Source: a virus. Taken from it: a stretch of 41,194 nt of DNA. Both the position numbers and the translations under genes were made by a program. The notes under the pieces are model-generated. The model was not told the DNA's origin. It was given only the letters and a program-made list of their open reading frames with translations, and did not search any database. The DNA lies in IMG/VR virus record IMGVR_UViG_3300045241_000024, positions 1 to 41,194 of that record; one strand, written 5' to 3'. Below, one piece after another: positions 1-41,194 of the stretch. Numbering within the stretch: the first letter of the stretch is position 1; every line of letters starts with the position of its first letter.

Positions 1-127
1 CCGCCGACTGGCGAATCGGGTATTCCGCAGCCGAGAATGTCTGGCTGGGTGCGATGTTGAGGACCTGATAGCCAGAATACCATTGGAAGGTCTGGTTATT
101 GGCATAATTCAGTTCCTGGACGATGGT
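1..127. repeat. Terminal direct repeat, left copy (assembly overlap)
   Basis: Bases 1-127 are identical to 41068-41194. The repeat lies inside the capsid gene and joins its two pieces in frame. A length of exactly 127 matches a common maximum assembler k-mer, so I read it as the overlap of a circular contig and not as a biological terminal repeat. Confidence 0.95.
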
Positions 128-271
128 ACGACCGCCGGAGAATGTCTTGATTTTTCCCCTGCGGCTAAGGCGAGCCAACAGGGCATTGTTGCGGCTCATA
201 TTGTCCGCAAGTTCGCCGGTACGGCTTCGCAGCGTGGTGGTGACGATTTCAGAAAGATTCGGAAAGGCCAT
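1..271 (-). CDS. Major capsid protein, N-terminal part (continues at 41067)
   Basis: This is the first ~90 codons of the major capsid protein, starting at the ATG at 271 (MAFPNLSEIVTTTL). An AAGGGG ribosome site lies just upstream. The frame is open to base 1 and continues through the circle junction into 41067-40304. The full product is 344 aa (1035 bp across the junction, a multiple of three). Motifs such as FSGGRTIVQEL and WYSGYQVLNI, followed by SISGLEELQNSGEEA, are typical of the HK97-fold capsid family found in P22-like phages with a separate scaffold gene. The protein forms the icosahedral shell. It follows the scaffold gene by 17 bp, and a small hairpin covers its ribosome site (273-294). 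Confidence 0.9.
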   Translation of the reverse strand, partial: MAFPNLSEIVTTTLRSRTGELADNMSRNNALLARLSRRGKIKTFSGGRTIVQELNYANNQTFQWYSGYQVLNIAPSQTFSAAEYPIRQSA

Positions 272-272
272 T

Positions 273-294
273 GCCTACCCCTTTTGGGTTAGGC
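273..294 (-). promoter_or_regulatory. Hairpin linking scaffold stop codon and capsid ribosome site
   Basis: On the minus strand, GCCTAACCC pairs with GGGGTAGGC across a short AAAAG loop, with one bulged A. The left arm contains the scaffold TAA stop (291-289). The right arm contains the capsid ribosome site, one base before its ATG. The fold would hide the capsid start until a ribosome ending on the scaffold opens it. The pairing is seen; the regulation is inferred. Confidence 0.5.
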
Positions 295-1371
295 CCTAGA
301 ATCCTCTCGCAAGTCGTTGATGGCTTTCAGGATACTTCCGCGAACCGCCGTGCTGCCCTTGGCTGGCCCGTTGCCGGGTACGCCTTGCCGCGCTTTTGCA
401 GGGGGAGAGGCAGCCGCCAGCCTTGCCGCTTTCGCAGCTTCAGCATCAGCCTTGGCTTTTTCGGTCGCTTTCTTCTCTTCGCGTTCCCGCAGGATTTGCT
501 CCCGCAGATCATCATTTGCCCAGATCGCCTTGTCATAGGCTTCTTGCATGGTTTGAGCCGCGCCGCCGGCCATGAGTTGCCCCATGGTTTGCCGCACTGC
601 ATCAAAATGAGGATGGTCTTTTGCGAAGTTGGAAAGGTCCTGGGCTACTCGTTGCTGTTCTGCGTATTGCTGCGCGCCAACTAACGATGTAACCTGCTGT
701 TCTAATTGACCGAATTTGTCCAAAACCGGGCGTAATGGCTCCGGAATGTCCTGCGCCATATCCTGCGCGGATTGTTGGGCTTGTGAAAGGTCGATTCCAT
801 AGGTCCGGGCCAGATTGTGAAAAGCCGCCATCCGCGTCTGTGGGTTGCGAAGCGAGTTTTCCCATTCCACCAGGCGGCTGACCGCCTGGGCGTCGTTTGC
901 AATCCCGTACTGTTGCAGTATCGGGCGAATCGGCGTGAGAACCTGGGCTATTTCATCGTGTCGTGTCGCTTTGTCTTTGTACTTCTCAATTCCCTTCTGG
1001 AAGTCGGACTCGCGCTTGCGCACTTCGTCTTTCACGCCTTGCGGCAGTGATTCCCAGAGAGGTAAAACTTCCTTTGACCAGCTAGACGGAGCCTGGTGTG
1101 GATCAGACTCCGTTTTCGCCGGCGGATCCTGCGCAGCGGGGACTGGTGCAGGAGTCTCTTTAAGTGCCGCTGCGATCTTTTCAGGCGCGGCTGATTCTTT
1201 GACAGGTTTTGGAGCTTTCGGGGCTTCGGCTTCCTTGACAGCCGCCTTGATCGAATCACGAATTGAAACGGGTTTTGAGGGAGGCTCCGTTTCAACCGGC
1301 GCGGGGCCTAATTGGCCTTCCGAACTGACTGCGCCCTCGGTCGCTTGAATATCGGCTAATTCTTCTGCCAT
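289..1371 (-). CDS. Scaffolding protein
   Basis: This 360-aa protein lies immediately upstream of the capsid gene, the standard place for a scaffold. The first ~110 residues are Pro/Ala/Glu-rich and look disordered. The middle (about 120-290) is amphipathic helix with many Gln and Arg. The C terminus has a charged coiled coil (about 285-320, REREEKKATEKAKADAEAAK) and a basic tail. Scaffolds of this type guide capsid assembly and then leave or are cleaved; the basic tail would bind the inner capsid surface. The length and composition match P22-like scaffolds. The call rests on position and composition, since no catalytic motif exists. The stop codon is part of the hairpin before the capsid gene. 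Confidence 0.8.
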   Translation of the reverse strand: MAEELADIQATEGAVSSEGQLGPAPVETEPPSKPVSIRDSIKAAVKEAEAPKAPKPVKESAAPEKIAAALKETPAPVPAAQDPPAKTESDPHQAPSSWSKEVLPLWESLPQGVKDEVRKRESDFQKGIEKYKDKATRHDEIAQVLTPIRPILQQYGIANDAQAVSRLVEWENSLRNPQTRMAAFHNLARTYGIDLSQAQQSAQDMAQDIPEPLRPVLDKFGQLEQQVTSLVGAQQYAEQQRVAQDLSNFAKDHPHFDAVRQTMGQLMAGGAAQTMQEAYDKAIWANDDLREQILREREEKKATEKAKADAEAAKAARLAAASPPAKARQGVPGNGPAKGSTAVRGSILKAINDLREDSRA

Positions 1372-1470
1372 TTCGTATTATTACGCCTTATTATTTGACT
1401 TATCAAGATATAGCGTTTGGAACACATTAGCATACAAGGGACTTATCCCCACTCACAAGGAGACTTTTCC

Positions 1471-1776
1471 ATGGCAAAAGTACCGACGAAAGCGACTTCC
1501 GCGAACGAAGTCCTGGCAAACACCCGCGACGATCATCAATGGGTCCAGGCTCCGGAAGATATCAACACTACTGGCGGAATCCAGCGTGCCATCAAGGCGC
1601 AATGGGCGGCCATCAAGGCGTTAGCGGACTATATCGACGGCGTAGCTACCGGCACCACCGACGACCAGGGCAACCCGGTCAAGGTCGCTGATCCCGTTTC
1701 AACTGGTAAATCGCCTTCTGTATCGCCTCCCGCCGCTCCCTTTTATCAAGCACCTGCGGCACCCTCGCACGTATAG
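1471..1776 (+). CDS. Unknown 101-aa protein, lone plus-strand gene
   Basis: The ATG at 1471 follows a strong AAGGAG ribosome site at correct spacing. The product has a charged, Trp-containing centre (DDHQWVQAPEDINTTGGIQR, then an Ala/Lys helix) and a Pro/Ala/Ser tail. It points against every surrounding gene, is divergent from the scaffold across a 99-bp AT-rich gap, and its last 98 bp overlap the end of the opposing gene at 1679. I do not recognise a family. The ribosome site and ordered first 70 residues favour a real gene; the tail may be accidental reading into the neighbour. Confidence 0.6.
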   Translation: MAKVPTKATSANEVLANTRDDHQWVQAPEDINTTGGIQRAIKAQWAAIKALADYIDGVATGTTDDQGNPVKVADPVSTGKSPSVSPPAAPFYQAPAAPSHV

Positions 1777-1990
1777 GCTCGTTGCCTAACTCTATGCAGC
1801 CGGCCGCCCTGGTTTCTTTCGAAAAGGCCCGCTTCGAAGAAATCAGCCGGCCGGTTGCATGGTGCTTCAAAGGCTCGATATTGTCGGAAATGACATAGGG
1901 TGCCTGCCCCTTTACTCCCGGTTGACACTTGGCCGGCCAGCCTTCGAAGTCGTGCCATTTCCCGCACATCTTGCACATTCGTTGTCTCAT
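1679..1990 (-). CDS. Conserved phage protein with CxxC zinc ribbon
   Basis: This 103-aa protein opens with MCKMCGKWHDFEGWPAKC, a likely zinc knuckle. A segment follows (about 31-75: YVISDNIEPLKHHATGRLIS, then SKRAF and AAGCIELGNEP) that I know from short proteins in podovirus structural operons, where the function is unassigned. The C terminus is a basic helix. The start overlaps the stop of the 606-aa repeat protein by four bases (ATGA), so the two are translationally coupled. The 3' end overlaps the convergent plus-strand gene by 98 bp. A virion or assembly role is inferred from context only. Confidence 0.75.
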   Translation of the reverse strand: MRQRMCKMCGKWHDFEGWPAKCQPGVKGQAPYVISDNIEPLKHHATGRLISSKRAFSKETRAAGCIELGNEPIRARVPQVLDKRERREAIQKAIYQLKRDQRP

Positions 1991-3807
1991 AGGATCTCCG
2001 ATATAATCAGGATTTCGTCCTCTTCTTCCTGCATCTCTCTGATATATTTATGGAATTCGGCAATCAACGCCTTGGTATGCAGGGCTACCTGCTCCAATTC
2101 ACGGTTCGTCTTGGCCTGAGATATTGCATGCAGGCTGTTTGCAAGTTCTACCACACCATCTGGCTTGGATAGCGCCTGCTTGGTTTCCAGAACCTCCTGA
2201 GCATCCTCAGTTATCCCCAAGACCATATTGCGCAGGAAGGCGCGTTTGACCTCTCGAGCGCGGTCTTCGGCGCGTTCCCGCGATAGTCTGGCCGCCTCTA
2301 GCTCCCGCAGGCGTTTCTTGTATTTGCGCCAGATATCCTCATGAACGAAGGGATCGAATACCGGAGCGATCGGAGGTGGAGCGGGCTGGAATAGAACCTG
2401 GAAGTTCGGAATATCATGCAGTTTGGCCGGAGCCGGCTTGGAAACCAACGGCCATGAATATTGAGCGAATGGGATGGGATTGGTGAATAGCCCCATATTG
2501 TAGGGCTGTGCCTGCGGCGGCGAGGATTTGACTGTTTTGGTATTAGGCCAATCCGTCTGGGCAAATGGCGGTTGAACGAATGGCGCTGTCAGCGCGATAT
2601 TGACGCCTTCCGTCCGCATAACGGACGGGAAGGGCTTGGCGATCGGATTGAAGTAATATGGAACAAATGGGCTGGTTAGGGCCCAAATGCCCTGATCGCT
2701 GAAGGCTGCACTGAGTCTGACGGCATTGACGCGCGGCCAATCGTATTGCGCGAAGGGCTTCTGTGCTGGCCCAGGCGGATAGAGATTGATATTGAGCGAC
2801 CAGAGCGGCTGATCCTTGGCTGGCGCTGGCTGTTGCGGTTTACTCCAGTCATACTGGTTGAATGGAACGGTAACGTCGATCAATGCGCCATCGATAAATG
2901 GTGGCGTAAACGATGGCCGATTGAGCGGCCTGGAGAAGTCGTATGGCGTAAATGGAGTGCCAGCCGCAGGGAACAGATTTAGGTTTGCCCCTAATACCTG
3001 CGGTTTTGATGGAATCGGGAAGAACGGTTTTGAGGCATCAAAATAGGGAACAAACGGGCTGATTAGTGCCCAGATGGCCTGATCGCTGAATCCATAGCTA
3101 GGACGCGGCTGCGCTACCGAAAGCCAGCTTGTCTGGGAGAACGGCGGCTGAATAAAAGCAGCCGTATATAGATTTGGGTTGTATGGCTGCGGTTGTGGGG
3201 AAACGATATTGGGAGGCTTGACAGGTCCGAATGACCCAACAAACGGACCAAGATTGGCAATCAGAGGAAGAAAGTTCTCCCGCTGTCTAAGCGATGCACC
3301 TTTGATGGAGGATGCTGCCGCCCAATCTGTTTTGGCGAACGGAGACGAAACAACAGTCGGATATAGATTGATGTTATACGGAGCATTCCACGTTGGAATA
3401 GCTACTACTGCATTCGTATTAGGCCATTGTCCCTGGTTGAATGGGATTGTTAGCGCCCAGATGCCTTGATCGCCAAAGCTTGTACTTAGCCGAATCGGCG
3501 TTACGCGCGGCCAATCCGTCTGATTGAATGGTACATTAGAGCTGTAGAGATTGACGTTGTAGGGCGCATTCCAGGTTGGAATTGCCGCAACTGAGTTAAC
3601 GCCAAGCCAAATCGTCTGATTGAATGGGATTGTTAATGACCAGATGCCCTGATCTGAAAACGCTGGGACGCTTTTGATGAAGGTGGCAGCAGGCCAATAG
3701 GTCTGGGAGAATGGAAAATCAACGCCTTGCACATTGGCAAGGTTGTTTACTGCGGGGAGATAGAATCCGTATACTTGGCCAGTCGGTTTGCCGTGGCCTA
3801 TCGCCAT
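1987..3807 (-). CDS. 606-aa fibrous protein of about 13 degenerate repeats plus coiled coil
   Basis: Residues 1-460 consist of about 13 units of roughly 28-45 aa, each beginning PF[NSA]Q[TY]xW[P]. Many alternate between a type ending SDQGIWALT and a type ending NAPYNINLY. Pro, Trp, Tyr and Asn are abundant and Cys is absent. From about 480 onward the protein changes to a long charged helix (WRKYKKRLRELEAARLSRER and beyond), probably a coiled coil for oligomerisation. The design suggests an extended beta-rich filament or surface-binding fibre. It lies in the late unit between the tailspike group and the scaffold, and I have seen similar PFxQxxW repeats only in uncharacterised alphaproteobacterial phage proteins. 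Function is unproven. Confidence 0.8.
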   Translation of the reverse strand: MAIGHGKPTGQVYGFYLPAVNNLANVQGVDFPFSQTYWPAATFIKSVPAFSDQGIWSLTIPFNQTIWLGVNSVAAIPTWNAPYNVNLYSSNVPFNQTDWPRVTPIRLSTSFGDQGIWALTIPFNQGQWPNTNAVVAIPTWNAPYNINLYPTVVSSPFAKTDWAAASSIKGASLRQRENFLPLIANLGPFVGSFGPVKPPNIVSPQPQPYNPNLYTAAFIQPPFSQTSWLSVAQPRPSYGFSDQAIWALISPFVPYFDASKPFFPIPSKPQVLGANLNLFPAAGTPFTPYDFSRPLNRPSFTPPFIDGALIDVTVPFNQYDWSKPQQPAPAKDQPLWSLNINLYPPGPAQKPFAQYDWPRVNAVRLSAAFSDQGIWALTSPFVPYYFNPIAKPFPSVMRTEGVNIALTAPFVQPPFAQTDWPNTKTVKSSPPQAQPYNMGLFTNPIPFAQYSWPLVSKPAPAKLHDIPNFQVLFQPAPPPIAPVFDPFVHEDIWRKYKKRLRELEAARLSRERAEDRAREVKRAFLRNMVLGITEDAQEVLETKQALSKPDGVVELANSLHAISQAKTNRELEQVALHTKALIAEFHKYIREMQEEEDEILIISEIL

Positions 3808-3808
3808 G

Positions 3809-4351
3809 TTAGTTCAACGACTGGAAAACAACCCATTGAGGCGTACAAGATCCGGCAACAGATAGCGTCCATCCCATGGCTAGACCCTGTGCGATGGAAG
3901 CATCGAAGGAGGCGGAGGTTCCACCAAAGGCCAGATCAAATGAACTGCCAGCTGTCGCCGCCGTACCACCTGCCTGAAAGAACCCGCTTCCTATTGCGGT
4001 CGAGTTCGTGCCCGCAAGACCTACAGTGCGGACTACCATCGTGAATTCCAGATACCATGAAACGTTGGTCAAGCTGACCACAACCGTCTGGGTAACGCTG
4101 GGGCCAAGGGATATGCCGGATGTGGACGTGCCAACTCGCGGCGTAATGATTAGCGTACCGGACGCGCCAGTTGTTACGATGCCACCGGCACTGACCTTAT
4201 AGACCTTACCCGCCTTGATATCTCCGACGTTGATTGGGGAGAATAACGCAGTGGGCCAAAGCAAGGTTTCAGTCGTCGCCGTGATCGCAGCCGCCAATGG
4301 ATTGAGCGTCGGCGGATCGACCAGCGTATCCATAAAGTACTGCCTGCTCAT
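3809..4351 (-). CDS. Beta-rich structural protein, function unknown
   Basis: The product is 180 aa, Thr/Ser/Gly/Ala-rich, with alternating hydrophobic strands and no charged catalytic cluster. Such composition is typical of phage surface, decoration or receptor-binding domains. The start has a clear AAAGGA ribosome site. The centre (VGDIKAGKVYKVSAGGIVTT, then GTLIITPRVGTSTSG) and the closing Trp-containing strands resemble the tip domains that phages place after a tailspike or fibre. It lies 12 bp after a 45-aa gene and one base before the repeat protein, so it belongs to the same late unit. A virion surface role is inferred. Confidence 0.7.
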   Translation of the reverse strand: MSRQYFMDTLVDPPTLNPLAAAITATTETLLWPTALFSPINVGDIKAGKVYKVSAGGIVTTGASGTLIITPRVGTSTSGISLGPSVTQTVVVSLTNVSWYLEFTMVVRTVGLAGTNSTAIGSGFFQAGGTAATAGSSFDLAFGGTSASFDASIAQGLAMGWTLSVAGSCTPQWVVFQSLN

Positions 4352-4363
4352 GAAATCGTTCCT

Positions 4364-4501
4364 TTATCGGGTGTGGATCCTGAAGCGCAAAAGTGTAGGC
4401 AAGAAGCCAAGCCAATTACCGAGATCATCAAAAAACAGGATGTTTCCATTGTCATCTATGAATAGAGTTATTCCATTATTGTCCATGAGGTTTTGAGCCA
4501 T
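4364..4501 (-). CDS. 45-aa small protein after the tailspike
   Basis: The ATG follows the tailspike TAA with no gap (TAAATG). The product carries two similar short blocks, LFIDDNGNI and LFFDDLGNW, a duplicated hydrophobic-DD-aromatic hairpin, and ends in a basic tail (RFRIHTR). Small proteins made only of such IDDNGN strands occur next to phage fibres, but I cannot assign a function. Tight spacing to both neighbours supports translation. Confidence 0.55.
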   Translation of the reverse strand: MAQNLMDNNGITLFIDDNGNILFFDDLGNWLGFLPTLLRFRIHTR

Positions 4502-6397
4502 TTACTTACCTACCACGGTCCAGACAGAACCATTATAGCGCACGACGACGTTGTTTGATCCGCCTCCGGCTGCTGTGGCTCCCCAGACCGCTGTGTTGCT
4601 ATCAGTAATGGTGTATTCCGCCCCGATCAGGGCTTGCAGATTAGCATCTGCGCCCGCTTGTCCGGGCAGACAGGTAAACGTCATCCCAAGGGTATTGAGG
4701 CCGGATGTTATACCCGCAGGCAATGCGCTCGAACAGTTCAAGAACTGCACGCCTGCCTTGGATGCAGTATTGGTCGGCATTACCCAATCGGCTTGAGTAT
4801 GGATGGTTAGAGCGACCCCCGTGACGAGCTGCGAATTGTTAACGCTGTACGTTCCCGTACCTCCAGCGCCCGTTAACGTGCCGCCCGACGAAGCAGCATT
4901 GCCGGTGATGACCGTATTTGCTGAAACGCCAGCGCCAGTAACGGACATTCCAATGCCGATGGTACTACCGGAAGCTACCGACACCACATTTAGAATCGTT
5001 CCGGCGCTCCCAGAGCCATTGCTGATAAGCGAAGACGTTCCCGTCACGACATCGGCGAGTTTATCTCCCGCACACGATATGAACGTAACCTGCTCAAGAA
5101 CAGCGCTTGGAGCAATAAAAATGGCCCCTGCGTAACCATTATTATCAGCCCCGATTCCCTCGATAACGAGATTGGTGCCCTTGGCGATGTACATTCCACT
5201 GTGAGACGTGTATCCGGTCACGCCAAACTGATCTACTGGCTCTGTGGGTGTTCCAGTGTAAAAGCATCCGTTGATCCTTCCGGTGCCTGCATTGAAATTA
5301 TAATGTCCATATCGGCAGGCTTCTGTTTCAATCGCAGAAATATCAATCGGAGCGCATATCGTCGGCCAAAAAGATAGAAGCGGAATCGGGGTTGAAATAG
5401 TGAAAGATGAACTAAGCTGGTAAGTACCAGCAAAACCAACACCCGTTAGTCCTCCGGGATTTGTCGTATGGTCGCCTATGATAGTAACCGCGCCATTATT
5501 GGCTGTATCGCCCGGAAGCTGACCCCACGTAGGCAACGTAATGCCACGCCCGATAAGAACAGAATTTAAAGGGAATTGCGGAATATCACTTGGATCGCCG
5601 AATGTTCCACCTATTGTCAAGGTAGTACCGCTGACCGTGCAAGAACTTGCCCAGCCAACTCCCATACCTAGCATGATCCCGACATTGCAGTTTTCGATAC
5701 CAGCTCCGTTGATAATGGTGCCATTGCTTCCGAAGGAACCAAGAGCCACCATCTTCGGAGTAGTAGAACGCCAGCCGTAGATTAGGGGAGAATAGCCGTA
5801 TATGCCTACCGTTCCGTTATATCCGGTCGTGCCGTCAGAATTAGAATCACCCGTGCAATTGCGAAATGTCAGCTCAAAAGCGTTGTAAGGTACGAGCGCG
5901 TTTATCATTCCTGTGAAGTAAACATTCTCGATCAGACAGCTTGAATTGCCTATACAGAGCGCGCCACTTCCAACCCAAGTGCTGGAATTGGTAATTCGCA
6001 TATTTGATATTTCATTGACGCCGTTTACGTTACCTGCACTGGATTGAAATAAAATAAACCCATTGTTGACGGTGCCTGCGATCTGCGTAGCGCCACGTCC
6101 TGAACCGATTATTCTGCCGTTTGTCCCTTGTGTACTTGCGCCGGTATTAGATATGTCAATTTGAGCATCGACTATGTATGACCCAGGAGGGAAAAACAAA
6201 GTCCCGCCTTGCCCGCTGGGAGAACTTGTCCACATTGCTGTAAGTGCTGCGCGAATTGCAGCCGTATCAATTGTGCTACCGTCACCCTTTGCACCATAAT
6301 CCTTGACGTTGTAAACATCCGATAGACGATCTCCGAACGAGCGTGATGTCGTGCCACCAGTTGATTTTATAACTGCTGTTGCAAGATTTGCGGTCAT
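4502..6397 (-). CDS. Tailspike with pectate-lyase-type beta-helix
   Basis: This 631-aa protein has the signature SDVYNVKDYGAKGDGSTIDT, then AAIRAAL, near residues 25-50. A strand with FFPPGSYIV follows: the entry of the Pectate_lyase_3 / right-handed beta-helix fold used by tailspikes that bind or cut surface polysaccharide. The body is long runs of Gly/Asn/Thr/Ser beta-helix rungs (for example GRIIGSGRGATQIAG). The C-terminal ~60 residues (ANLQALIGAEYTITDSNTAV and beyond) form a separate compact beta domain of the kind that closes phage fibres. The start at 6397 overlaps the LamG gene stop by ATGA; an ATG nine bases upstream is possible. It is probably the main host-recognition protein. Confidence 0.85.
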   Translation of the reverse strand: MTANLATAVIKSTGGTTSRSFGDRLSDVYNVKDYGAKGDGSTIDTAAIRAALTAMWTSSPSGQGGTLFFPPGSYIVDAQIDISNTGASTQGTNGRIIGSGRGATQIAGTVNNGFILFQSSAGNVNGVNEISNMRITNSSTWVGSGALCIGNSSCLIENVYFTGMINALVPYNAFELTFRNCTGDSNSDGTTGYNGTVGIYGYSPLIYGWRSTTPKMVALGSFGSNGTIINGAGIENCNVGIMLGMGVGWASSCTVSGTTLTIGGTFGDPSDIPQFPLNSVLIGRGITLPTWGQLPGDTANNGAVTIIGDHTTNPGGLTGVGFAGTYQLSSSFTISTPIPLLSFWPTICAPIDISAIETEACRYGHYNFNAGTGRINGCFYTGTPTEPVDQFGVTGYTSHSGMYIAKGTNLVIEGIGADNNGYAGAIFIAPSAVLEQVTFISCAGDKLADVVTGTSSLISNGSGSAGTILNVVSVASGSTIGIGMSVTGAGVSANTVITGNAASSGGTLTGAGGTGTYSVNNSQLVTGVALTIHTQADWVMPTNTASKAGVQFLNCSSALPAGITSGLNTLGMTFTCLPGQAGADANLQALIGAEYTITDSNTAVWGATAAGGGSNNVVVRYNGSVWTVVGK

Positions 6398-7140
6398 AGG
6401 CCCCACTTCGTTCTGAAGTAGGAATCCAGATTGTTTAAGTCTGTACCTGATAACCCGGAATTTGTTAGCACCAGTTCTGAAATAGAACCATCGAATGGCG
6501 CTGATCCACCGGCACCCGCACCGATTGTAAGTGCCTGATTGGTGGTAATTGTTATAGTGCTTGCAACAGGTGTCCCAGCCACATTATTCAAATATGCCGT
6601 GTAATTTACACCATCCCATACCGCCCCCAATCGCATATTTGCGCCGTTTACAATTGTTACTCCCGTCACCACACCAGAGTTATCACGTCCCGTTATAGCG
6701 GTAGTAGTTAAACCTACCCTGAGCCATGAGAAAAAATTGTTATAGCATATTATTTGCGCCGGAGTACCAGTGGAAGAAGTAACAATGCCAGCAATAAAGG
6801 CACTCGATGTGCTTATGTTGCCGATGGGCATTACGGTTTTTTCTAACCATTGAGCACTTGCGGTAGTAAAAACAATAGTAGGGCCGCCGTTGAATCCAGT
6901 TGTATTATATACTGGTTTAGTGGTTCCCGATAAATGATTTCCATTCCCGCTCTGGTCGTTCCATTGCGCAACTTGTTGCCCATTGGTCGCTGGTGTAATA
7001 CCCGCGTCGTTGAAAACTCCGACATCTGCCTTATACCACCCAACTAGAGCCGCACCAAGGCTAGCGGGAGTCCATGATGAACCTCCGGTTTGCAATACAG
7101 GAGTCATGATGATGCGCCGATTGACGATGTTGGTAGTCAT
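6394..7140 (-). CDS. LamG / concanavalin A-like lectin-domain virion protein
   Basis: The 248-aa product begins ASLGAALVGWYKADVGVFND and continues WNDQSGNGNHLSG, then FDGSISELVLTNSGLSGTDL and a final WGL. This is the classic order of the Laminin_G_3 / ConA-like jelly-roll domain that binds sugars in phage appendages and secreted bacterial proteins. An AAGGTG ribosome site precedes the ATG at 7140; an internal ATG at 7107 also exists. It lies directly before the tailspike with a 4-base overlap, which suggests both are part of the adsorption apparatus. Carbohydrate binding is predicted from the fold; the ligand is unknown. Confidence 0.8.
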   Translation of the reverse strand: MTTNIVNRRIIMTPVLQTGGSSWTPASLGAALVGWYKADVGVFNDAGITPATNGQQVAQWNDQSGNGNHLSGTTKPVYNTTGFNGGPTIVFTTASAQWLEKTVMPIGNISTSSAFIAGIVTSSTGTPAQIICYNNFFSWLRVGLTTTAITGRDNSGVVTGVTIVNGANMRLGAVWDGVNYTAYLNNVAGTPVASTITITTNQALTIGAGAGGSAPFDGSISELVLTNSGLSGTDLNNLDSYFRTKWGL

Positions 7141-7153
7141 GGCGCACCTTCAT

Positions 7154-7420
7154 TTATAGTCCAGCAAGCGTAGTGTTTAATGCATCAACCCTGGCTTGCA
7201 AAACAGACTTCATATTATTCATTATAGTCGCAGTTTCAGAAACGGTAAGCGGAGCAATATCCACTCTGCTTCCGCCAGCTATCGGATCGGATATTGTCAG
7301 TGATCCAGCCGTAATAACGGCGCTGTTTGTGACAGCCACAGTCAAATTTGCGATCTTTGCTGTTAGGGCATCAATTGCAGCCGCCGTCGAACCGCCAGAC
7401 CTTGCACTGGCGATATCCAT
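7154..7420 (-). CDS. 88-aa small late protein
   Basis: The product is Ala/Thr/Ile-rich. An N-terminal helix is followed by a short beta segment (SLTISDPIAGGSRVDIAPLT) and a C-terminal helix (MNNMKSVLQARVDALNTTLA). It starts within the stop codon of the preceding gene (TAATG overlap), so it is coupled to the putative decoration protein. I do not recognise a family. Position among adsorption and head genes suggests a minor virion component or chaperone. Confidence 0.6.
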   Translation of the reverse strand: MDIASARSGGSTAAAIDALTAKIANLTVAVTNSAVITAGSLTISDPIAGGSRVDIAPLTVSETATIMNNMKSVLQARVDALNTTLAGL

Positions 7421-7935
7421 TAGAGCACTTCATAGAAGATATCAGCACCAATCAGGCCGGCCGTGCCGACGTTGGCGGATGAAAGCACCGTCTCGGAATT
7501 AGAGGTCGTTGCAACACCAACCGATACCCATTCCTCCTCGGATCCTGGATTGGTCTGCCATTGGATAATTCCGCCAAAGGCATTGAAAGACAGGTTGAGT
7601 CTGGCAATCGTCACGGCCGGCGAGCGGTTAGGAGGCGTAGCTGCTGCTACCATCGCAACCGGAACAGTCGTCACGGTAATTGCTGCAATATTGACAGAAG
7701 CATCCGTATTAGGAAGTGCTAGCGCGGTTGGGGTGATCGCAAGCGTGGAAGATCGAGCAAGACAGGTCGCCGTCACCGCAGAGCTGGAGGCCTGCCCTTG
7801 TAGCAGCACCTTTCCGATCTTGAGAATATCGGTCGCGGAACCGGCTTTCAGAGCGGCAAATGTACCGGCGGAAAGAACGCCATCAGCCTGCTGCGTTGGA
7901 GTGAAGGAAGAAACCTGGAAGATTCTTTTGGACAT
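7420..7935 (-). CDS. Putative head decoration / surface beta protein
   Basis: This 171-aa protein is rich in Ala, Thr, Ser and Val. It has regular beta strands (LARSSTLAITPTALAL, PNRSPAVTIARLNLSFNAFG) and an acidic WQTNPGSEEEWVSV segment. It lies just downstream of the portal and a zinc protein. The composition fits a capsid decoration or neck-surface protein. No catalytic residues are apparent. The start at 7935 is directly next to the stop of the zinc protein, with AAAGGAGT before it. Related-looking proteins occur at 12605-13042 and 39736-40293. Confidence 0.65.
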   Translation of the reverse strand: MSKRIFQVSSFTPTQQADGVLSAGTFAALKAGSATDILKIGKVLLQGQASSSAVTATCLARSSTLAITPTALALPNTDASVNIAAITVTTVPVAMVAAATPPNRSPAVTIARLNLSFNAFGGIIQWQTNPGSEEEWVSVGVATTSNSETVLSSANVGTAGLIGADIFYEVL

Positions 7936-8337
7936 TTACGACTCCTTTGGAAAGAAAAAGCGCCCCAGTGGTTCCGTAGGAGCTTCCGGTAGCTTGCCCG
8001 TCAGGCAAGGATTTCCTGCAACGTGCAGATAATCGTCAATATACTTGACGAATGGCGTATGGACATAGCCGGGCTGCTTGCGAATCCAGTCGCAGCCATC
8101 GCAGATGTAATGCCCTTCCCGATTGTCGCATTCAAAGCATTTGGCACGATCGCGGGTACGGGCAAAGTTGCGGACCACCACATTCTTGCAGTGCGAACAG
8201 GTCATGGTATCCTGCTCGAATACCTTGCCTTCCCCGCATTGCTTCGGATCATAACCGGCCTGCAGCGCCACGTCCTCCGGCAAACCAGGGGAAGCCCGAT
8301 GATCCACCATGATATAGCCCATCTGCTTGGCCATCAC
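7936..8337 (-). CDS. Zinc-finger phage protein next to portal
   Basis: This 133-aa protein carries three CxxC pairs (MTCSHCKN, CFECDN, ICDGCDW) and a further Cys in PKQCGEGK, so it probably binds two zinc ions. The N terminus GYIMVDHRASPGLPEDVA is a conserved block that I know from small proteins beside portal genes in alphaproteobacterial phages. No function is established. The start overlaps the portal stop by four bases. A role in head assembly, or as a packaged protein, is suggested only by location. Confidence 0.75.
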   Translation of the reverse strand: MMAKQMGYIMVDHRASPGLPEDVALQAGYDPKQCGEGKVFEQDTMTCSHCKNVVVRNFARTRDRAKCFECDNREGHYICDGCDWIRKQPGYVHTPFVKYIDDYLHVAGNPCLTGKLPEAPTEPLGRFFFPKES

Positions 8338-10892
8338 TGCAATCCTACCATTTTGCCGTCAGGCCCTCTTACGATCTGACGCGCGGTCTCTCCCTTAATT
8401 ACTCCAATAGCCCTTCCATCTGGCCCCCGTTTGACTTCTACCGGGGCCCTGATGTGGTCGTGCAATCCCTTCAAATGCTCTGAAATCTTGCCAATGGCGT
8501 CCGCTACATGATTCGCCGTGTCGTTGGGAACCTTGCCATGCTTGGCCATTTCATCGTGATGCTTGGCCTTCGCCAGTTCTTGCTTGCGATCGTGCTCCTC
8601 GCGAGCGAATTGTGTTTCGCGCTCCTGCACCTCGCGATCCTCGCCGGCTTTCTTCTCCTCGGCTCCCGCTTTTATCATGGCAATGTGAATGTCCATTTCC
8701 TTCATCCGCATGTCCATCGCCTTCAGCCGGCCTTCCCACTCCATTTCCATGTGCTTACGCTGGGTCTCGAGCATGGAGTTTTGTTTTTCGGACTCCGCTT
8801 CCACCTGTTGCGCCTGCACTTCTGCTTGCGCCTTCATCATGTCGATCTGGTTTTGCTGGCCCTCAGACTGGATCTTGTGCTGTGCAAGTGCCATGTCGGC
8901 CTGGGCCTTTATTTCGTCCGGTGACGGCTTTGGCGGCTGGCCGGCCTTGGCTTTGGCATCGATTTCCGCCTTGTCAGCGAAATCCTCAATGGCGGCTTCA
9001 AGATCACGGCCGACTCGAAAGCCCCTAACAGCAAATTGCAGCATTTTAGCCGCAAGTGGAGCAAATTCCGGTATTGCCTGGCTAACTTCAGATGCGACTT
9101 GTACAAACTTAGTGACTTCAGAAACAAACTCGGTTCGCTGGGCCTTCTCTTGCTCCCGGTCGCCTTGCACCGTCGAATCGGTTTCGATGTCAATGCGGAA
9201 TCCTCGCGTTTTATCCTGTTTTAGAAGCCCGATCGCATCCATGATGAGCTGCAGCTTGCGCTGCTGCTTCATTTCAGGCGGTTCTTCGGGAGGCGGCCCT
9301 GGAGGTGGAGCGCCACCGGGCGGCTGGAACGGCACGACATTTGATCCCGCCTGACTGGCTTGAACAGGCGAGGCCATCATTCCGGGAGGCGATTGCGGCA
9401 CGTTCCCAGGTGACTGCATTGGTGGCAAGGCTGGCGGATCCATGCCCTCATCATTGAGCGCACCGGAGACCTGGATCAATGTTTCAGGACGATACTGCTC
9501 GGAGATGATTTCTCCCATGATACAGATAATATCACGGCAGAATCGCGCCACGTCATCTTGTCGCTCCTGCAAACGTGTACTTGAATTGTTAGTCTTGAGA
9601 CGCTGAGCGCCCATCGTTTCTCGCGCGTCACTGGTTCCTCGCATGATATCGGAAATGCCAGTTGTACGGTCCAGATCCGCAATAATCTGTTGTCGTACCT
9701 CGATGAGAATCTTAAGAGTTCCAGCGATGGCTTCCACCGGAACCCAATCGATCGCACCTTTCAGCCCTCCCTTTTCGGCAAACATCGCCCAGGAATCGAC
9801 CGGAATCAGATTTGGTTCTGAGGCCTCCTCAAACACCCGCTTTAGGGCCTGTGCCGATGCATCGTAAACCCCGACGATCTTACAGGATGCCGTCAGGATA
9901 TCGATTCGCTTGGAAAGGTCGTCGATCTGGTCGTATTGGTCCTGCGATTCGGCATAGTCCGGCACCGGAATCGTGGTGTCGTTGGTCATCGTCGCCGTCA
10001 AAGGGCATGGACAGGGGAAAAACCCCTCAAGCTTCAAGGGATCATCAACTTCCTTGACAACTTTATCCCAACCTTCCGCAACGAAATAGACCCTGCGCTC
10101 CGGCTTCCACCAGATTTCATAGACCACCGCCTGCATGCCGTCCTTGCCGGTGACTTGCGTTGGCGTGGTGGATGAGGATTTGAGCGGTTTTTCATCCCCG
10201 ACATTGTGGGTGAGGGGAATCTTCTTCCAGTCCTTGAAGCCAGCCTCTTTCATGTCCGATCGGGACATATAGAGCTTGCGGCCCTTGCCCTCTATTTCCG
10301 GCTCGATCCGGGCATAGGCAGGGAATGTGTAATAGTCCTGCCAATGGCAATATGTGACCTCGATGCTTTCGGCGAGGAGTTCGCGTTCTGCTCCATCATC
10401 TCGCGAATCATCGCCAGTTTCAGGTTCGCCACTCGCGTCTGTAATGTCATCATCTCCCTTTTGTGGCGGGGAGATAGACTCTCCAAAGAGAGGATTATAT
10501 CGAAGCCAGACCTGACCCCTTCCAACCAGGAGATAATCGTTTCGGGCTCGTCTGATGGCTGCGTCAAATCCTGACATCTGGACTTCATAGCGCAGGTTCC
10601 TTTCCAGGATTTGACTGGCCACCCGCCCTACCGGATCTTTGTCCAGAAAGCGCCTTTCAGCGATCGGAACTGGCACTCTCGAGTAGATTGCGGGCTTTAA
10701 TGTCTCGGTATTGGCCCAGAATAGATTTAACCGCCTAGCCACGCCGGCCGAATTGTCGTCCCGCTCATCCCGGTAATGGCGCGCGATCTTCTCCCCGCGC
10801 TTGTGCCATTTGTTCATTTCCCGGTCGCATTGCTCGATCTGGCTTTTCCACCAGACCGACATTTCCTGGTCTTTGGTGATCGGGATTGCCAT
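8334..10892 (-). CDS. Portal protein, very long, with C-terminal coiled coil
   Basis: This 852-aa protein is the dodecameric vertex through which DNA is packaged and ejected. The first ~480 residues match P22-like podoviral portals (WWKSQIEQCDREMNKWHKRG, then NLFWANTETLKPAIYSRVPV, DIMRGTSDARETMGAQRLK). A Pro/Gly/Met-rich hinge follows (about 490-560). A long Gln/Lys/Glu helix (about 640-790, QADMALAQHKIQ to REEHDRKQELAK) would form the barrel that reaches into the capsid. The length exceeds most portals (about 450-730 aa), and the extra residues are in this helix and hinge. The start shares one base with the preceding stop (TGATG). Confidence 0.88.
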   Translation of the reverse strand: MAIPITKDQEMSVWWKSQIEQCDREMNKWHKRGEKIARHYRDERDDNSAGVARRLNLFWANTETLKPAIYSRVPVPIAERRFLDKDPVGRVASQILERNLRYEVQMSGFDAAIRRARNDYLLVGRGQVWLRYNPLFGESISPPQKGDDDITDASGEPETGDDSRDDGAERELLAESIEVTYCHWQDYYTFPAYARIEPEIEGKGRKLYMSRSDMKEAGFKDWKKIPLTHNVGDEKPLKSSSTTPTQVTGKDGMQAVVYEIWWKPERRVYFVAEGWDKVVKEVDDPLKLEGFFPCPCPLTATMTNDTTIPVPDYAESQDQYDQIDDLSKRIDILTASCKIVGVYDASAQALKRVFEEASEPNLIPVDSWAMFAEKGGLKGAIDWVPVEAIAGTLKILIEVRQQIIADLDRTTGISDIMRGTSDARETMGAQRLKTNNSSTRLQERQDDVARFCRDIICIMGEIISEQYRPETLIQVSGALNDEGMDPPALPPMQSPGNVPQSPPGMMASPVQASQAGSNVVPFQPPGGAPPPGPPPEEPPEMKQQRKLQLIMDAIGLLKQDKTRGFRIDIETDSTVQGDREQEKAQRTEFVSEVTKFVQVASEVSQAIPEFAPLAAKMLQFAVRGFRVGRDLEAAIEDFADKAEIDAKAKAGQPPKPSPDEIKAQADMALAQHKIQSEGQQNQIDMMKAQAEVQAQQVEAESEKQNSMLETQRKHMEMEWEGRLKAMDMRMKEMDIHIAMIKAGAEEKKAGEDREVQERETQFAREEHDRKQELAKAKHHDEMAKHGKVPNDTANHVADAIGKISEHLKGLHDHIRAPVEVKRGPDGRAIGVIKGETARQIVRGPDGKMVGLQ

Positions 10893-12151
10893 CAGGTCCC
10901 GCCTAGCAATGCGCCAATTGTTGGATCTTGCTTCGGAGACCCAAAAACAGGCGAATTCTGTACCTGACCAAATGCCGGAGAAGCCATCGCACCGGCAAGA
11001 CCATACTTCTTCAGGATATCGATCAGCTTGTCATTGAATACGACGTAGTTTGATGAGCCTTGACCAGCGCCCCTTGATCCTTGGTCTAGATATTTGATGC
11101 CAGGGATGCCGGCTTGTTGAAGGGCTGGCACGGCTGCTGCTTTACGTCCCATGCTTTCATAAAACTTTGCACCAGATTGTGCGGCATTCCAATCTTCCCA
11201 TGCTGCGTCACGCTCCCTTGCCAGCCGATGCCACCCTTGTTCATTTCGCATCATATTGGTGACAGGATCGCGATCAGAAGTCAGAGCATCCATTTGTTCT
11301 TGAAGTATTCTGACTTTGGCGGCAGACTCCTTTGGATCGGTCGTACCTTTTAGGTTTTGATATGCTTCGCGGACATGTTGCGATTGCTCACTCAGCGGCT
11401 TATCCCAATCCAAGAAGTGCTCGGGATCGGCGTTGATGTTGACTTCGTACATTTTGCCGGGGTTTGGATCAGTCAGCGTAAACTTGTGGTCTGGATTAGT
11501 AGCAAAATCCAACGCTTGCGTTATCGTTCCGTCTTTCGGATTTCGCTGTAAGTCGCTCTGAAGATGTTCAATGGTTTTACCTAAATCTCCCCGATTTTCC
11601 TTGAAGCGAGAGGAAAAAAATCTTTCAAAGGAACGCGGGCTATCGTCAAGCATTCCTTCTCGATAGGGAGTGTTTATCTTGGTTTGGCCTGCATATTGCG
11701 TCAGTGCATCGCGATAATACTTCGCGACTGGTTCTGACTCCGCAAAATACAATCCATGCCCGTAAGCCTGCGCGCCCTCGCCCGTGCCGATCTTATCCAG
11801 CGAAAATGCATCGAAGTCATGCGGCGAACCGTGATAGGCCCGGATCGGTCCAGCACCTAGAGCCATTTCTGAGCCTCTGAGCGGCACGCCAGCAACCGCT
11901 CCCGTTCCCATTGGTAGCATGGCAGCGTTAAAGACCGGCGATGGATCATATTGACCTGTATCAGTATAGAGTTGCGCCGCACCAAACGCCTTCTTGGCGG
12001 TATCTCCAAGTCCCGCATAAAGCCCGCTAATCAAACTCGCTAAACCGGCCGGCTGCTGCGCTATCTCCCCTGGACTTCCCGTTCCAAAGGGCATCCCGGA
12101 TACGTTGGGATCGTATCCCCGATTCATCAGCATTTCAGCCATTGTGGGCAT
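10892..12151 (-). CDS. ADP-ribosyltransferase-like protein between terL and portal
   Basis: The product is 419 aa. An N-terminal Gly/Ala-rich region (1-100) precedes a segment starting PIRAYHGSPHDFDAFSLDKI (about 102-121), then GHGLYFAESEPVAKYYR (131-147). Near residue 380 comes a closing NYVVFNDKLIDILKKYG. The order H (YHGSP), Y (GLYF) and an acidic/Asn-Asp strand matches phage ART-like domains attached to large polyvalent or virion proteins. These transfer ADP-ribose from NAD to host targets, though some members have lost activity. Position in the head block suggests it may be packaged and injected. The acidic catalytic residue cannot be fixed by eye. The end overlaps the portal start by one base. 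Confidence 0.65.
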   Translation of the reverse strand: MPTMAEMLMNRGYDPNVSGMPFGTGSPGEIAQQPAGLASLISGLYAGLGDTAKKAFGAAQLYTDTGQYDPSPVFNAAMLPMGTGAVAGVPLRGSEMALGAGPIRAYHGSPHDFDAFSLDKIGTGEGAQAYGHGLYFAESEPVAKYYRDALTQYAGQTKINTPYREGMLDDSPRSFERFFSSRFKENRGDLGKTIEHLQSDLQRNPKDGTITQALDFATNPDHKFTLTDPNPGKMYEVNINADPEHFLDWDKPLSEQSQHVREAYQNLKGTTDPKESAAKVRILQEQMDALTSDRDPVTNMMRNEQGWHRLARERDAAWEDWNAAQSGAKFYESMGRKAAAVPALQQAGIPGIKYLDQGSRGAGQGSSNYVVFNDKLIDILKKYGLAGAMASPAFGQVQNSPVFGSPKQDPTIGALLGGT

Positions 12152-12179
12152 TTAGATCATGAATCCCCAGGAATTGACG
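12152..12179. repeat. 28-bp direct repeat, left copy (fragment of 145-aa gene end)
   Basis: 27 of 28 bases match 12605-12632. On the minus strand it encodes VNSWGFMI-stop, the last residues of the protein at 12605-13042 (VNSWGFLI). It is therefore a leftover gene end, not an intact gene. The rest of the gap (12180-12278) holds no supported gene. Confidence 0.85.
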
Positions 12180-12278
12180 GTGATGGCTACTGCCATTTTT
12201 CGCACTCATTCTCTAAGGATTCAGAACGCGCCAACATCCAAATAAAACTGATAAGGAACAGCAAATGCAATGTCATTA

Positions 12279-12605
12279 TCATTTGTACTTTCCGGCCCTA
12301 TCAGCCTTATATTCCTTAGAGTATTTCTTCAAAAACTCTGTATTATAAGCCCTCACCATAGCTGATGATTTAGCATAGTTTGAGTTGGCAAGTTGCCATT
12401 CTGGAGTAGCCCTAACATTTTCAGGTGTCATTCCCATCAATCCACCGCCTGATATGGCTCTCAACGCCTTACTATGGGCTTCCATTTGTTCCCAAAGTTT
12501 ATCTTTGACAGCCTTGGCTTGGCTATAATCTATGGCAGACTTGATCTGCCCTCGAAGATCGGAGCCGCTAAACCTTCCATGCTCGTCATGGTTAGGATTA
12601 CCCAT
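12279..12605 (-). CDS. 108-aa protein in an insertion-like position
   Basis: The product begins MGNPNHDEHGRFSGSDLRGQ, an NHDxxGRFS motif common at the ends of phage structural and packaged proteins. It continues as basic helix and ends in a Lys-rich tail. The start overlaps the preceding stop (TAATG). The gene is bracketed by a 28-bp duplicated gene end (12152-12179 and 12605-12632), as if it had been inserted and the target sequence duplicated. Its codon use is also more AT-rich than its neighbours to the eye. Function is unknown. Confidence 0.65.
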   Translation of the reverse strand: MGNPNHDEHGRFSGSDLRGQIKSAIDYSQAKAVKDKLWEQMEAHSKALRAISGGGLMGMTPENVRATPEWQLANSNYAKSSAMVRAYNTEFLKKYSKEYKADRAGKYK

Positions 12606-12632
12606 TAGATCAGGAATCCCCAGGAATTGACG
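12605..12632. repeat. 28-bp direct repeat, right copy
   Basis: This copy is the true 3' end of the 145-aa gene and matches 12152-12179 with one mismatch. The two copies bracket the 108-aa gene. Confidence 0.85.
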
Positions 12633-13042
12633 TTCACTGCCGTAGCCGTACCATCCGCTGTAGTCGTTACCGTGATGTTTGTATTCACCGCAGAAGCCGG
12701 AATGGACTGGTTAAAATTAACCGTCAGTGTAGAGCCGGCCGCCGAGGACAGGAGCTGATAGACCTGCGAACCACCGGCCAGGCCGGCCACCGTAATCGGC
12801 CCCACTGCAGCTGTGCCGCCGATCGCTGATACCGTGAAACCGGAGATATAGGCTGTTTTCAGGGCTGCAGACGTTAGCGTGCCAACCACCGCACCTGTCG
12901 TGCCGCTAGCATTGCCAGCAATCGCTGTAACGTTTGATGGCAGGGCGGGGTTTGAAATAACCGGAAGCGGGTTGGAGGCTGAAAGCACCGCGCCGGCCTG
13001 AATGGGCGTGACAGGATTGAGCGGATTGGTGTTGTCGGTCAT
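12605..13042 (-). CDS. 145-aa Ala/Thr/Val-rich structural protein
   Basis: This is a low-charge beta protein. Its strands include SNVTAIAGNASGTTGAVVGT, YISGFTVSAIGGTAAVGPIT and TLTVNFNQSIPASAVNTNIT, with the closing motif VNSWGFLI. The composition resembles head decoration or stabilising proteins, and it lies between the terminase and portal genes. A GGGGTG ribosome site precedes the ATG. Its gene end is duplicated at 12152. Function is inferred from composition and context. Confidence 0.65.
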   Translation of the reverse strand: MTDNTNPLNPVTPIQAGAVLSASNPLPVISNPALPSNVTAIAGNASGTTGAVVGTLTSAALKTAYISGFTVSAIGGTAAVGPITVAGLAGGSQVYQLLSSAAGSTLTVNFNQSIPASAVNTNITVTTTADGTATAVNVNSWGFLI

Positions 13043-13057
13043 TTGTCACCCCAATTG

Positions 13058-13072
13058 GTAAGCTGTGCTTAC
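13058..13072. repeat. Perfect 6-bp inverted repeat next to parS-like site
   Basis: GTAAGC-TGT-GCTTAC lies four bases from the parS-like palindrome in the 72-bp gap between terL and the 145-aa gene. It could be a small hairpin or a protein site. Confidence 0.4.
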
Positions 13073-13075
13073 GTT

Positions 13076-13091
13076 CGTTTCACGTGAAACG
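13076..13091. promoter_or_regulatory. Perfect parS-like palindrome (ParB binding site)
   Basis: CGTTTCACGTGAAACG is a perfect 16-bp palindrome whose central 14 bases, GTTTCACGTGAAAC, equal the core of the chromosomal ParB/Spo0J site parS. A further half-site, GTGAAACA, lies at 13096-13103. The site is in the terL downstream gap. The phage has no recognisable parA or parB. The match is seen; binding by host ParB is inferred. Confidence 0.7.
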
Positions 13092-13114
13092 TTTTGTGAA
13101 ACAATTTCGCATAG

Positions 13115-14602
13115 CTATACACGAACTCGCCGCGTTTGCGTAGGCTGATCCCACAAATCATCCAAAGATACTTGGTTATGCGCGCCAACTCCCAAAATCT
13201 TTCCGGGCACACGCTTCTGTATGTCCTTGATGTATGGCCGGCTCATGCAGGCGTATCGGATTTCATCCGGTGCGTGATCCTCTGATTCGGTGTCCACATC
13301 CTCCGGTTTGTCGCTATCATGTTGCAAAGCGGGAAGAGTCCGAATCGAATCCCGGCAAGTCGAGAAGAAGTAAATCATTGGTCGCTCGCCATCCCCAATA
13401 AGCCTTGCCCTAAGCTGATCCCATCCACCCATTGAACCTCGTTTGGCGGTTCGGGTGTTGTCGGCCCTGCGAAAGAATACCCTATAAGGAGGAGCAGCCA
13501 TACGCTCCGCAATGCTAGGTCCGCCTTTGTTGCTGAAGCAGTCAGGATCAAGCACCCCATATGTTATGGCCGGATTGCCCTCTAAATCCCTTGGCTCATT
13601 CATTTCCCTACTGACAATGCCGGCCGCTATGTCCTCAACCGGGATCTTCAATCCGATGTTTGGGGCACTTGCACCGTACCATTCTCGATAGCGCACAAGA
13701 GCCCCTCTAGGTAGTAAAGTCGAATTAAGTTGATAGCTGTCGCTGACAACGGCCCACCAACCGATTGAGAATGGGCTAGCAGATCCCCAATCGCCCGATC
13801 TAAATCGCAACCAGTTGTCGGGGATTTCGAAGGGGGGTATGACATGCCTAGCCTCCGAGAATTCGGGGAAGAATGCGCCTTCAATGACCGACCAATCGCC
13901 CTCTAGCCAAGCACGGACAAGCTGAGCGTTACCAACCATTTGCAGGTTAGCCACATAATCCGCGCCCAGATAAGAGTTATCAGAAAGCTTGCTAGGTATG
14001 TATATGCGACCGCGTCGGACATGTTCCTTGGTCCAGGGATTCGTAAAGGTCTCATGAACTTCCCTCCAACCTAGTGGGGCCGGATCGATATATCGTGCGC
14101 GAACCCACTGATGTCCTGGACCACCAGGATTGCCAGTAGCGCGAAACCCACAAGGAATGCCGTGGCCAGAGCGCAGCGTTGCCATGAGTTTGAAGATGGG
14201 GGAAGGATTGGGGAAAGTCCCGATTTCCTCAATATAGACGCGGGTATGAGACCGGCCCTGGTAGCCGTCTGCGTCTGAGTCGCGATCGAGATAGGCGAAC
14301 TGGAACCGGGAACCGTTGGGGAAACGCCATAGTTTCTCTTGCTCATGGAATGTTGCCCCTAATGGTCCGAAAAGCTGGCGCGATCGCTCAATTGTATCAA
14401 CGAGTTGAGTGCGTTCACGTCTAAACATAATTGCGTTCGAATGTTCACCATAGCGGTCCTGGTGGCTGATAAACTCACCGAGCATTCCATCTGTCTTGCC
14501 GCCGCCTCGAGCGCCACCGAAGAAGACTTCAAAGATCGGGCAAGCGAGTAGAGCTGTCTGTGGCCCAGGCTGCGGCTCCCAGATGATGTTTTCATTGGAC
14601 AT
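13115..14602 (-). CDS. terL: Terminase large subunit
   Basis: This 495-aa packaging motor couples ATP hydrolysis to DNA entry and cuts the concatemer. The Walker A site is GGARGGGKT (29-37). The Walker B strand is VYIEEIG (122-128) and the coupling motif is ATGNPGGPGH (about 155-164). The C-terminal RNase H-like nuclease shows its acidic residues in RSGDWG (D271), YGVLDPD (D352/D354) and a final DEIRYA helix near 450. The length is normal. The start overlaps the small HTH gene by 11 bp. The parS-like palindrome lies just after its stop. Confidence 0.95.
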   Translation of the reverse strand: MSNENIIWEPQPGPQTALLACPIFEVFFGGARGGGKTDGMLGEFISHQDRYGEHSNAIMFRRERTQLVDTIERSRQLFGPLGATFHEQEKLWRFPNGSRFQFAYLDRDSDADGYQGRSHTRVYIEEIGTFPNPSPIFKLMATLRSGHGIPCGFRATGNPGGPGHQWVRARYIDPAPLGWREVHETFTNPWTKEHVRRGRIYIPSKLSDNSYLGADYVANLQMVGNAQLVRAWLEGDWSVIEGAFFPEFSEARHVIPPFEIPDNWLRFRSGDWGSASPFSIGWWAVVSDSYQLNSTLLPRGALVRYREWYGASAPNIGLKIPVEDIAAGIVSREMNEPRDLEGNPAITYGVLDPDCFSNKGGPSIAERMAAPPYRVFFRRADNTRTAKRGSMGGWDQLRARLIGDGERPMIYFFSTCRDSIRTLPALQHDSDKPEDVDTESEDHAPDEIRYACMSRPYIKDIQKRVPGKILGVGAHNQVSLDDLWDQPTQTRRVRV

Positions 14603-14783
14603 ATCGGAACTTGGTCAATCTCATTCCCTGACGCAGCGCAAACGATCCATAAAGGGCCAATTGTCTGGCCCGATGGCTAGATACGTTTAGCCTCAATCCT
14701 ATTTCCCGATAGCTAAGGCCTTCGCAGCGAAGCAAGAAAGCATGATCTCGGCGTGCTCTAACCATGTCTTTTTTCAATGACAT
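14592..14783 (-). CDS. Small HTH protein, candidate small terminase
   Basis: The product is about 63 aa, with a helix-turn-helix much like sigma region 4 (RCEGLSYREIGLRLNVSSHR, then ARQLALYG). Directly before terL, a DNA-binding HTH is the usual place and fold of the small terminase subunit that recognises the packaging site. However, it lacks the oligomerisation domain, being shorter than known TerS proteins. The start may be ATG 14783 or ATG 14765; both overlap the previous gene. It could instead be a regulator. Confidence 0.55.
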   Translation of the reverse strand: MSLKKDMVRARRDHAFLLRCEGLSYREIGLRLNVSSHRARQLALYGSFALRQGMRLTKFRYVQ

Positions 14784-14934
14784 CAAGCATCAATTCTATG
14801 ATTTGATTAGCTTTGGCTTCCGATACCAATAATGGATTGAAACCGAACAGGTAGGTATTGGCCTCGTTGGACAGGAAGTAGTGCCGCTCTTCCTGGTTCT
14901 GATCGGACTTCCAGACTTCAATGCGGTAGTTCAT
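14758..14934 (-). CDS. 58-aa unknown protein
   Basis: The product starts MNYRIEVWKSDQNQEERHYF, a beta-hairpin-like opening, and ends in a Leu/Ile-rich helix (ANQIIELMLDVIEKRHG). The start overlaps the stop of the upstream small basic gene by ATGA. I do not recognise the family. The chain of 4-base overlaps here supports translation. Confidence 0.6.
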   Translation of the reverse strand: MNYRIEVWKSDQNQEERHYFLSNEANTYLFGFNPLLVSEAKANQIIELMLDVIEKRHG

Positions 14935-15068
14935 TTACGCTTCTTGCCGGCCTGCCGCTTCACTGAATAGGCAATGGCTACCGCTTGCTTCTGTGGCTTG
15001 CCGGCGCTGATCTCGGCTTTGATGTTGCTGGTGAAGGCCTTCTTGCTAGTGGACTTCTTGAGAGGCAT
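14931..15068 (-). CDS. 45-aa basic protein of the DUF6496-like type
   Basis: The sequence MPLKKSTSKKAFTSNIKAEI, then AGKPQKQAVAIAYSVKRQ, matches the small SKKAF-AGKPQKQAVAIAYS proteins seen in many phages and proteobacterial mobile elements. Their function is unknown, but they are conserved near packaging or head genes. The protein is highly Lys-rich, so nucleic-acid contact is possible. It overlaps the upstream gene by 23 bp and the downstream gene by 4. Confidence 0.75.
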   Translation of the reverse strand: MPLKKSTSKKAFTSNIKAEISAGKPQKQAVAIAYSVKRQAGKKRK

Positions 15069-15345
15069 CTTCAATGCTCCTGTGCTCGATCGGGACGTGC
15101 TGATTAGACCATTCTATAGTGTTGTCAATGACTTGCGGCGCTCTGATAACGTTATGCGTTAGTTCTCCCGCTATTTCAATAGCTTGAGCTGGTTGACCCC
15201 AGCCTCTATTCAGCAATGCTTGAGCGGCGGCTACCCTTGCGGCATGAGGAGCTTCTTCGCATGTCATGATCTTCGCGAGGGTGTGCAAAGCTGATTTGGT
15301 ATGAATGCGGGCAGCCGCTTTGATATCTGTTAGTGCTCTAGGCAT
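15046..15345 (-). CDS. 99-aa helical protein upstream of terminase
   Basis: The product starts MPRALTDIKAAARIHTKSAL and has a central helix pair, TCEEAPHAARVAAAQALLNR, followed by GWGQPAQ. This armadillo-like short motif (RVAAAQALLNRGWGQP) is common in phage proteins placed just before the large terminase. It is sometimes annotated as a terminase-associated or HTH-like protein. It could be the true small terminase partner. I chose the ATG at 15345; the longer start at 15375 would run deep into the previous gene. Confidence 0.65.
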   Translation of the reverse strand: MPRALTDIKAAARIHTKSALHTLAKIMTCEEAPHAARVAAAQALLNRGWGQPAQAIEIAGELTHNVIRAPQVIDNTIEWSNQHVPIEHRSIEDASQEVH

Positions 15346-15514
15346 TTTGTGGTTCCGGTTTGAGCATGGAATCAAAGCAGTAGTAGGCTTTGTCCTTGTC
15401 GTATGGGGTGTCTTTTGGCAGTTGCTTGAAGATTGATCTACCTTCTTCGCGGCGGATGAGCTGCCAGATGGTTCCTGAGTTGGTTGCGATCATGACGGAT
15501 CCGATCGGCATCAT
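15338..15514 (-). CDS. 58-aa unknown protein
   Basis: It begins MMPIGSVMIATNSGTIWQLI and has a basic middle (RREEGRSIFKQLP) and a Lys/Tyr-rich end. The start overlaps the 25-aa membrane peptide stop by ATGA. Its form, a small beta domain with Trp, resembles short phage proteins of unknown role. No family is assigned. Confidence 0.55.
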   Translation of the reverse strand: MMPIGSVMIATNSGTIWQLIRREEGRSIFKQLPKDTPYDKDKAYYCFDSMLKPEPQNA

Positions 15515-15588
15515 TGGAACAGGCTCGCGGTTCCCAGGATACCCCACATCAAGGTAAATCCAATTGCGAAGGCGGTGAGCTGTCTCAT
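15511..15588 (-). CDS. 25-aa membrane microprotein
   Basis: The peptide MRQLTAFAIGFTLMWGILGT ends ASLFQ. It is one transmembrane helix after a short basic start. ATGA overlaps join it to both neighbours (start in the stop of 15585, stop in the start at 15514). The double coupling is the main reason to believe it is translated. Confidence 0.45.
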   Translation of the reverse strand: MRQLTAFAIGFTLMWGILGTASLFQ

Positions 15589-15809
15589 TTCAGGGCCTCA
15601 TCGATCATGATTTGCCAGATTGGTACTGGATAACCATCATGAAACATTTCATATGCCGCCCGTTTCATTTCCTCGGTCGGTTCCCGCATGGCCTCAATGG
15701 CGGCGCGAGCTACAATTTCAAAAGCCTGGTCGCTAGTTTTGAAATTCTTCCCCGTACTTGCCATCGCATCTTTAACCCCGGCTATTACGCGCTCCACCAT
15801 CTCGCTCAT
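15585..15809 (-). CDS. 74-aa conserved small phage protein
   Basis: The product MSEMVERVIAGVKDAMASTG is followed by FEIVARAAIEAMREPTEEMK. This MSEMVERVA...AIEAMREPT pattern is widespread in short phage proteins that have no known function. It is helical and acidic. The start at 15809 overlaps the previous stop by ATGA, which favours it over the ATG at 15821. Confidence 0.65.
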   Translation of the reverse strand: MSEMVERVIAGVKDAMASTGKNFKTSDQAFEIVARAAIEAMREPTEEMKRAAYEMFHDGYPVPIWQIMIDEALK

Positions 15810-16114
15810 GCCGCTACCCATAATACCCTGAGCCGGCCGTTCTGACGCATCCTTGCGCCTGAATCCTTCAGCAAACCGCCTTTGACGAGTTCTGCTCGGC
15901 GCGTGCGATAGGTCGATCCCTGGTCGTTGAAGTGGTTCTGGATGTCCAGATCTGTCACCCCACCCGGATACCTTAAGACGTAGGTGAGGATATCCTGCTG
16001 TATCCGGGTGATTCGGTCCGCCGATAGCCGGTTGCGAGAGGTTTCAGGATCCGTCTTACGCCATGTGGAAAAGTCCTCGGCAAAAGAGGCTGCCAACTCG
16101 CTAAATGCACCCAT
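15806..16114 (-). CDS. 102-aa winged-helix DNA-binding protein
   Basis: The product carries RLSADRITRIQQDILTYVLR, then a recognition region DIQNHFNDQGSTYRTRRAEL and a wing (VKGGLLKDSGARMRQNGRLR, then VLWV). This is the layout of MarR/phage-type winged helices. It probably binds DNA as a regulator of the small genes. The start at 16114 shares one base with the preceding stop (TGATG), which is better than the upstream ATG at 16153. Confidence 0.65.
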   Translation of the reverse strand: MGAFSELAASFAEDFSTWRKTDPETSRNRLSADRITRIQQDILTYVLRYPGGVTDLDIQNHFNDQGSTYRTRRAELVKGGLLKDSGARMRQNGRLRVLWVAA

Positions 16115-16281
16115 CAGAATGCCTTCCTGATTTGCGACAGAATGTCCCAGCAATTGTCCCTCACGGTAATATCAAGCATTTGTGATCGGGTTGGTTTCAG
16201 CCATGACTGGAACAGGTTGCCATATTTGTCCTCGCGAATGTGGATCTCGATGATGCGAATCAGCGTTTCCCATTCTTTCAT
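16114..16281 (-). CDS. 55-aa unknown protein
   Basis: The product starts MKEWETLIRIIEIHIREDKY and ends WDILSQIRKAF. It is helical, aromatic and mildly basic. The start overlaps the previous stop by ATGA and the stop overlaps the next start by one base. No family is recognised. Confidence 0.55.
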   Translation of the reverse strand: MKEWETLIRIIEIHIREDKYGNLFQSWLKPTRSQMLDITVRDNCWDILSQIRKAF

Positions 16282-16487
16282 GAGCACCGCTCCTGATCTT
16301 CTATCTCCGCAATCATCTTTATTTGCTTAAGCTTTTGCTTATTCGACCAGCGAATCAGCGTCACGATCCAGCCGTGCCATGTCAGGTTGAGCTTGTCGGC
16401 CAGTTCGTCGCTGCGCTCGAAATCTTCCGGATGTAGACGAATGGATTTTGGGGGACGCTGTTTTTGTACCATGCCGAACGATTGCAT
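16278..16487 (-). CDS. 69-aa ribbon-helix-helix-like protein
   Basis: The core PPKSIRLHPEDFERSDELAD, then KLNLTWHGWIVTLIRWSNKQ, fits a short beta strand plus two helices, as in Arc/MetJ-type DNA-binding proteins. It is probably a small phage regulator. The start codon is ATG 16487 or ATG 16472, and the ribosome site is weak. An AGTAATACT motif that recurs at two phage promoters lies just before the start. Confidence 0.6.
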   Translation of the reverse strand: MQSFGMVQKQRPPKSIRLHPEDFERSDELADKLNLTWHGWIVTLIRWSNKQKLKQIKMIAEIEDQERCS

Positions 16488-16492
16488 AAGTA

Positions 16493-16699
16493 TTACTTGA
16501 TGTCAAACTTATTCCGCTTGGCCCATTCGCGCTCAACAAATGCTGCCCGACGAGCAAGGCTGTCTTTCTTGTGATGGATCATTTTCCCGTTCTTCAGAAC
16601 CTTGCCATCTGCATATTTATATTCGATCGGTTTCTTTTCTTTCGCTCTTTCCCACACTCGTTTGGTCATTGTGATTCCTGTGGATAAGTTAGGATTCAA
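16493..16699 (-). CDS. Basic 58-68-aa protein
   Basis: This Lys/Arg-rich protein (MTKRVWERAKEKKPIEYKYA, then KDSLARRAAFVEREWAKRNK) probably contacts nucleic acid. Two starts compete. TTG 16699 has a very strong GGGAGGAG ribosome site six bases before it (68 aa); ATG 16669 has a weaker AGGA (58 aa). It is the first gene after the hairpin-rich gap, which may control it. Confidence 0.6.
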   Translation of the reverse strand: MNPNLSTGITMTKRVWERAKEKKPIEYKYADGKVLKNGKMIHHKKDSLARRAAFVEREWAKRNKFDIK

Positions 16700-16781
16700 G
16701 TGAGACTCCTCCCTTTTTCTTCCAACGATCTCCCCACGGGCGGTGGTTCGATGTTGCCCCTGGTTAGGGGGAGACGGTGCT

Positions 16782-16847
16782 AGTTAGAAAGAGGAGGCGA
16801 CGCGCGCTACCCAATAGCGCCGTAGCTAGCCTCCTCTTTCGTTAACT
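16782..16847. ncRNA. Long two-level stem-loop
   Basis: The outer arms are GAAAGAGGAGGC (16787-16798) and GCCTCCTCTTTC (16829-16840), extended by AGTTA/TAACT across a 2-base bulge. The inner stem is GCGCTA/TAGCGC with loop CCCAA (16804-16820). On the minus strand the 3' arm is CCTCC-rich and resembles an anti-Shine-Dalgarno sequence. It lies about 80 bp before the strong GGGAGGAG site of the next gene. Confidence 0.5.
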
Positions 16848-17054
16848 CCATCCGAATACTCAATATCTTCGTTGGTTTGCGGACTGAAAAAGGGTAAAAC
16901 AGGGTACCACCGTACCGATCCTCTCCGCGCGGTCATCCCGATTTTTCGGAAATCGGCAAAACCCGAGTTACCCAAATACCTCTAGGCGCGAGAACCATCG
17001 ATTCGCGCCACAGTCATTTGTGGCTTTCGGATCCTAGATGCTGTGGAGGGGTTG

Positions 17055-17101
17055 ACCGGACTGGCTAGGATTAGTATTTAACCTAGACCAAACAATCCGG
17101 T
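17055..17101. ncRNA. Nested stem-loop
   Basis: ACCGGA (17055-17060) pairs with TCCGGT (17096-17101). Inside, CTAGG-a-TTA (17065-17073) pairs with TAA-CCTAG (17079-17086) around a GTATT loop. Confidence 0.4.
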
Positions 17102-17131
17102 GTATCTCGCCAAAGAACACCATCGGATTCA

Positions 17132-17160
17132 GGCCCGGACCTTTTGCGAGGTGCCGGGCC
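17132..17160. terminator. Strong GC hairpin after the last gene of the RusA group
   Basis: GGCCCGG-ACCT pairs with AGGT-g-CCGGGCC around loop TTTGCG, 16 bp past the stop at 17177. On the plus strand it is followed by ATTCTTTTG, a weak T tract. On the minus strand, in the direction of transcription, there is no T tract. A terminator or RNA-stabilising hairpin is likely, though the strand is uncertain. Confidence 0.45.
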
Positions 17161-17176
17161 ATTCTTTTGTAGCGCG

Positions 17177-17359
17177 TTATTTCACAATTCGCAAGTGATG
17201 GCCTTCGGCCTTTGCATCGTCCTCGAGCACATGCCGCAACAGGCTGGCCGCAAGGGTTTCCTCAGTCCAGTTATCCCGGAACCGAAGATTGATCTCCATC
17301 GCCGTTAGCTTCAGGGCCTCGGCTACCTCGTCCGGTACGCGAATCATTAGGTTCTTCAT
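17177..17359 (-). CDS. 60-aa ribbon-helix-helix-like protein
   Basis: The product MKNLMIRVPDEVAEALKLTA has a beta strand (NLMIRVP) and a helix, then a second helix (TEETLAASLLRHVLEDDAKA), typical of a short RHH regulator. I use ATG 17359; the longer reading from 17440 is mostly the antiparallel-frame shadow of the upstream gene. It overlaps that gene by 89 bp, which is large, so the neighbour's tail may be dispensable. It is the last gene before the hairpin-rich gap. Confidence 0.55.
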   Translation of the reverse strand: MKNLMIRVPDEVAEALKLTAMEINLRFRDNWTEETLAASLLRHVLEDDAKAEGHHLRIVK

Positions 17360-17516
17360 TGGCTCTGTCCGGATAAACAGGGTCAGTATCCCCATCCCAT
17401 CTAACGAGGCAGTCATAATGTCCCAATTCGGCAACTTCAAGCCAGCCGAGTTGTTCCCATAGCGGAACTTCGTGGATAAGCACCCTTTTGAACCATTTTA
17501 TGGATTCGGTAGCCAT
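17271..17516 (-). CDS. 81-aa small protein with IKWFKRVLIHEVPLWEQLGW core
   Basis: The first 45 residues (MATESIKWFKRVLIHEVPLW, then EQLGWLEVAELGHYDCLVRW) form a compact alpha/beta unit. I know this unit from short orphan proteins in rhizobial genomes and phages (a GW-ValAla-LGxY pattern), without a known function. The tail after residue 50 is Asp/Gly/Arg-rich and disordered, and overlaps the next gene. The start at 17516 overlaps the end of the winged-helix gene by 80 bp. Confidence 0.55.
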   Translation of the reverse strand: MATESIKWFKRVLIHEVPLWEQLGWLEVAELGHYDCLVRWDGDTDPVYPDRANEEPNDSRTGRGSRGPEANGDGDQSSVPG

Positions 17517-17775
17517 TGCCGGAACTTCCCTTGATCGTGATGCTAGTATCCATGAAATCGTTGCGCATATGCACAATATGGGCGCGGACTGTTCCCCGGC
17601 CTGTCTGCGAATCACAGCCATAAATCACCCACGCCAGCTCCTCGCTCGAGATCCCTGGCCGGCGTTTGATGGCGTCCCAGATCCTGATTCGAGTGGGTGT
17701 GAGATAGACGCCCTCGCGGGTTCGGCTTGATGGCATAGACTGGCCGCAATATCGGCAGCAGTTCAAATCCGCCAT
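17437..17775 (-). CDS. Winged-helix regulator with N-terminal zinc knuckle
   Basis: The product is 112 aa. An N-terminal CCRYCGQ (residues 6-12) is a likely zinc knuckle. Then LTPTRIRIWDAIKRRPGISS precedes a winged helix ending TVRAHIVHMRNDF and IKGSSGNGYRI. That ending is the same layout as the OmpR-type C-terminal domain (recognition helix VxxHIxxLR, wing GxGYRI). No receiver domain is present, so it is a stand-alone DNA-binding protein, probably controlling the early or late switch. It overlaps rusA by 13 bp at its start. Confidence 0.7.
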   Translation of the reverse strand: MADLNCCRYCGQSMPSSRTREGVYLTPTRIRIWDAIKRRPGISSEELAWVIYGCDSQTGRGTVRAHIVHMRNDFMDTSITIKGSSGNGYRIHKMVQKGAYPRSSAMGTTRLA

Positions 17776-18167
17776 ATCCGAACCTCCAGGCTGTGTTCCA
17801 ATGCGTAAACCTTGCTGACCTGACCTACCGTCACCAGCCGATCGTCCACCCAGACAATCCCATTGAGCGCATCAGATACTACCTTGCCGATATTGTCCCA
17901 ATCCACCCGTCCCGTATAAGGCTGGCCCGGCAATTGGCTCTGCATTCGCTTGGGATAGCCCTTGGGCACGGCAAACGATGCAATGATGTCCAGCCTGCAG
18001 GGACACTCCAATAGCTCATGGCCGCCCATCTGCAGCGATCCCAGGATGGCTATTTCGCGCTCGTAGGTCGTGGTGCGGGTTGTTGTGTATGCGTGTCCAT
18101 TGACGAATCGGGGACGGGCTTTCGGAATAACCAAGCCTTCGACCTTGAATTGAATAAACGGTTCCAT
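17763..18167 (-). CDS. rusA: RusA-type Holliday junction resolvase
   Basis: This 134-aa protein has the signature GRVDWDNIGKVVSDALNGIV and then WVDDRLV. It shows the acidic cluster D89, D91 and D108/D109 with K95, as needed for metal-dependent cutting of four-way junctions. The N-terminal VIPKARPRF strand is also typical. RusA homologues resolve branched DNA during phage recombination and before packaging. The length is close to E. coli RusA (120 aa). It is the first gene of the leftward unit and begins opposite the plus-strand methyltransferase across a 145-bp control gap. Confidence 0.88.
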   Translation of the reverse strand: MEPFIQFKVEGLVIPKARPRFVNGHAYTTTRTTTYEREIAILGSLQMGGHELLECPCRLDIIASFAVPKGYPKRMQSQLPGQPYTGRVDWDNIGKVVSDALNGIVWVDDRLVTVGQVSKVYALEHSLEVRIWRI

Positions 18168-18312
18168 GAAATATCCTCTTGCATCGTAGTATTACTTGTG
18201 CGAGGATATGTCAACAGCGGGGACGGTCATAAGACACAAGCCATAGACCGTTGATTTTGTTGGGTCGAGTGCGTCAAGGCTAACTTAGAAAGGCGCTAAT
18301 AGCGTTAAATAG
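18168..18312. promoter_or_regulatory. Divergent control region between rusA and the methyltransferase
   Basis: On the minus strand, TTGACA (18214-18209) is followed after 17 bases by TACTAC (18191-18186), a plausible but weak rusA promoter. The near-palindrome GTAATACTAC overlaps this -10; the same ten bases sit in the promoter at 20363. For the plus-strand gene I see no convincing -10 and no ribosome site, only a small CGCT-AAT-AGCG hairpin near 18296-18306. Confidence 0.5.
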
Positions 18313-19269
18313 ATGACCGTGACTATACGACATGGCGATTGCCGGGAAGTGCTTAGGACAATGCCGGATAAATCCGTCCATTGCTGCGTGACCTCGCCGC
18401 CCTACTTTGGCTTGCGGGACTACGGCCACGCCGGACAGATCGGGCTAGAGCCTACGCCGGACGCTTTCGTGGCGGAAATGGTGGCCGTGTTTCGGGAGGT
18501 GCGGCGGGTGCTGCGGGATGATGGAACGCTCTGGCTTAACCTCGGGGATAGCTATTCAGGTTCCGGCAAGGGCGGCAATCCGGCAGACAGCCCCCATCAA
18601 AAGCAGCGCACGAATGCCGGGTCAATGACCGTTATCGGCAATACTGCTCGCGAGGCCGCTAAAACAAAATTCTCCGGCGAAGATCGAAACTTCGGTCTCA
18701 AACCGAAAGACCTGATCGGCATACCTTGGCGCGTTGCATTCGCCCTTCAGGCCGATGGCTGGTATCTGCGCCAGGATATCATCTGGTCGAAACCTAACCC
18801 GATGCCAGAAAGCGTAACCGATCGCTGCACCAAGGCGCATGAATACATTTTCCTGATGAGCAAGTCGGCAAGGTATTATTACGATCAGGACGCCATTGCA
18901 GAGGCCGTCACGGCGTCCACCATTGATCGGCTGTCACAGCCTAACCTTGACAATCAAATCGGCTCAGAGCGCGTCCCTGGCAAGACAAACGGCAACATGA
19001 AAGCGGTCGGACGAGTCGATAAAGGATCTGGCGATGGCCTAGTTGACCAGGGAATGTATTCGGGCCGCGCAGGATCCCGGGCCGATGGGCTTCGCAACCG
19101 CCGCTCGGTTTGGGAAGTCGTCACGCAGCCATTCAAGGAAGCCCACTTCGCCACCTTCCCGCCCGACCTAATCGAACCCTGCATCAAGGCCGGATGCCCC
19201 GAAGGCCGCACAGTCCTAGACCCGTTCGGGGGGGGCTGGCACAACGGGCCTTGTAGCCGACCGGCTTAA
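18313..19269 (+). CDS. Beta-class DNA methyltransferase, frameshifted in motif I
   Basis: This enzyme would transfer a methyl group from SAM to adenine N6 or cytosine N4. The catalytic motif TSPPYFGLRDYG lies near residue 30, followed by conserved DDGTLWLNLGDSY and GWYLRQDIIWSKPNPMPESV. The SAM motif I comes last, as in beta-class enzymes (DPFGG near 305). There a tract of eight G (19228-19235) shifts the frame: the expected DPFGGAGTTGLVADR becomes DPFGGGWHNG and ends after 318 aa. With seven G the frame runs to 19384 (356 aa). No partner endonuclease was found, so protection from host restriction is its likely role. No ribosome site is evident. Confidence 0.85.
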   Translation: MTVTIRHGDCREVLRTMPDKSVHCCVTSPPYFGLRDYGHAGQIGLEPTPDAFVAEMVAVFREVRRVLRDDGTLWLNLGDSYSGSGKGGNPADSPHQKQRTNAGSMTVIGNTAREAAKTKFSGEDRNFGLKPKDLIGIPWRVAFALQADGWYLRQDIIWSKPNPMPESVTDRCTKAHEYIFLMSKSARYYYDQDAIAEAVTASTIDRLSQPNLDNQIGSERVPGKTNGNMKAVGRVDKGSGDGLVDQGMYSGRAGSRADGLRNRRSVWEVVTQPFKEAHFATFPPDLIEPCIKAGCPEGRTVLDPFGGGWHNGPCSRPA

Positions 19270-19384
19270 GCGTGACGCTATCCTGATCGAACTCAATCCA
19301 GAATATGCCATCATGGCCGAACGCCGTATCAGGGCAGATGCAGGAATGTTTTCAAACGTTGTGCCGCTTAGTGCAGAGGAATGA
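19235..19384 (+). pseudogene. C-terminal 50 codons of the methyltransferase in the shifted frame
   Basis: Reading from 19235 gives AGTTGLVADRLKRDAILIEL, then NPEYAIMAERRI, a standard motif I/X end for this family. It is separated from its N-terminal part only by one G. It could be a sequencing or assembly error, a real null allele, or a slippage switch. Confidence 0.8.
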
Positions 19385-19385
19385 C

Positions 19386-19496
19386 ATGAGGGTTTATAAT
19401 TGGCGAACATTGCTTAGTTGGGTGACGGTCGATAGCCGCAACTTGGCTTGTCACCAATTGTGGGCCTCATATCGTTGGGAACGCAGATGCCGCTAA
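19386..19496 (+). CDS. 36-aa Trp/Arg-rich small ORF
   Basis: It starts two bases after the restored methyltransferase stop. The product MRVYNWRTLLSWVTVDSRNL, then LWASYRWERRCR, is amphipathic and basic. No family is known. Placement supports it weakly. Confidence 0.35.
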   Translation: MRVYNWRTLLSWVTVDSRNLACHQLWASYRWERRCR

Positions 19497-19624
19497 TTCG
19501 CTTTGATATGCGAAGGCCGTCCAGTCGTCATTTTGACGACGCAATGGAGGTCAGGATTTGCCGGACTCCCTGGGGTCGGTTTTGCGGGGTTTGCTGGCTC
19601 CTATTTACAAACTGGTATCGGTAA
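19487..19624 (+). CDS. 45-aa Arg/aromatic small ORF
   Basis: It overlaps the preceding small ORF by ten bases. The product has a basic start (MPLIRFDMRRPSSRHFDDAM) and a hydrophobic aromatic end (CGVCWLLFTNWYR). It may touch membranes. Between its end and 19755 I see only a doubtful 28-aa reading and a 12-bp duplicate, ATCAGTAGAGAA (19624-19635, 19737-19748). Confidence 0.35.
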   Translation: MPLIRFDMRRPSSRHFDDAMEVRICRTPWGRFCGVCWLLFTNWYR

Positions 19625-19754
19625 TCAGTAGAGAATGGCCGAGGGGATAGGCACCACGAATTTGAGAGCCAGACCGCTGGAACTGTCGGATGATGTTCCC
19701 CTCCGGGTCCAGTGCCGCTAACGAATGGCAACACAGATCAGTAGAGAACGACAC

Positions 19755-19991
19755 ATGATCGCCTATGTGGGTCATTTTGTAACCATCAAATCTAACTCAA
19801 AACGGTACTTCGGCGGCTACGGAAAGATTCGCGCCTTTAATCCATATTCGCCAAAGAGTTTTTTGATTGATCGATTTGAGGCGGCTGGTTCGGGACTTAA
19901 AATGTTTTGGGCTTGTCGTAACGAGTTTGAGTTCGTTGGTCCGACCATCAATGATTATCTCGTATCAGTTTCGAATGGAGACGGGCCGTGA
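19755..19991 (+). CDS. 78-aa unknown early protein
   Basis: The product starts MIAYVGHFVTIKSNSKRYFG and contains GKIRAFNPYSPKSFLIDRFE, then a Phe/Trp-rich strand (LKMFWACRNEFEFVG). It looks like a small beta-barrel, perhaps nucleic-acid binding. A longer start at 19725 (MATQISRERH) is possible; I prefer 19755, which has GAGAA upstream. No family is recognised. Confidence 0.6.
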   Translation: MIAYVGHFVTIKSNSKRYFGGYGKIRAFNPYSPKSFLIDRFEAAGSGLKMFWACRNEFEFVGPTINDYLVSVSNGDGP

Positions 19992-19992
19992 C

Positions 19993-20163
19993 CCGCGCCG
20001 GCGGCGCGGATCGGTCCCATCATGACCGATGAGTGACACGATATTTCTGCGGAGTCTCGGTATTGGTTGAAGTTCTGGACAAAATCCTACCCCAGAATAA
20101 AGCTAATGGACCCGCAGGTAGGTGTGCATCCCTTGGCCGGGATTCCGCAGAAATATTAGTGTC
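19993..20163. ncRNA. Structured non-coding segment with long inverted repeat
   Basis: Three stems follow each other: CCGCGCC-GGC-GGCGCGG (19993-20009), ATCGGTC-7 nt-GACCGAT (20010-20030), and a ~27-bp imperfect stem. The last is formed by 20035-20060 and 20137-20163 (shared ATATTTCTGCGGA core), enclosing 76 bases. Two competing 6-bp pairs lie inside (TTCTGG/CCAGAA, CCTACC/GGTAGG). It lies between two plus-strand genes. It may be a regulatory RNA, an operator or a small mobile remnant. Confidence 0.5.
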
Positions 20164-20178
20164 GTTTGTGAGCAGACA

Positions 20179-20334
20179 ATGAGCCACCGCATTCCCTTGA
20201 AAATTATTGAACAACCCAGGTCGATTAACATTGGCAATCTGGTGCAGAAGCTACGTCGGATCCGCACCGAACTAGCGCAAATGGTGCAACAGGTCGATGA
20301 TGCCTTGGACCGGATCGAAGATAAAACGCAATAA
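20179..20334 (+). CDS. 51-aa coiled-coil protein
   Basis: The product MSHRIPLKIIEQPRSINIGN is followed by a heptad helix, LVQKLRRIRTELAQMVQQVD, then DALDRIEDKTQ. It is a short dimerising helix, possibly a small regulator or inhibitor. It begins 15 bp after the long inverted repeat. An upstream in-frame ATG at 20122 lies within the inverted repeat and is unlikely. Confidence 0.55.
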   Translation: MSHRIPLKIIEQPRSINIGNLVQKLRRIRTELAQMVQQVDDALDRIEDKTQ

Positions 20335-20362
20335 AGTTGCGCAGAATTCTGCATCATAGCCG

Positions 20363-20392
20363 TTGACAATAGTAATACTACGGGTCTATGAT
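20363..20392 (+). promoter_or_regulatory. Near-consensus sigma70 promoter with operator-like spacer
   Basis: TTGACA (20363-20368), an 18-bp spacer and TATGAT (20387-20392) match the bacterial consensus at 11 of 12 bases. The spacer contains GTAATACTAC (20372-20381), the near-palindrome also found at the rusA promoter. It would drive the plus-strand genes from 20453 onward. Confidence 0.7.
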
Positions 20393-20398
20393 CCTTCC

Positions 20399-20419
20399 AT
20401 CGAATTAAGGGAGATGGAC
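20399..20419 (+). repeat. 21-bp leader repeat, copy 1
   Basis: Identical to 20685-20705; contains GAATTAAGGGAGATGGAC. This copy lies 34 bp before the ATG at 20453, right after the promoter, where it is not placed to act as that gene's ribosome site. Confidence 0.85.
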
Positions 20420-20452
20420 GGGCAATTCGGCCCGCAACTTTCGGAGCCTCTC

Positions 20453-20632
20453 ATGACCTACTCGGTCGCTTTCGTTAACTCGCAGTCCGGCCTTTCCGAG
20501 ACTTCCCGTTTCTTCAACACCAAGAAGGCCGCCCTGAATTGGGCAGCTTGGCTTCGCGGCCGCTCTTTCGTTGCCGAGACTTCGGTCTATCGCGGCGAAC
20601 TAGGTGGGGAGTTGGTCGAGAGAAAATCTTGA
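20453..20632 (+). CDS. 59-aa unknown early protein
   Basis: The product starts MTYSVAFVNSQSGLSETSRF and continues FNTKKAALNWAAWLRGRSFV, a small alpha/beta domain. A CGGAG ribosome site precedes ATG 20453. An in-frame ATG at 20414 in the leader repeat would add 13 residues. It is the first gene behind the promoter at 20363 and ends just before a terminator-like hairpin. Confidence 0.6.
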   Translation: MTYSVAFVNSQSGLSETSRFFNTKKAALNWAAWLRGRSFVAETSVYRGELGGELVERKS

Positions 20633-20648
20633 CCTCTAAATCTCTCCT

Positions 20649-20676
20649 AGCAACCGAGCGCAAATGCTCGGTTGCT
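20649..20676 (+). terminator. 11-bp perfect hairpin between two early genes
   Basis: AGCAACCGAGC pairs perfectly with GCTCGGTTGCT around loop GCAAAT, then TCTCAC. The stem is strong, the T tract poor. It may lower transcription into the next gene or protect the 3' end. Confidence 0.55.
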
Positions 20677-20684
20677 TCTCACAG

Positions 20685-20705
20685 ATCGAATTAAGGGAGA
20701 TGGAC
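20685..20705 (+). repeat. 21-bp leader repeat, copy 2 (serves as ribosome site)
   Basis: Exact copy of 20399-20419. Here AAGGGAG sits six bases before ATG 20706, an ideal ribosome site. Confidence 0.85.
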
Positions 20706-20954
20706 ATGACCGCTTTCAATCATTGTCGCTTTTGCGATGACTGGCGAGATCAGGGATTGGTCCACTACGGCACGCGCCACTACGCGCACTTCCGTTGCTA
20801 TCTCGAAAAGGGAAAGCCCTTGGATAAGTTAGAAGGGTGGCAGCTTGGCAAGTTCCCCTTTCGCCTTCTTCGCGAGTTCAGCGTCACCGATGAGAATGGT
20901 GAATTCCGCGATCCCGTCTTGGGCGCAAAATTCAAAAAATCACAGGCCGCATGA
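20706..20954 (+). CDS. 82-aa CxxC zinc-binding protein
   Basis: The product starts MTAFNHCRFCDDWRDQGLVH and has YGTRHYAHFRCYLEKGKPLD, then a helix GWQLGKFPFRLLREF. Cys7, Cys10, a His pair and Cys30 can bind one zinc ion. I know the HYGxRHYAHxxC pattern from short phage proteins of Rhizobiales, without a defined role. The duplicated leader gives it a strong ribosome site. The stop overlaps the next start by ATGA. Confidence 0.65.
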   Translation: MTAFNHCRFCDDWRDQGLVHYGTRHYAHFRCYLEKGKPLDKLEGWQLGKFPFRLLREFSVTDENGEFRDPVLGAKFKKSQAA

Positions 20955-21043
20955 TGCCCTTCACCGTCACCATGCAGGACTTCTTCATTAGCTGCTGCAT
21001 CACATTTATCGGCGTTCTTCTCATCGCTGGATGGCTGATATGA
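20951..21043 (+). CDS. 30-aa membrane microprotein
   Basis: The peptide MMPFTVTMQDFFISCCITFI ends GVLLIAGWLI: one transmembrane helix. ATGA overlaps join it to both neighbours. Confidence 0.5.
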   Translation: MMPFTVTMQDFFISCCITFIGVLLIAGWLI

Positions 21044-21231
21044 ACTTCTTCGAGCAATACCGCGACAAAATGATGAAGGTCTACGGACAGGAAATCACCC
21101 GCGAATGGTGGGATGCCGCCTGCAGGCAGCCACGCCGGCCGCAGCGCAGACTGTCAGACGCTGAATTCGACTATAACCACGAAGCTGACGAAGGCTGGAC
21201 TGTACCGGACAGGTGGAATTATGGAGTCTAA
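21040..21231 (+). CDS. 63-aa acidic/aromatic small protein
   Basis: The product starts MNFFEQYRDKMMKVYGQEIT, continues REWWDAACRQPRRPQRR and ends with an acidic Trp-containing tail. It is coupled by ATGA to the membrane microprotein. The ATG at 21031 is an alternative. No family is recognised. Confidence 0.55.
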   Translation: MNFFEQYRDKMMKVYGQEITREWWDAACRQPRRPQRRLSDAEFDYNHEADEGWTVPDRWNYGV

Positions 21232-21442
21232 CCAACGTCTGTGCGTTGCCGCCCTGATCGGTCATTGCGAGGCCATCGCGGAATCAGGCAATCTGCCGGA
21301 ACCTGCAGAACAATCGCTCCGTCTTTTGATTGCAGAAACCTTATCAGCATTCGGGATGAACCATCATGAACCTATCGGACATTCTATCCGCGATCGAATC
21401 AAAGTGCTTGTTTGTCAAGAACGACGCAACATCGCTCGCTGA
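21221..21442 (+). CDS. 73-aa helical small protein
   Basis: The product starts MESNQRLCVAALIGHCEAIA and contains EQSLRLLIAETLSAFGMNHH, then a basic tail. It overlaps the previous gene by 11 bp and the next by 77 bp. Such an overlap leaves doubt about which C terminus is used. Unknown function. Confidence 0.5.
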   Translation: MESNQRLCVAALIGHCEAIAESGNLPEPAEQSLRLLIAETLSAFGMNHHEPIGHSIRDRIKVLVCQERRNIAR

Positions 21443-21617
21443 CTTCGTTGCACGTTTACCGATGCAGCGCAACTTCACTACTAAGGCAGAAGCGGCAATG
21501 GACGAGGCCGAAGCTGCCCTGATCGAAGCGTTGAAACTCGTCCGAACCTCACGAACTCATTTCCAGAACAAACCTAAGGAACCAACTCATGAAAATCTCG
21601 AGCGCATTTCCGTCTGA
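21366..21617 (+). CDS. 83-aa helical small protein
   Basis: The product starts MNLSDILSAIESKCLFVKND and has a helix AEAAMDEAEAALIEALKLVR. It overlaps the previous gene by 77 bp in another frame and the next by 29 bp. The regular amphipathic helices favour coding. Unknown function. Confidence 0.5.
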   Translation: MNLSDILSAIESKCLFVKNDATSLADFVARLPMQRNFTTKAEAAMDEAEAALIEALKLVRTSRTHFQNKPKEPTHENLERISV

Positions 21618-21969
21618 CTACCTCAAAGCTGCCGACCTGGACGAAGATACTCCGCGCACGCTGAAGATGCAGCGCATTGAATTTGGGGTGAAGATTGGCG
21701 ACGATGAAAAGCCAATTCTGTACTTCTCCGGTGAGCCCAAGGGACTGGTTTTGAATAAGACCAATGCCAACATCATCAAGAAAACCTACGGAGAAGAGAC
21801 AGACGACTGGATTGGCAAGGACATCGTTCTGTATTTTGCTATGGTCGAATTCAAGGGAGACATGGTGGAAGCCATTCGCGTTCGCGCTCCCAAGACCAGC
21901 CCACGTCGTGAGTTCAAGAAGCCTGCAGAGCCGGACGTTGACGAAGAAGGATACCCAATCCGTGACTGA
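21589..21969 (+). CDS. 126-aa conserved phage protein, candidate replication accessory
   Basis: The product starts MKISSAFPSDYLKAADLDED and has the block KPILYFSGEPKGLVLNKTNA, then TYGEETDDWIGKDIVLYF and MVEAIRVRAP. This FPSxYLKAxDL / KPxLYFxGxxKGLVLNKTNA pattern is a widespread phage and plasmid family found beside single-strand annealing or replication genes; its activity is not known. An AAGGA site precedes the ATG. The acidic tail (EPDVDEEGYPIRD) resembles the tails of ssDNA-binding partners. It is the best-conserved early protein after the methyltransferase. Confidence 0.7.
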   Translation: MKISSAFPSDYLKAADLDEDTPRTLKMQRIEFGVKIGDDEKPILYFSGEPKGLVLNKTNANIIKKTYGEETDDWIGKDIVLYFAMVEFKGDMVEAIRVRAPKTSPRREFKKPAEPDVDEEGYPIRD

Positions 21970-22432
21970 TCCGCGAGAAGCCGCCATCCATTGCGAAATG
22001 AAGAAATGCGCTCTTAGGCAAAGCAAGGACGGAATCATTGTGAGCTTTGTTCTGCATCAGCATGAAGTCCCGAAGCAGCTTCAGACCGCAGATATCGGCT
22101 CGCGATGGATGGTGGCGCTTGTGGAATTGAACGATGACGAAACACCAGTTCACCGGCCAGTAGAGGAGCACCCGGAGGTCGCCGCACGGCCAAAGGGTAG
22201 CTGGCGGGATTTGGAACCATGTGCCCAATCCATTCTGAGATGCAAAGACCCCGTTTTTTTGGCTTTCCTGCGAGGAAATAAGGATCTGGCCGTCAATCCG
22301 GATACCGTGCCTAATTTGGTGAGACATCTTTGTGGTGTAAAATCACGATCTGAATTGAATACGAATCATAAAGCCCGCGTGATCTGGCATCAACTTGATA
22401 GCGAATTCCAAGCTTGGAAACTGGCTATATGA
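21962..22432 (+). CDS. 156-aa unknown protein coupled to the preceding gene
   Basis: I use GTG 21962, overlapping the previous stop by 8 bp; the first ATG is 21998. The N-terminal half is a small beta domain (GIIVSFVLHQHEVPKQLQTA). The C-terminal half has CAQSILRCKDPVFLAFLRG, then VPNLVRHLCGVKSRSEL and a final WHQLDSEFQAWKLAI. This CGVKSR-FxxW motif occurs in early phage proteins of unknown role, often next to HNH-like genes. It may work with the 126-aa protein. Confidence 0.65.
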   Translation: MTDPREAAIHCEMKKCALRQSKDGIIVSFVLHQHEVPKQLQTADIGSRWMVALVELNDDETPVHRPVEEHPEVAARPKGSWRDLEPCAQSILRCKDPVFLAFLRGNKDLAVNPDTVPNLVRHLCGVKSRSELNTNHKARVIWHQLDSEFQAWKLAI

Positions 22433-22722
22433 CAAACGAATTGAGACAGCGCCAGCCGGTCCTGCGAGATCCGAAGCACCTGGAATTCATCCGCGATCAG
22501 CCCTGTTGTATCTGCGGAGGACCATCGGAAGCGGCACATATACGATCGGGAAATATGGGCTGGGGAAAATTGCCTTGTGGAATGCAGGAAAGGGACGACA
22601 AATGGGTGGTTCCGTTATGTAATACTCACCACCGCGAACAGCATACGATGAATGAAATGGCATTCTGGCACAAATACAAGAAAGACCCGTTTGTGATATC
22701 CATGCTACTGAGGCGGAAATGA
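22429..22722 (+). CDS. 97-aa HNH / DUF968-like nuclease-fold protein
   Basis: The product has CCICGGPSEAAHIRSGNMGW and WVVPLCNTHHREQHTMNEMA, then FWHKYKKDPF. Two Cys pairs and the AH...H-H ladder match the DUF968 branch of HNH (beta-beta-alpha-metal) nucleases found in lambdoid and other phages near Holliday-junction and recombination genes. It could cut DNA or only bind it. The start overlaps the upstream stop by ATGA, better than ATG 22414. Confidence 0.75.
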   Translation: MTNELRQRQPVLRDPKHLEFIRDQPCCICGGPSEAAHIRSGNMGWGKLPCGMQERDDKWVVPLCNTHHREQHTMNEMAFWHKYKKDPFVISMLLRRK

Positions 22723-22832
22723 GCACTTCCGAAATAGTATGCGGCTGGTTGATGGGCATCGCCGCTGTTCTTGGACCTTACCTTGTCTGTGTCTTTTTTG
22801 GAGGCTGCGGATGGAATTGGATCACACCATGA
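22719..22832 (+). CDS. 37-aa membrane microprotein
   Basis: The peptide MSTSEIVCGWLMGIAAVLGP continues YLVCVFFGGCGWNWITP: one or two short hydrophobic helices. ATGA overlaps at both ends. Confidence 0.5.
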   Translation: MSTSEIVCGWLMGIAAVLGPYLVCVFFGGCGWNWITP

Positions 22833-23455
22833 ATCATTCTTCTCCTGTAAGTGGATATAACGCCACCCAGCGCGAGTTAGAAATCCATGACTTGCGCATG
22901 GAGAATGCCGAACTTCGTGCCCGTCTTGCCCAATCAACGGCCAAGATCATCGAGGAGTGCGCAAAAGTAATCGAGTCGTCTGACCTATGGGACAATAACG
23001 GCGAGATTGCCAAGGCAGTCCGTGCTTTAGTGCCACTGTCATCGACCGAGGAGCCTGCTGCCCAACAACCGAACCCGATCAAGGTCATAGCCCTAATCGA
23101 ACTGCTCAATGAATGCTCGGAGCATGTTCCCCAAAATCTATTGGACCGGATCGTTGCGGTAAACGAGTTGAACGACGGGGCGGTCACATCGACCGAGGTG
23201 CCTGCTGCCCAAGGACGAGCCGAGCCGGTCGCGTGGCTGGTGAAATCTACGGCTGGAATAGAAGTTTTCTTATACGAGCAAAACGCGGAACGATGTCGTG
23301 ACGCGCAGAATGGAACGATCAGCCCGCTATATGCCGCGCCTATCACATCGACTGCACGACATCCGCAATGTCGCGACCCGGATTGTTTCTGTCCGCCAAA
23401 TACATGCTCGGAGGCCGATGGGCCGGTCACTCATACTGACGGGCCAGAGAAATGA
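22829..23455 (+). CDS. 208-aa modular early protein (Ea22-like features)
   Basis: A coiled coil opens the protein (ELEIHDLRMENAELRARLAQ), followed by Ala/Glu-rich helices. A duplicated linker, STEEPAAQ / STEVPAAQ (25-bp DNA repeat at 23041-23065 and 23188-23212), comes next. Then the block AEPVAWLVKSTAGIEVFLYE ends NGTISPLYAAP, common in phage Ea22-like accessory proteins. The Cys-rich end (CRDPDCFCPPNTC) may bind zinc. The start at 22829 overlaps the previous stop by ATGA; 22811 is an alternative. Function unknown. Confidence 0.65.
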   Translation: MNHSSPVSGYNATQRELEIHDLRMENAELRARLAQSTAKIIEECAKVIESSDLWDNNGEIAKAVRALVPLSSTEEPAAQQPNPIKVIALIELLNECSEHVPQNLLDRIVAVNELNDGAVTSTEVPAAQGRAEPVAWLVKSTAGIEVFLYEQNAERCRDAQNGTISPLYAAPITSTARHPQCRDPDCFCPPNTCSEADGPVTHTDGPEK

Positions 23456-23574
23456 TCTTCTTGGCATTCCTCGCCGGCCACGTCTCGATGATGGGAATCC
23501 TGATTGCTATCGCGATTTGGCAAACGCGCGGGTATGGCAGTTCATTCACGCGCCCAGAACGGCACGAACCATGA
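23452..23574 (+). CDS. 40-aa membrane microprotein
   Basis: The peptide MIFLAFLAGHVSMMGILIAI continues AIWQTRGYG and a polar tail. It is one transmembrane helix. ATGA overlaps at both ends. Confidence 0.5.
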   Translation: MIFLAFLAGHVSMMGILIAIAIWQTRGYGSSFTRPERHEP

Positions 23575-23654
23575 CTTTATTCGAGATCATTACTCTGATC
23601 TGGCTTTGCGCACTTACGTTCGTGGTCTGGACGATACTGATGGTGAAAATATGA
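23571..23654 (+). CDS. 27-aa membrane microprotein
   Basis: The peptide MTLFEIITLIWLCALTFVVW ends TILMVKI: a single helix. ATGA at its start; its stop overlaps another tiny ATG reading of 13 codons (23651-23692) that ends just before ATG 23693. Confidence 0.5.
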   Translation: MTLFEIITLIWLCALTFVVWTILMVKI

Positions 23655-23692
23655 GTTCACTGACTTCGCACAATGGGCACAAGGGGGAATAG

Positions 23693-23941
23693 ATGGCCCT
23701 TACCGAACATCAGATTATCTTATTACGCGATTTGATAAGGTGGCGAGGAATCGCGACAAGCAAAGAACTTGGCGGGTATTCGGCACTCGGAGCGCGGGCG
23801 AGAGATAAAAGCAAGCGTGAGGGCTTCGTCACCTATGACGGTGGAGCTAAGGGCTATTGGCGCATTACCGAGGCTGGTGAAGCGGCATTAAAGGCGGATC
23901 AGTCACCCCAGGTCACCGTCCCGGAGTCCGACAATGGCTGA
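23693..23941 (+). CDS. 82-aa winged-helix-like protein
   Basis: The product starts MALTEHQIILLRDLIRWRGI and shows ATSKELGGYSALGARARDKS, a helix-turn-helix. A wing follows, ending GYWRITEAGEAALKA, as in MarR-type domains. It is probably a small DNA-binding regulator. The ATG directly follows a TAG stop (TAGATG). It overlaps the next gene by 8 bp. Confidence 0.65.
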   Translation: MALTEHQIILLRDLIRWRGIATSKELGGYSALGARARDKSKREGFVTYDGGAKGYWRITEAGEAALKADQSPQVTVPESDNG

Positions 23942-24119
23942 ACACTACAAAGCATTCACTCTGGTTTTCAAAGGCGATTGTCGCGAATTTCCCAATCCAT
24001 TCACCACGGACAGCCCTTGGGGAAAGCCCTATGCCTGTTGCGTTTGGGACGCGCTTGAGGAAGGCGACGAGCTACGCGAAGAACTTGAGTCCCGTCATGT
24101 GGGAAGAACGACACCATGA
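23934..24119 (+). CDS. 61-aa unknown small protein
   Basis: The product starts MAEHYKAFTLVFKGDCREFP and has a conserved-looking WGKPYACCVWDALEEGDEL. It is a short alpha/beta domain. Overlaps on both sides (8 bp and ATGA). Unknown. Confidence 0.6.
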   Translation: MAEHYKAFTLVFKGDCREFPNPFTTDSPWGKPYACCVWDALEEGDELREELESRHVGRTTP

Positions 24120-24355
24120 GCGAATTTACCCAATACTACCGGAAACAGATTGCCGAGCTGCGTCCTTGGAAGCCCGGCGATGATCTGCGGCGCGTCAGCA
24201 TCTCGGTAACTGATCTTGAAAACGGCTCGCCGAAAGAAGGCGACATGATCGCGCGAAACCCGAATAACCATGACGATCAATGGTTAGTTAATGCGCAATA
24301 TTTCGCTGAGAATTTCGTGCCTGTTGCTCCGGCAAACGGTCCCAAACATGACTAA
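24116..24355 (+). CDS. 79-aa unknown small protein
   Basis: The product has SVTDLENGSPKEGDMIARNP and DDQWLVNAQYFAENFVPV. The MIARNPxNHxDxWLVxxxYFxxNF pattern is a frequent small phage protein of unknown role. The start is ATGA-coupled to the previous stop. Confidence 0.65.
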   Translation: MSEFTQYYRKQIAELRPWKPGDDLRRVSISVTDLENGSPKEGDMIARNPNNHDDQWLVNAQYFAENFVPVAPANGPKHD

Positions 24356-24491
24356 ACGGCAGCTAGAGCGCCAATTGCGGACTTTGCTGAAATGATATCA
24401 GGAAGCTGATGACTATAATCGTCCATCGCTTAAATTCATCCTGAAAAGGACGCTTAAGGATTATGAATCTCTTATCGAAAAAGGAACTTGA
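24348..24491 (+). pseudogene. 47-codon ORF interrupted by an in-frame TGA
   Basis: From ATG 24348 the reading is MTKRQLERQLRTLLK, TGA (24393-24395), then YQEADDYNRPSLKFILKRTL and KDYESLIEKGT. Both halves form one charged helical protein. It overlaps the previous stop. It could be a nonsense mutation, a sequencing error, or a readthrough. Confidence 0.5.
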
Positions 24492-24492
24492 A

Positions 24493-24864
24493 ATGCAGAA
24501 CCCTATGCGGGAAGCCCTGGAGAATTGGGAGATTCTTCAGAGCGAACTGAATGCCGCAAAAGATACCATCCACGAATTGGAAACCATGACCTCCAGCCTG
24601 TCTGCCGAGGTTGATTATCTTCGCCAGATGATGGCCTCGGTCACAGCCGAGCGGGACCGTTATAAGGTCTATGCGGTCGAAATCACTACCCGCCTGTCAG
24701 GTATCAAGGAATCCATTTTGGTGGCAGAGGCCGGAAGCCGGGAATTTGCCCTAAAACCCCCGATACCCTCCCAAGCCCCACAAATGGCCGCTGGTGAGGC
24801 TGAGGAAGTCAGGGCACTCGTAGCCCAACTTCCCCAAAGATTGCCCCAGAACGCCTTTGGCTAG
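24493..24864 (+). CDS. 123-aa coiled-coil protein
   Basis: A long coiled coil (MREALENWEILQSELNAAKD to AEVDYLRQMMASVTAERDRY) is followed by a Pro-rich tail. I use ATG 24493 with AAGGA before it, not 24463. It is the last rightward gene and its end overlaps the converging late gene by four bases. No function is assigned. Confidence 0.65.
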   Translation: MQNPMREALENWEILQSELNAAKDTIHELETMTSSLSAEVDYLRQMMASVTAERDRYKVYAVEITTRLSGIKESILVAEAGSREFALKPPIPSQAPQMAAGEAEEVRALVAQLPQRLPQNAFG

Positions 24865-25169
24865 GCAGGATTGGCTGCCGTAGCGATACCCTGGGCTTCG
24901 GCCGCAATGGCGTCCAGAGCCGTCTGCTGGGCTGGCGTCAGGCCGGCTGTGGGCATTGCAGCAATCTTGGCCAGAAGGGCAGTTACGCCAGTCTGGATCA
25001 AGTCGAGGGAAGCCTTGATTGCGGCGAGTTCGTCATCTACTGCGGCCATGAAAGTCTCCTGGTTGTCGAGAATGCGCGCCATTGCAAGTCCGAGTTCAAT
25101 AGCCCAGGGAGGCGCGTCATCCCAGGGAGACGGATTCTGGTGGTGGTCGTATCCGAATATATGCTTCAT
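24861..25169 (-). CDS. 102-aa helical protein, end of the late unit
   Basis: The start MKHIFGYDHHQNPSPWDDAP precedes an Ala/Leu-rich helix (AAVDDELAAIKASLDLIQTG) and an Ala/Pro-rich end. The helix resembles phage proteins that pair with holin or tail genes (ETFMAAVDDELAAIKASL). It is the last gene of the leftward unit. The 91 bp before it (25170-25260) hold no supported gene. Confidence 0.6.
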   Translation of the reverse strand: MKHIFGYDHHQNPSPWDDAPPWAIELGLAMARILDNQETFMAAVDDELAAIKASLDLIQTGVTALLAKIAAMPTAGLTPAQQTALDAIAAEAQGIATAANPA

Positions 25170-25260
25170 TCAGCAACCCCGGCAAATGCTTGGAGCAGGG
25201 CCTAGATCCGGCTTGTCCAGTTCGATCTGTGAAGGCCGGCCATCGCCGGAATAGTGGGGT

Positions 25261-25485
25261 TTATCTCCCAAAGTGAAACCCGGAATTGATAGACCCCCCG
25301 GCTATCATTGACAGCAATGCTATCAGTACGAGAATCAGGACAATCAGCCAGACCGCCTGCTGCAGCCGCTGGGGAATGGCGATTCCCATGACCGAATTAA
25401 GCACATAGAAAACAAACCAGATAACGCCACAGATAACGATGATACCTATAAGCAATTGCAAGAGCGATATGGCAATCCCGATCAT
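25261..25485 (-). CDS. 74-aa two-helix membrane protein, holin-like
   Basis: Two transmembrane helices are clear: MIGIAISLLQLLIGIIVICG and AVWLIVLILVLIALLSMIAG. A very strong GGAGGT ribosome site lies four bases before ATG 25485. It may be a second holin or an antiholin in the lysis group. Confidence 0.65.
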   Translation of the reverse strand: MIGIAISLLQLLIGIIVICGVIWFVFYVLNSVMGIAIPQRLQQAVWLIVLILVLIALLSMIAGGSINSGFHFGR

Positions 25486-25504
25486 GGTAACCTCCTGTTC
25501 GGAG

Positions 25505-25684
25505 TCACTCCTCCGGGTATATCTCAACAGAGTATACCCGATCCGGTTCCCATTCCATCCGGTCTTTCAACAGATTGCACAGCAAGTGCTCGTCCTGGGA
25601 CGACGGAGCTGATTCGGTTGTCAGCAAAACTTTCACTATTCCATTGAGCGGGACAACTGCCGCGCACCTGGCCTTGATCTTCAT
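25505..25684 (-). CDS. 59-aa small soluble protein in lysis group
   Basis: The product starts MKIKARCAAVVPLNGIVKVL and ends WEPDRVYSVEIYPEE. It is coupled by ATGA to the upstream membrane gene. It has an alpha/beta look. Unknown function. Confidence 0.55.
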   Translation of the reverse strand: MKIKARCAAVVPLNGIVKVLLTTESAPSSQDEHLLCNLLKDRMEWEPDRVYSVEIYPEE

Positions 25685-25920
25685 TTTTCGGCTTTCTGCT
25701 GAGCGATTCCCTCTACTTTTCCTTCAGCCTTGGAAGCAAGGCCAGTCTGCTTTAGCAACTCGTCCATTCGACTATTGATGGAAACATGAATGTCCTGAAT
25801 TCTATATGAGTTACGCATTGAACATGCCCATGCCCCAACAGCCGCTGTGGCCGCAAATAATGGGGAATAAGTCAGGGCAAATTCCAAAATCTGAATCACT
25901 GGCTCTGGCTCACTACCCAT
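25681..25920 (-). CDS. 79-aa membrane protein with cytoplasmic/periplasmic helix
   Basis: One transmembrane helix (ALTYSPLFAATAAVGAWACS) is followed by a soluble helix (DIHVSINSRMDELLKQTGLA). This simple form is common for accessory lysis or spanin-like proteins. The start overlaps the 24-aa peptide by 25 bp. Confidence 0.55.
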   Translation of the reverse strand: MGSEPEPVIQILEFALTYSPLFAATAAVGAWACSMRNSYRIQDIHVSINSRMDELLKQTGLASKAEGKVEGIAQQKAEK

Positions 25921-25970
25921 AGGCCATAAGCGGCCAGCAGTATCATTACTAGCAGGAAAAAGTCGCCCAT
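25896..25970 (-). CDS. 24-aa membrane microprotein in lysis group
   Basis: The peptide MGDFFLLVMILLAAYGLWVV ends SQSQ: one helix. A GAGGT ribosome site is present. It overlaps the next gene in another frame. Confidence 0.45.
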   Translation of the reverse strand: MGDFFLLVMILLAAYGLWVVSQSQ

Positions 25971-25977
25971 GTTGACC

Positions 25978-26376
25978 TCACTTCTGGTTGCTCCCTAACG
26001 TCGTGATCTTTTGCAGAGAGTCTGCAATCTTGGTCAGCGTGTCGTTAGCAACCTTCTGGTTGGTCTCGGCTACTGCAAGCCTTGTATCCAGCTTCGCAAT
26101 GCCTTCATTGGTCTTGATCTGGGCGGCGATGAAGTCGTCCCTGATCTTGGCACGCGCAAGCGCGTCCTCGGTTGTCTTTTCTGTTACCGTCTTGGTAACA
26201 ACCTTGATGTCCTCACCCTGCCGTGCCAGTTGATCCTTGGTGACATAATAGAACCCGCTCAGGGTGACGATCGCCGTCAAGAGCGGAATGGCACCGAGAT
26301 TGGTCAGATTGCCTAGTGTGAACCCCGAATTGGAAATAGGGGCTCGTATGACTTCAGGTGACCGTCGCCTTGCCAT
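25978..26376 (-). CDS. 132-aa membrane-anchored coiled coil, candidate inner-membrane spanin
   Basis: A basic N terminus (MARRRSPEVIRAP) leads to one transmembrane helix (LGAIPLLTAIVTLSGFYYVT). A long heptad-rich segment (EDALARAKIRDDFIAAQIKT to DTLTKIADSLQKI) would face the periplasm. This form is the one expected for an i-spanin that helps fuse the two membranes. Direct family similarity is not obvious, so other membrane roles are possible. A lipoprotein gene lies two genes upstream. Confidence 0.55.
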   Translation of the reverse strand: MARRRSPEVIRAPISNSGFTLGNLTNLGAIPLLTAIVTLSGFYYVTKDQLARQGEDIKVVTKTVTEKTTEDALARAKIRDDFIAAQIKTNEGIAKLDTRLAVAETNQKVANDTLTKIADSLQKITTLGSNQK

Positions 26377-26380
26377 AACT

Positions 26381-26680
26381 TTAAGTCCCTGTATCCTCGG
26401 CGGTTGCCGCTGCTGCCGCCGTGTCAAATTCGGTGTCCGCTAACGTATCAAGGGCCTGCAAGGTTGCAAGCTGCTGGGCGGTTGTAGCCGGATTAGCTGA
26501 AAGCGCCGCAATAATGTTCTTCACCGGCCCGATCAGGTCTTTGTATTCCTGGATCAGCGTGGGCATCAGTTGGATCAGAATGACGATAATCTGGGATACG
26601 ACATTGGCGGTTGCACTCGAGCCAAGAGCGGGAATCAACTGACCAAGAAGCGAGATAATAGCCGGGATAAGGGCACTCAT
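26381..26680 (-). CDS. 99-aa hydrophobic phage protein
   Basis: It opens MSALIPAIISLLGQLIPALG and continues VVSQIIVILIQLMPTLIQEY, two hydrophobic helices, then an Ala/Thr-rich helix. This protein type regularly follows the lipoprotein gene in rhizobial (pro)phages. Coupled by a 4-base overlap to that gene. A lysis role is inferred from place. Confidence 0.6.
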   Translation of the reverse strand: MSALIPAIISLLGQLIPALGSSATANVVSQIIVILIQLMPTLIQEYKDLIGPVKNIIAALSANPATTAQQLATLQALDTLADTEFDTAAAAATAEDTGT

Positions 26681-27075
26681 TGGGCACCGCCGACGTTATA
26701 CTGGATGAAGATGGCCTGCAGCGTATTGATTGACGCAACCAGCGCGTTATAGAGCCCCGAAGGCCCCAAAGCCCCTGGATTGGCCGCATAGAAGCTTTCA
26801 AGGTTATTCCGCGCTACCCGGCCAGCTCGTACCGCCTGGATAATCTTTGGCGTGGCCTTCGGGCTTCTGCAGACAGGACTGCCATTCAGGGTGCAGCGCG
26901 GGAGACGGAGATAGTTGGTTGCGCTGGCTTCGAGCGCGTCAAAGGCGTTCCCGGCCACGATCACCGAGGTCGGATCAACCGTCGCACCCGTGACGATATT
27001 ATAAACCTTGGTAAATGGATTGGAGGCGCAGCCCGCAAGCGCCAGAACAAGGGCTAGTGCAAATAGCTTTTTCAT
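26677..27075 (-). CDS. 132-aa phage lipoprotein
   Basis: A signal peptide with lipobox LAGC (MKKLFALALVLALAGC, Cys16) directs lipid attachment. The mature part has ATNYLRLPRCTLNGSPVCRS and RAGRVARNNLESFYAANPGA, a block common in lipoproteins of rhizobial phages. It could be the outer-membrane spanin partner, though it lacks the usual Pro-rich end. It overlaps the holin gene by four bases. Confidence 0.7.
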   Translation of the reverse strand: MKKLFALALVLALAGCASNPFTKVYNIVTGATVDPTSVIVAGNAFDALEASATNYLRLPRCTLNGSPVCRSPKATPKIIQAVRAGRVARNNLESFYAANPGALGPSGLYNALVASINTLQAIFIQYNVGGAQ

Positions 27076-27398
27076 ACTCTCACCGCTGCTTGTGCCTGCT
27101 GTGTTCCCGCAACCACCGTGGTATTACCGGGCATGGATTTAGCCAGATCCTGGCCGGCCTGATTCGGCGCAACAACAACAGCCAGAACCGGAGAGCTTGC
27201 TTCCTTGGCAAGTTGGTCCACTACCGCGACCGCATTGCTTTCGGTATGAACGAACATAGACCATATGAGGGGAGCGGCCGATACGAATATACCGGCCCAC
27301 ATTTCAAGGGTTGATTGGGTGTATCCGTGGGCAATCAGGAATGGCCCGAAAGTAGCTACAATCCAACGCGCGAAGCTCTTGGCTTGCTCTTGGTTCAT
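27072..27398 (-). CDS. Putative holin (Pam3 gp28-like)
   Basis: The first 55 residues (FARWIVATFGPFLIAHGYTQ, then MWAGIFVSAAPLIWSMFVHT) have two hydrophobic helices with a short link. This is the layout of the Pam3-gp28 holin family found beside endolysins. The tail is soluble and Ala/Val-rich. Holins open the inner membrane at the set time to free the endolysin. It follows the GH25 gene by 24 bp; a CGTAATT-T-AATTACG palindrome (27413-27427) spans that gap. Confidence 0.7.
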   Translation of the reverse strand: MNQEQAKSFARWIVATFGPFLIAHGYTQSTLEMWAGIFVSAAPLIWSMFVHTESNAVAVVDQLAKEASSPVLAVVVAPNQAGQDLAKSMPGNTTVVAGTQQAQAAVRV

Positions 27399-27422
27399 GT
27401 GATTCGTTACCCCGTAATTTAA

Positions 27423-28202
27423 TTACGTTAATTTTCGGTCCTCGGCAAGCGCAGCGGCAGCAGCCTGTTCGAATGCATCCTGAGGTGGTCTAGGCGGCTT
27501 TGGTTTTGGAACAATGGGCTTTGGAGCAATAGGCTGTGGAACAGGTATATGTGCGGCAATAATCGGCGGTATGACTAATGATGCACCCTGTGCCCAACTA
27601 TCTGCTAGTTCTTGTTGGGAACCATCAAAGGCATTCAGATCAACCCCATCGCCCTGAATGCCCGGAATCGAGTGCGGTAATGGACCTATGCCATCCCCGG
27701 TATACTGCCATAACCACCAGTCGGAAAACCCCTTCGGCAGAACCGCATTCGGACCATATTGGCAAAGCCATAGCTTATGCGATGTGACATAAGCAAGATC
27801 TGCAGGGCCTAGTTGTCCTATAGTTTCCTTAATCCGGTTGCCGGAATAGATCGTGCATTTATGGCCTAACCGCTCCTCGATCGCATGGCAGAATTCAACC
27901 AGTTGGTTGATGTTCATATTCGAAAGTCGGTTATCCTCGTAGTCCAGCACCATAAGGGTCTTTTCGTCGGGATTGGCATGGAGCATAAACCAGTCAACCT
28001 GCGATTGAACGTCGTCGCCCGTATTGAAATGATAGGCTCCCCACAATCCATCCCATAGCTTACGGCGAGTCTCATAATTGGGATCTATATAGGCCGTTCC
28101 CTGGGTAGCCTTGTGGATCAGCCCCCAGATGCCTGCTGCTTTCGTCAAGCCAAAATCGCTGACTAGATTGTGGTGAGAAATATCGACCACGCGGGGAATC
28201 AC
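27423..28202 (-). CDS. GH25 endolysin (muramidase)
   Basis: This 259-aa enzyme would cleave the MurNAc-GlcNAc bond of peptidoglycan. GH25 signs are all present: PRVVDISHHN (residues 3-12), GLWGAYHFNTGDD, MVLDYEDN with the catalytic Asp-x-Glu, then WWLWQYTGDG and GVDLNAFDGS. The last ~55 residues form a Pro-rich linker and Ala-rich end, perhaps for wall binding. No signal peptide is visible, so it needs the neighbouring holin. Coupled to the fibre gene by ATGA. Confidence 0.9.
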   Translation of the reverse strand: MIPRVVDISHHNLVSDFGLTKAAGIWGLIHKATQGTAYIDPNYETRRKLWDGLWGAYHFNTGDDVQSQVDWFMLHANPDEKTLMVLDYEDNRLSNMNINQLVEFCHAIEERLGHKCTIYSGNRIKETIGQLGPADLAYVTSHKLWLCQYGPNAVLPKGFSDWWLWQYTGDGIGPLPHSIPGIQGDGVDLNAFDGSQQELADSWAQGASLVIPPIIAAHIPVPQPIAPKPIVPKPKPPRPPQDAFEQAAAAALAEDRKLT

Positions 28203-29056
28203 AGCTTAACCATCGCATTGAGGAATGTGGATGGTTGCATGTTGCTAACGGCCGTTCCAGAACCGCCAGAGCCCACGCTAATCCCGGTTGTCGCGGTATT
28301 GATGGTGCCCGCTGTCAGACCCGTTACGCCCGTTCCCGCACCTGTCTGAACTACGGCTCCGCCTGCCGCTGGCGTATTATGAACGTGGGTATGGCCAGGA
28401 TCGGTAACATTGAAATTCACCGATGGCAGGTTGGCTTGAGCAAGCGTGGTGGTTTCGGTGCCGATCGTTGATCCCAAATTTCTTCCAGTCAGGCCCGAAC
28501 CACCGCCGGCCATCGCCATAGCTCTACCCAACAAGGCAGGCGTCGAAATCCGGCAATGTGCGGCATAGGCGGCTGCCGCCGTGCCCTGTGCACCTCTAGT
28601 AGTTGGCGTCCCTGTCGAGGTAAACAGTGGGCATGTCGCATCCACAAATGGGCTATTGTAAAGCAGGGTAAACAGAGCGGATGTGGCCGCGCTGGCCACC
28701 GTAGCATTGGAGGAAGCATCTCCAATCGTACCATCAGTAAACATCACCCAGCCGGAATCAGCCACCGTCTTAAGCGTCAGTTTTATATCGCCCGTTGACC
28801 ATTGCGTTGCCGAAACTGTATCTACATAATTCTTGGTTGCTGCATCTTGTGGACTAGATGGATCGGTCACATTGTTGATAAGATGGCTTCCAAGAGAAAG
28901 CGCAGCCGTCATTCCGGCCTGCCCATCACGAGTCAAGGCATTGGATAGACCTGCTGCAATATCCGAATTATTGGCGTTCGAAGCACTACTGGTAATCGTC
29001 GTATTGGGTACGAACGAATTCAGGATTGAGAATACACCGGAACCATTATAGGGCAT
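28199..29056 (-). CDS. Tail fibre / collar-domain protein
   Basis: This 285-aa protein has LINNVTDPSSPQDAATKNYV, the hallmark of phage fibre shafts, followed by WSTGDIKLTLKTVADSGWVM and GRAMAMAGGGSGLTGRNLGS. Near the end come PGHTHVHNTP and VSNMQPSTFLNAMVKL, the ending of phage tail-collar domains. It would bind the host surface or join fibres to the tail. It is the last virion gene before the lysis genes. Confidence 0.85.
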   Translation of the reverse strand: MPYNGSGVFSILNSFVPNTTITSSASNANNSDIAAGLSNALTRDGQAGMTAALSLGSHLINNVTDPSSPQDAATKNYVDTVSATQWSTGDIKLTLKTVADSGWVMFTDGTIGDASSNATVASAATSALFTLLYNSPFVDATCPLFTSTGTPTTRGAQGTAAAAYAAHCRISTPALLGRAMAMAGGGSGLTGRNLGSTIGTETTTLAQANLPSVNFNVTDPGHTHVHNTPAAGGAVVQTGAGTGVTGLTAGTINTATTGISVGSGGSGTAVSNMQPSTFLNAMVKL

Positions 29057-29058
29057 TG

Positions 29059-29250
29059 ATGAAGTTCCTGCAGTTCTGCATTATGGTATTGGTAATCGGC
29101 TCTAATGGCACGTACCATTGGACCGATAATGGATATGCGGCCGGCGTAATCGGAATCCTTGCTGCTGCTTTTGCTACCGTCATCATAGTTGAATTACTGT
29201 CCCTTTTGAGGCGTACCTATAGATCGCTGAAGCATTTGCGCGATCAATAG
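29059..29250 (+). CDS. 63-aa membrane protein on the opposite strand
   Basis: The product MKFLQFCIMVLVIGSNGTYH, then AAGVIGILAAAFATVIIVEL and a basic tail, has two hydrophobic helices. An AGGG lies before the ATG. It fills the 137-bp gap between two late genes but points rightward and overlaps the 523-aa gene by 57 bp. It may be a holin-like or superinfection-exclusion protein. Confidence 0.45.
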   Translation: MKFLQFCIMVLVIGSNGTYHWTDNGYAAGVIGILAAAFATVIIVELLSLLRRTYRSLKHLRDQ

Positions 29251-30765
29251 ATTCTGCGCAGCTGGATTGTTAGGCAAATTTCCAACCAATGCTTGATTGC
29301 TAAGAAGTTCCTGAATGAGTGGATTCATGACAACGCGACCAGCCGCCGCTCTAGGTATAGCCATTAATGTATTATCCAGTGTCTGAAGGGCTCCCATGCG
29401 CTGGGCCGTTCCAGAATTTGGAAGTGGAGTCATGACATTCGCGCCAGCCCTTGCCAATTCAGCAAACGGACCTCGACCTAAAGCATAATTTCCGCGATTC
29501 TCAGATGAAACCGTATTACGAAGATTTGGTGGAGATATTTGTCCCTCTGCCGTGGCTTCTCCTGCTTTTGATGCAGATTTCTTGATAACTTCTTGAGCGC
29601 CATACTCTTTACGAATTCGTTTCCACATTGCTGCATCTTCAGGAGCAATTGACCGGCCCATAGCATTATCAAGGGAATCTCTAATGCCAGCCATTGCCTT
29701 TGAAAAATATGAATCATTTGAAGAATGTGCCGCTTCGGTCAAATAATGACGCATCGCCTGATATTCAGTTCCTGGCATCTGTCCAGCATTGATGTGTGGA
29801 ATGATATCATTGACTACATTCTGGACCTGAGATCGCTCAAATGAATCCGGGACATTCTTGTATTTTGCTACGGCATTTGTCAGGTCAGTTATCATCTGGT
29901 TGTCAGGAATAAGCGTATTTCGAGTCGATAGATCCTCGAAAGCCTTGCCTAGTCTCTTTTGATTTTCTGCCAGAACCTCCGGCGTTGCTGCTCCTGATGT
30001 ACCAGCACGTCGTAGTGCTGCTTCTGTAAACTGATGCTGTGCTTCACTTTCTAATTTCTTTACACCCTGTCCTGCAAAGGTTGCACTGCTTGCGGCATCT
30101 TCCAGATATCGCAATGGTGTGCTTCCAGTCCGTTGTCCGGCCGTCAGAGATGTCACACCTTCATTCTTGAGAACATCGACCGCAGCCTGCCTTGCAGGAG
30201 AGGCCGGAAATGGCGTGACAAGCCTTTCTGGATTGAGAAGCCCGGCACCTATGCCAGCTGCCGCACGAGCATATGGTTCGTATTTGGAACCTTCCCCAAC
30301 TGCCTGTCCCGCAGCCTCAGAAGCCAGTCCTGGGCCAATGCCATAGCGAACCGCATTGCTTGCCATGCCACCAGGAGCCGCAAGAGCACCGGGAACGAAT
30401 GATGCGGCTGTTCCTACATACTTTTCTGCCGTATTCTGTGGCTTGTAGAATTCTCCCGTTACACTTTCGACGCCCTTTTGAATATTGGTACTCCCAAAGG
30501 TACTTGGCCGAGCAGAAGGAACATTTATACCGATTGCTCCAAGTCCCTTATCTATGCCTTTATTAAGCAAATCGTGAATATCACCCGGAAGTCCCATGAG
30601 AGAAGTAGCACCTTGCGCCAATCCCCCAACAGCAGCTTTGCCTAACCCAGCGGCGGTCACTGGAACAGCCTGCTTTTCACCATCAACGACAAAACCCGGA
30701 GGCAATCCAGCATGATCGTCAATGATAAATCCAGGAGGCAGTTCGCTCACGGAATCGGCTCCCAT
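29194..30765 (-). CDS. 523-aa internal virion / ejection protein
   Basis: It begins with a doubled motif, SELPPGFIIDDHAGLPPGFV, common at the start of podoviral internal proteins. A Gly/Ala-rich membrane-active region follows (AAVGGLAQGATSLMGLPGDI to GPGLASEAAGQAVGEGSKYE), and then long helices (about 230-420). Such proteins are packed in the capsid and enter the cell to build the DNA channel (P22 gp7/gp16/gp20-like role). The assignment is by composition and order, not by a catalytic site. The C terminus overlaps the plus-strand membrane gene. Confidence 0.7.
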   Translation of the reverse strand: MGADSVSELPPGFIIDDHAGLPPGFVVDGEKQAVPVTAAGLGKAAVGGLAQGATSLMGLPGDIHDLLNKGIDKGLGAIGINVPSARPSTFGSTNIQKGVESVTGEFYKPQNTAEKYVGTAASFVPGALAAPGGMASNAVRYGIGPGLASEAAGQAVGEGSKYEPYARAAAGIGAGLLNPERLVTPFPASPARQAAVDVLKNEGVTSLTAGQRTGSTPLRYLEDAASSATFAGQGVKKLESEAQHQFTEAALRRAGTSGAATPEVLAENQKRLGKAFEDLSTRNTLIPDNQMITDLTNAVAKYKNVPDSFERSQVQNVVNDIIPHINAGQMPGTEYQAMRHYLTEAAHSSNDSYFSKAMAGIRDSLDNAMGRSIAPEDAAMWKRIRKEYGAQEVIKKSASKAGEATAEGQISPPNLRNTVSSENRGNYALGRGPFAELARAGANVMTPLPNSGTAQRMGALQTLDNTLMAIPRAAAGRVVMNPLIQELLSNQALVGNLPNNPAAQNLLIAQMLQRSIGTPQKGQ

Positions 30766-32105
30766 TTGCCATTCTTCAGGCCCATGCGAGCCCCAGTCGT
30801 TGGATTGGTCGCGGTCTTTTCATATGATCCTGACGAAGCCTTCTGCGTAGTCATATCCTGTTCGATCGGATTGCCCGTAATCGGATTTTTGATCCTGTTG
30901 TTTGGATCAGCAAAGAAAGCCTTCCTAGCCTGCTCGTAGGCGTCACCAACCCTACCGGCGGTTGCCTGACGCAAAGCTACCTGCTGATCGGCAACGTCCT
31001 GTGTCATCTTCAGGAGGGCCTGAGCACCTTCCTTTGAATTGTGGGCACCAGGAACCGAATGGATGTTATTTAGCAATTGTGCATCAGTACCGCTTGCCTT
31101 TGCAGTCAGCATATTTGCCAACTGCGCAGCAGACTTCTCAAACGAGTCTTGCGAAGCGAGTCCATCAATCTGCTCTTTGGAGAACGTTCCAGGGAAATAG
31201 TTGGCAATTGCCTTTTTGATATTGGTATGGGTTTCCGCTGTTGGACCGAAGTTCATGTTATTACCGCTGGCTTGAATATCGTTAGCCATGATACCGGCAA
31301 TACGTTTGATGGCAGGAGCCGCTTGCGAAGCCGCATAGTCCTCTTTCATTGTTCCACTTTGGCCTTGCGCCATTTCGCTCTTGGCCTTTAATTCTCTGCC
31401 CTTGGCTGCCAAGGCATCAAGACCCGGAAATCCAGCAGGTGCTCCATTGGGACCAACCGGCGGCGGTGCAGGCGGGAGACCCGCGCCAGCCGCCGGCCCC
31501 CCGCTGCCCGGAGGTGGCGCAGGAGCTGGACGGAAATTCAATCCTCCATACATTCCGCCTTGCGGATTGGTGGGAGTTAACGGAGCGGTTTGCACATTTG
31601 GCGTAGGCTGCATTCCAGTCATGGAAGTGCCTTCCGTGGCTTGGCTTACAGGCGTTGCAGGCTGGTATTGGCCCCTGATGGGGGGAGCCGTTACGCCAGC
31701 ATTTGGACTGGTATATCCAGGTTGATTAAGGCCGGATGTTATCTGTTGTGGCGTTATCAGATGCCCGATTAATCCGCGCATTTCCGGCGATGCCATCGGA
31801 TTGGCTGCAAGATGGCCCTGCGTTTGCGGATCGAGCGGCTGACCACCCTGCAATTGCGCGGCCAGTCTGGCAACATCCGCAGCATTACCCTGTGCAGCCT
31901 GGCTCTGGATCTGGTTGGCATTGTTGCGCGTTAGGCCAGCCGTTAGCGCATCAATCATGTTCGCTAGAGCGCCCGTGGGACGCTTAACCTCCTGCCCGGA
32001 TCGCTTCTGCAATTCTTCGGCATAGCGACGCTGCTGCGCCAGTTGTTCCGGACTCGCATAATCCGGATTCGAAAAGTTTGGGGTTTGTGACCAGAAATCT
32101 GTCAT
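30747..32105 (-). CDS. 452-aa internal virion / ejection protein
   Basis: An N-terminal helix with SPEQLAQQRRYAEELQKRSG leads to a Gln/Asn/Ala-rich region. A Pro/Gly-rich low-complexity middle follows (about 150-235) and then a helical domain (KRIAGIMANDIQASGNNMNF to DQQVALRQATAGRVGDAYEQ). The closing RMGLKNGKWEPIP is a short phage tail motif. It lies between two other presumed ejection proteins, as in P22-like phages. Coupled by ATGA upstream and 19-bp overlap downstream. Confidence 0.65.
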   Translation of the reverse strand: MTDFWSQTPNFSNPDYASPEQLAQQRRYAEELQKRSGQEVKRPTGALANMIDALTAGLTRNNANQIQSQAAQGNAADVARLAAQLQGGQPLDPQTQGHLAANPMASPEMRGLIGHLITPQQITSGLNQPGYTSPNAGVTAPPIRGQYQPATPVSQATEGTSMTGMQPTPNVQTAPLTPTNPQGGMYGGLNFRPAPAPPPGSGGPAAGAGLPPAPPPVGPNGAPAGFPGLDALAAKGRELKAKSEMAQGQSGTMKEDYAASQAAPAIKRIAGIMANDIQASGNNMNFGPTAETHTNIKKAIANYFPGTFSKEQIDGLASQDSFEKSAAQLANMLTAKASGTDAQLLNNIHSVPGAHNSKEGAQALLKMTQDVADQQVALRQATAGRVGDAYEQARKAFFADPNNRIKNPITGNPIEQDMTTQKASSGSYEKTATNPTTGARMGLKNGKWEPIP

Positions 32106-32908
32106 GGACTCGATCCAAACATGCTACCAATTCCACCGCCTAGACTCTTGCCGAATGGAGATATAGCCAATCCAACCCCGGCCGTTCCTAGCTTGGCTAT
32201 ATCATTCCATGTATTCTGGTAGTTCTGCATCTGATTCTGATAGTTCTGCTGGACTTGACCAGCATAGTTCGGCGGCTGGATCTGAGCGTTCGGCGTCTGC
32301 TGGAAGTTTGGCCCTGTGGGTGCTGCCATTCCATACAGGCTTTGCGCGGTCTGCATTGGCAATTGATAGTTCTGTAGCGCCTGCCCGAAGGCCTGACCTT
32401 CGTTCTGGGTGAGATACTGGTTAGTCACATCGCCCTGATTTCTGGCGAGCAGGTTCTTGGCATTGTTGTACGCTTCCGATCCCGGAGTAAGACCCTGATT
32501 CCTTAACTGTGCTTCCAGATTGGAAGATTGCTGGTCAAAGATCGGTTGAACATATTGCTGTTGCCATTTGTTTAAAAGGTTGGCGGTCTGGCCCGTTGCC
32601 GCATTCAGATCATATGGGCTGGAATACATACCTGCCGAATTCTTCAGCAAGTCCTGTCCGGTCTGGCCCGCAATTCCCTGCGTTCCAACTTGCGTGTTAA
32701 GCAGTCCCTGCTGCTGTGGCGAAAGTGACGTGTTGAGTGAATAGCCGGAAGGCGAGTTTGGATCCGCCGTATAGCTCATCGAGCCATACGGATTCTGCTG
32801 GTTGTACGAATTGACCTGATTTTGGCTCTTGGCCGCAGCTAGATTATAGCCTTGTTGGGCATTGGAAGTCAGACTCGGATCAGGAGCAGATGGAGCATTC
32901 AAACTCAT
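32102..32908 (-). CDS. 268-aa Gln/Asn-rich internal virion protein
   Basis: The protein is about one quarter Gln and Asn. It contains QNPYGSMSYTADPNSPSGYS, then LNTSLSPQQQGLL, a pattern I know from phage proteins near the tail hub that have YGS...LSPxQQ blocks. The C terminus is Gly-rich (GIGSMFGSSP). It is probably another ejected or tail-lumen protein. It overlaps both neighbours by four bases. Confidence 0.65.
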   Translation of the reverse strand: MSLNAPSAPDPSLTSNAQQGYNLAAAKSQNQVNSYNQQNPYGSMSYTADPNSPSGYSLNTSLSPQQQGLLNTQVGTQGIAGQTGQDLLKNSAGMYSSPYDLNAATGQTANLLNKWQQQYVQPIFDQQSSNLEAQLRNQGLTPGSEAYNNAKNLLARNQGDVTNQYLTQNEGQAFGQALQNYQLPMQTAQSLYGMAAPTGPNFQQTPNAQIQPPNYAGQVQQNYQNQMQNYQNTWNDIAKLGTAGVGLAISPFGKSLGGGIGSMFGSSP

Positions 32909-33321
32909 TGCAATGTCCTTCCAGCCAGTTTTGCCAGATTCTTGCCGAATAGCCCGAACATGATCGCATCAGAGTTTTCACCGTAATGATCGTGCACGAT
33001 GCCCTCGCGGACAAATCCAAGCTTTTCGACTTTCTGAATCGTCTCATTATCTGTTGCTGTTCGCACCGTCACTCGCGACACCCCAAAATAACTGACCGCG
33101 ATCTTTGCCAGTCCCTTGACAATATCGAGAGTCATCGTTCCCGGCCCGAAGTAGGATAATTCGATATCCGGCCCGCAATGACGCTGGAAGAACGCAGAAC
33201 CGACAATCTTCTGGTTTTCCATAACTGCGATCGCCAGATCAATGTTCGTGCAAAGCACGCCAAACGCATTATAGGTCCAGTGCGCTATGATCTGATCGTT
33301 GCCGGTCACAAGAACTTTCAT
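32905..33321 (-). CDS. GNAT-like acetyltransferase
   Basis: This 138-aa protein has a GNAT-type core. The NQKIVGSAFFQR strand precedes DIELSYFGPGTMTLDIVKGL, and then the last motif VRTATDNETIQKVEKLGFVR, typical of the RimJ/RimL-like group (neighbour-Leu-Gly-Phe). The usual acetyl-CoA loop (Q/RxxGxG/A) is not clear, so activity is uncertain. Such genes are frequent in podovirus tail blocks, where the target is unknown. It shares one base with the preceding stop. Confidence 0.75.
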   Translation of the reverse strand: MKVLVTGNDQIIAHWTYNAFGVLCTNIDLAIAVMENQKIVGSAFFQRHCGPDIELSYFGPGTMTLDIVKGLAKIAVSYFGVSRVTVRTATDNETIQKVEKLGFVREGIVHDHYGENSDAIMFGLFGKNLAKLAGRTLQ

Positions 33322-34931
33322 CAGAAAAACGCCTTTCCCTGCTTTGCGATCAGATCCCAGCTATTGAGCTGCAGCGTGACCCCGTTCGTTGTCCCATTGT
33401 CTGAGGTGGATGCTTTTGTAATAATGGAGGCACATTGGCCAATACCATCAACAGTCGTCCATGTTGCAACCGTTGAGGAATTAGCCGGCCATATGGAATG
33501 GTCCCACTTAGATACGTCCCATATCGCCAATGAAGTGGCTGCTTGTGTGGTTGGAATGGAAAGCGGAGCACCTGTTCCAAAGTCGATATTTAATCCGACG
33601 GCCGGAACCACCGAACCATCCGTAGTGATAATCGGTCGTACCATCGTCCATTGCTTGAGATGCCCACGGCTCTTGAAATAGTTGAATGCGGTTTGCACCG
33701 TCGCCACGATCGGGCGATTCTCATCACCTACTTCATCGCCTGATCCAATGTCCCATTGATAGATTTTGGAATCGGCCGCACCAAAATATGGAATGTTATT
33801 GAATACGCCCCAGGTGCAGGCATTGATCCCAACAAACTGGCACCATGCTCCGGTTAGCGTATTCATCACATACTGCACAATAGTCTGATTTTCGACTTGC
33901 GGAATGTTGAGAATAGCCAACTGTCCCTTTGGATATTCGATCAACTGCCAGCCAAAATTGGTTCCATAATTGCGCGTTGACATAAGCATGGCATTCTGAA
34001 TCATTGTAGTAGGGGCAACCTTAGCAACCGCCGCTCGGTCTAGCGTCATCATCTCCGAAAGCGGCGTAATTCCATCTACGCTGATGATCCATAGATTTCC
34101 TGCAATCCGCATGAAACAGCGCGGTCCACCGATCGGCGGACCTAGATTGTAGATACCAACAAGCTGAAACGTCGGAGCCGTCGCAGGATCCGTTCCAGAA
34201 TAAACCATCACCTGACCCTTTGAGGAAAGGAATGTAATATATTCATCAACGTTCTGTTTTGAATCCTGGGTCCATGAAGCAATCGCAATGAGGGATCCAC
34301 CCCTCGTCATGTTCTGCCCCATGTCGAATGTCGTCACCGCTCCGGAAATGGCACCGATAGGAAGATAGCCAACCTTGGTCGAATTATTGAACGTCATCCA
34401 GACCCGGCCCATCCAGGCATAGAATGAGTTCACGGTAGCCGGCGTGATTCCCGTCAATGTCATGGAGGCCCATGTCGAGCCGTCATAGATCACAGGCGTA
34501 TCGGCACCGTTGGCTGCCATCAAAAAGGTTGTTGAGGCTGCATTGGTGAAAAGCGTATACTGCAGGCGCGAATTGCCCAAACCTGTGATTGATGTAGCAC
34601 TTGCCACGCCGGCTACACTAGCATCGTAAATCGTGCCATTAGCAACGCCGAACATTTTGCCATTGGCTGAATTCTGGGCGTTGTAAACCATGATGGTTTC
34701 GACAGCATTAGTACCGCCGCCAAGACCCGTTGCCCAGACATCGCTTCCCCTGCGAATCTCTAGATAACCTGGTCTTGGAATCCAGTTGTCGAGCTGCACC
34801 GCATGATCCGGCTCCATGCTGGCAAGCGATGAAATCTGGTCCCATCCCTTCACGCTTGCAGGAATCGACATCGGCACCGCTTCGCCGGTTCCTTGCATCA
34901 AGTCATTCTTGCGGCGTAGCGTTTTCAGCAT
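33321..34931 (-). CDS. Tail hub / stabilisation protein (P22 gp10-like)
   Basis: This 536-aa protein is nearly all beta strand with repeated Trp/Asn/Gly turns. AVQLDNWIPRPGYLEIRRGS near residue 45 is the usual opening. Blade-like segments follow (TIYDASVAGVAS, GSTWASMTLTGITPATVNSF, GVFNNIPYFGAADSKIYQWD), as in a propeller. It matches the packaged-DNA stabilisation proteins that form the short tail tube hub of P22-like phages. It follows the gp4-like and Gly-rich genes, in the expected order. Confidence 0.75.
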   Translation of the reverse strand: MLKTLRRKNDLMQGTGEAVPMSIPASVKGWDQISSLASMEPDHAVQLDNWIPRPGYLEIRRGSDVWATGLGGGTNAVETIMVYNAQNSANGKMFGVANGTIYDASVAGVASATSITGLGNSRLQYTLFTNAASTTFLMAANGADTPVIYDGSTWASMTLTGITPATVNSFYAWMGRVWMTFNNSTKVGYLPIGAISGAVTTFDMGQNMTRGGSLIAIASWTQDSKQNVDEYITFLSSKGQVMVYSGTDPATAPTFQLVGIYNLGPPIGGPRCFMRIAGNLWIISVDGITPLSEMMTLDRAAVAKVAPTTMIQNAMLMSTRNYGTNFGWQLIEYPKGQLAILNIPQVENQTIVQYVMNTLTGAWCQFVGINACTWGVFNNIPYFGAADSKIYQWDIGSGDEVGDENRPIVATVQTAFNYFKSRGHLKQWTMVRPIITTDGSVVPAVGLNIDFGTGAPLSIPTTQAATSLAIWDVSKWDHSIWPANSSTVATWTTVDGIGQCASIITKASTSDNGTTNGVTLQLNSWDLIAKQGKAFF

Positions 34932-34936
34932 GTTTC

Positions 34937-35719
34937 CTACTGCGAACAGAATTCGGTTATAAAGACGACACCAGCGGAGCCAGCCGCACCGGCGCGATTG
35001 CCGCCATTATTGTCAGAGACGCCACCGGCCCCGCCGCCATAACCTTGGCCTGGATTTGGAGAATTCGCCGTGGTAACGGCTGCACCACCATAGCCAAAGA
35101 ACGAATCTCCACCGCGTCCCGTGATGACGGGGAAAACCGTAGTCCCGCTTCCCACAAGCACACCGCCTTGTGTTCCAGCCCCGCCTACAATCGTAAAATC
35201 ACCCGCTCCGGAAATGCCTCCTGCGCCCCCCGCGCTTTGAGCGGATGCCGCCGCACCAGAGCTAGGACTACCTCCCTTTCCAATGCAAAGCGTTCCCACG
35301 CTGGTATCTCCACCTGCACCGCCCGGATTGTTTCCGACCGTGCCGGCTATCCCAGCTGTGCCAATAGTGACGGTCTGAGAACTACCTATCGTCGTAGCCG
35401 TGGCCACCAATCTTGCATAGCTGCCGCCGCCGCCCCCGCCAGAAGCGTTCTGCGTACCGGCTCCGGTTAATGCCACCCCTCCGCTACCACCACCACCGCC
35501 GACACATTCAATGATGCAATAGATCATGCCAGTTGTCGGCGTATAAGTGCCGCTGCCAGTGAACAGTCGTGGCTTAATGGTTTTGACAATTCCGGCATTG
35601 GTAAGCGTGCCGGTTATGATGGCTCCACTTTCAGCCGTTAACAAACCCTTGGTGTCCAGAGTTCCAAGGATGGTCATATTGCCGGTAAAGGTGGGAGAAT
35701 CATCCTTGTTGATACCCAT
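34937..35719 (-). CDS. 260-aa glycine-rich fibre tip protein
   Basis: A short fibre-like N terminus (SPTFTGNMTILGTLDTKG) leads to a Gly/Ala/Ser-rich body with several GGGGGSGG, GGAGG and GAGGVSDNNGG runs. Its form is like the T4-type gp38 adhesin, where polyglycine II helices present variable loops to the host. It starts three bases after the previous gene. Receptor binding is inferred. Confidence 0.7.
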   Translation of the reverse strand: MGINKDDSPTFTGNMTILGTLDTKGLLTAESGAIITGTLTNAGIVKTIKPRLFTGSGTYTPTTGMIYCIIECVGGGGGSGGVALTGAGTQNASGGGGGGSYARLVATATTIGSSQTVTIGTAGIAGTVGNNPGGAGGDTSVGTLCIGKGGSPSSGAAASAQSAGGAGGISGAGDFTIVGGAGTQGGVLVGSGTTVFPVITGRGGDSFFGYGGAAVTTANSPNPGQGYGGGAGGVSDNNGGNRAGAAGSAGVVFITEFCSQ

Positions 35720-35722
35720 CAG

Positions 35723-36670
35723 TTATACCCCTGGCCAATTGCCATCAGGCACCTGCCACGAACCGATCAGATAGGGTTGGAATCTTCGCCCTGCATTCAG
35801 CGTCGGCGCGCCACCATCGCGCGCAATCAACTGCCCAATATAATCAACTGTCTCCGATTGCATTGATGCGGCCGTTGAAATACCCTTGGCTTGCAGAAAC
35901 CGCCATTTTACATCCATGATGATGGCTTGCGAGTCCAGCAGGGGAACGTCGGTATCCAGCAAAAGCGAAGTCTGCGGCGTTCCTGCGAGATTCGTGCACC
36001 ATCCAAGCGTGATGTACTCCCATGCAATCTGGAAAGGCGTATCGGTTGTACCGGGTGGAGGCCAAAGGCGGTAATTTCCTGCGGCTAAGGAGCCTACTTG
36101 ACGGAAGTGTCGTCTTGGTCCGGTCGTTACAATTCCCGAGCGATGATATTCATCCATCTGGGGAGAATCCGGACCAATCAACTGCCAGCGATTCGTCCGA
36201 TCCCAACCCGTCCCATTGATGAACCGATCGAACAACGTTGGTTCCGGATAGGTATCCTTCGCAAAGGTAACAACGACTCCGGCCGTAGTACCCGTTCCCG
36301 TCGCCACCATGTCAAGCGTGACTTGTGTTACCGAATCCACCGATAGAATGCGAGCAGCCACCGGAAGGTTTGCTGCCGCTACGCAGAACGTCTCTGCCGT
36401 CAATGCTGCCGTAGTCGGAATGTTGGACAGGATTGGAGACCCGCCAAGAGTTGTCGCCGTCGTGATGATCGGGGCTGCGACATTGAGCGTGAACAGTTGC
36501 TGCAGCGCCGTCCAGTTATGGGCACGCTTCAATGCATCCCCTGATCGGTTAACCAGGGATTGCAATTGATTGATTTGCAGATCGCCAGAACCGGCGACCG
36601 CCGTTGGCGACACAAGACCGAGCTCGGTAGTGACGGCTTGAACGATCTGCAATAGGTTAAGCTGGCTCAT
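35723..36670 (-). CDS. Head-tail adaptor (P22 gp4-like)
   Basis: This 315-aa protein starts MSQLNLLQIVQAVTTELGLV and has LVNRSGDALKRAHNWTALQQ, the opening of tail accessory factor gp4-like proteins that plug and extend the portal. The C-terminal DVPLLDSQAIIMDVKWRFLQ, then AKG, is also characteristic. The insert between is beta-rich. The start at 36670 overlaps the previous stop by ATGA; the longer 36688 start is less likely. Confidence 0.75.
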   Translation of the reverse strand: MSQLNLLQIVQAVTTELGLVSPTAVAGSGDLQINQLQSLVNRSGDALKRAHNWTALQQLFTLNVAAPIITTATTLGGSPILSNIPTTAALTAETFCVAAANLPVAARILSVDSVTQVTLDMVATGTGTTAGVVVTFAKDTYPEPTLFDRFINGTGWDRTNRWQLIGPDSPQMDEYHRSGIVTTGPRRHFRQVGSLAAGNYRLWPPPGTTDTPFQIAWEYITLGWCTNLAGTPQTSLLLDTDVPLLDSQAIIMDVKWRFLQAKGISTAASMQSETVDYIGQLIARDGGAPTLNAGRRFQPYLIGSWQVPDGNWPGV

Positions 36671-37035
36671 GCCGACAACATAAACCACCAGCCGGTATTG
36701 GAATATCGAATGAGTTTTGCGGATTTATTTGCGCCAACCGTTATGGCCGCGTCGGTAGAACCGCCATTCAGTGTGCCTCCTGTATGCGGATATACCTTGG
36801 CACCTCCGGATATGCATGTGATATAGAATTCATCACCTTGGACGGAGTTTGCATTCATCCTTAGGCCATCCGCACCTGTGCCAGTCAGGACGACAAAATC
36901 TGCCGTTGCCCCGTTTACCGTTGCATCAGTCGTTGTCGTTCCAGCGGCTGTAACAGAAGCGGCCTTCGTAAATCCAACAAGAGTTGCAACCCGGCTATCA
37001 ATGCCAAGACCCATTAAGTCAACTGCATATGCCAT
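36667..37035 (-). CDS. 122-aa beta-rich virion protein
   Basis: Its beta strands include AASVTAAGTTTTDATVNGAT and FYITCISGGAKVYPHTGGTL, and it ends SNTGWWFMLSA. The last part (GANKSAKLIRYSNTGWWFML) is a small tip domain often found at ends of phage fibres or capsid decorations. Location after the capsid block suggests a head or neck surface protein. Confidence 0.65.
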   Translation of the reverse strand: MAYAVDLMGLGIDSRVATLVGFTKAASVTAAGTTTTDATVNGATADFVVLTGTGADGLRMNANSVQGDEFYITCISGGAKVYPHTGGTLNGGSTDAAITVGANKSAKLIRYSNTGWWFMLSA

Positions 37036-37039
37036 CTTA

Positions 37040-37831
37040 TTACTCCTTGGGTTTGTTCGTGCTTCCGGGAGGCCGGCCGCGACGTTTGGGCGGCTCGAGC
37101 GAGCCAGACAAATCCTGCACGAACTGAGCAGGGGCTTGGAGAAAGGCTGTGTCCTCTTGCGCGGATGCGTGAACCTGATTGATTTGTGCCGTCTGATAGT
37201 CGAACCCTTCCGGAACCGCAGCAGGCTGCGAAAGCTTCTGCTGCACCATGCGCGTAAGATCAGCCATCTGCCGCTTCAGGGTAGCTATTTCCTTGTCCTT
37301 TTCGGCAATCGCGGCGTTGAATTTGTGATGATCCACGCCCTTTTCTGCCTGCACCATATAGGCTGCAGCGCGGTTAACCCACTCCTGGCAACCCATTCCG
37401 ACCGTCGAAATGGCCTGCCCCGAGAGGCGCGCAAGCTGCTGCACCGTGTGAATGTTGTACCCCCGCAGAGTCATCTCGATCTCAGGGCTGGCCGGAAACA
37501 ACAGGTTGAGGGGTACGCCTTCCGGATCCTGGCTGATGTTCTTCTGGAACTGTTCCCAACGGTGCGGCCAGCGTTGCACGTCCTGTGGCGTCACTTCCCT
37601 GTCAACGACGTTGAGGCTTTCGCCGGGATGCTGGATCTTCACATAATCGCGGGATTCATAGACAGGCGTGCCCTGCTCGCGGGACTTGGCGCGGTTGAGA
37701 ACAGAACGCTTGTAGAATCCAACCATCAATTGGTCATCGGTTGGACCTGAGTTGGCTACTCCCCAACCTTGGCGCGCAATAGCCCGCTCGTCGTATTTCA
37801 ACGCTGGAAAGTTCGTATAGGTATCGCTCAT
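37040..37831 (-). CDS. 263-aa capsid-block protein with C-terminal AT-hook
   Basis: The protein has a folded centre (TPQDVQRWPHRWEQFQKNIS, then EIEMTLRGYNIHTVQQLARL) typical of an uncharacterised family beside P22-like capsid genes. A coiled coil (about 175-200, EKDKEIATLKRQMADLTRMV) and a final PPKRRGRPPGSTNKPKE follow. RGRP is the AT-hook core that binds the minor groove of AT-rich DNA. It may touch packaged DNA. It starts 13 bp after the glycosyltransferase. Confidence 0.7.
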   Translation of the reverse strand: MSDTYTNFPALKYDERAIARQGWGVANSGPTDDQLMVGFYKRSVLNRAKSREQGTPVYESRDYVKIQHPGESLNVVDREVTPQDVQRWPHRWEQFQKNISQDPEGVPLNLLFPASPEIEMTLRGYNIHTVQQLARLSGQAISTVGMGCQEWVNRAAAYMVQAEKGVDHHKFNAAIAEKDKEIATLKRQMADLTRMVQQKLSQPAAVPEGFDYQTAQINQVHASAQEDTAFLQAPAQFVQDLSGSLEPPKRRGRPPGSTNKPKE

Positions 37832-37844
37832 TGCATAGCTCCCG

Positions 37845-38495
37845 TTATGCGGTTAACCGGGCAAGTACCGGCTTGGCATGGACAGAACTGCCCATGATTT
37901 CATTCCATGTTTTGGCTTCCGTCAGGCTGTTGCGGATCTTCCACCATTCGCCCGCGTGCTCGCAATCCATTGTCTCATTCCACGCCGGCACGCCCTGGGT
38001 GAAATGGACGATCTTAGCATTTGGATTGGCCTCATCATATCCGACCAGATGATTCCATTCTGTTGGCAGTTGTCCGATCGACTTGGCCCAATCCAGCTTC
38101 AGTGGATTGTTTTGGGGATTGTCGATATAGTCAGGCGTCAGTTTCCAGCATTCAGGATTCTTGAACACCATGACGCTCGACCATTCAAACTTCAGCTTGT
38201 TCTTGACGATCGAGACATCTGCCATCAGGTCGATATAGCGCAGAATCATGCAGATATCGCCGCGCAGCATCGTATCTGCGTCCAGGAAGATCGAAAATCC
38301 CTCGTAATTGCAGAGATATGGACAGATGAATCGCGAATAAGTAAATGGCGTCAGTCCCTGCCGTTTCATCGGCAATGTCGGCAAAACCAGTGGCGTGATC
38401 GAAACCGGCTGGCTGGCATGTTTCATGATCGACGCATGAAGCACGTTGTAGGAAACCGGCTGCCGATCGTCATAGCCTATAAAGACTTTGAGCAT
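37845..38495 (-). CDS. Glycosyltransferase (GT-A fold)
   Basis: This 216-aa protein begins MLKVFIGYDDRQPVSYNVLH and has FTYSRFICPYLCNYEGFSIF and then LDADTML. The DAD triad (72-74) is the metal and nucleotide-sugar site of GT-A enzymes. QLPTEWNHLVGYDEANPNAK and IVHFTQG are the matching acceptor-side motifs. It adds a sugar to an unknown target; capsid or fibre proteins are candidates given its place. I use ATG 38495, which overlaps the methyltransferase-DUF115 gene by 19 bp. Confidence 0.8.
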   Translation of the reverse strand: MLKVFIGYDDRQPVSYNVLHASIMKHASQPVSITPLVLPTLPMKRQGLTPFTYSRFICPYLCNYEGFSIFLDADTMLRGDICMILRYIDLMADVSIVKNKLKFEWSSVMVFKNPECWKLTPDYIDNPQNNPLKLDWAKSIGQLPTEWNHLVGYDEANPNAKIVHFTQGVPAWNETMDCEHAGEWWKIRNSLTEAKTWNEIMGSSVHAKPVLARLTA

Positions 38496-39736
38496 TTCAC
38501 CATCTCCTGCAACAGACCGTCGCCGTGAAACTCGAACGAGCTTCCCTCCCATAGACGAAGATCATCAAGGAATTGCCTGGCATAATCGACCAATGATGGA
38601 TTGCTTCGAAACCATCGTTTGGAGCCTTCCGGCTTTACGCGAATGGTTGGCTTTGGCTTTTGATCCACATGGGGTCCGGCATATTCAAGGTTGACTGCAT
38701 ATGATGAGTCCATGCCGTGTATAGAAAACCTCCGGTATCCCCTTGCGTAAAGCAGGGAGATAAGTCTAAGCCCAACAGATCCACCACCAACAAGCACCCA
38801 CGCATCGGGCTCAATACTCCAAATATAGTCTGCGGAGTTTGCTCCATTATGGAGATGGAATAGCTCGACATGATGGCCCCTCAGTTTCTGGATATAGGAG
38901 GGATCAACGCATGATGCCAACCAGTATCGCACTGATTCATGAGGCGTGATCTGATCCACGATCCTCGCTCTTGGATCGCAATCAATCGACGCGTAAGGCA
39001 CAATGCCTTTCGAGATAATAAAGTCGTGCGCAGCACCGACGCAATATACGTCTTGCTTGTTGACGAGCGCCGGCCACGATGCAGCCAGTGAAGGACCAAA
39101 ACAAACAATATGAGCAGTGAGATTATGCGGTTGAACACCATCCCTGACTCTTTTCAAAATGCGCTTGCAATTCCTTTTTACGTTTTCGTTGCGCCTGACA
39201 TCATCCATCGCTGAAATAGACGTAATATGCCCGATTTGCAGGATCGGCCTGCCAACTCCGGTCACGTTGTTTTTCTGTTCGTCCCAACTTTCGAAATCAA
39301 AAAACTTGTCCAGATAATGCTTCCACCAGATTGAAGAATGCAGGCAGATATGCGCGTTGCGTCCGTCCGGTAGTTTCTTCTTCGCCGGCACCGTCGAGAT
39401 GTTCACCAGCAATTTCCTGCGCGTCATTTGCGCCAGATGCTTGATAACATCATGAACCATGTCCGGTTCGATATGCTCGAGAACGTCTGTGCAAACCACG
39501 ATATCGCAGGGCTGTGCCTGATCCTTTCCGGGAATCGCCGGATCATATTCCATGACCGGGCGCGGGGAGAGGGCCTTTGCAAGCGCCCCCTTCCCGCATC
39601 CATAGTCGAGGATCGTGTCGTTTTCTTCCGCAATCGAACGCACAGCGGAGGCCCATTTGGCACCTCCGATTCCATAGTCAGGCCGCAACCTGTGAAGGTC
39701 TGCGTTCTGCTGCCGGTATGCGTCCGATATCAGCAT
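38477..39736 (-). CDS. Fusion of SAM methyltransferase and DUF115 (MptE-like) domain
   Basis: This 419-aa protein has an N-terminal class I methyltransferase: ILDYGCGKGALAKAL (42-56) is the SAM loop and VVCTDVLEHIEPDMVHDVIK the post-I region. After about 205 a DUF115 / MptE-like domain begins: HIVCFGPSLAASWPALVNKQ, then VYCVGAAHDFIISKGIVPYA and WVLVGGGSVGLRLISLLYAR. DUF115 is known in Maf proteins that act in flagellin glycosylation. Together with the neighbouring glycosyltransferase it looks like a sugar-modification pair. Substrates are unknown. The start overlaps the previous stop (TAATG). Confidence 0.8.
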   Translation of the reverse strand: MLISDAYRQQNADLHRLRPDYGIGGAKWASAVRSIAEENDTILDYGCGKGALAKALSPRPVMEYDPAIPGKDQAQPCDIVVCTDVLEHIEPDMVHDVIKHLAQMTRRKLLVNISTVPAKKKLPDGRNAHICLHSSIWWKHYLDKFFDFESWDEQKNNVTGVGRPILQIGHITSISAMDDVRRNENVKRNCKRILKRVRDGVQPHNLTAHIVCFGPSLAASWPALVNKQDVYCVGAAHDFIISKGIVPYASIDCDPRARIVDQITPHESVRYWLASCVDPSYIQKLRGHHVELFHLHNGANSADYIWSIEPDAWVLVGGGSVGLRLISLLYARGYRRFSIHGMDSSYAVNLEYAGPHVDQKPKPTIRVKPEGSKRWFRSNPSLVDYARQFLDDLRLWEGSSFEFHGDGLLQEMVKCSKSL

Positions 39737-40293
39737 TAAGCCACCGGCTTGCGAACCGAGACAGAGTTACCCACTGTCGCGGTGAGAGAAGCCGTCGTAC
39801 CGGAAGCCGTCACAACACAGGTTAAACCGCTGATCTGGTAGTGAGAGGCGGTGTTGGTCGTGCCCGTTAGCGTGCCTGCGGTATCCGACGTATAGAGCGG
39901 AACGGAGATACCGGCCGATGCCACCAAAAGGGTAGCATTGCCCTGTATCATGAACCACGCGCATTGGCCGGTCGTGAGCGAAGTCGTATTGAGATAGAAC
40001 CCAACCTGACCCGCAAGAGCTTCCGGTACCGCTGTGATGGCACCTGCCCCACCCACCGCTGTTGCGCGGAAAGTGGAGTTTATCATAACGGTCATGCCAT
40101 TGGTAATGGTCGTTGTCGTATCCGCGAAAATCCATCGCGAACCGTCTGTTGCCGTGATCTGCGTTCCGAGTTTGATCGGAGGCGCAGGAAGAGAAGGATC
40201 ATTGGTGGCTGATTGGGCAACGGCTTGGTTATAGATCGTATAAATGCCGGTGACATCAACGCCTTCAATGCTTTGAGAAGCAAAAGCAACCAT
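39736..40293 (-). CDS. Putative capsid decoration protein
   Basis: This 185-aa beta protein follows the capsid gene by 10 bp. It has ITATDGSRWIFADTTTTITN, then YLNTTSLTTGQCAWFMIQGN and SHYQISGLTCVVTASGTTAS. The phrase GQCAWFMIQGNATLLVAS is common in small phage head proteins that cover the capsid surface. Decoration is the likely role from place and fold; a role as a fibre head is possible. Confidence 0.7.
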   Translation of the reverse strand: MVAFASQSIEGVDVTGIYTIYNQAVAQSATNDPSLPAPPIKLGTQITATDGSRWIFADTTTTITNGMTVMINSTFRATAVGGAGAITAVPEALAGQVGFYLNTTSLTTGQCAWFMIQGNATLLVASAGISVPLYTSDTAGTLTGTTNTASHYQISGLTCVVTASGTTASLTATVGNSVSVRKPVA

Positions 40294-40303
40294 TTTTATC
40301 TCC

Positions 40304-41194
40304 TTAGGTGTTGATGAGCACGCCCTGCAGGAAGGCGTTCGAGAGCGTCATGTTACCGGCCCAACCCATGAGCTTGACCATCGCATCCTGGTTGACGCTG
40401 AATCGATCTGGATCCAGAGGCACCATGTTGCGGCGGGCATGCGGACGCCAGTGCAGGTATTTGGTATTGAGGAAGTACATCGTCGAAGCCGGAGCACCAC
40501 CGAGGCCCGTCGCCGTGCTAGAAAGTTCGCCGGGGAACGGATCGGTCGAGAAGCCCTGGAAACCACCATCCAGCACCACATCAGCGGTATTGTATTTGAG
40601 CGACTGGAAGCCGAGCGCGCCGTGCTCGCCCGATCCATTTTCGCTCGCAATGCGCTGAATGGCCTGCAACGACTGCCAATAGAATTTGTAATAATTATTA
40701 TCGGCAATGATGAGGTCCGGAACATCCCGGCCGCGCACCAGCGTCACCCAGAGCGAATCCATGTAACTCTGGATATTGGCTGCGGAAGCGACTGCACCTC
40801 CGGTTGTAAGCGACTGGTAGACCTGATTCTGCCAGAACGTCCAGGTTGCACGGTCGATACCGCCGACAATGCCGCTGGAGGGGCTGGACGAAACCAGGAG
40901 TTGAAGGCCGTTCACGGAACCTGTCACAGTGCCATCGCCGTAGATGCCCTGTGACATGCCGTTCATGAAGGTTTCTTCGGCGTTCTCGATCCGGCTTTCC
41001 AAGAGGTCGATAATGGCTTCCTCGCCGGAGTTCTGGAGTTCTTCCAGACCGGAGATTGAAACCGCTACCGCCGACTGGCGAATCGGGTATTCCGCAGCCG
41101 AGAATGTCTGGCTGGGTGCGATGTTGAGGACCTGATAGCCAGAATACCATTGGAAGGTCTGGTTATTGGCATAATTCAGTTCCTGGACGATGGT
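40304..41194 (-). CDS. Major capsid protein, C-terminal part (joins 1-271)
   Basis: This is the rest of the 344-aa capsid protein; the last 127 bases are the repeat of 1-127. The reading has EETFMNGMSQGIYGDGTVTG, then SSGIVGGIDRATWTFWQNQV, DVPDLIIADNNYYKFYWQSL and a closing GNMTLSNAFLQGVLINT. These are HK97-fold features (E-loop and A-domain parts) of the family seen in scaffold-using podoviruses. An internal ATG at 41002 is not the true start, since the frame continues without a stop to 271. Confidence 0.9.
   Translation of the reverse strand, partial: TIVQELNYANNQTFQWYSGYQVLNIAPSQTFSAAEYPIRQSAVAVSISGLEELQNSGEEAIIDLLESRIENAEETFMNGMSQGIYGDGTVTGSVNGLQLLVSSSPSSGIVGGIDRATWTFWQNQVYQSLTTGGAVASAANIQSYMDSLWVTLVRGRDVPDLIIADNNYYKFYWQSLQAIQRIASENGSGEHGALGFQSLKYNTADVVLDGGFQGFSTDPFPGELSSTATGLGGAPASTMYFLNTKYLHWRPHARRNMVPLDPDRFSVNQDAMVKLMGWAGNMTLSNAFLQGVLINT
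41068..41194. repeat. Terminal direct repeat, right copy (assembly overlap)
   Basis: Identical to 1-127. See the left copy. Confidence 0.95.

Follow-up and report, generated by a model that had tools for sequence, protein, structure and literature searches.

A chromosomal-type parS site beside the terminase gene of a phage in which no ParA or ParB is recognised, probably an orphan site for host ParB

Phage-plasmids such as P1 and those found among the mycobacteriophages carry parS in their genomes and encode their own ParA and ParB. At parS, ParB closes as a CTP clamp and then spreads. The consensus of chromosomal parS is TGTTTCACGTGAAACA (PMC7383237), a sequence recognised by the ParB of most bacteria (consensus, PMC7383237; table, PMC7022226), and one parS is enough for partition (PMC7022226). 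The usual assumption is that host chromosome segregation does not concern phages that lack plasmid genes. The borrowing of a ParB made by another replicon is already known from two mobile genomes. In the first, Spo0J (ParB) helps to trap the genome of phage phi29 in spores, according to PMC9437464, which reports the work of Meijer et al. (2005). In the second, the parS-like sites of SGI1 bind the ParB of an IncC plasmid, and these copies stabilise SGI1 while destabilising the plasmid that supplies the protein (PMC10954446).

This study concerns a parS-like site in a virus record of 41,194 bp with a terminal overlap of 127 bp, analysed over its whole length and referred to below as the window. 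A perfect 16-bp palindrome, CGTTTCACGTGAAACG, lies at 13076-13091 and contains the 14-bp chromosomal core GTTTCACGTGAAAC at 13077-13090; measured against the consensus, the core is exact and the outer pair is C-G for T-A. No other even palindrome in the window reaches 16 bp (the runner-up has 14 bp), and exact copies of GTTTCACGTGAAAC are expected 0.00013 times per window from base composition and 0.00010 times under a first-order model. The palindrome is located in a 72-bp non-coding gap (13043-13114) between terL (13115-14602, minus strand), which codes for a terminase large subunit of 495 aa identified by PHROG matches, and the next gene in the late direction (12605-13042, minus strand), whose 145-aa product has no family match. 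The original prediction made from this DNA had described the exact core within a palindrome, the gap adjoining terL and the minute chance expectation, and all three hold. It had also called this the gap between terL and portal, which is incorrect, as three genes (12605-13042, 12279-12605 and 10892-12151) separate terL from the portal gene (8334-10892).

Besides terminase and portal, the record encodes an ejection protein, a tail spike, fibre proteins, an amidase, an endolysin, a DNA methyltransferase and a RusA resolvase, and its early genes include small uncharacterised ones. Profile searches of the record gave no match to ParB_N (PF02195) or to the AAA_31 ParA domain (PF13614), a profile that does not extend to ParM-type or very divergent motors. 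Within the reach of these two profiles, partition machinery is missing from the window phage, as had been anticipated, and a ParABS system of its own is not seen; ParB_N was also not found in the relatives that carry an exact parS. Neither a tyrosine integrase nor a tRNA was found in the record and, with no recognised integrase or plasmid maintenance gene, nothing else in the genome points to a stable carried state. A search for terL in 84,980 bacterial genomes yielded distant matches only (about 30% identity), and no host was assigned.

How does this locus compare with the systems described above? Phi29 and the window phage both combine parS-type sites with the lack of ParAB, the arrangement expected of a phage that hijacks the host protein in the phi29 manner. 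The reliance of phi29 on a host chromosome-segregation protein, Spo0J, has been documented by others, whereas for the window phage the use of host ParB is a proposal. Phi29, however, has a spore-forming host and several sites, whereas the window phage is unrelated to it, has one perfect site by terL and shows no tie to sporulation. SGI1 resembles the window phage, as we read it, in being a mobile element with orphan parS copies and a ParB borrowed from another replicon, but it is an integrative element that mimics a plasmid parS, while the site in the window is of chromosomal type. The phage-plasmids share with the window phage the presence of parS in a phage genome and differ from it in their ParA and ParB. 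Finally, bacterial chromosomal parS sites have the identical 14-bp core, from which the site in the window departs by its outer pair (C-G against T-A) and by its location in a phage, away from oriC.

Given the excess over chance, the conservation as DNA and the lack of a phage ParB or ParA, a real orphan parS is the most likely identity of the palindrome. Host ParB very probably binds it and, if it does, the chances that the benefit lies in retention or positioning are even or slightly better. Our preferred reading, held with moderate confidence, is that the site recruits host ParB and that phage DNA would thereby be positioned or retained in cells that divide or do not lyse. Once the phage DNA has entered, host chromosomal ParB would bind parS, close as a CTP clamp and spread along the phage DNA, which would thereby bear a small copy of the host centromere complex. 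Host ParA, possibly together with ParB-loaded SMC, would then keep the phage DNA with the nucleoid or move it alongside, and the phage DNA would not be lost if the infected cell divided or stalled before lysis. The predicted bacterial-type parS in a phage without parAB is thus supported by conservation among relatives, occurrence in unrelated contexts, the fit to the consensus, the enrichment of the variant GTTCCACGTGGAAC and the absence of ParB and ParA domains.

Conservation is most direct in the gap itself. In the three nearest relatives (L002, L003 and L038), whose terL is 86% identical to that of the window over the aligned length, the same 16-mer lies between terL and the next gene, about 15 nt after the terL stop, as against 24 nt in the window. 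Only 18 bases around the site can be aligned between these gaps and that of the window. Since the 16-mer was kept while the rest became unalignable, the pattern reads as a footprint of selection on parS with occasional loss. The three relatives represent a single lineage, because all of them have one and the same terL sequence. In L004, also a close relative, parS is present as its right half only, directly behind the stop codon. Absence from close relatives had been named as a result that would speak against the site, and the outcome is therefore divided: retention in one clade of three, reduction to a half-site in the fourth relative. The recurrence in unrelated contexts and the synonymous codons fixed in terL, both described below, likewise point to a sequence kept by selection as DNA.

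The two neighbouring elements of the original prediction are present where it placed them. The half-site GTGAAACA (13096-13103) adjoins the palindrome as a possible accessory ParB contact, and an inverted repeat, GTAAGC-TGT-GCTTAC, with a 6-bp stem occupies 13058-13072. Neither is found in the gap of L002, and a conserved role for either was rejected on that ground; the role of the half-site is accordingly doubtful, and the inverted repeat probably stands outside parS function.

Recurrence was assessed in a family set of 314 loci with related terL genes (3.15 Mb). The exact 14-mer GTTTCACGTGAAAC occurs there in 28 copies against 0.007 expected, in about 12 unrelated contexts, while ten control palindromes of similar make-up have no exact copy in the same 3.15 Mb. 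When all perfect 14-mer palindromes of the family were ranked without prior choice, parS came second, with 12 unrelated contexts, behind a GC-rich simple repeat, and the fourth place was taken by GTTCCACGTGGAAC, a known parS variant. This variant recurs inside terL in four loci (L457, L458, L468 and L480) and 2.1-2.4 kb upstream of it in two others (L053 and L483). On a terL tree of 303 rows, parsimony requires at least 14 changes in parS presence; relatives that gain, lose and move the site suggest the borrowing of a host chromosome-segregation protein. The benefit would be optional, as many 40-kb relatives (L005, L006 and most of the L070 clade) have no site.

In whole records, exact sites lie within terL or at most about 3 kb from it, upstream, inside or downstream of the gene depending on the lineage, and some one-mismatch sites are found farther away (G109 and G150). 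This clustering is suggestive and not firm: the loci were picked by terL and many records are short, so that only records of at least about 30 kb, from five independent lineages, inform the position. Simple partitioning does not predict an excess of sites near terL. Perhaps this end of the genome is the first to enter or to be packaged, which could favour the neighbourhood of terL.

Other family members carry parS within terL, where it is spelled by the codons of VSRET (GTT TCA CGT GAA AC). The homologous spot in the window, terL codons 330-334 (13601-13615, minus strand), reads VSREM (GTC AGT AGG GAA ATG) and is not a parS. VSRET is present in 21 relatives, 14 of them with the exact GTTTCACGTGAAAC, six with one synonymous base changed and one with two; the one-base variants are GTTTCACGGGAAAC or its reverse complement GTTTCCCGTGAAAC. 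Ten of the 14 exact rows form one clade of near-identical sequences and are therefore counted as one lineage. By comparison, VRRET occurs at the same spot in 43 rows with about 35 spellings. Two loci that share the in-gene parS (L009 and L015) agree at 47 of 160 fourfold third bases, synonymous sites being near saturation, and codon usage gives the exact spelling odds of 3e-4 to 4e-3 per lineage. Saturation and codon usage together argue that the site in terL is kept as DNA and not merely as protein, and coding constraint as the sole cause was rejected by these codon tests. The one-base variant, in which half of a parS is joined to the centre of a Noc-type half, occurs in both orientations in separate terL lineages (L012, L429 and L494; L419, L424 and L428). 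It could reflect decay or a different ParB preference.

The site extends beyond this family. At least 120 stretches in IMG/VR carry the 14-mer, and the outer pair is T-A, giving the full parS consensus, in 69 of 120 among the matches listed. Over all viral contigs, the counts for the 14-mer and for a control are both lower bounds and yield no ratio between the two, so that the information lies in this outer pair. Fifty parS-bearing IMG/VR records were searched for ParB_N: 43 have no match at E 0.001 and four match above the curated cut-off, a result limited by the presence of fragments. Of 50,697 phage records, 315 match the 18-mer ATGTTTCACGTGAAACAT over at least 16 exact bases and none matches either of two control palindromes; the enrichment of the 18-mer extends to phages whose terminases are unrelated (phi29-like, Listeria and Gordonia phages). 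We also checked 15 cultured phages in which parS occurs at least once, exact or with one mismatch, and found no ParB_N in 13 of them (B103, phi29, Goe1, DSS3P8, Lpa804, Woes, P100plus, Huntingdon, Arian, Voltaire, CUB-FM, vB_BcoS-136 and CMP1). B103 (X99260.1) has sites at 10120 and 15611, of which one is exact and one a variant, and phi29 (NC_011048.1) has four one-mismatch copies, TGTTTCACGTGGAACA, at 10445, 15903, 17243 and 18760, one of them directly behind the packaging ATPase gene 16. As perfect sites occur without detectable ParB in cultured phages of laboratory hosts, namely B103 and Goe1 (Bacillus subtilis), Huntingdon (Arthrobacter), Woes (Gordonia) and DSS3P8 (Ruegeria), the question is directly testable.

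The literature covered, which excludes subscription journals and preprints, yielded no survey of phages for orphan parS; the extent of the phenomenon appears to be new, host-ParB borrowing as such being known from phi29 and SGI1. We give an even chance to the broader proposal that such borrowing is common and convergent in ParB-less phages, virulent ones included, of Bacillota, Actinomycetota, Pseudomonadota and uncultivated hosts, and that it evolves so quickly that sites can come, shift and go from one close relative to the next and can leave their mark even on the terminase gene, in its codons and residues. If host-type parS is indeed present in many phages, host ParB would act generally as a host factor in the positioning of phage DNA, in its retention in non-lysing cells or in takeover of the host.

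Other explanations share part of this evidence. ParB binding would follow equally, from the 28 copies against 0.007 expected and from the palindrome ranking, if phage parS amplified by replication served to pull ParB, and SMC with it, off the host origin, thereby disturbing host segregation or replication control and freeing resources. The SGI1 copies that destabilise the ParB-supplying plasmid (PMC10954446) set a precedent, and a decoy would leave the position of the site free, in line with its shifts between lineages. A decoy should, however, gain from many sites, whereas family genomes with an exact site have one (two in L484), and these stay close to terL instead of lying just anywhere; we regard this explanation as unlikely. 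Closeness to terL, with exact sites in or beside late genes, would suit a regulatory role, in which host ParB loaded at the site would extend across terL and the adjacent genes and hold down or postpone late transcription, perhaps sensing the state of the host, and ParB at a single parS can affect distant promoters (PMC7022226). Yet the site has no fixed relation to a promoter, being upstream of, inside or downstream of terL according to the lineage, which makes regulation less likely, and no promoter-like match was found on the minus strand of the 72-bp gap. Its probability is low.

Nearness to terL would also fit a packaging element, and the phage has small uncharacterised early genes; the palindrome might be recognised by a phage protein (a terminase, as at a pac element, or a repressor, for instance) and resemble parS by coincidence. 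But a pac site would be expected to change along with the terminase that uses it, and the same 14-mer recurs in families whose terL is about 50% identical; many near relatives package their DNA without it; the other enriched palindrome, GTTCCACGTGGAAC, is itself a known parS variant; and the 18-mer is enriched across the unrelated terminases mentioned above. This coincidence is very improbable. Least probable is an origin by chance, by TerL coding constraint or as an RNA hairpin or terminator, which is already hard to keep. VSRET does include favourable residues (RET), but it is spelled almost only as parS where the codons are otherwise free, and chance would give 1e-4 copies in the window and 0.007 in the family, where 28 are present. 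There is a terminator-like match at the palindrome; an intrinsic terminator needs a minus-strand stem-loop and a U run, however, and such matches are on the plus strand only, antisense to terL and the next gene. The sense-strand fold is ordinary (z -1.18), and both the terminator and the hairpin were rejected. Recruitment of host ParB by an orphan parS is the reading that we retain.

Some minor observations concern the same sequences. Four terL relatives (G035, G038, G044 and G050; loci L056, L061, L071 and L081) have ParB_N in an open frame of 447-553 aa; the first three have no parS-like site, and the single two-mismatch match of G050 overlaps its own ParB_N gene. In L070, L355, L356, L373, L382, L383 and others, perfect palindromes are crowded 100-600 bp upstream of terL. 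They comprise GGGCCCGGGCCC units together with 16-mers built as GTTG-NNNN-NNNN-CAAC, whose cores differ (e.g., GTTGTACGCGTACAAC and GTTGACCGCGGTCAAC), and in four members of this clade the palindrome-rich region also contains parS. Lastly, parS matches of 16-18 bp occur in Microviridae genomes of 4-6 kb, among them phi-CA82, Spiroplasma phage 4 and Microviridae sp. records.
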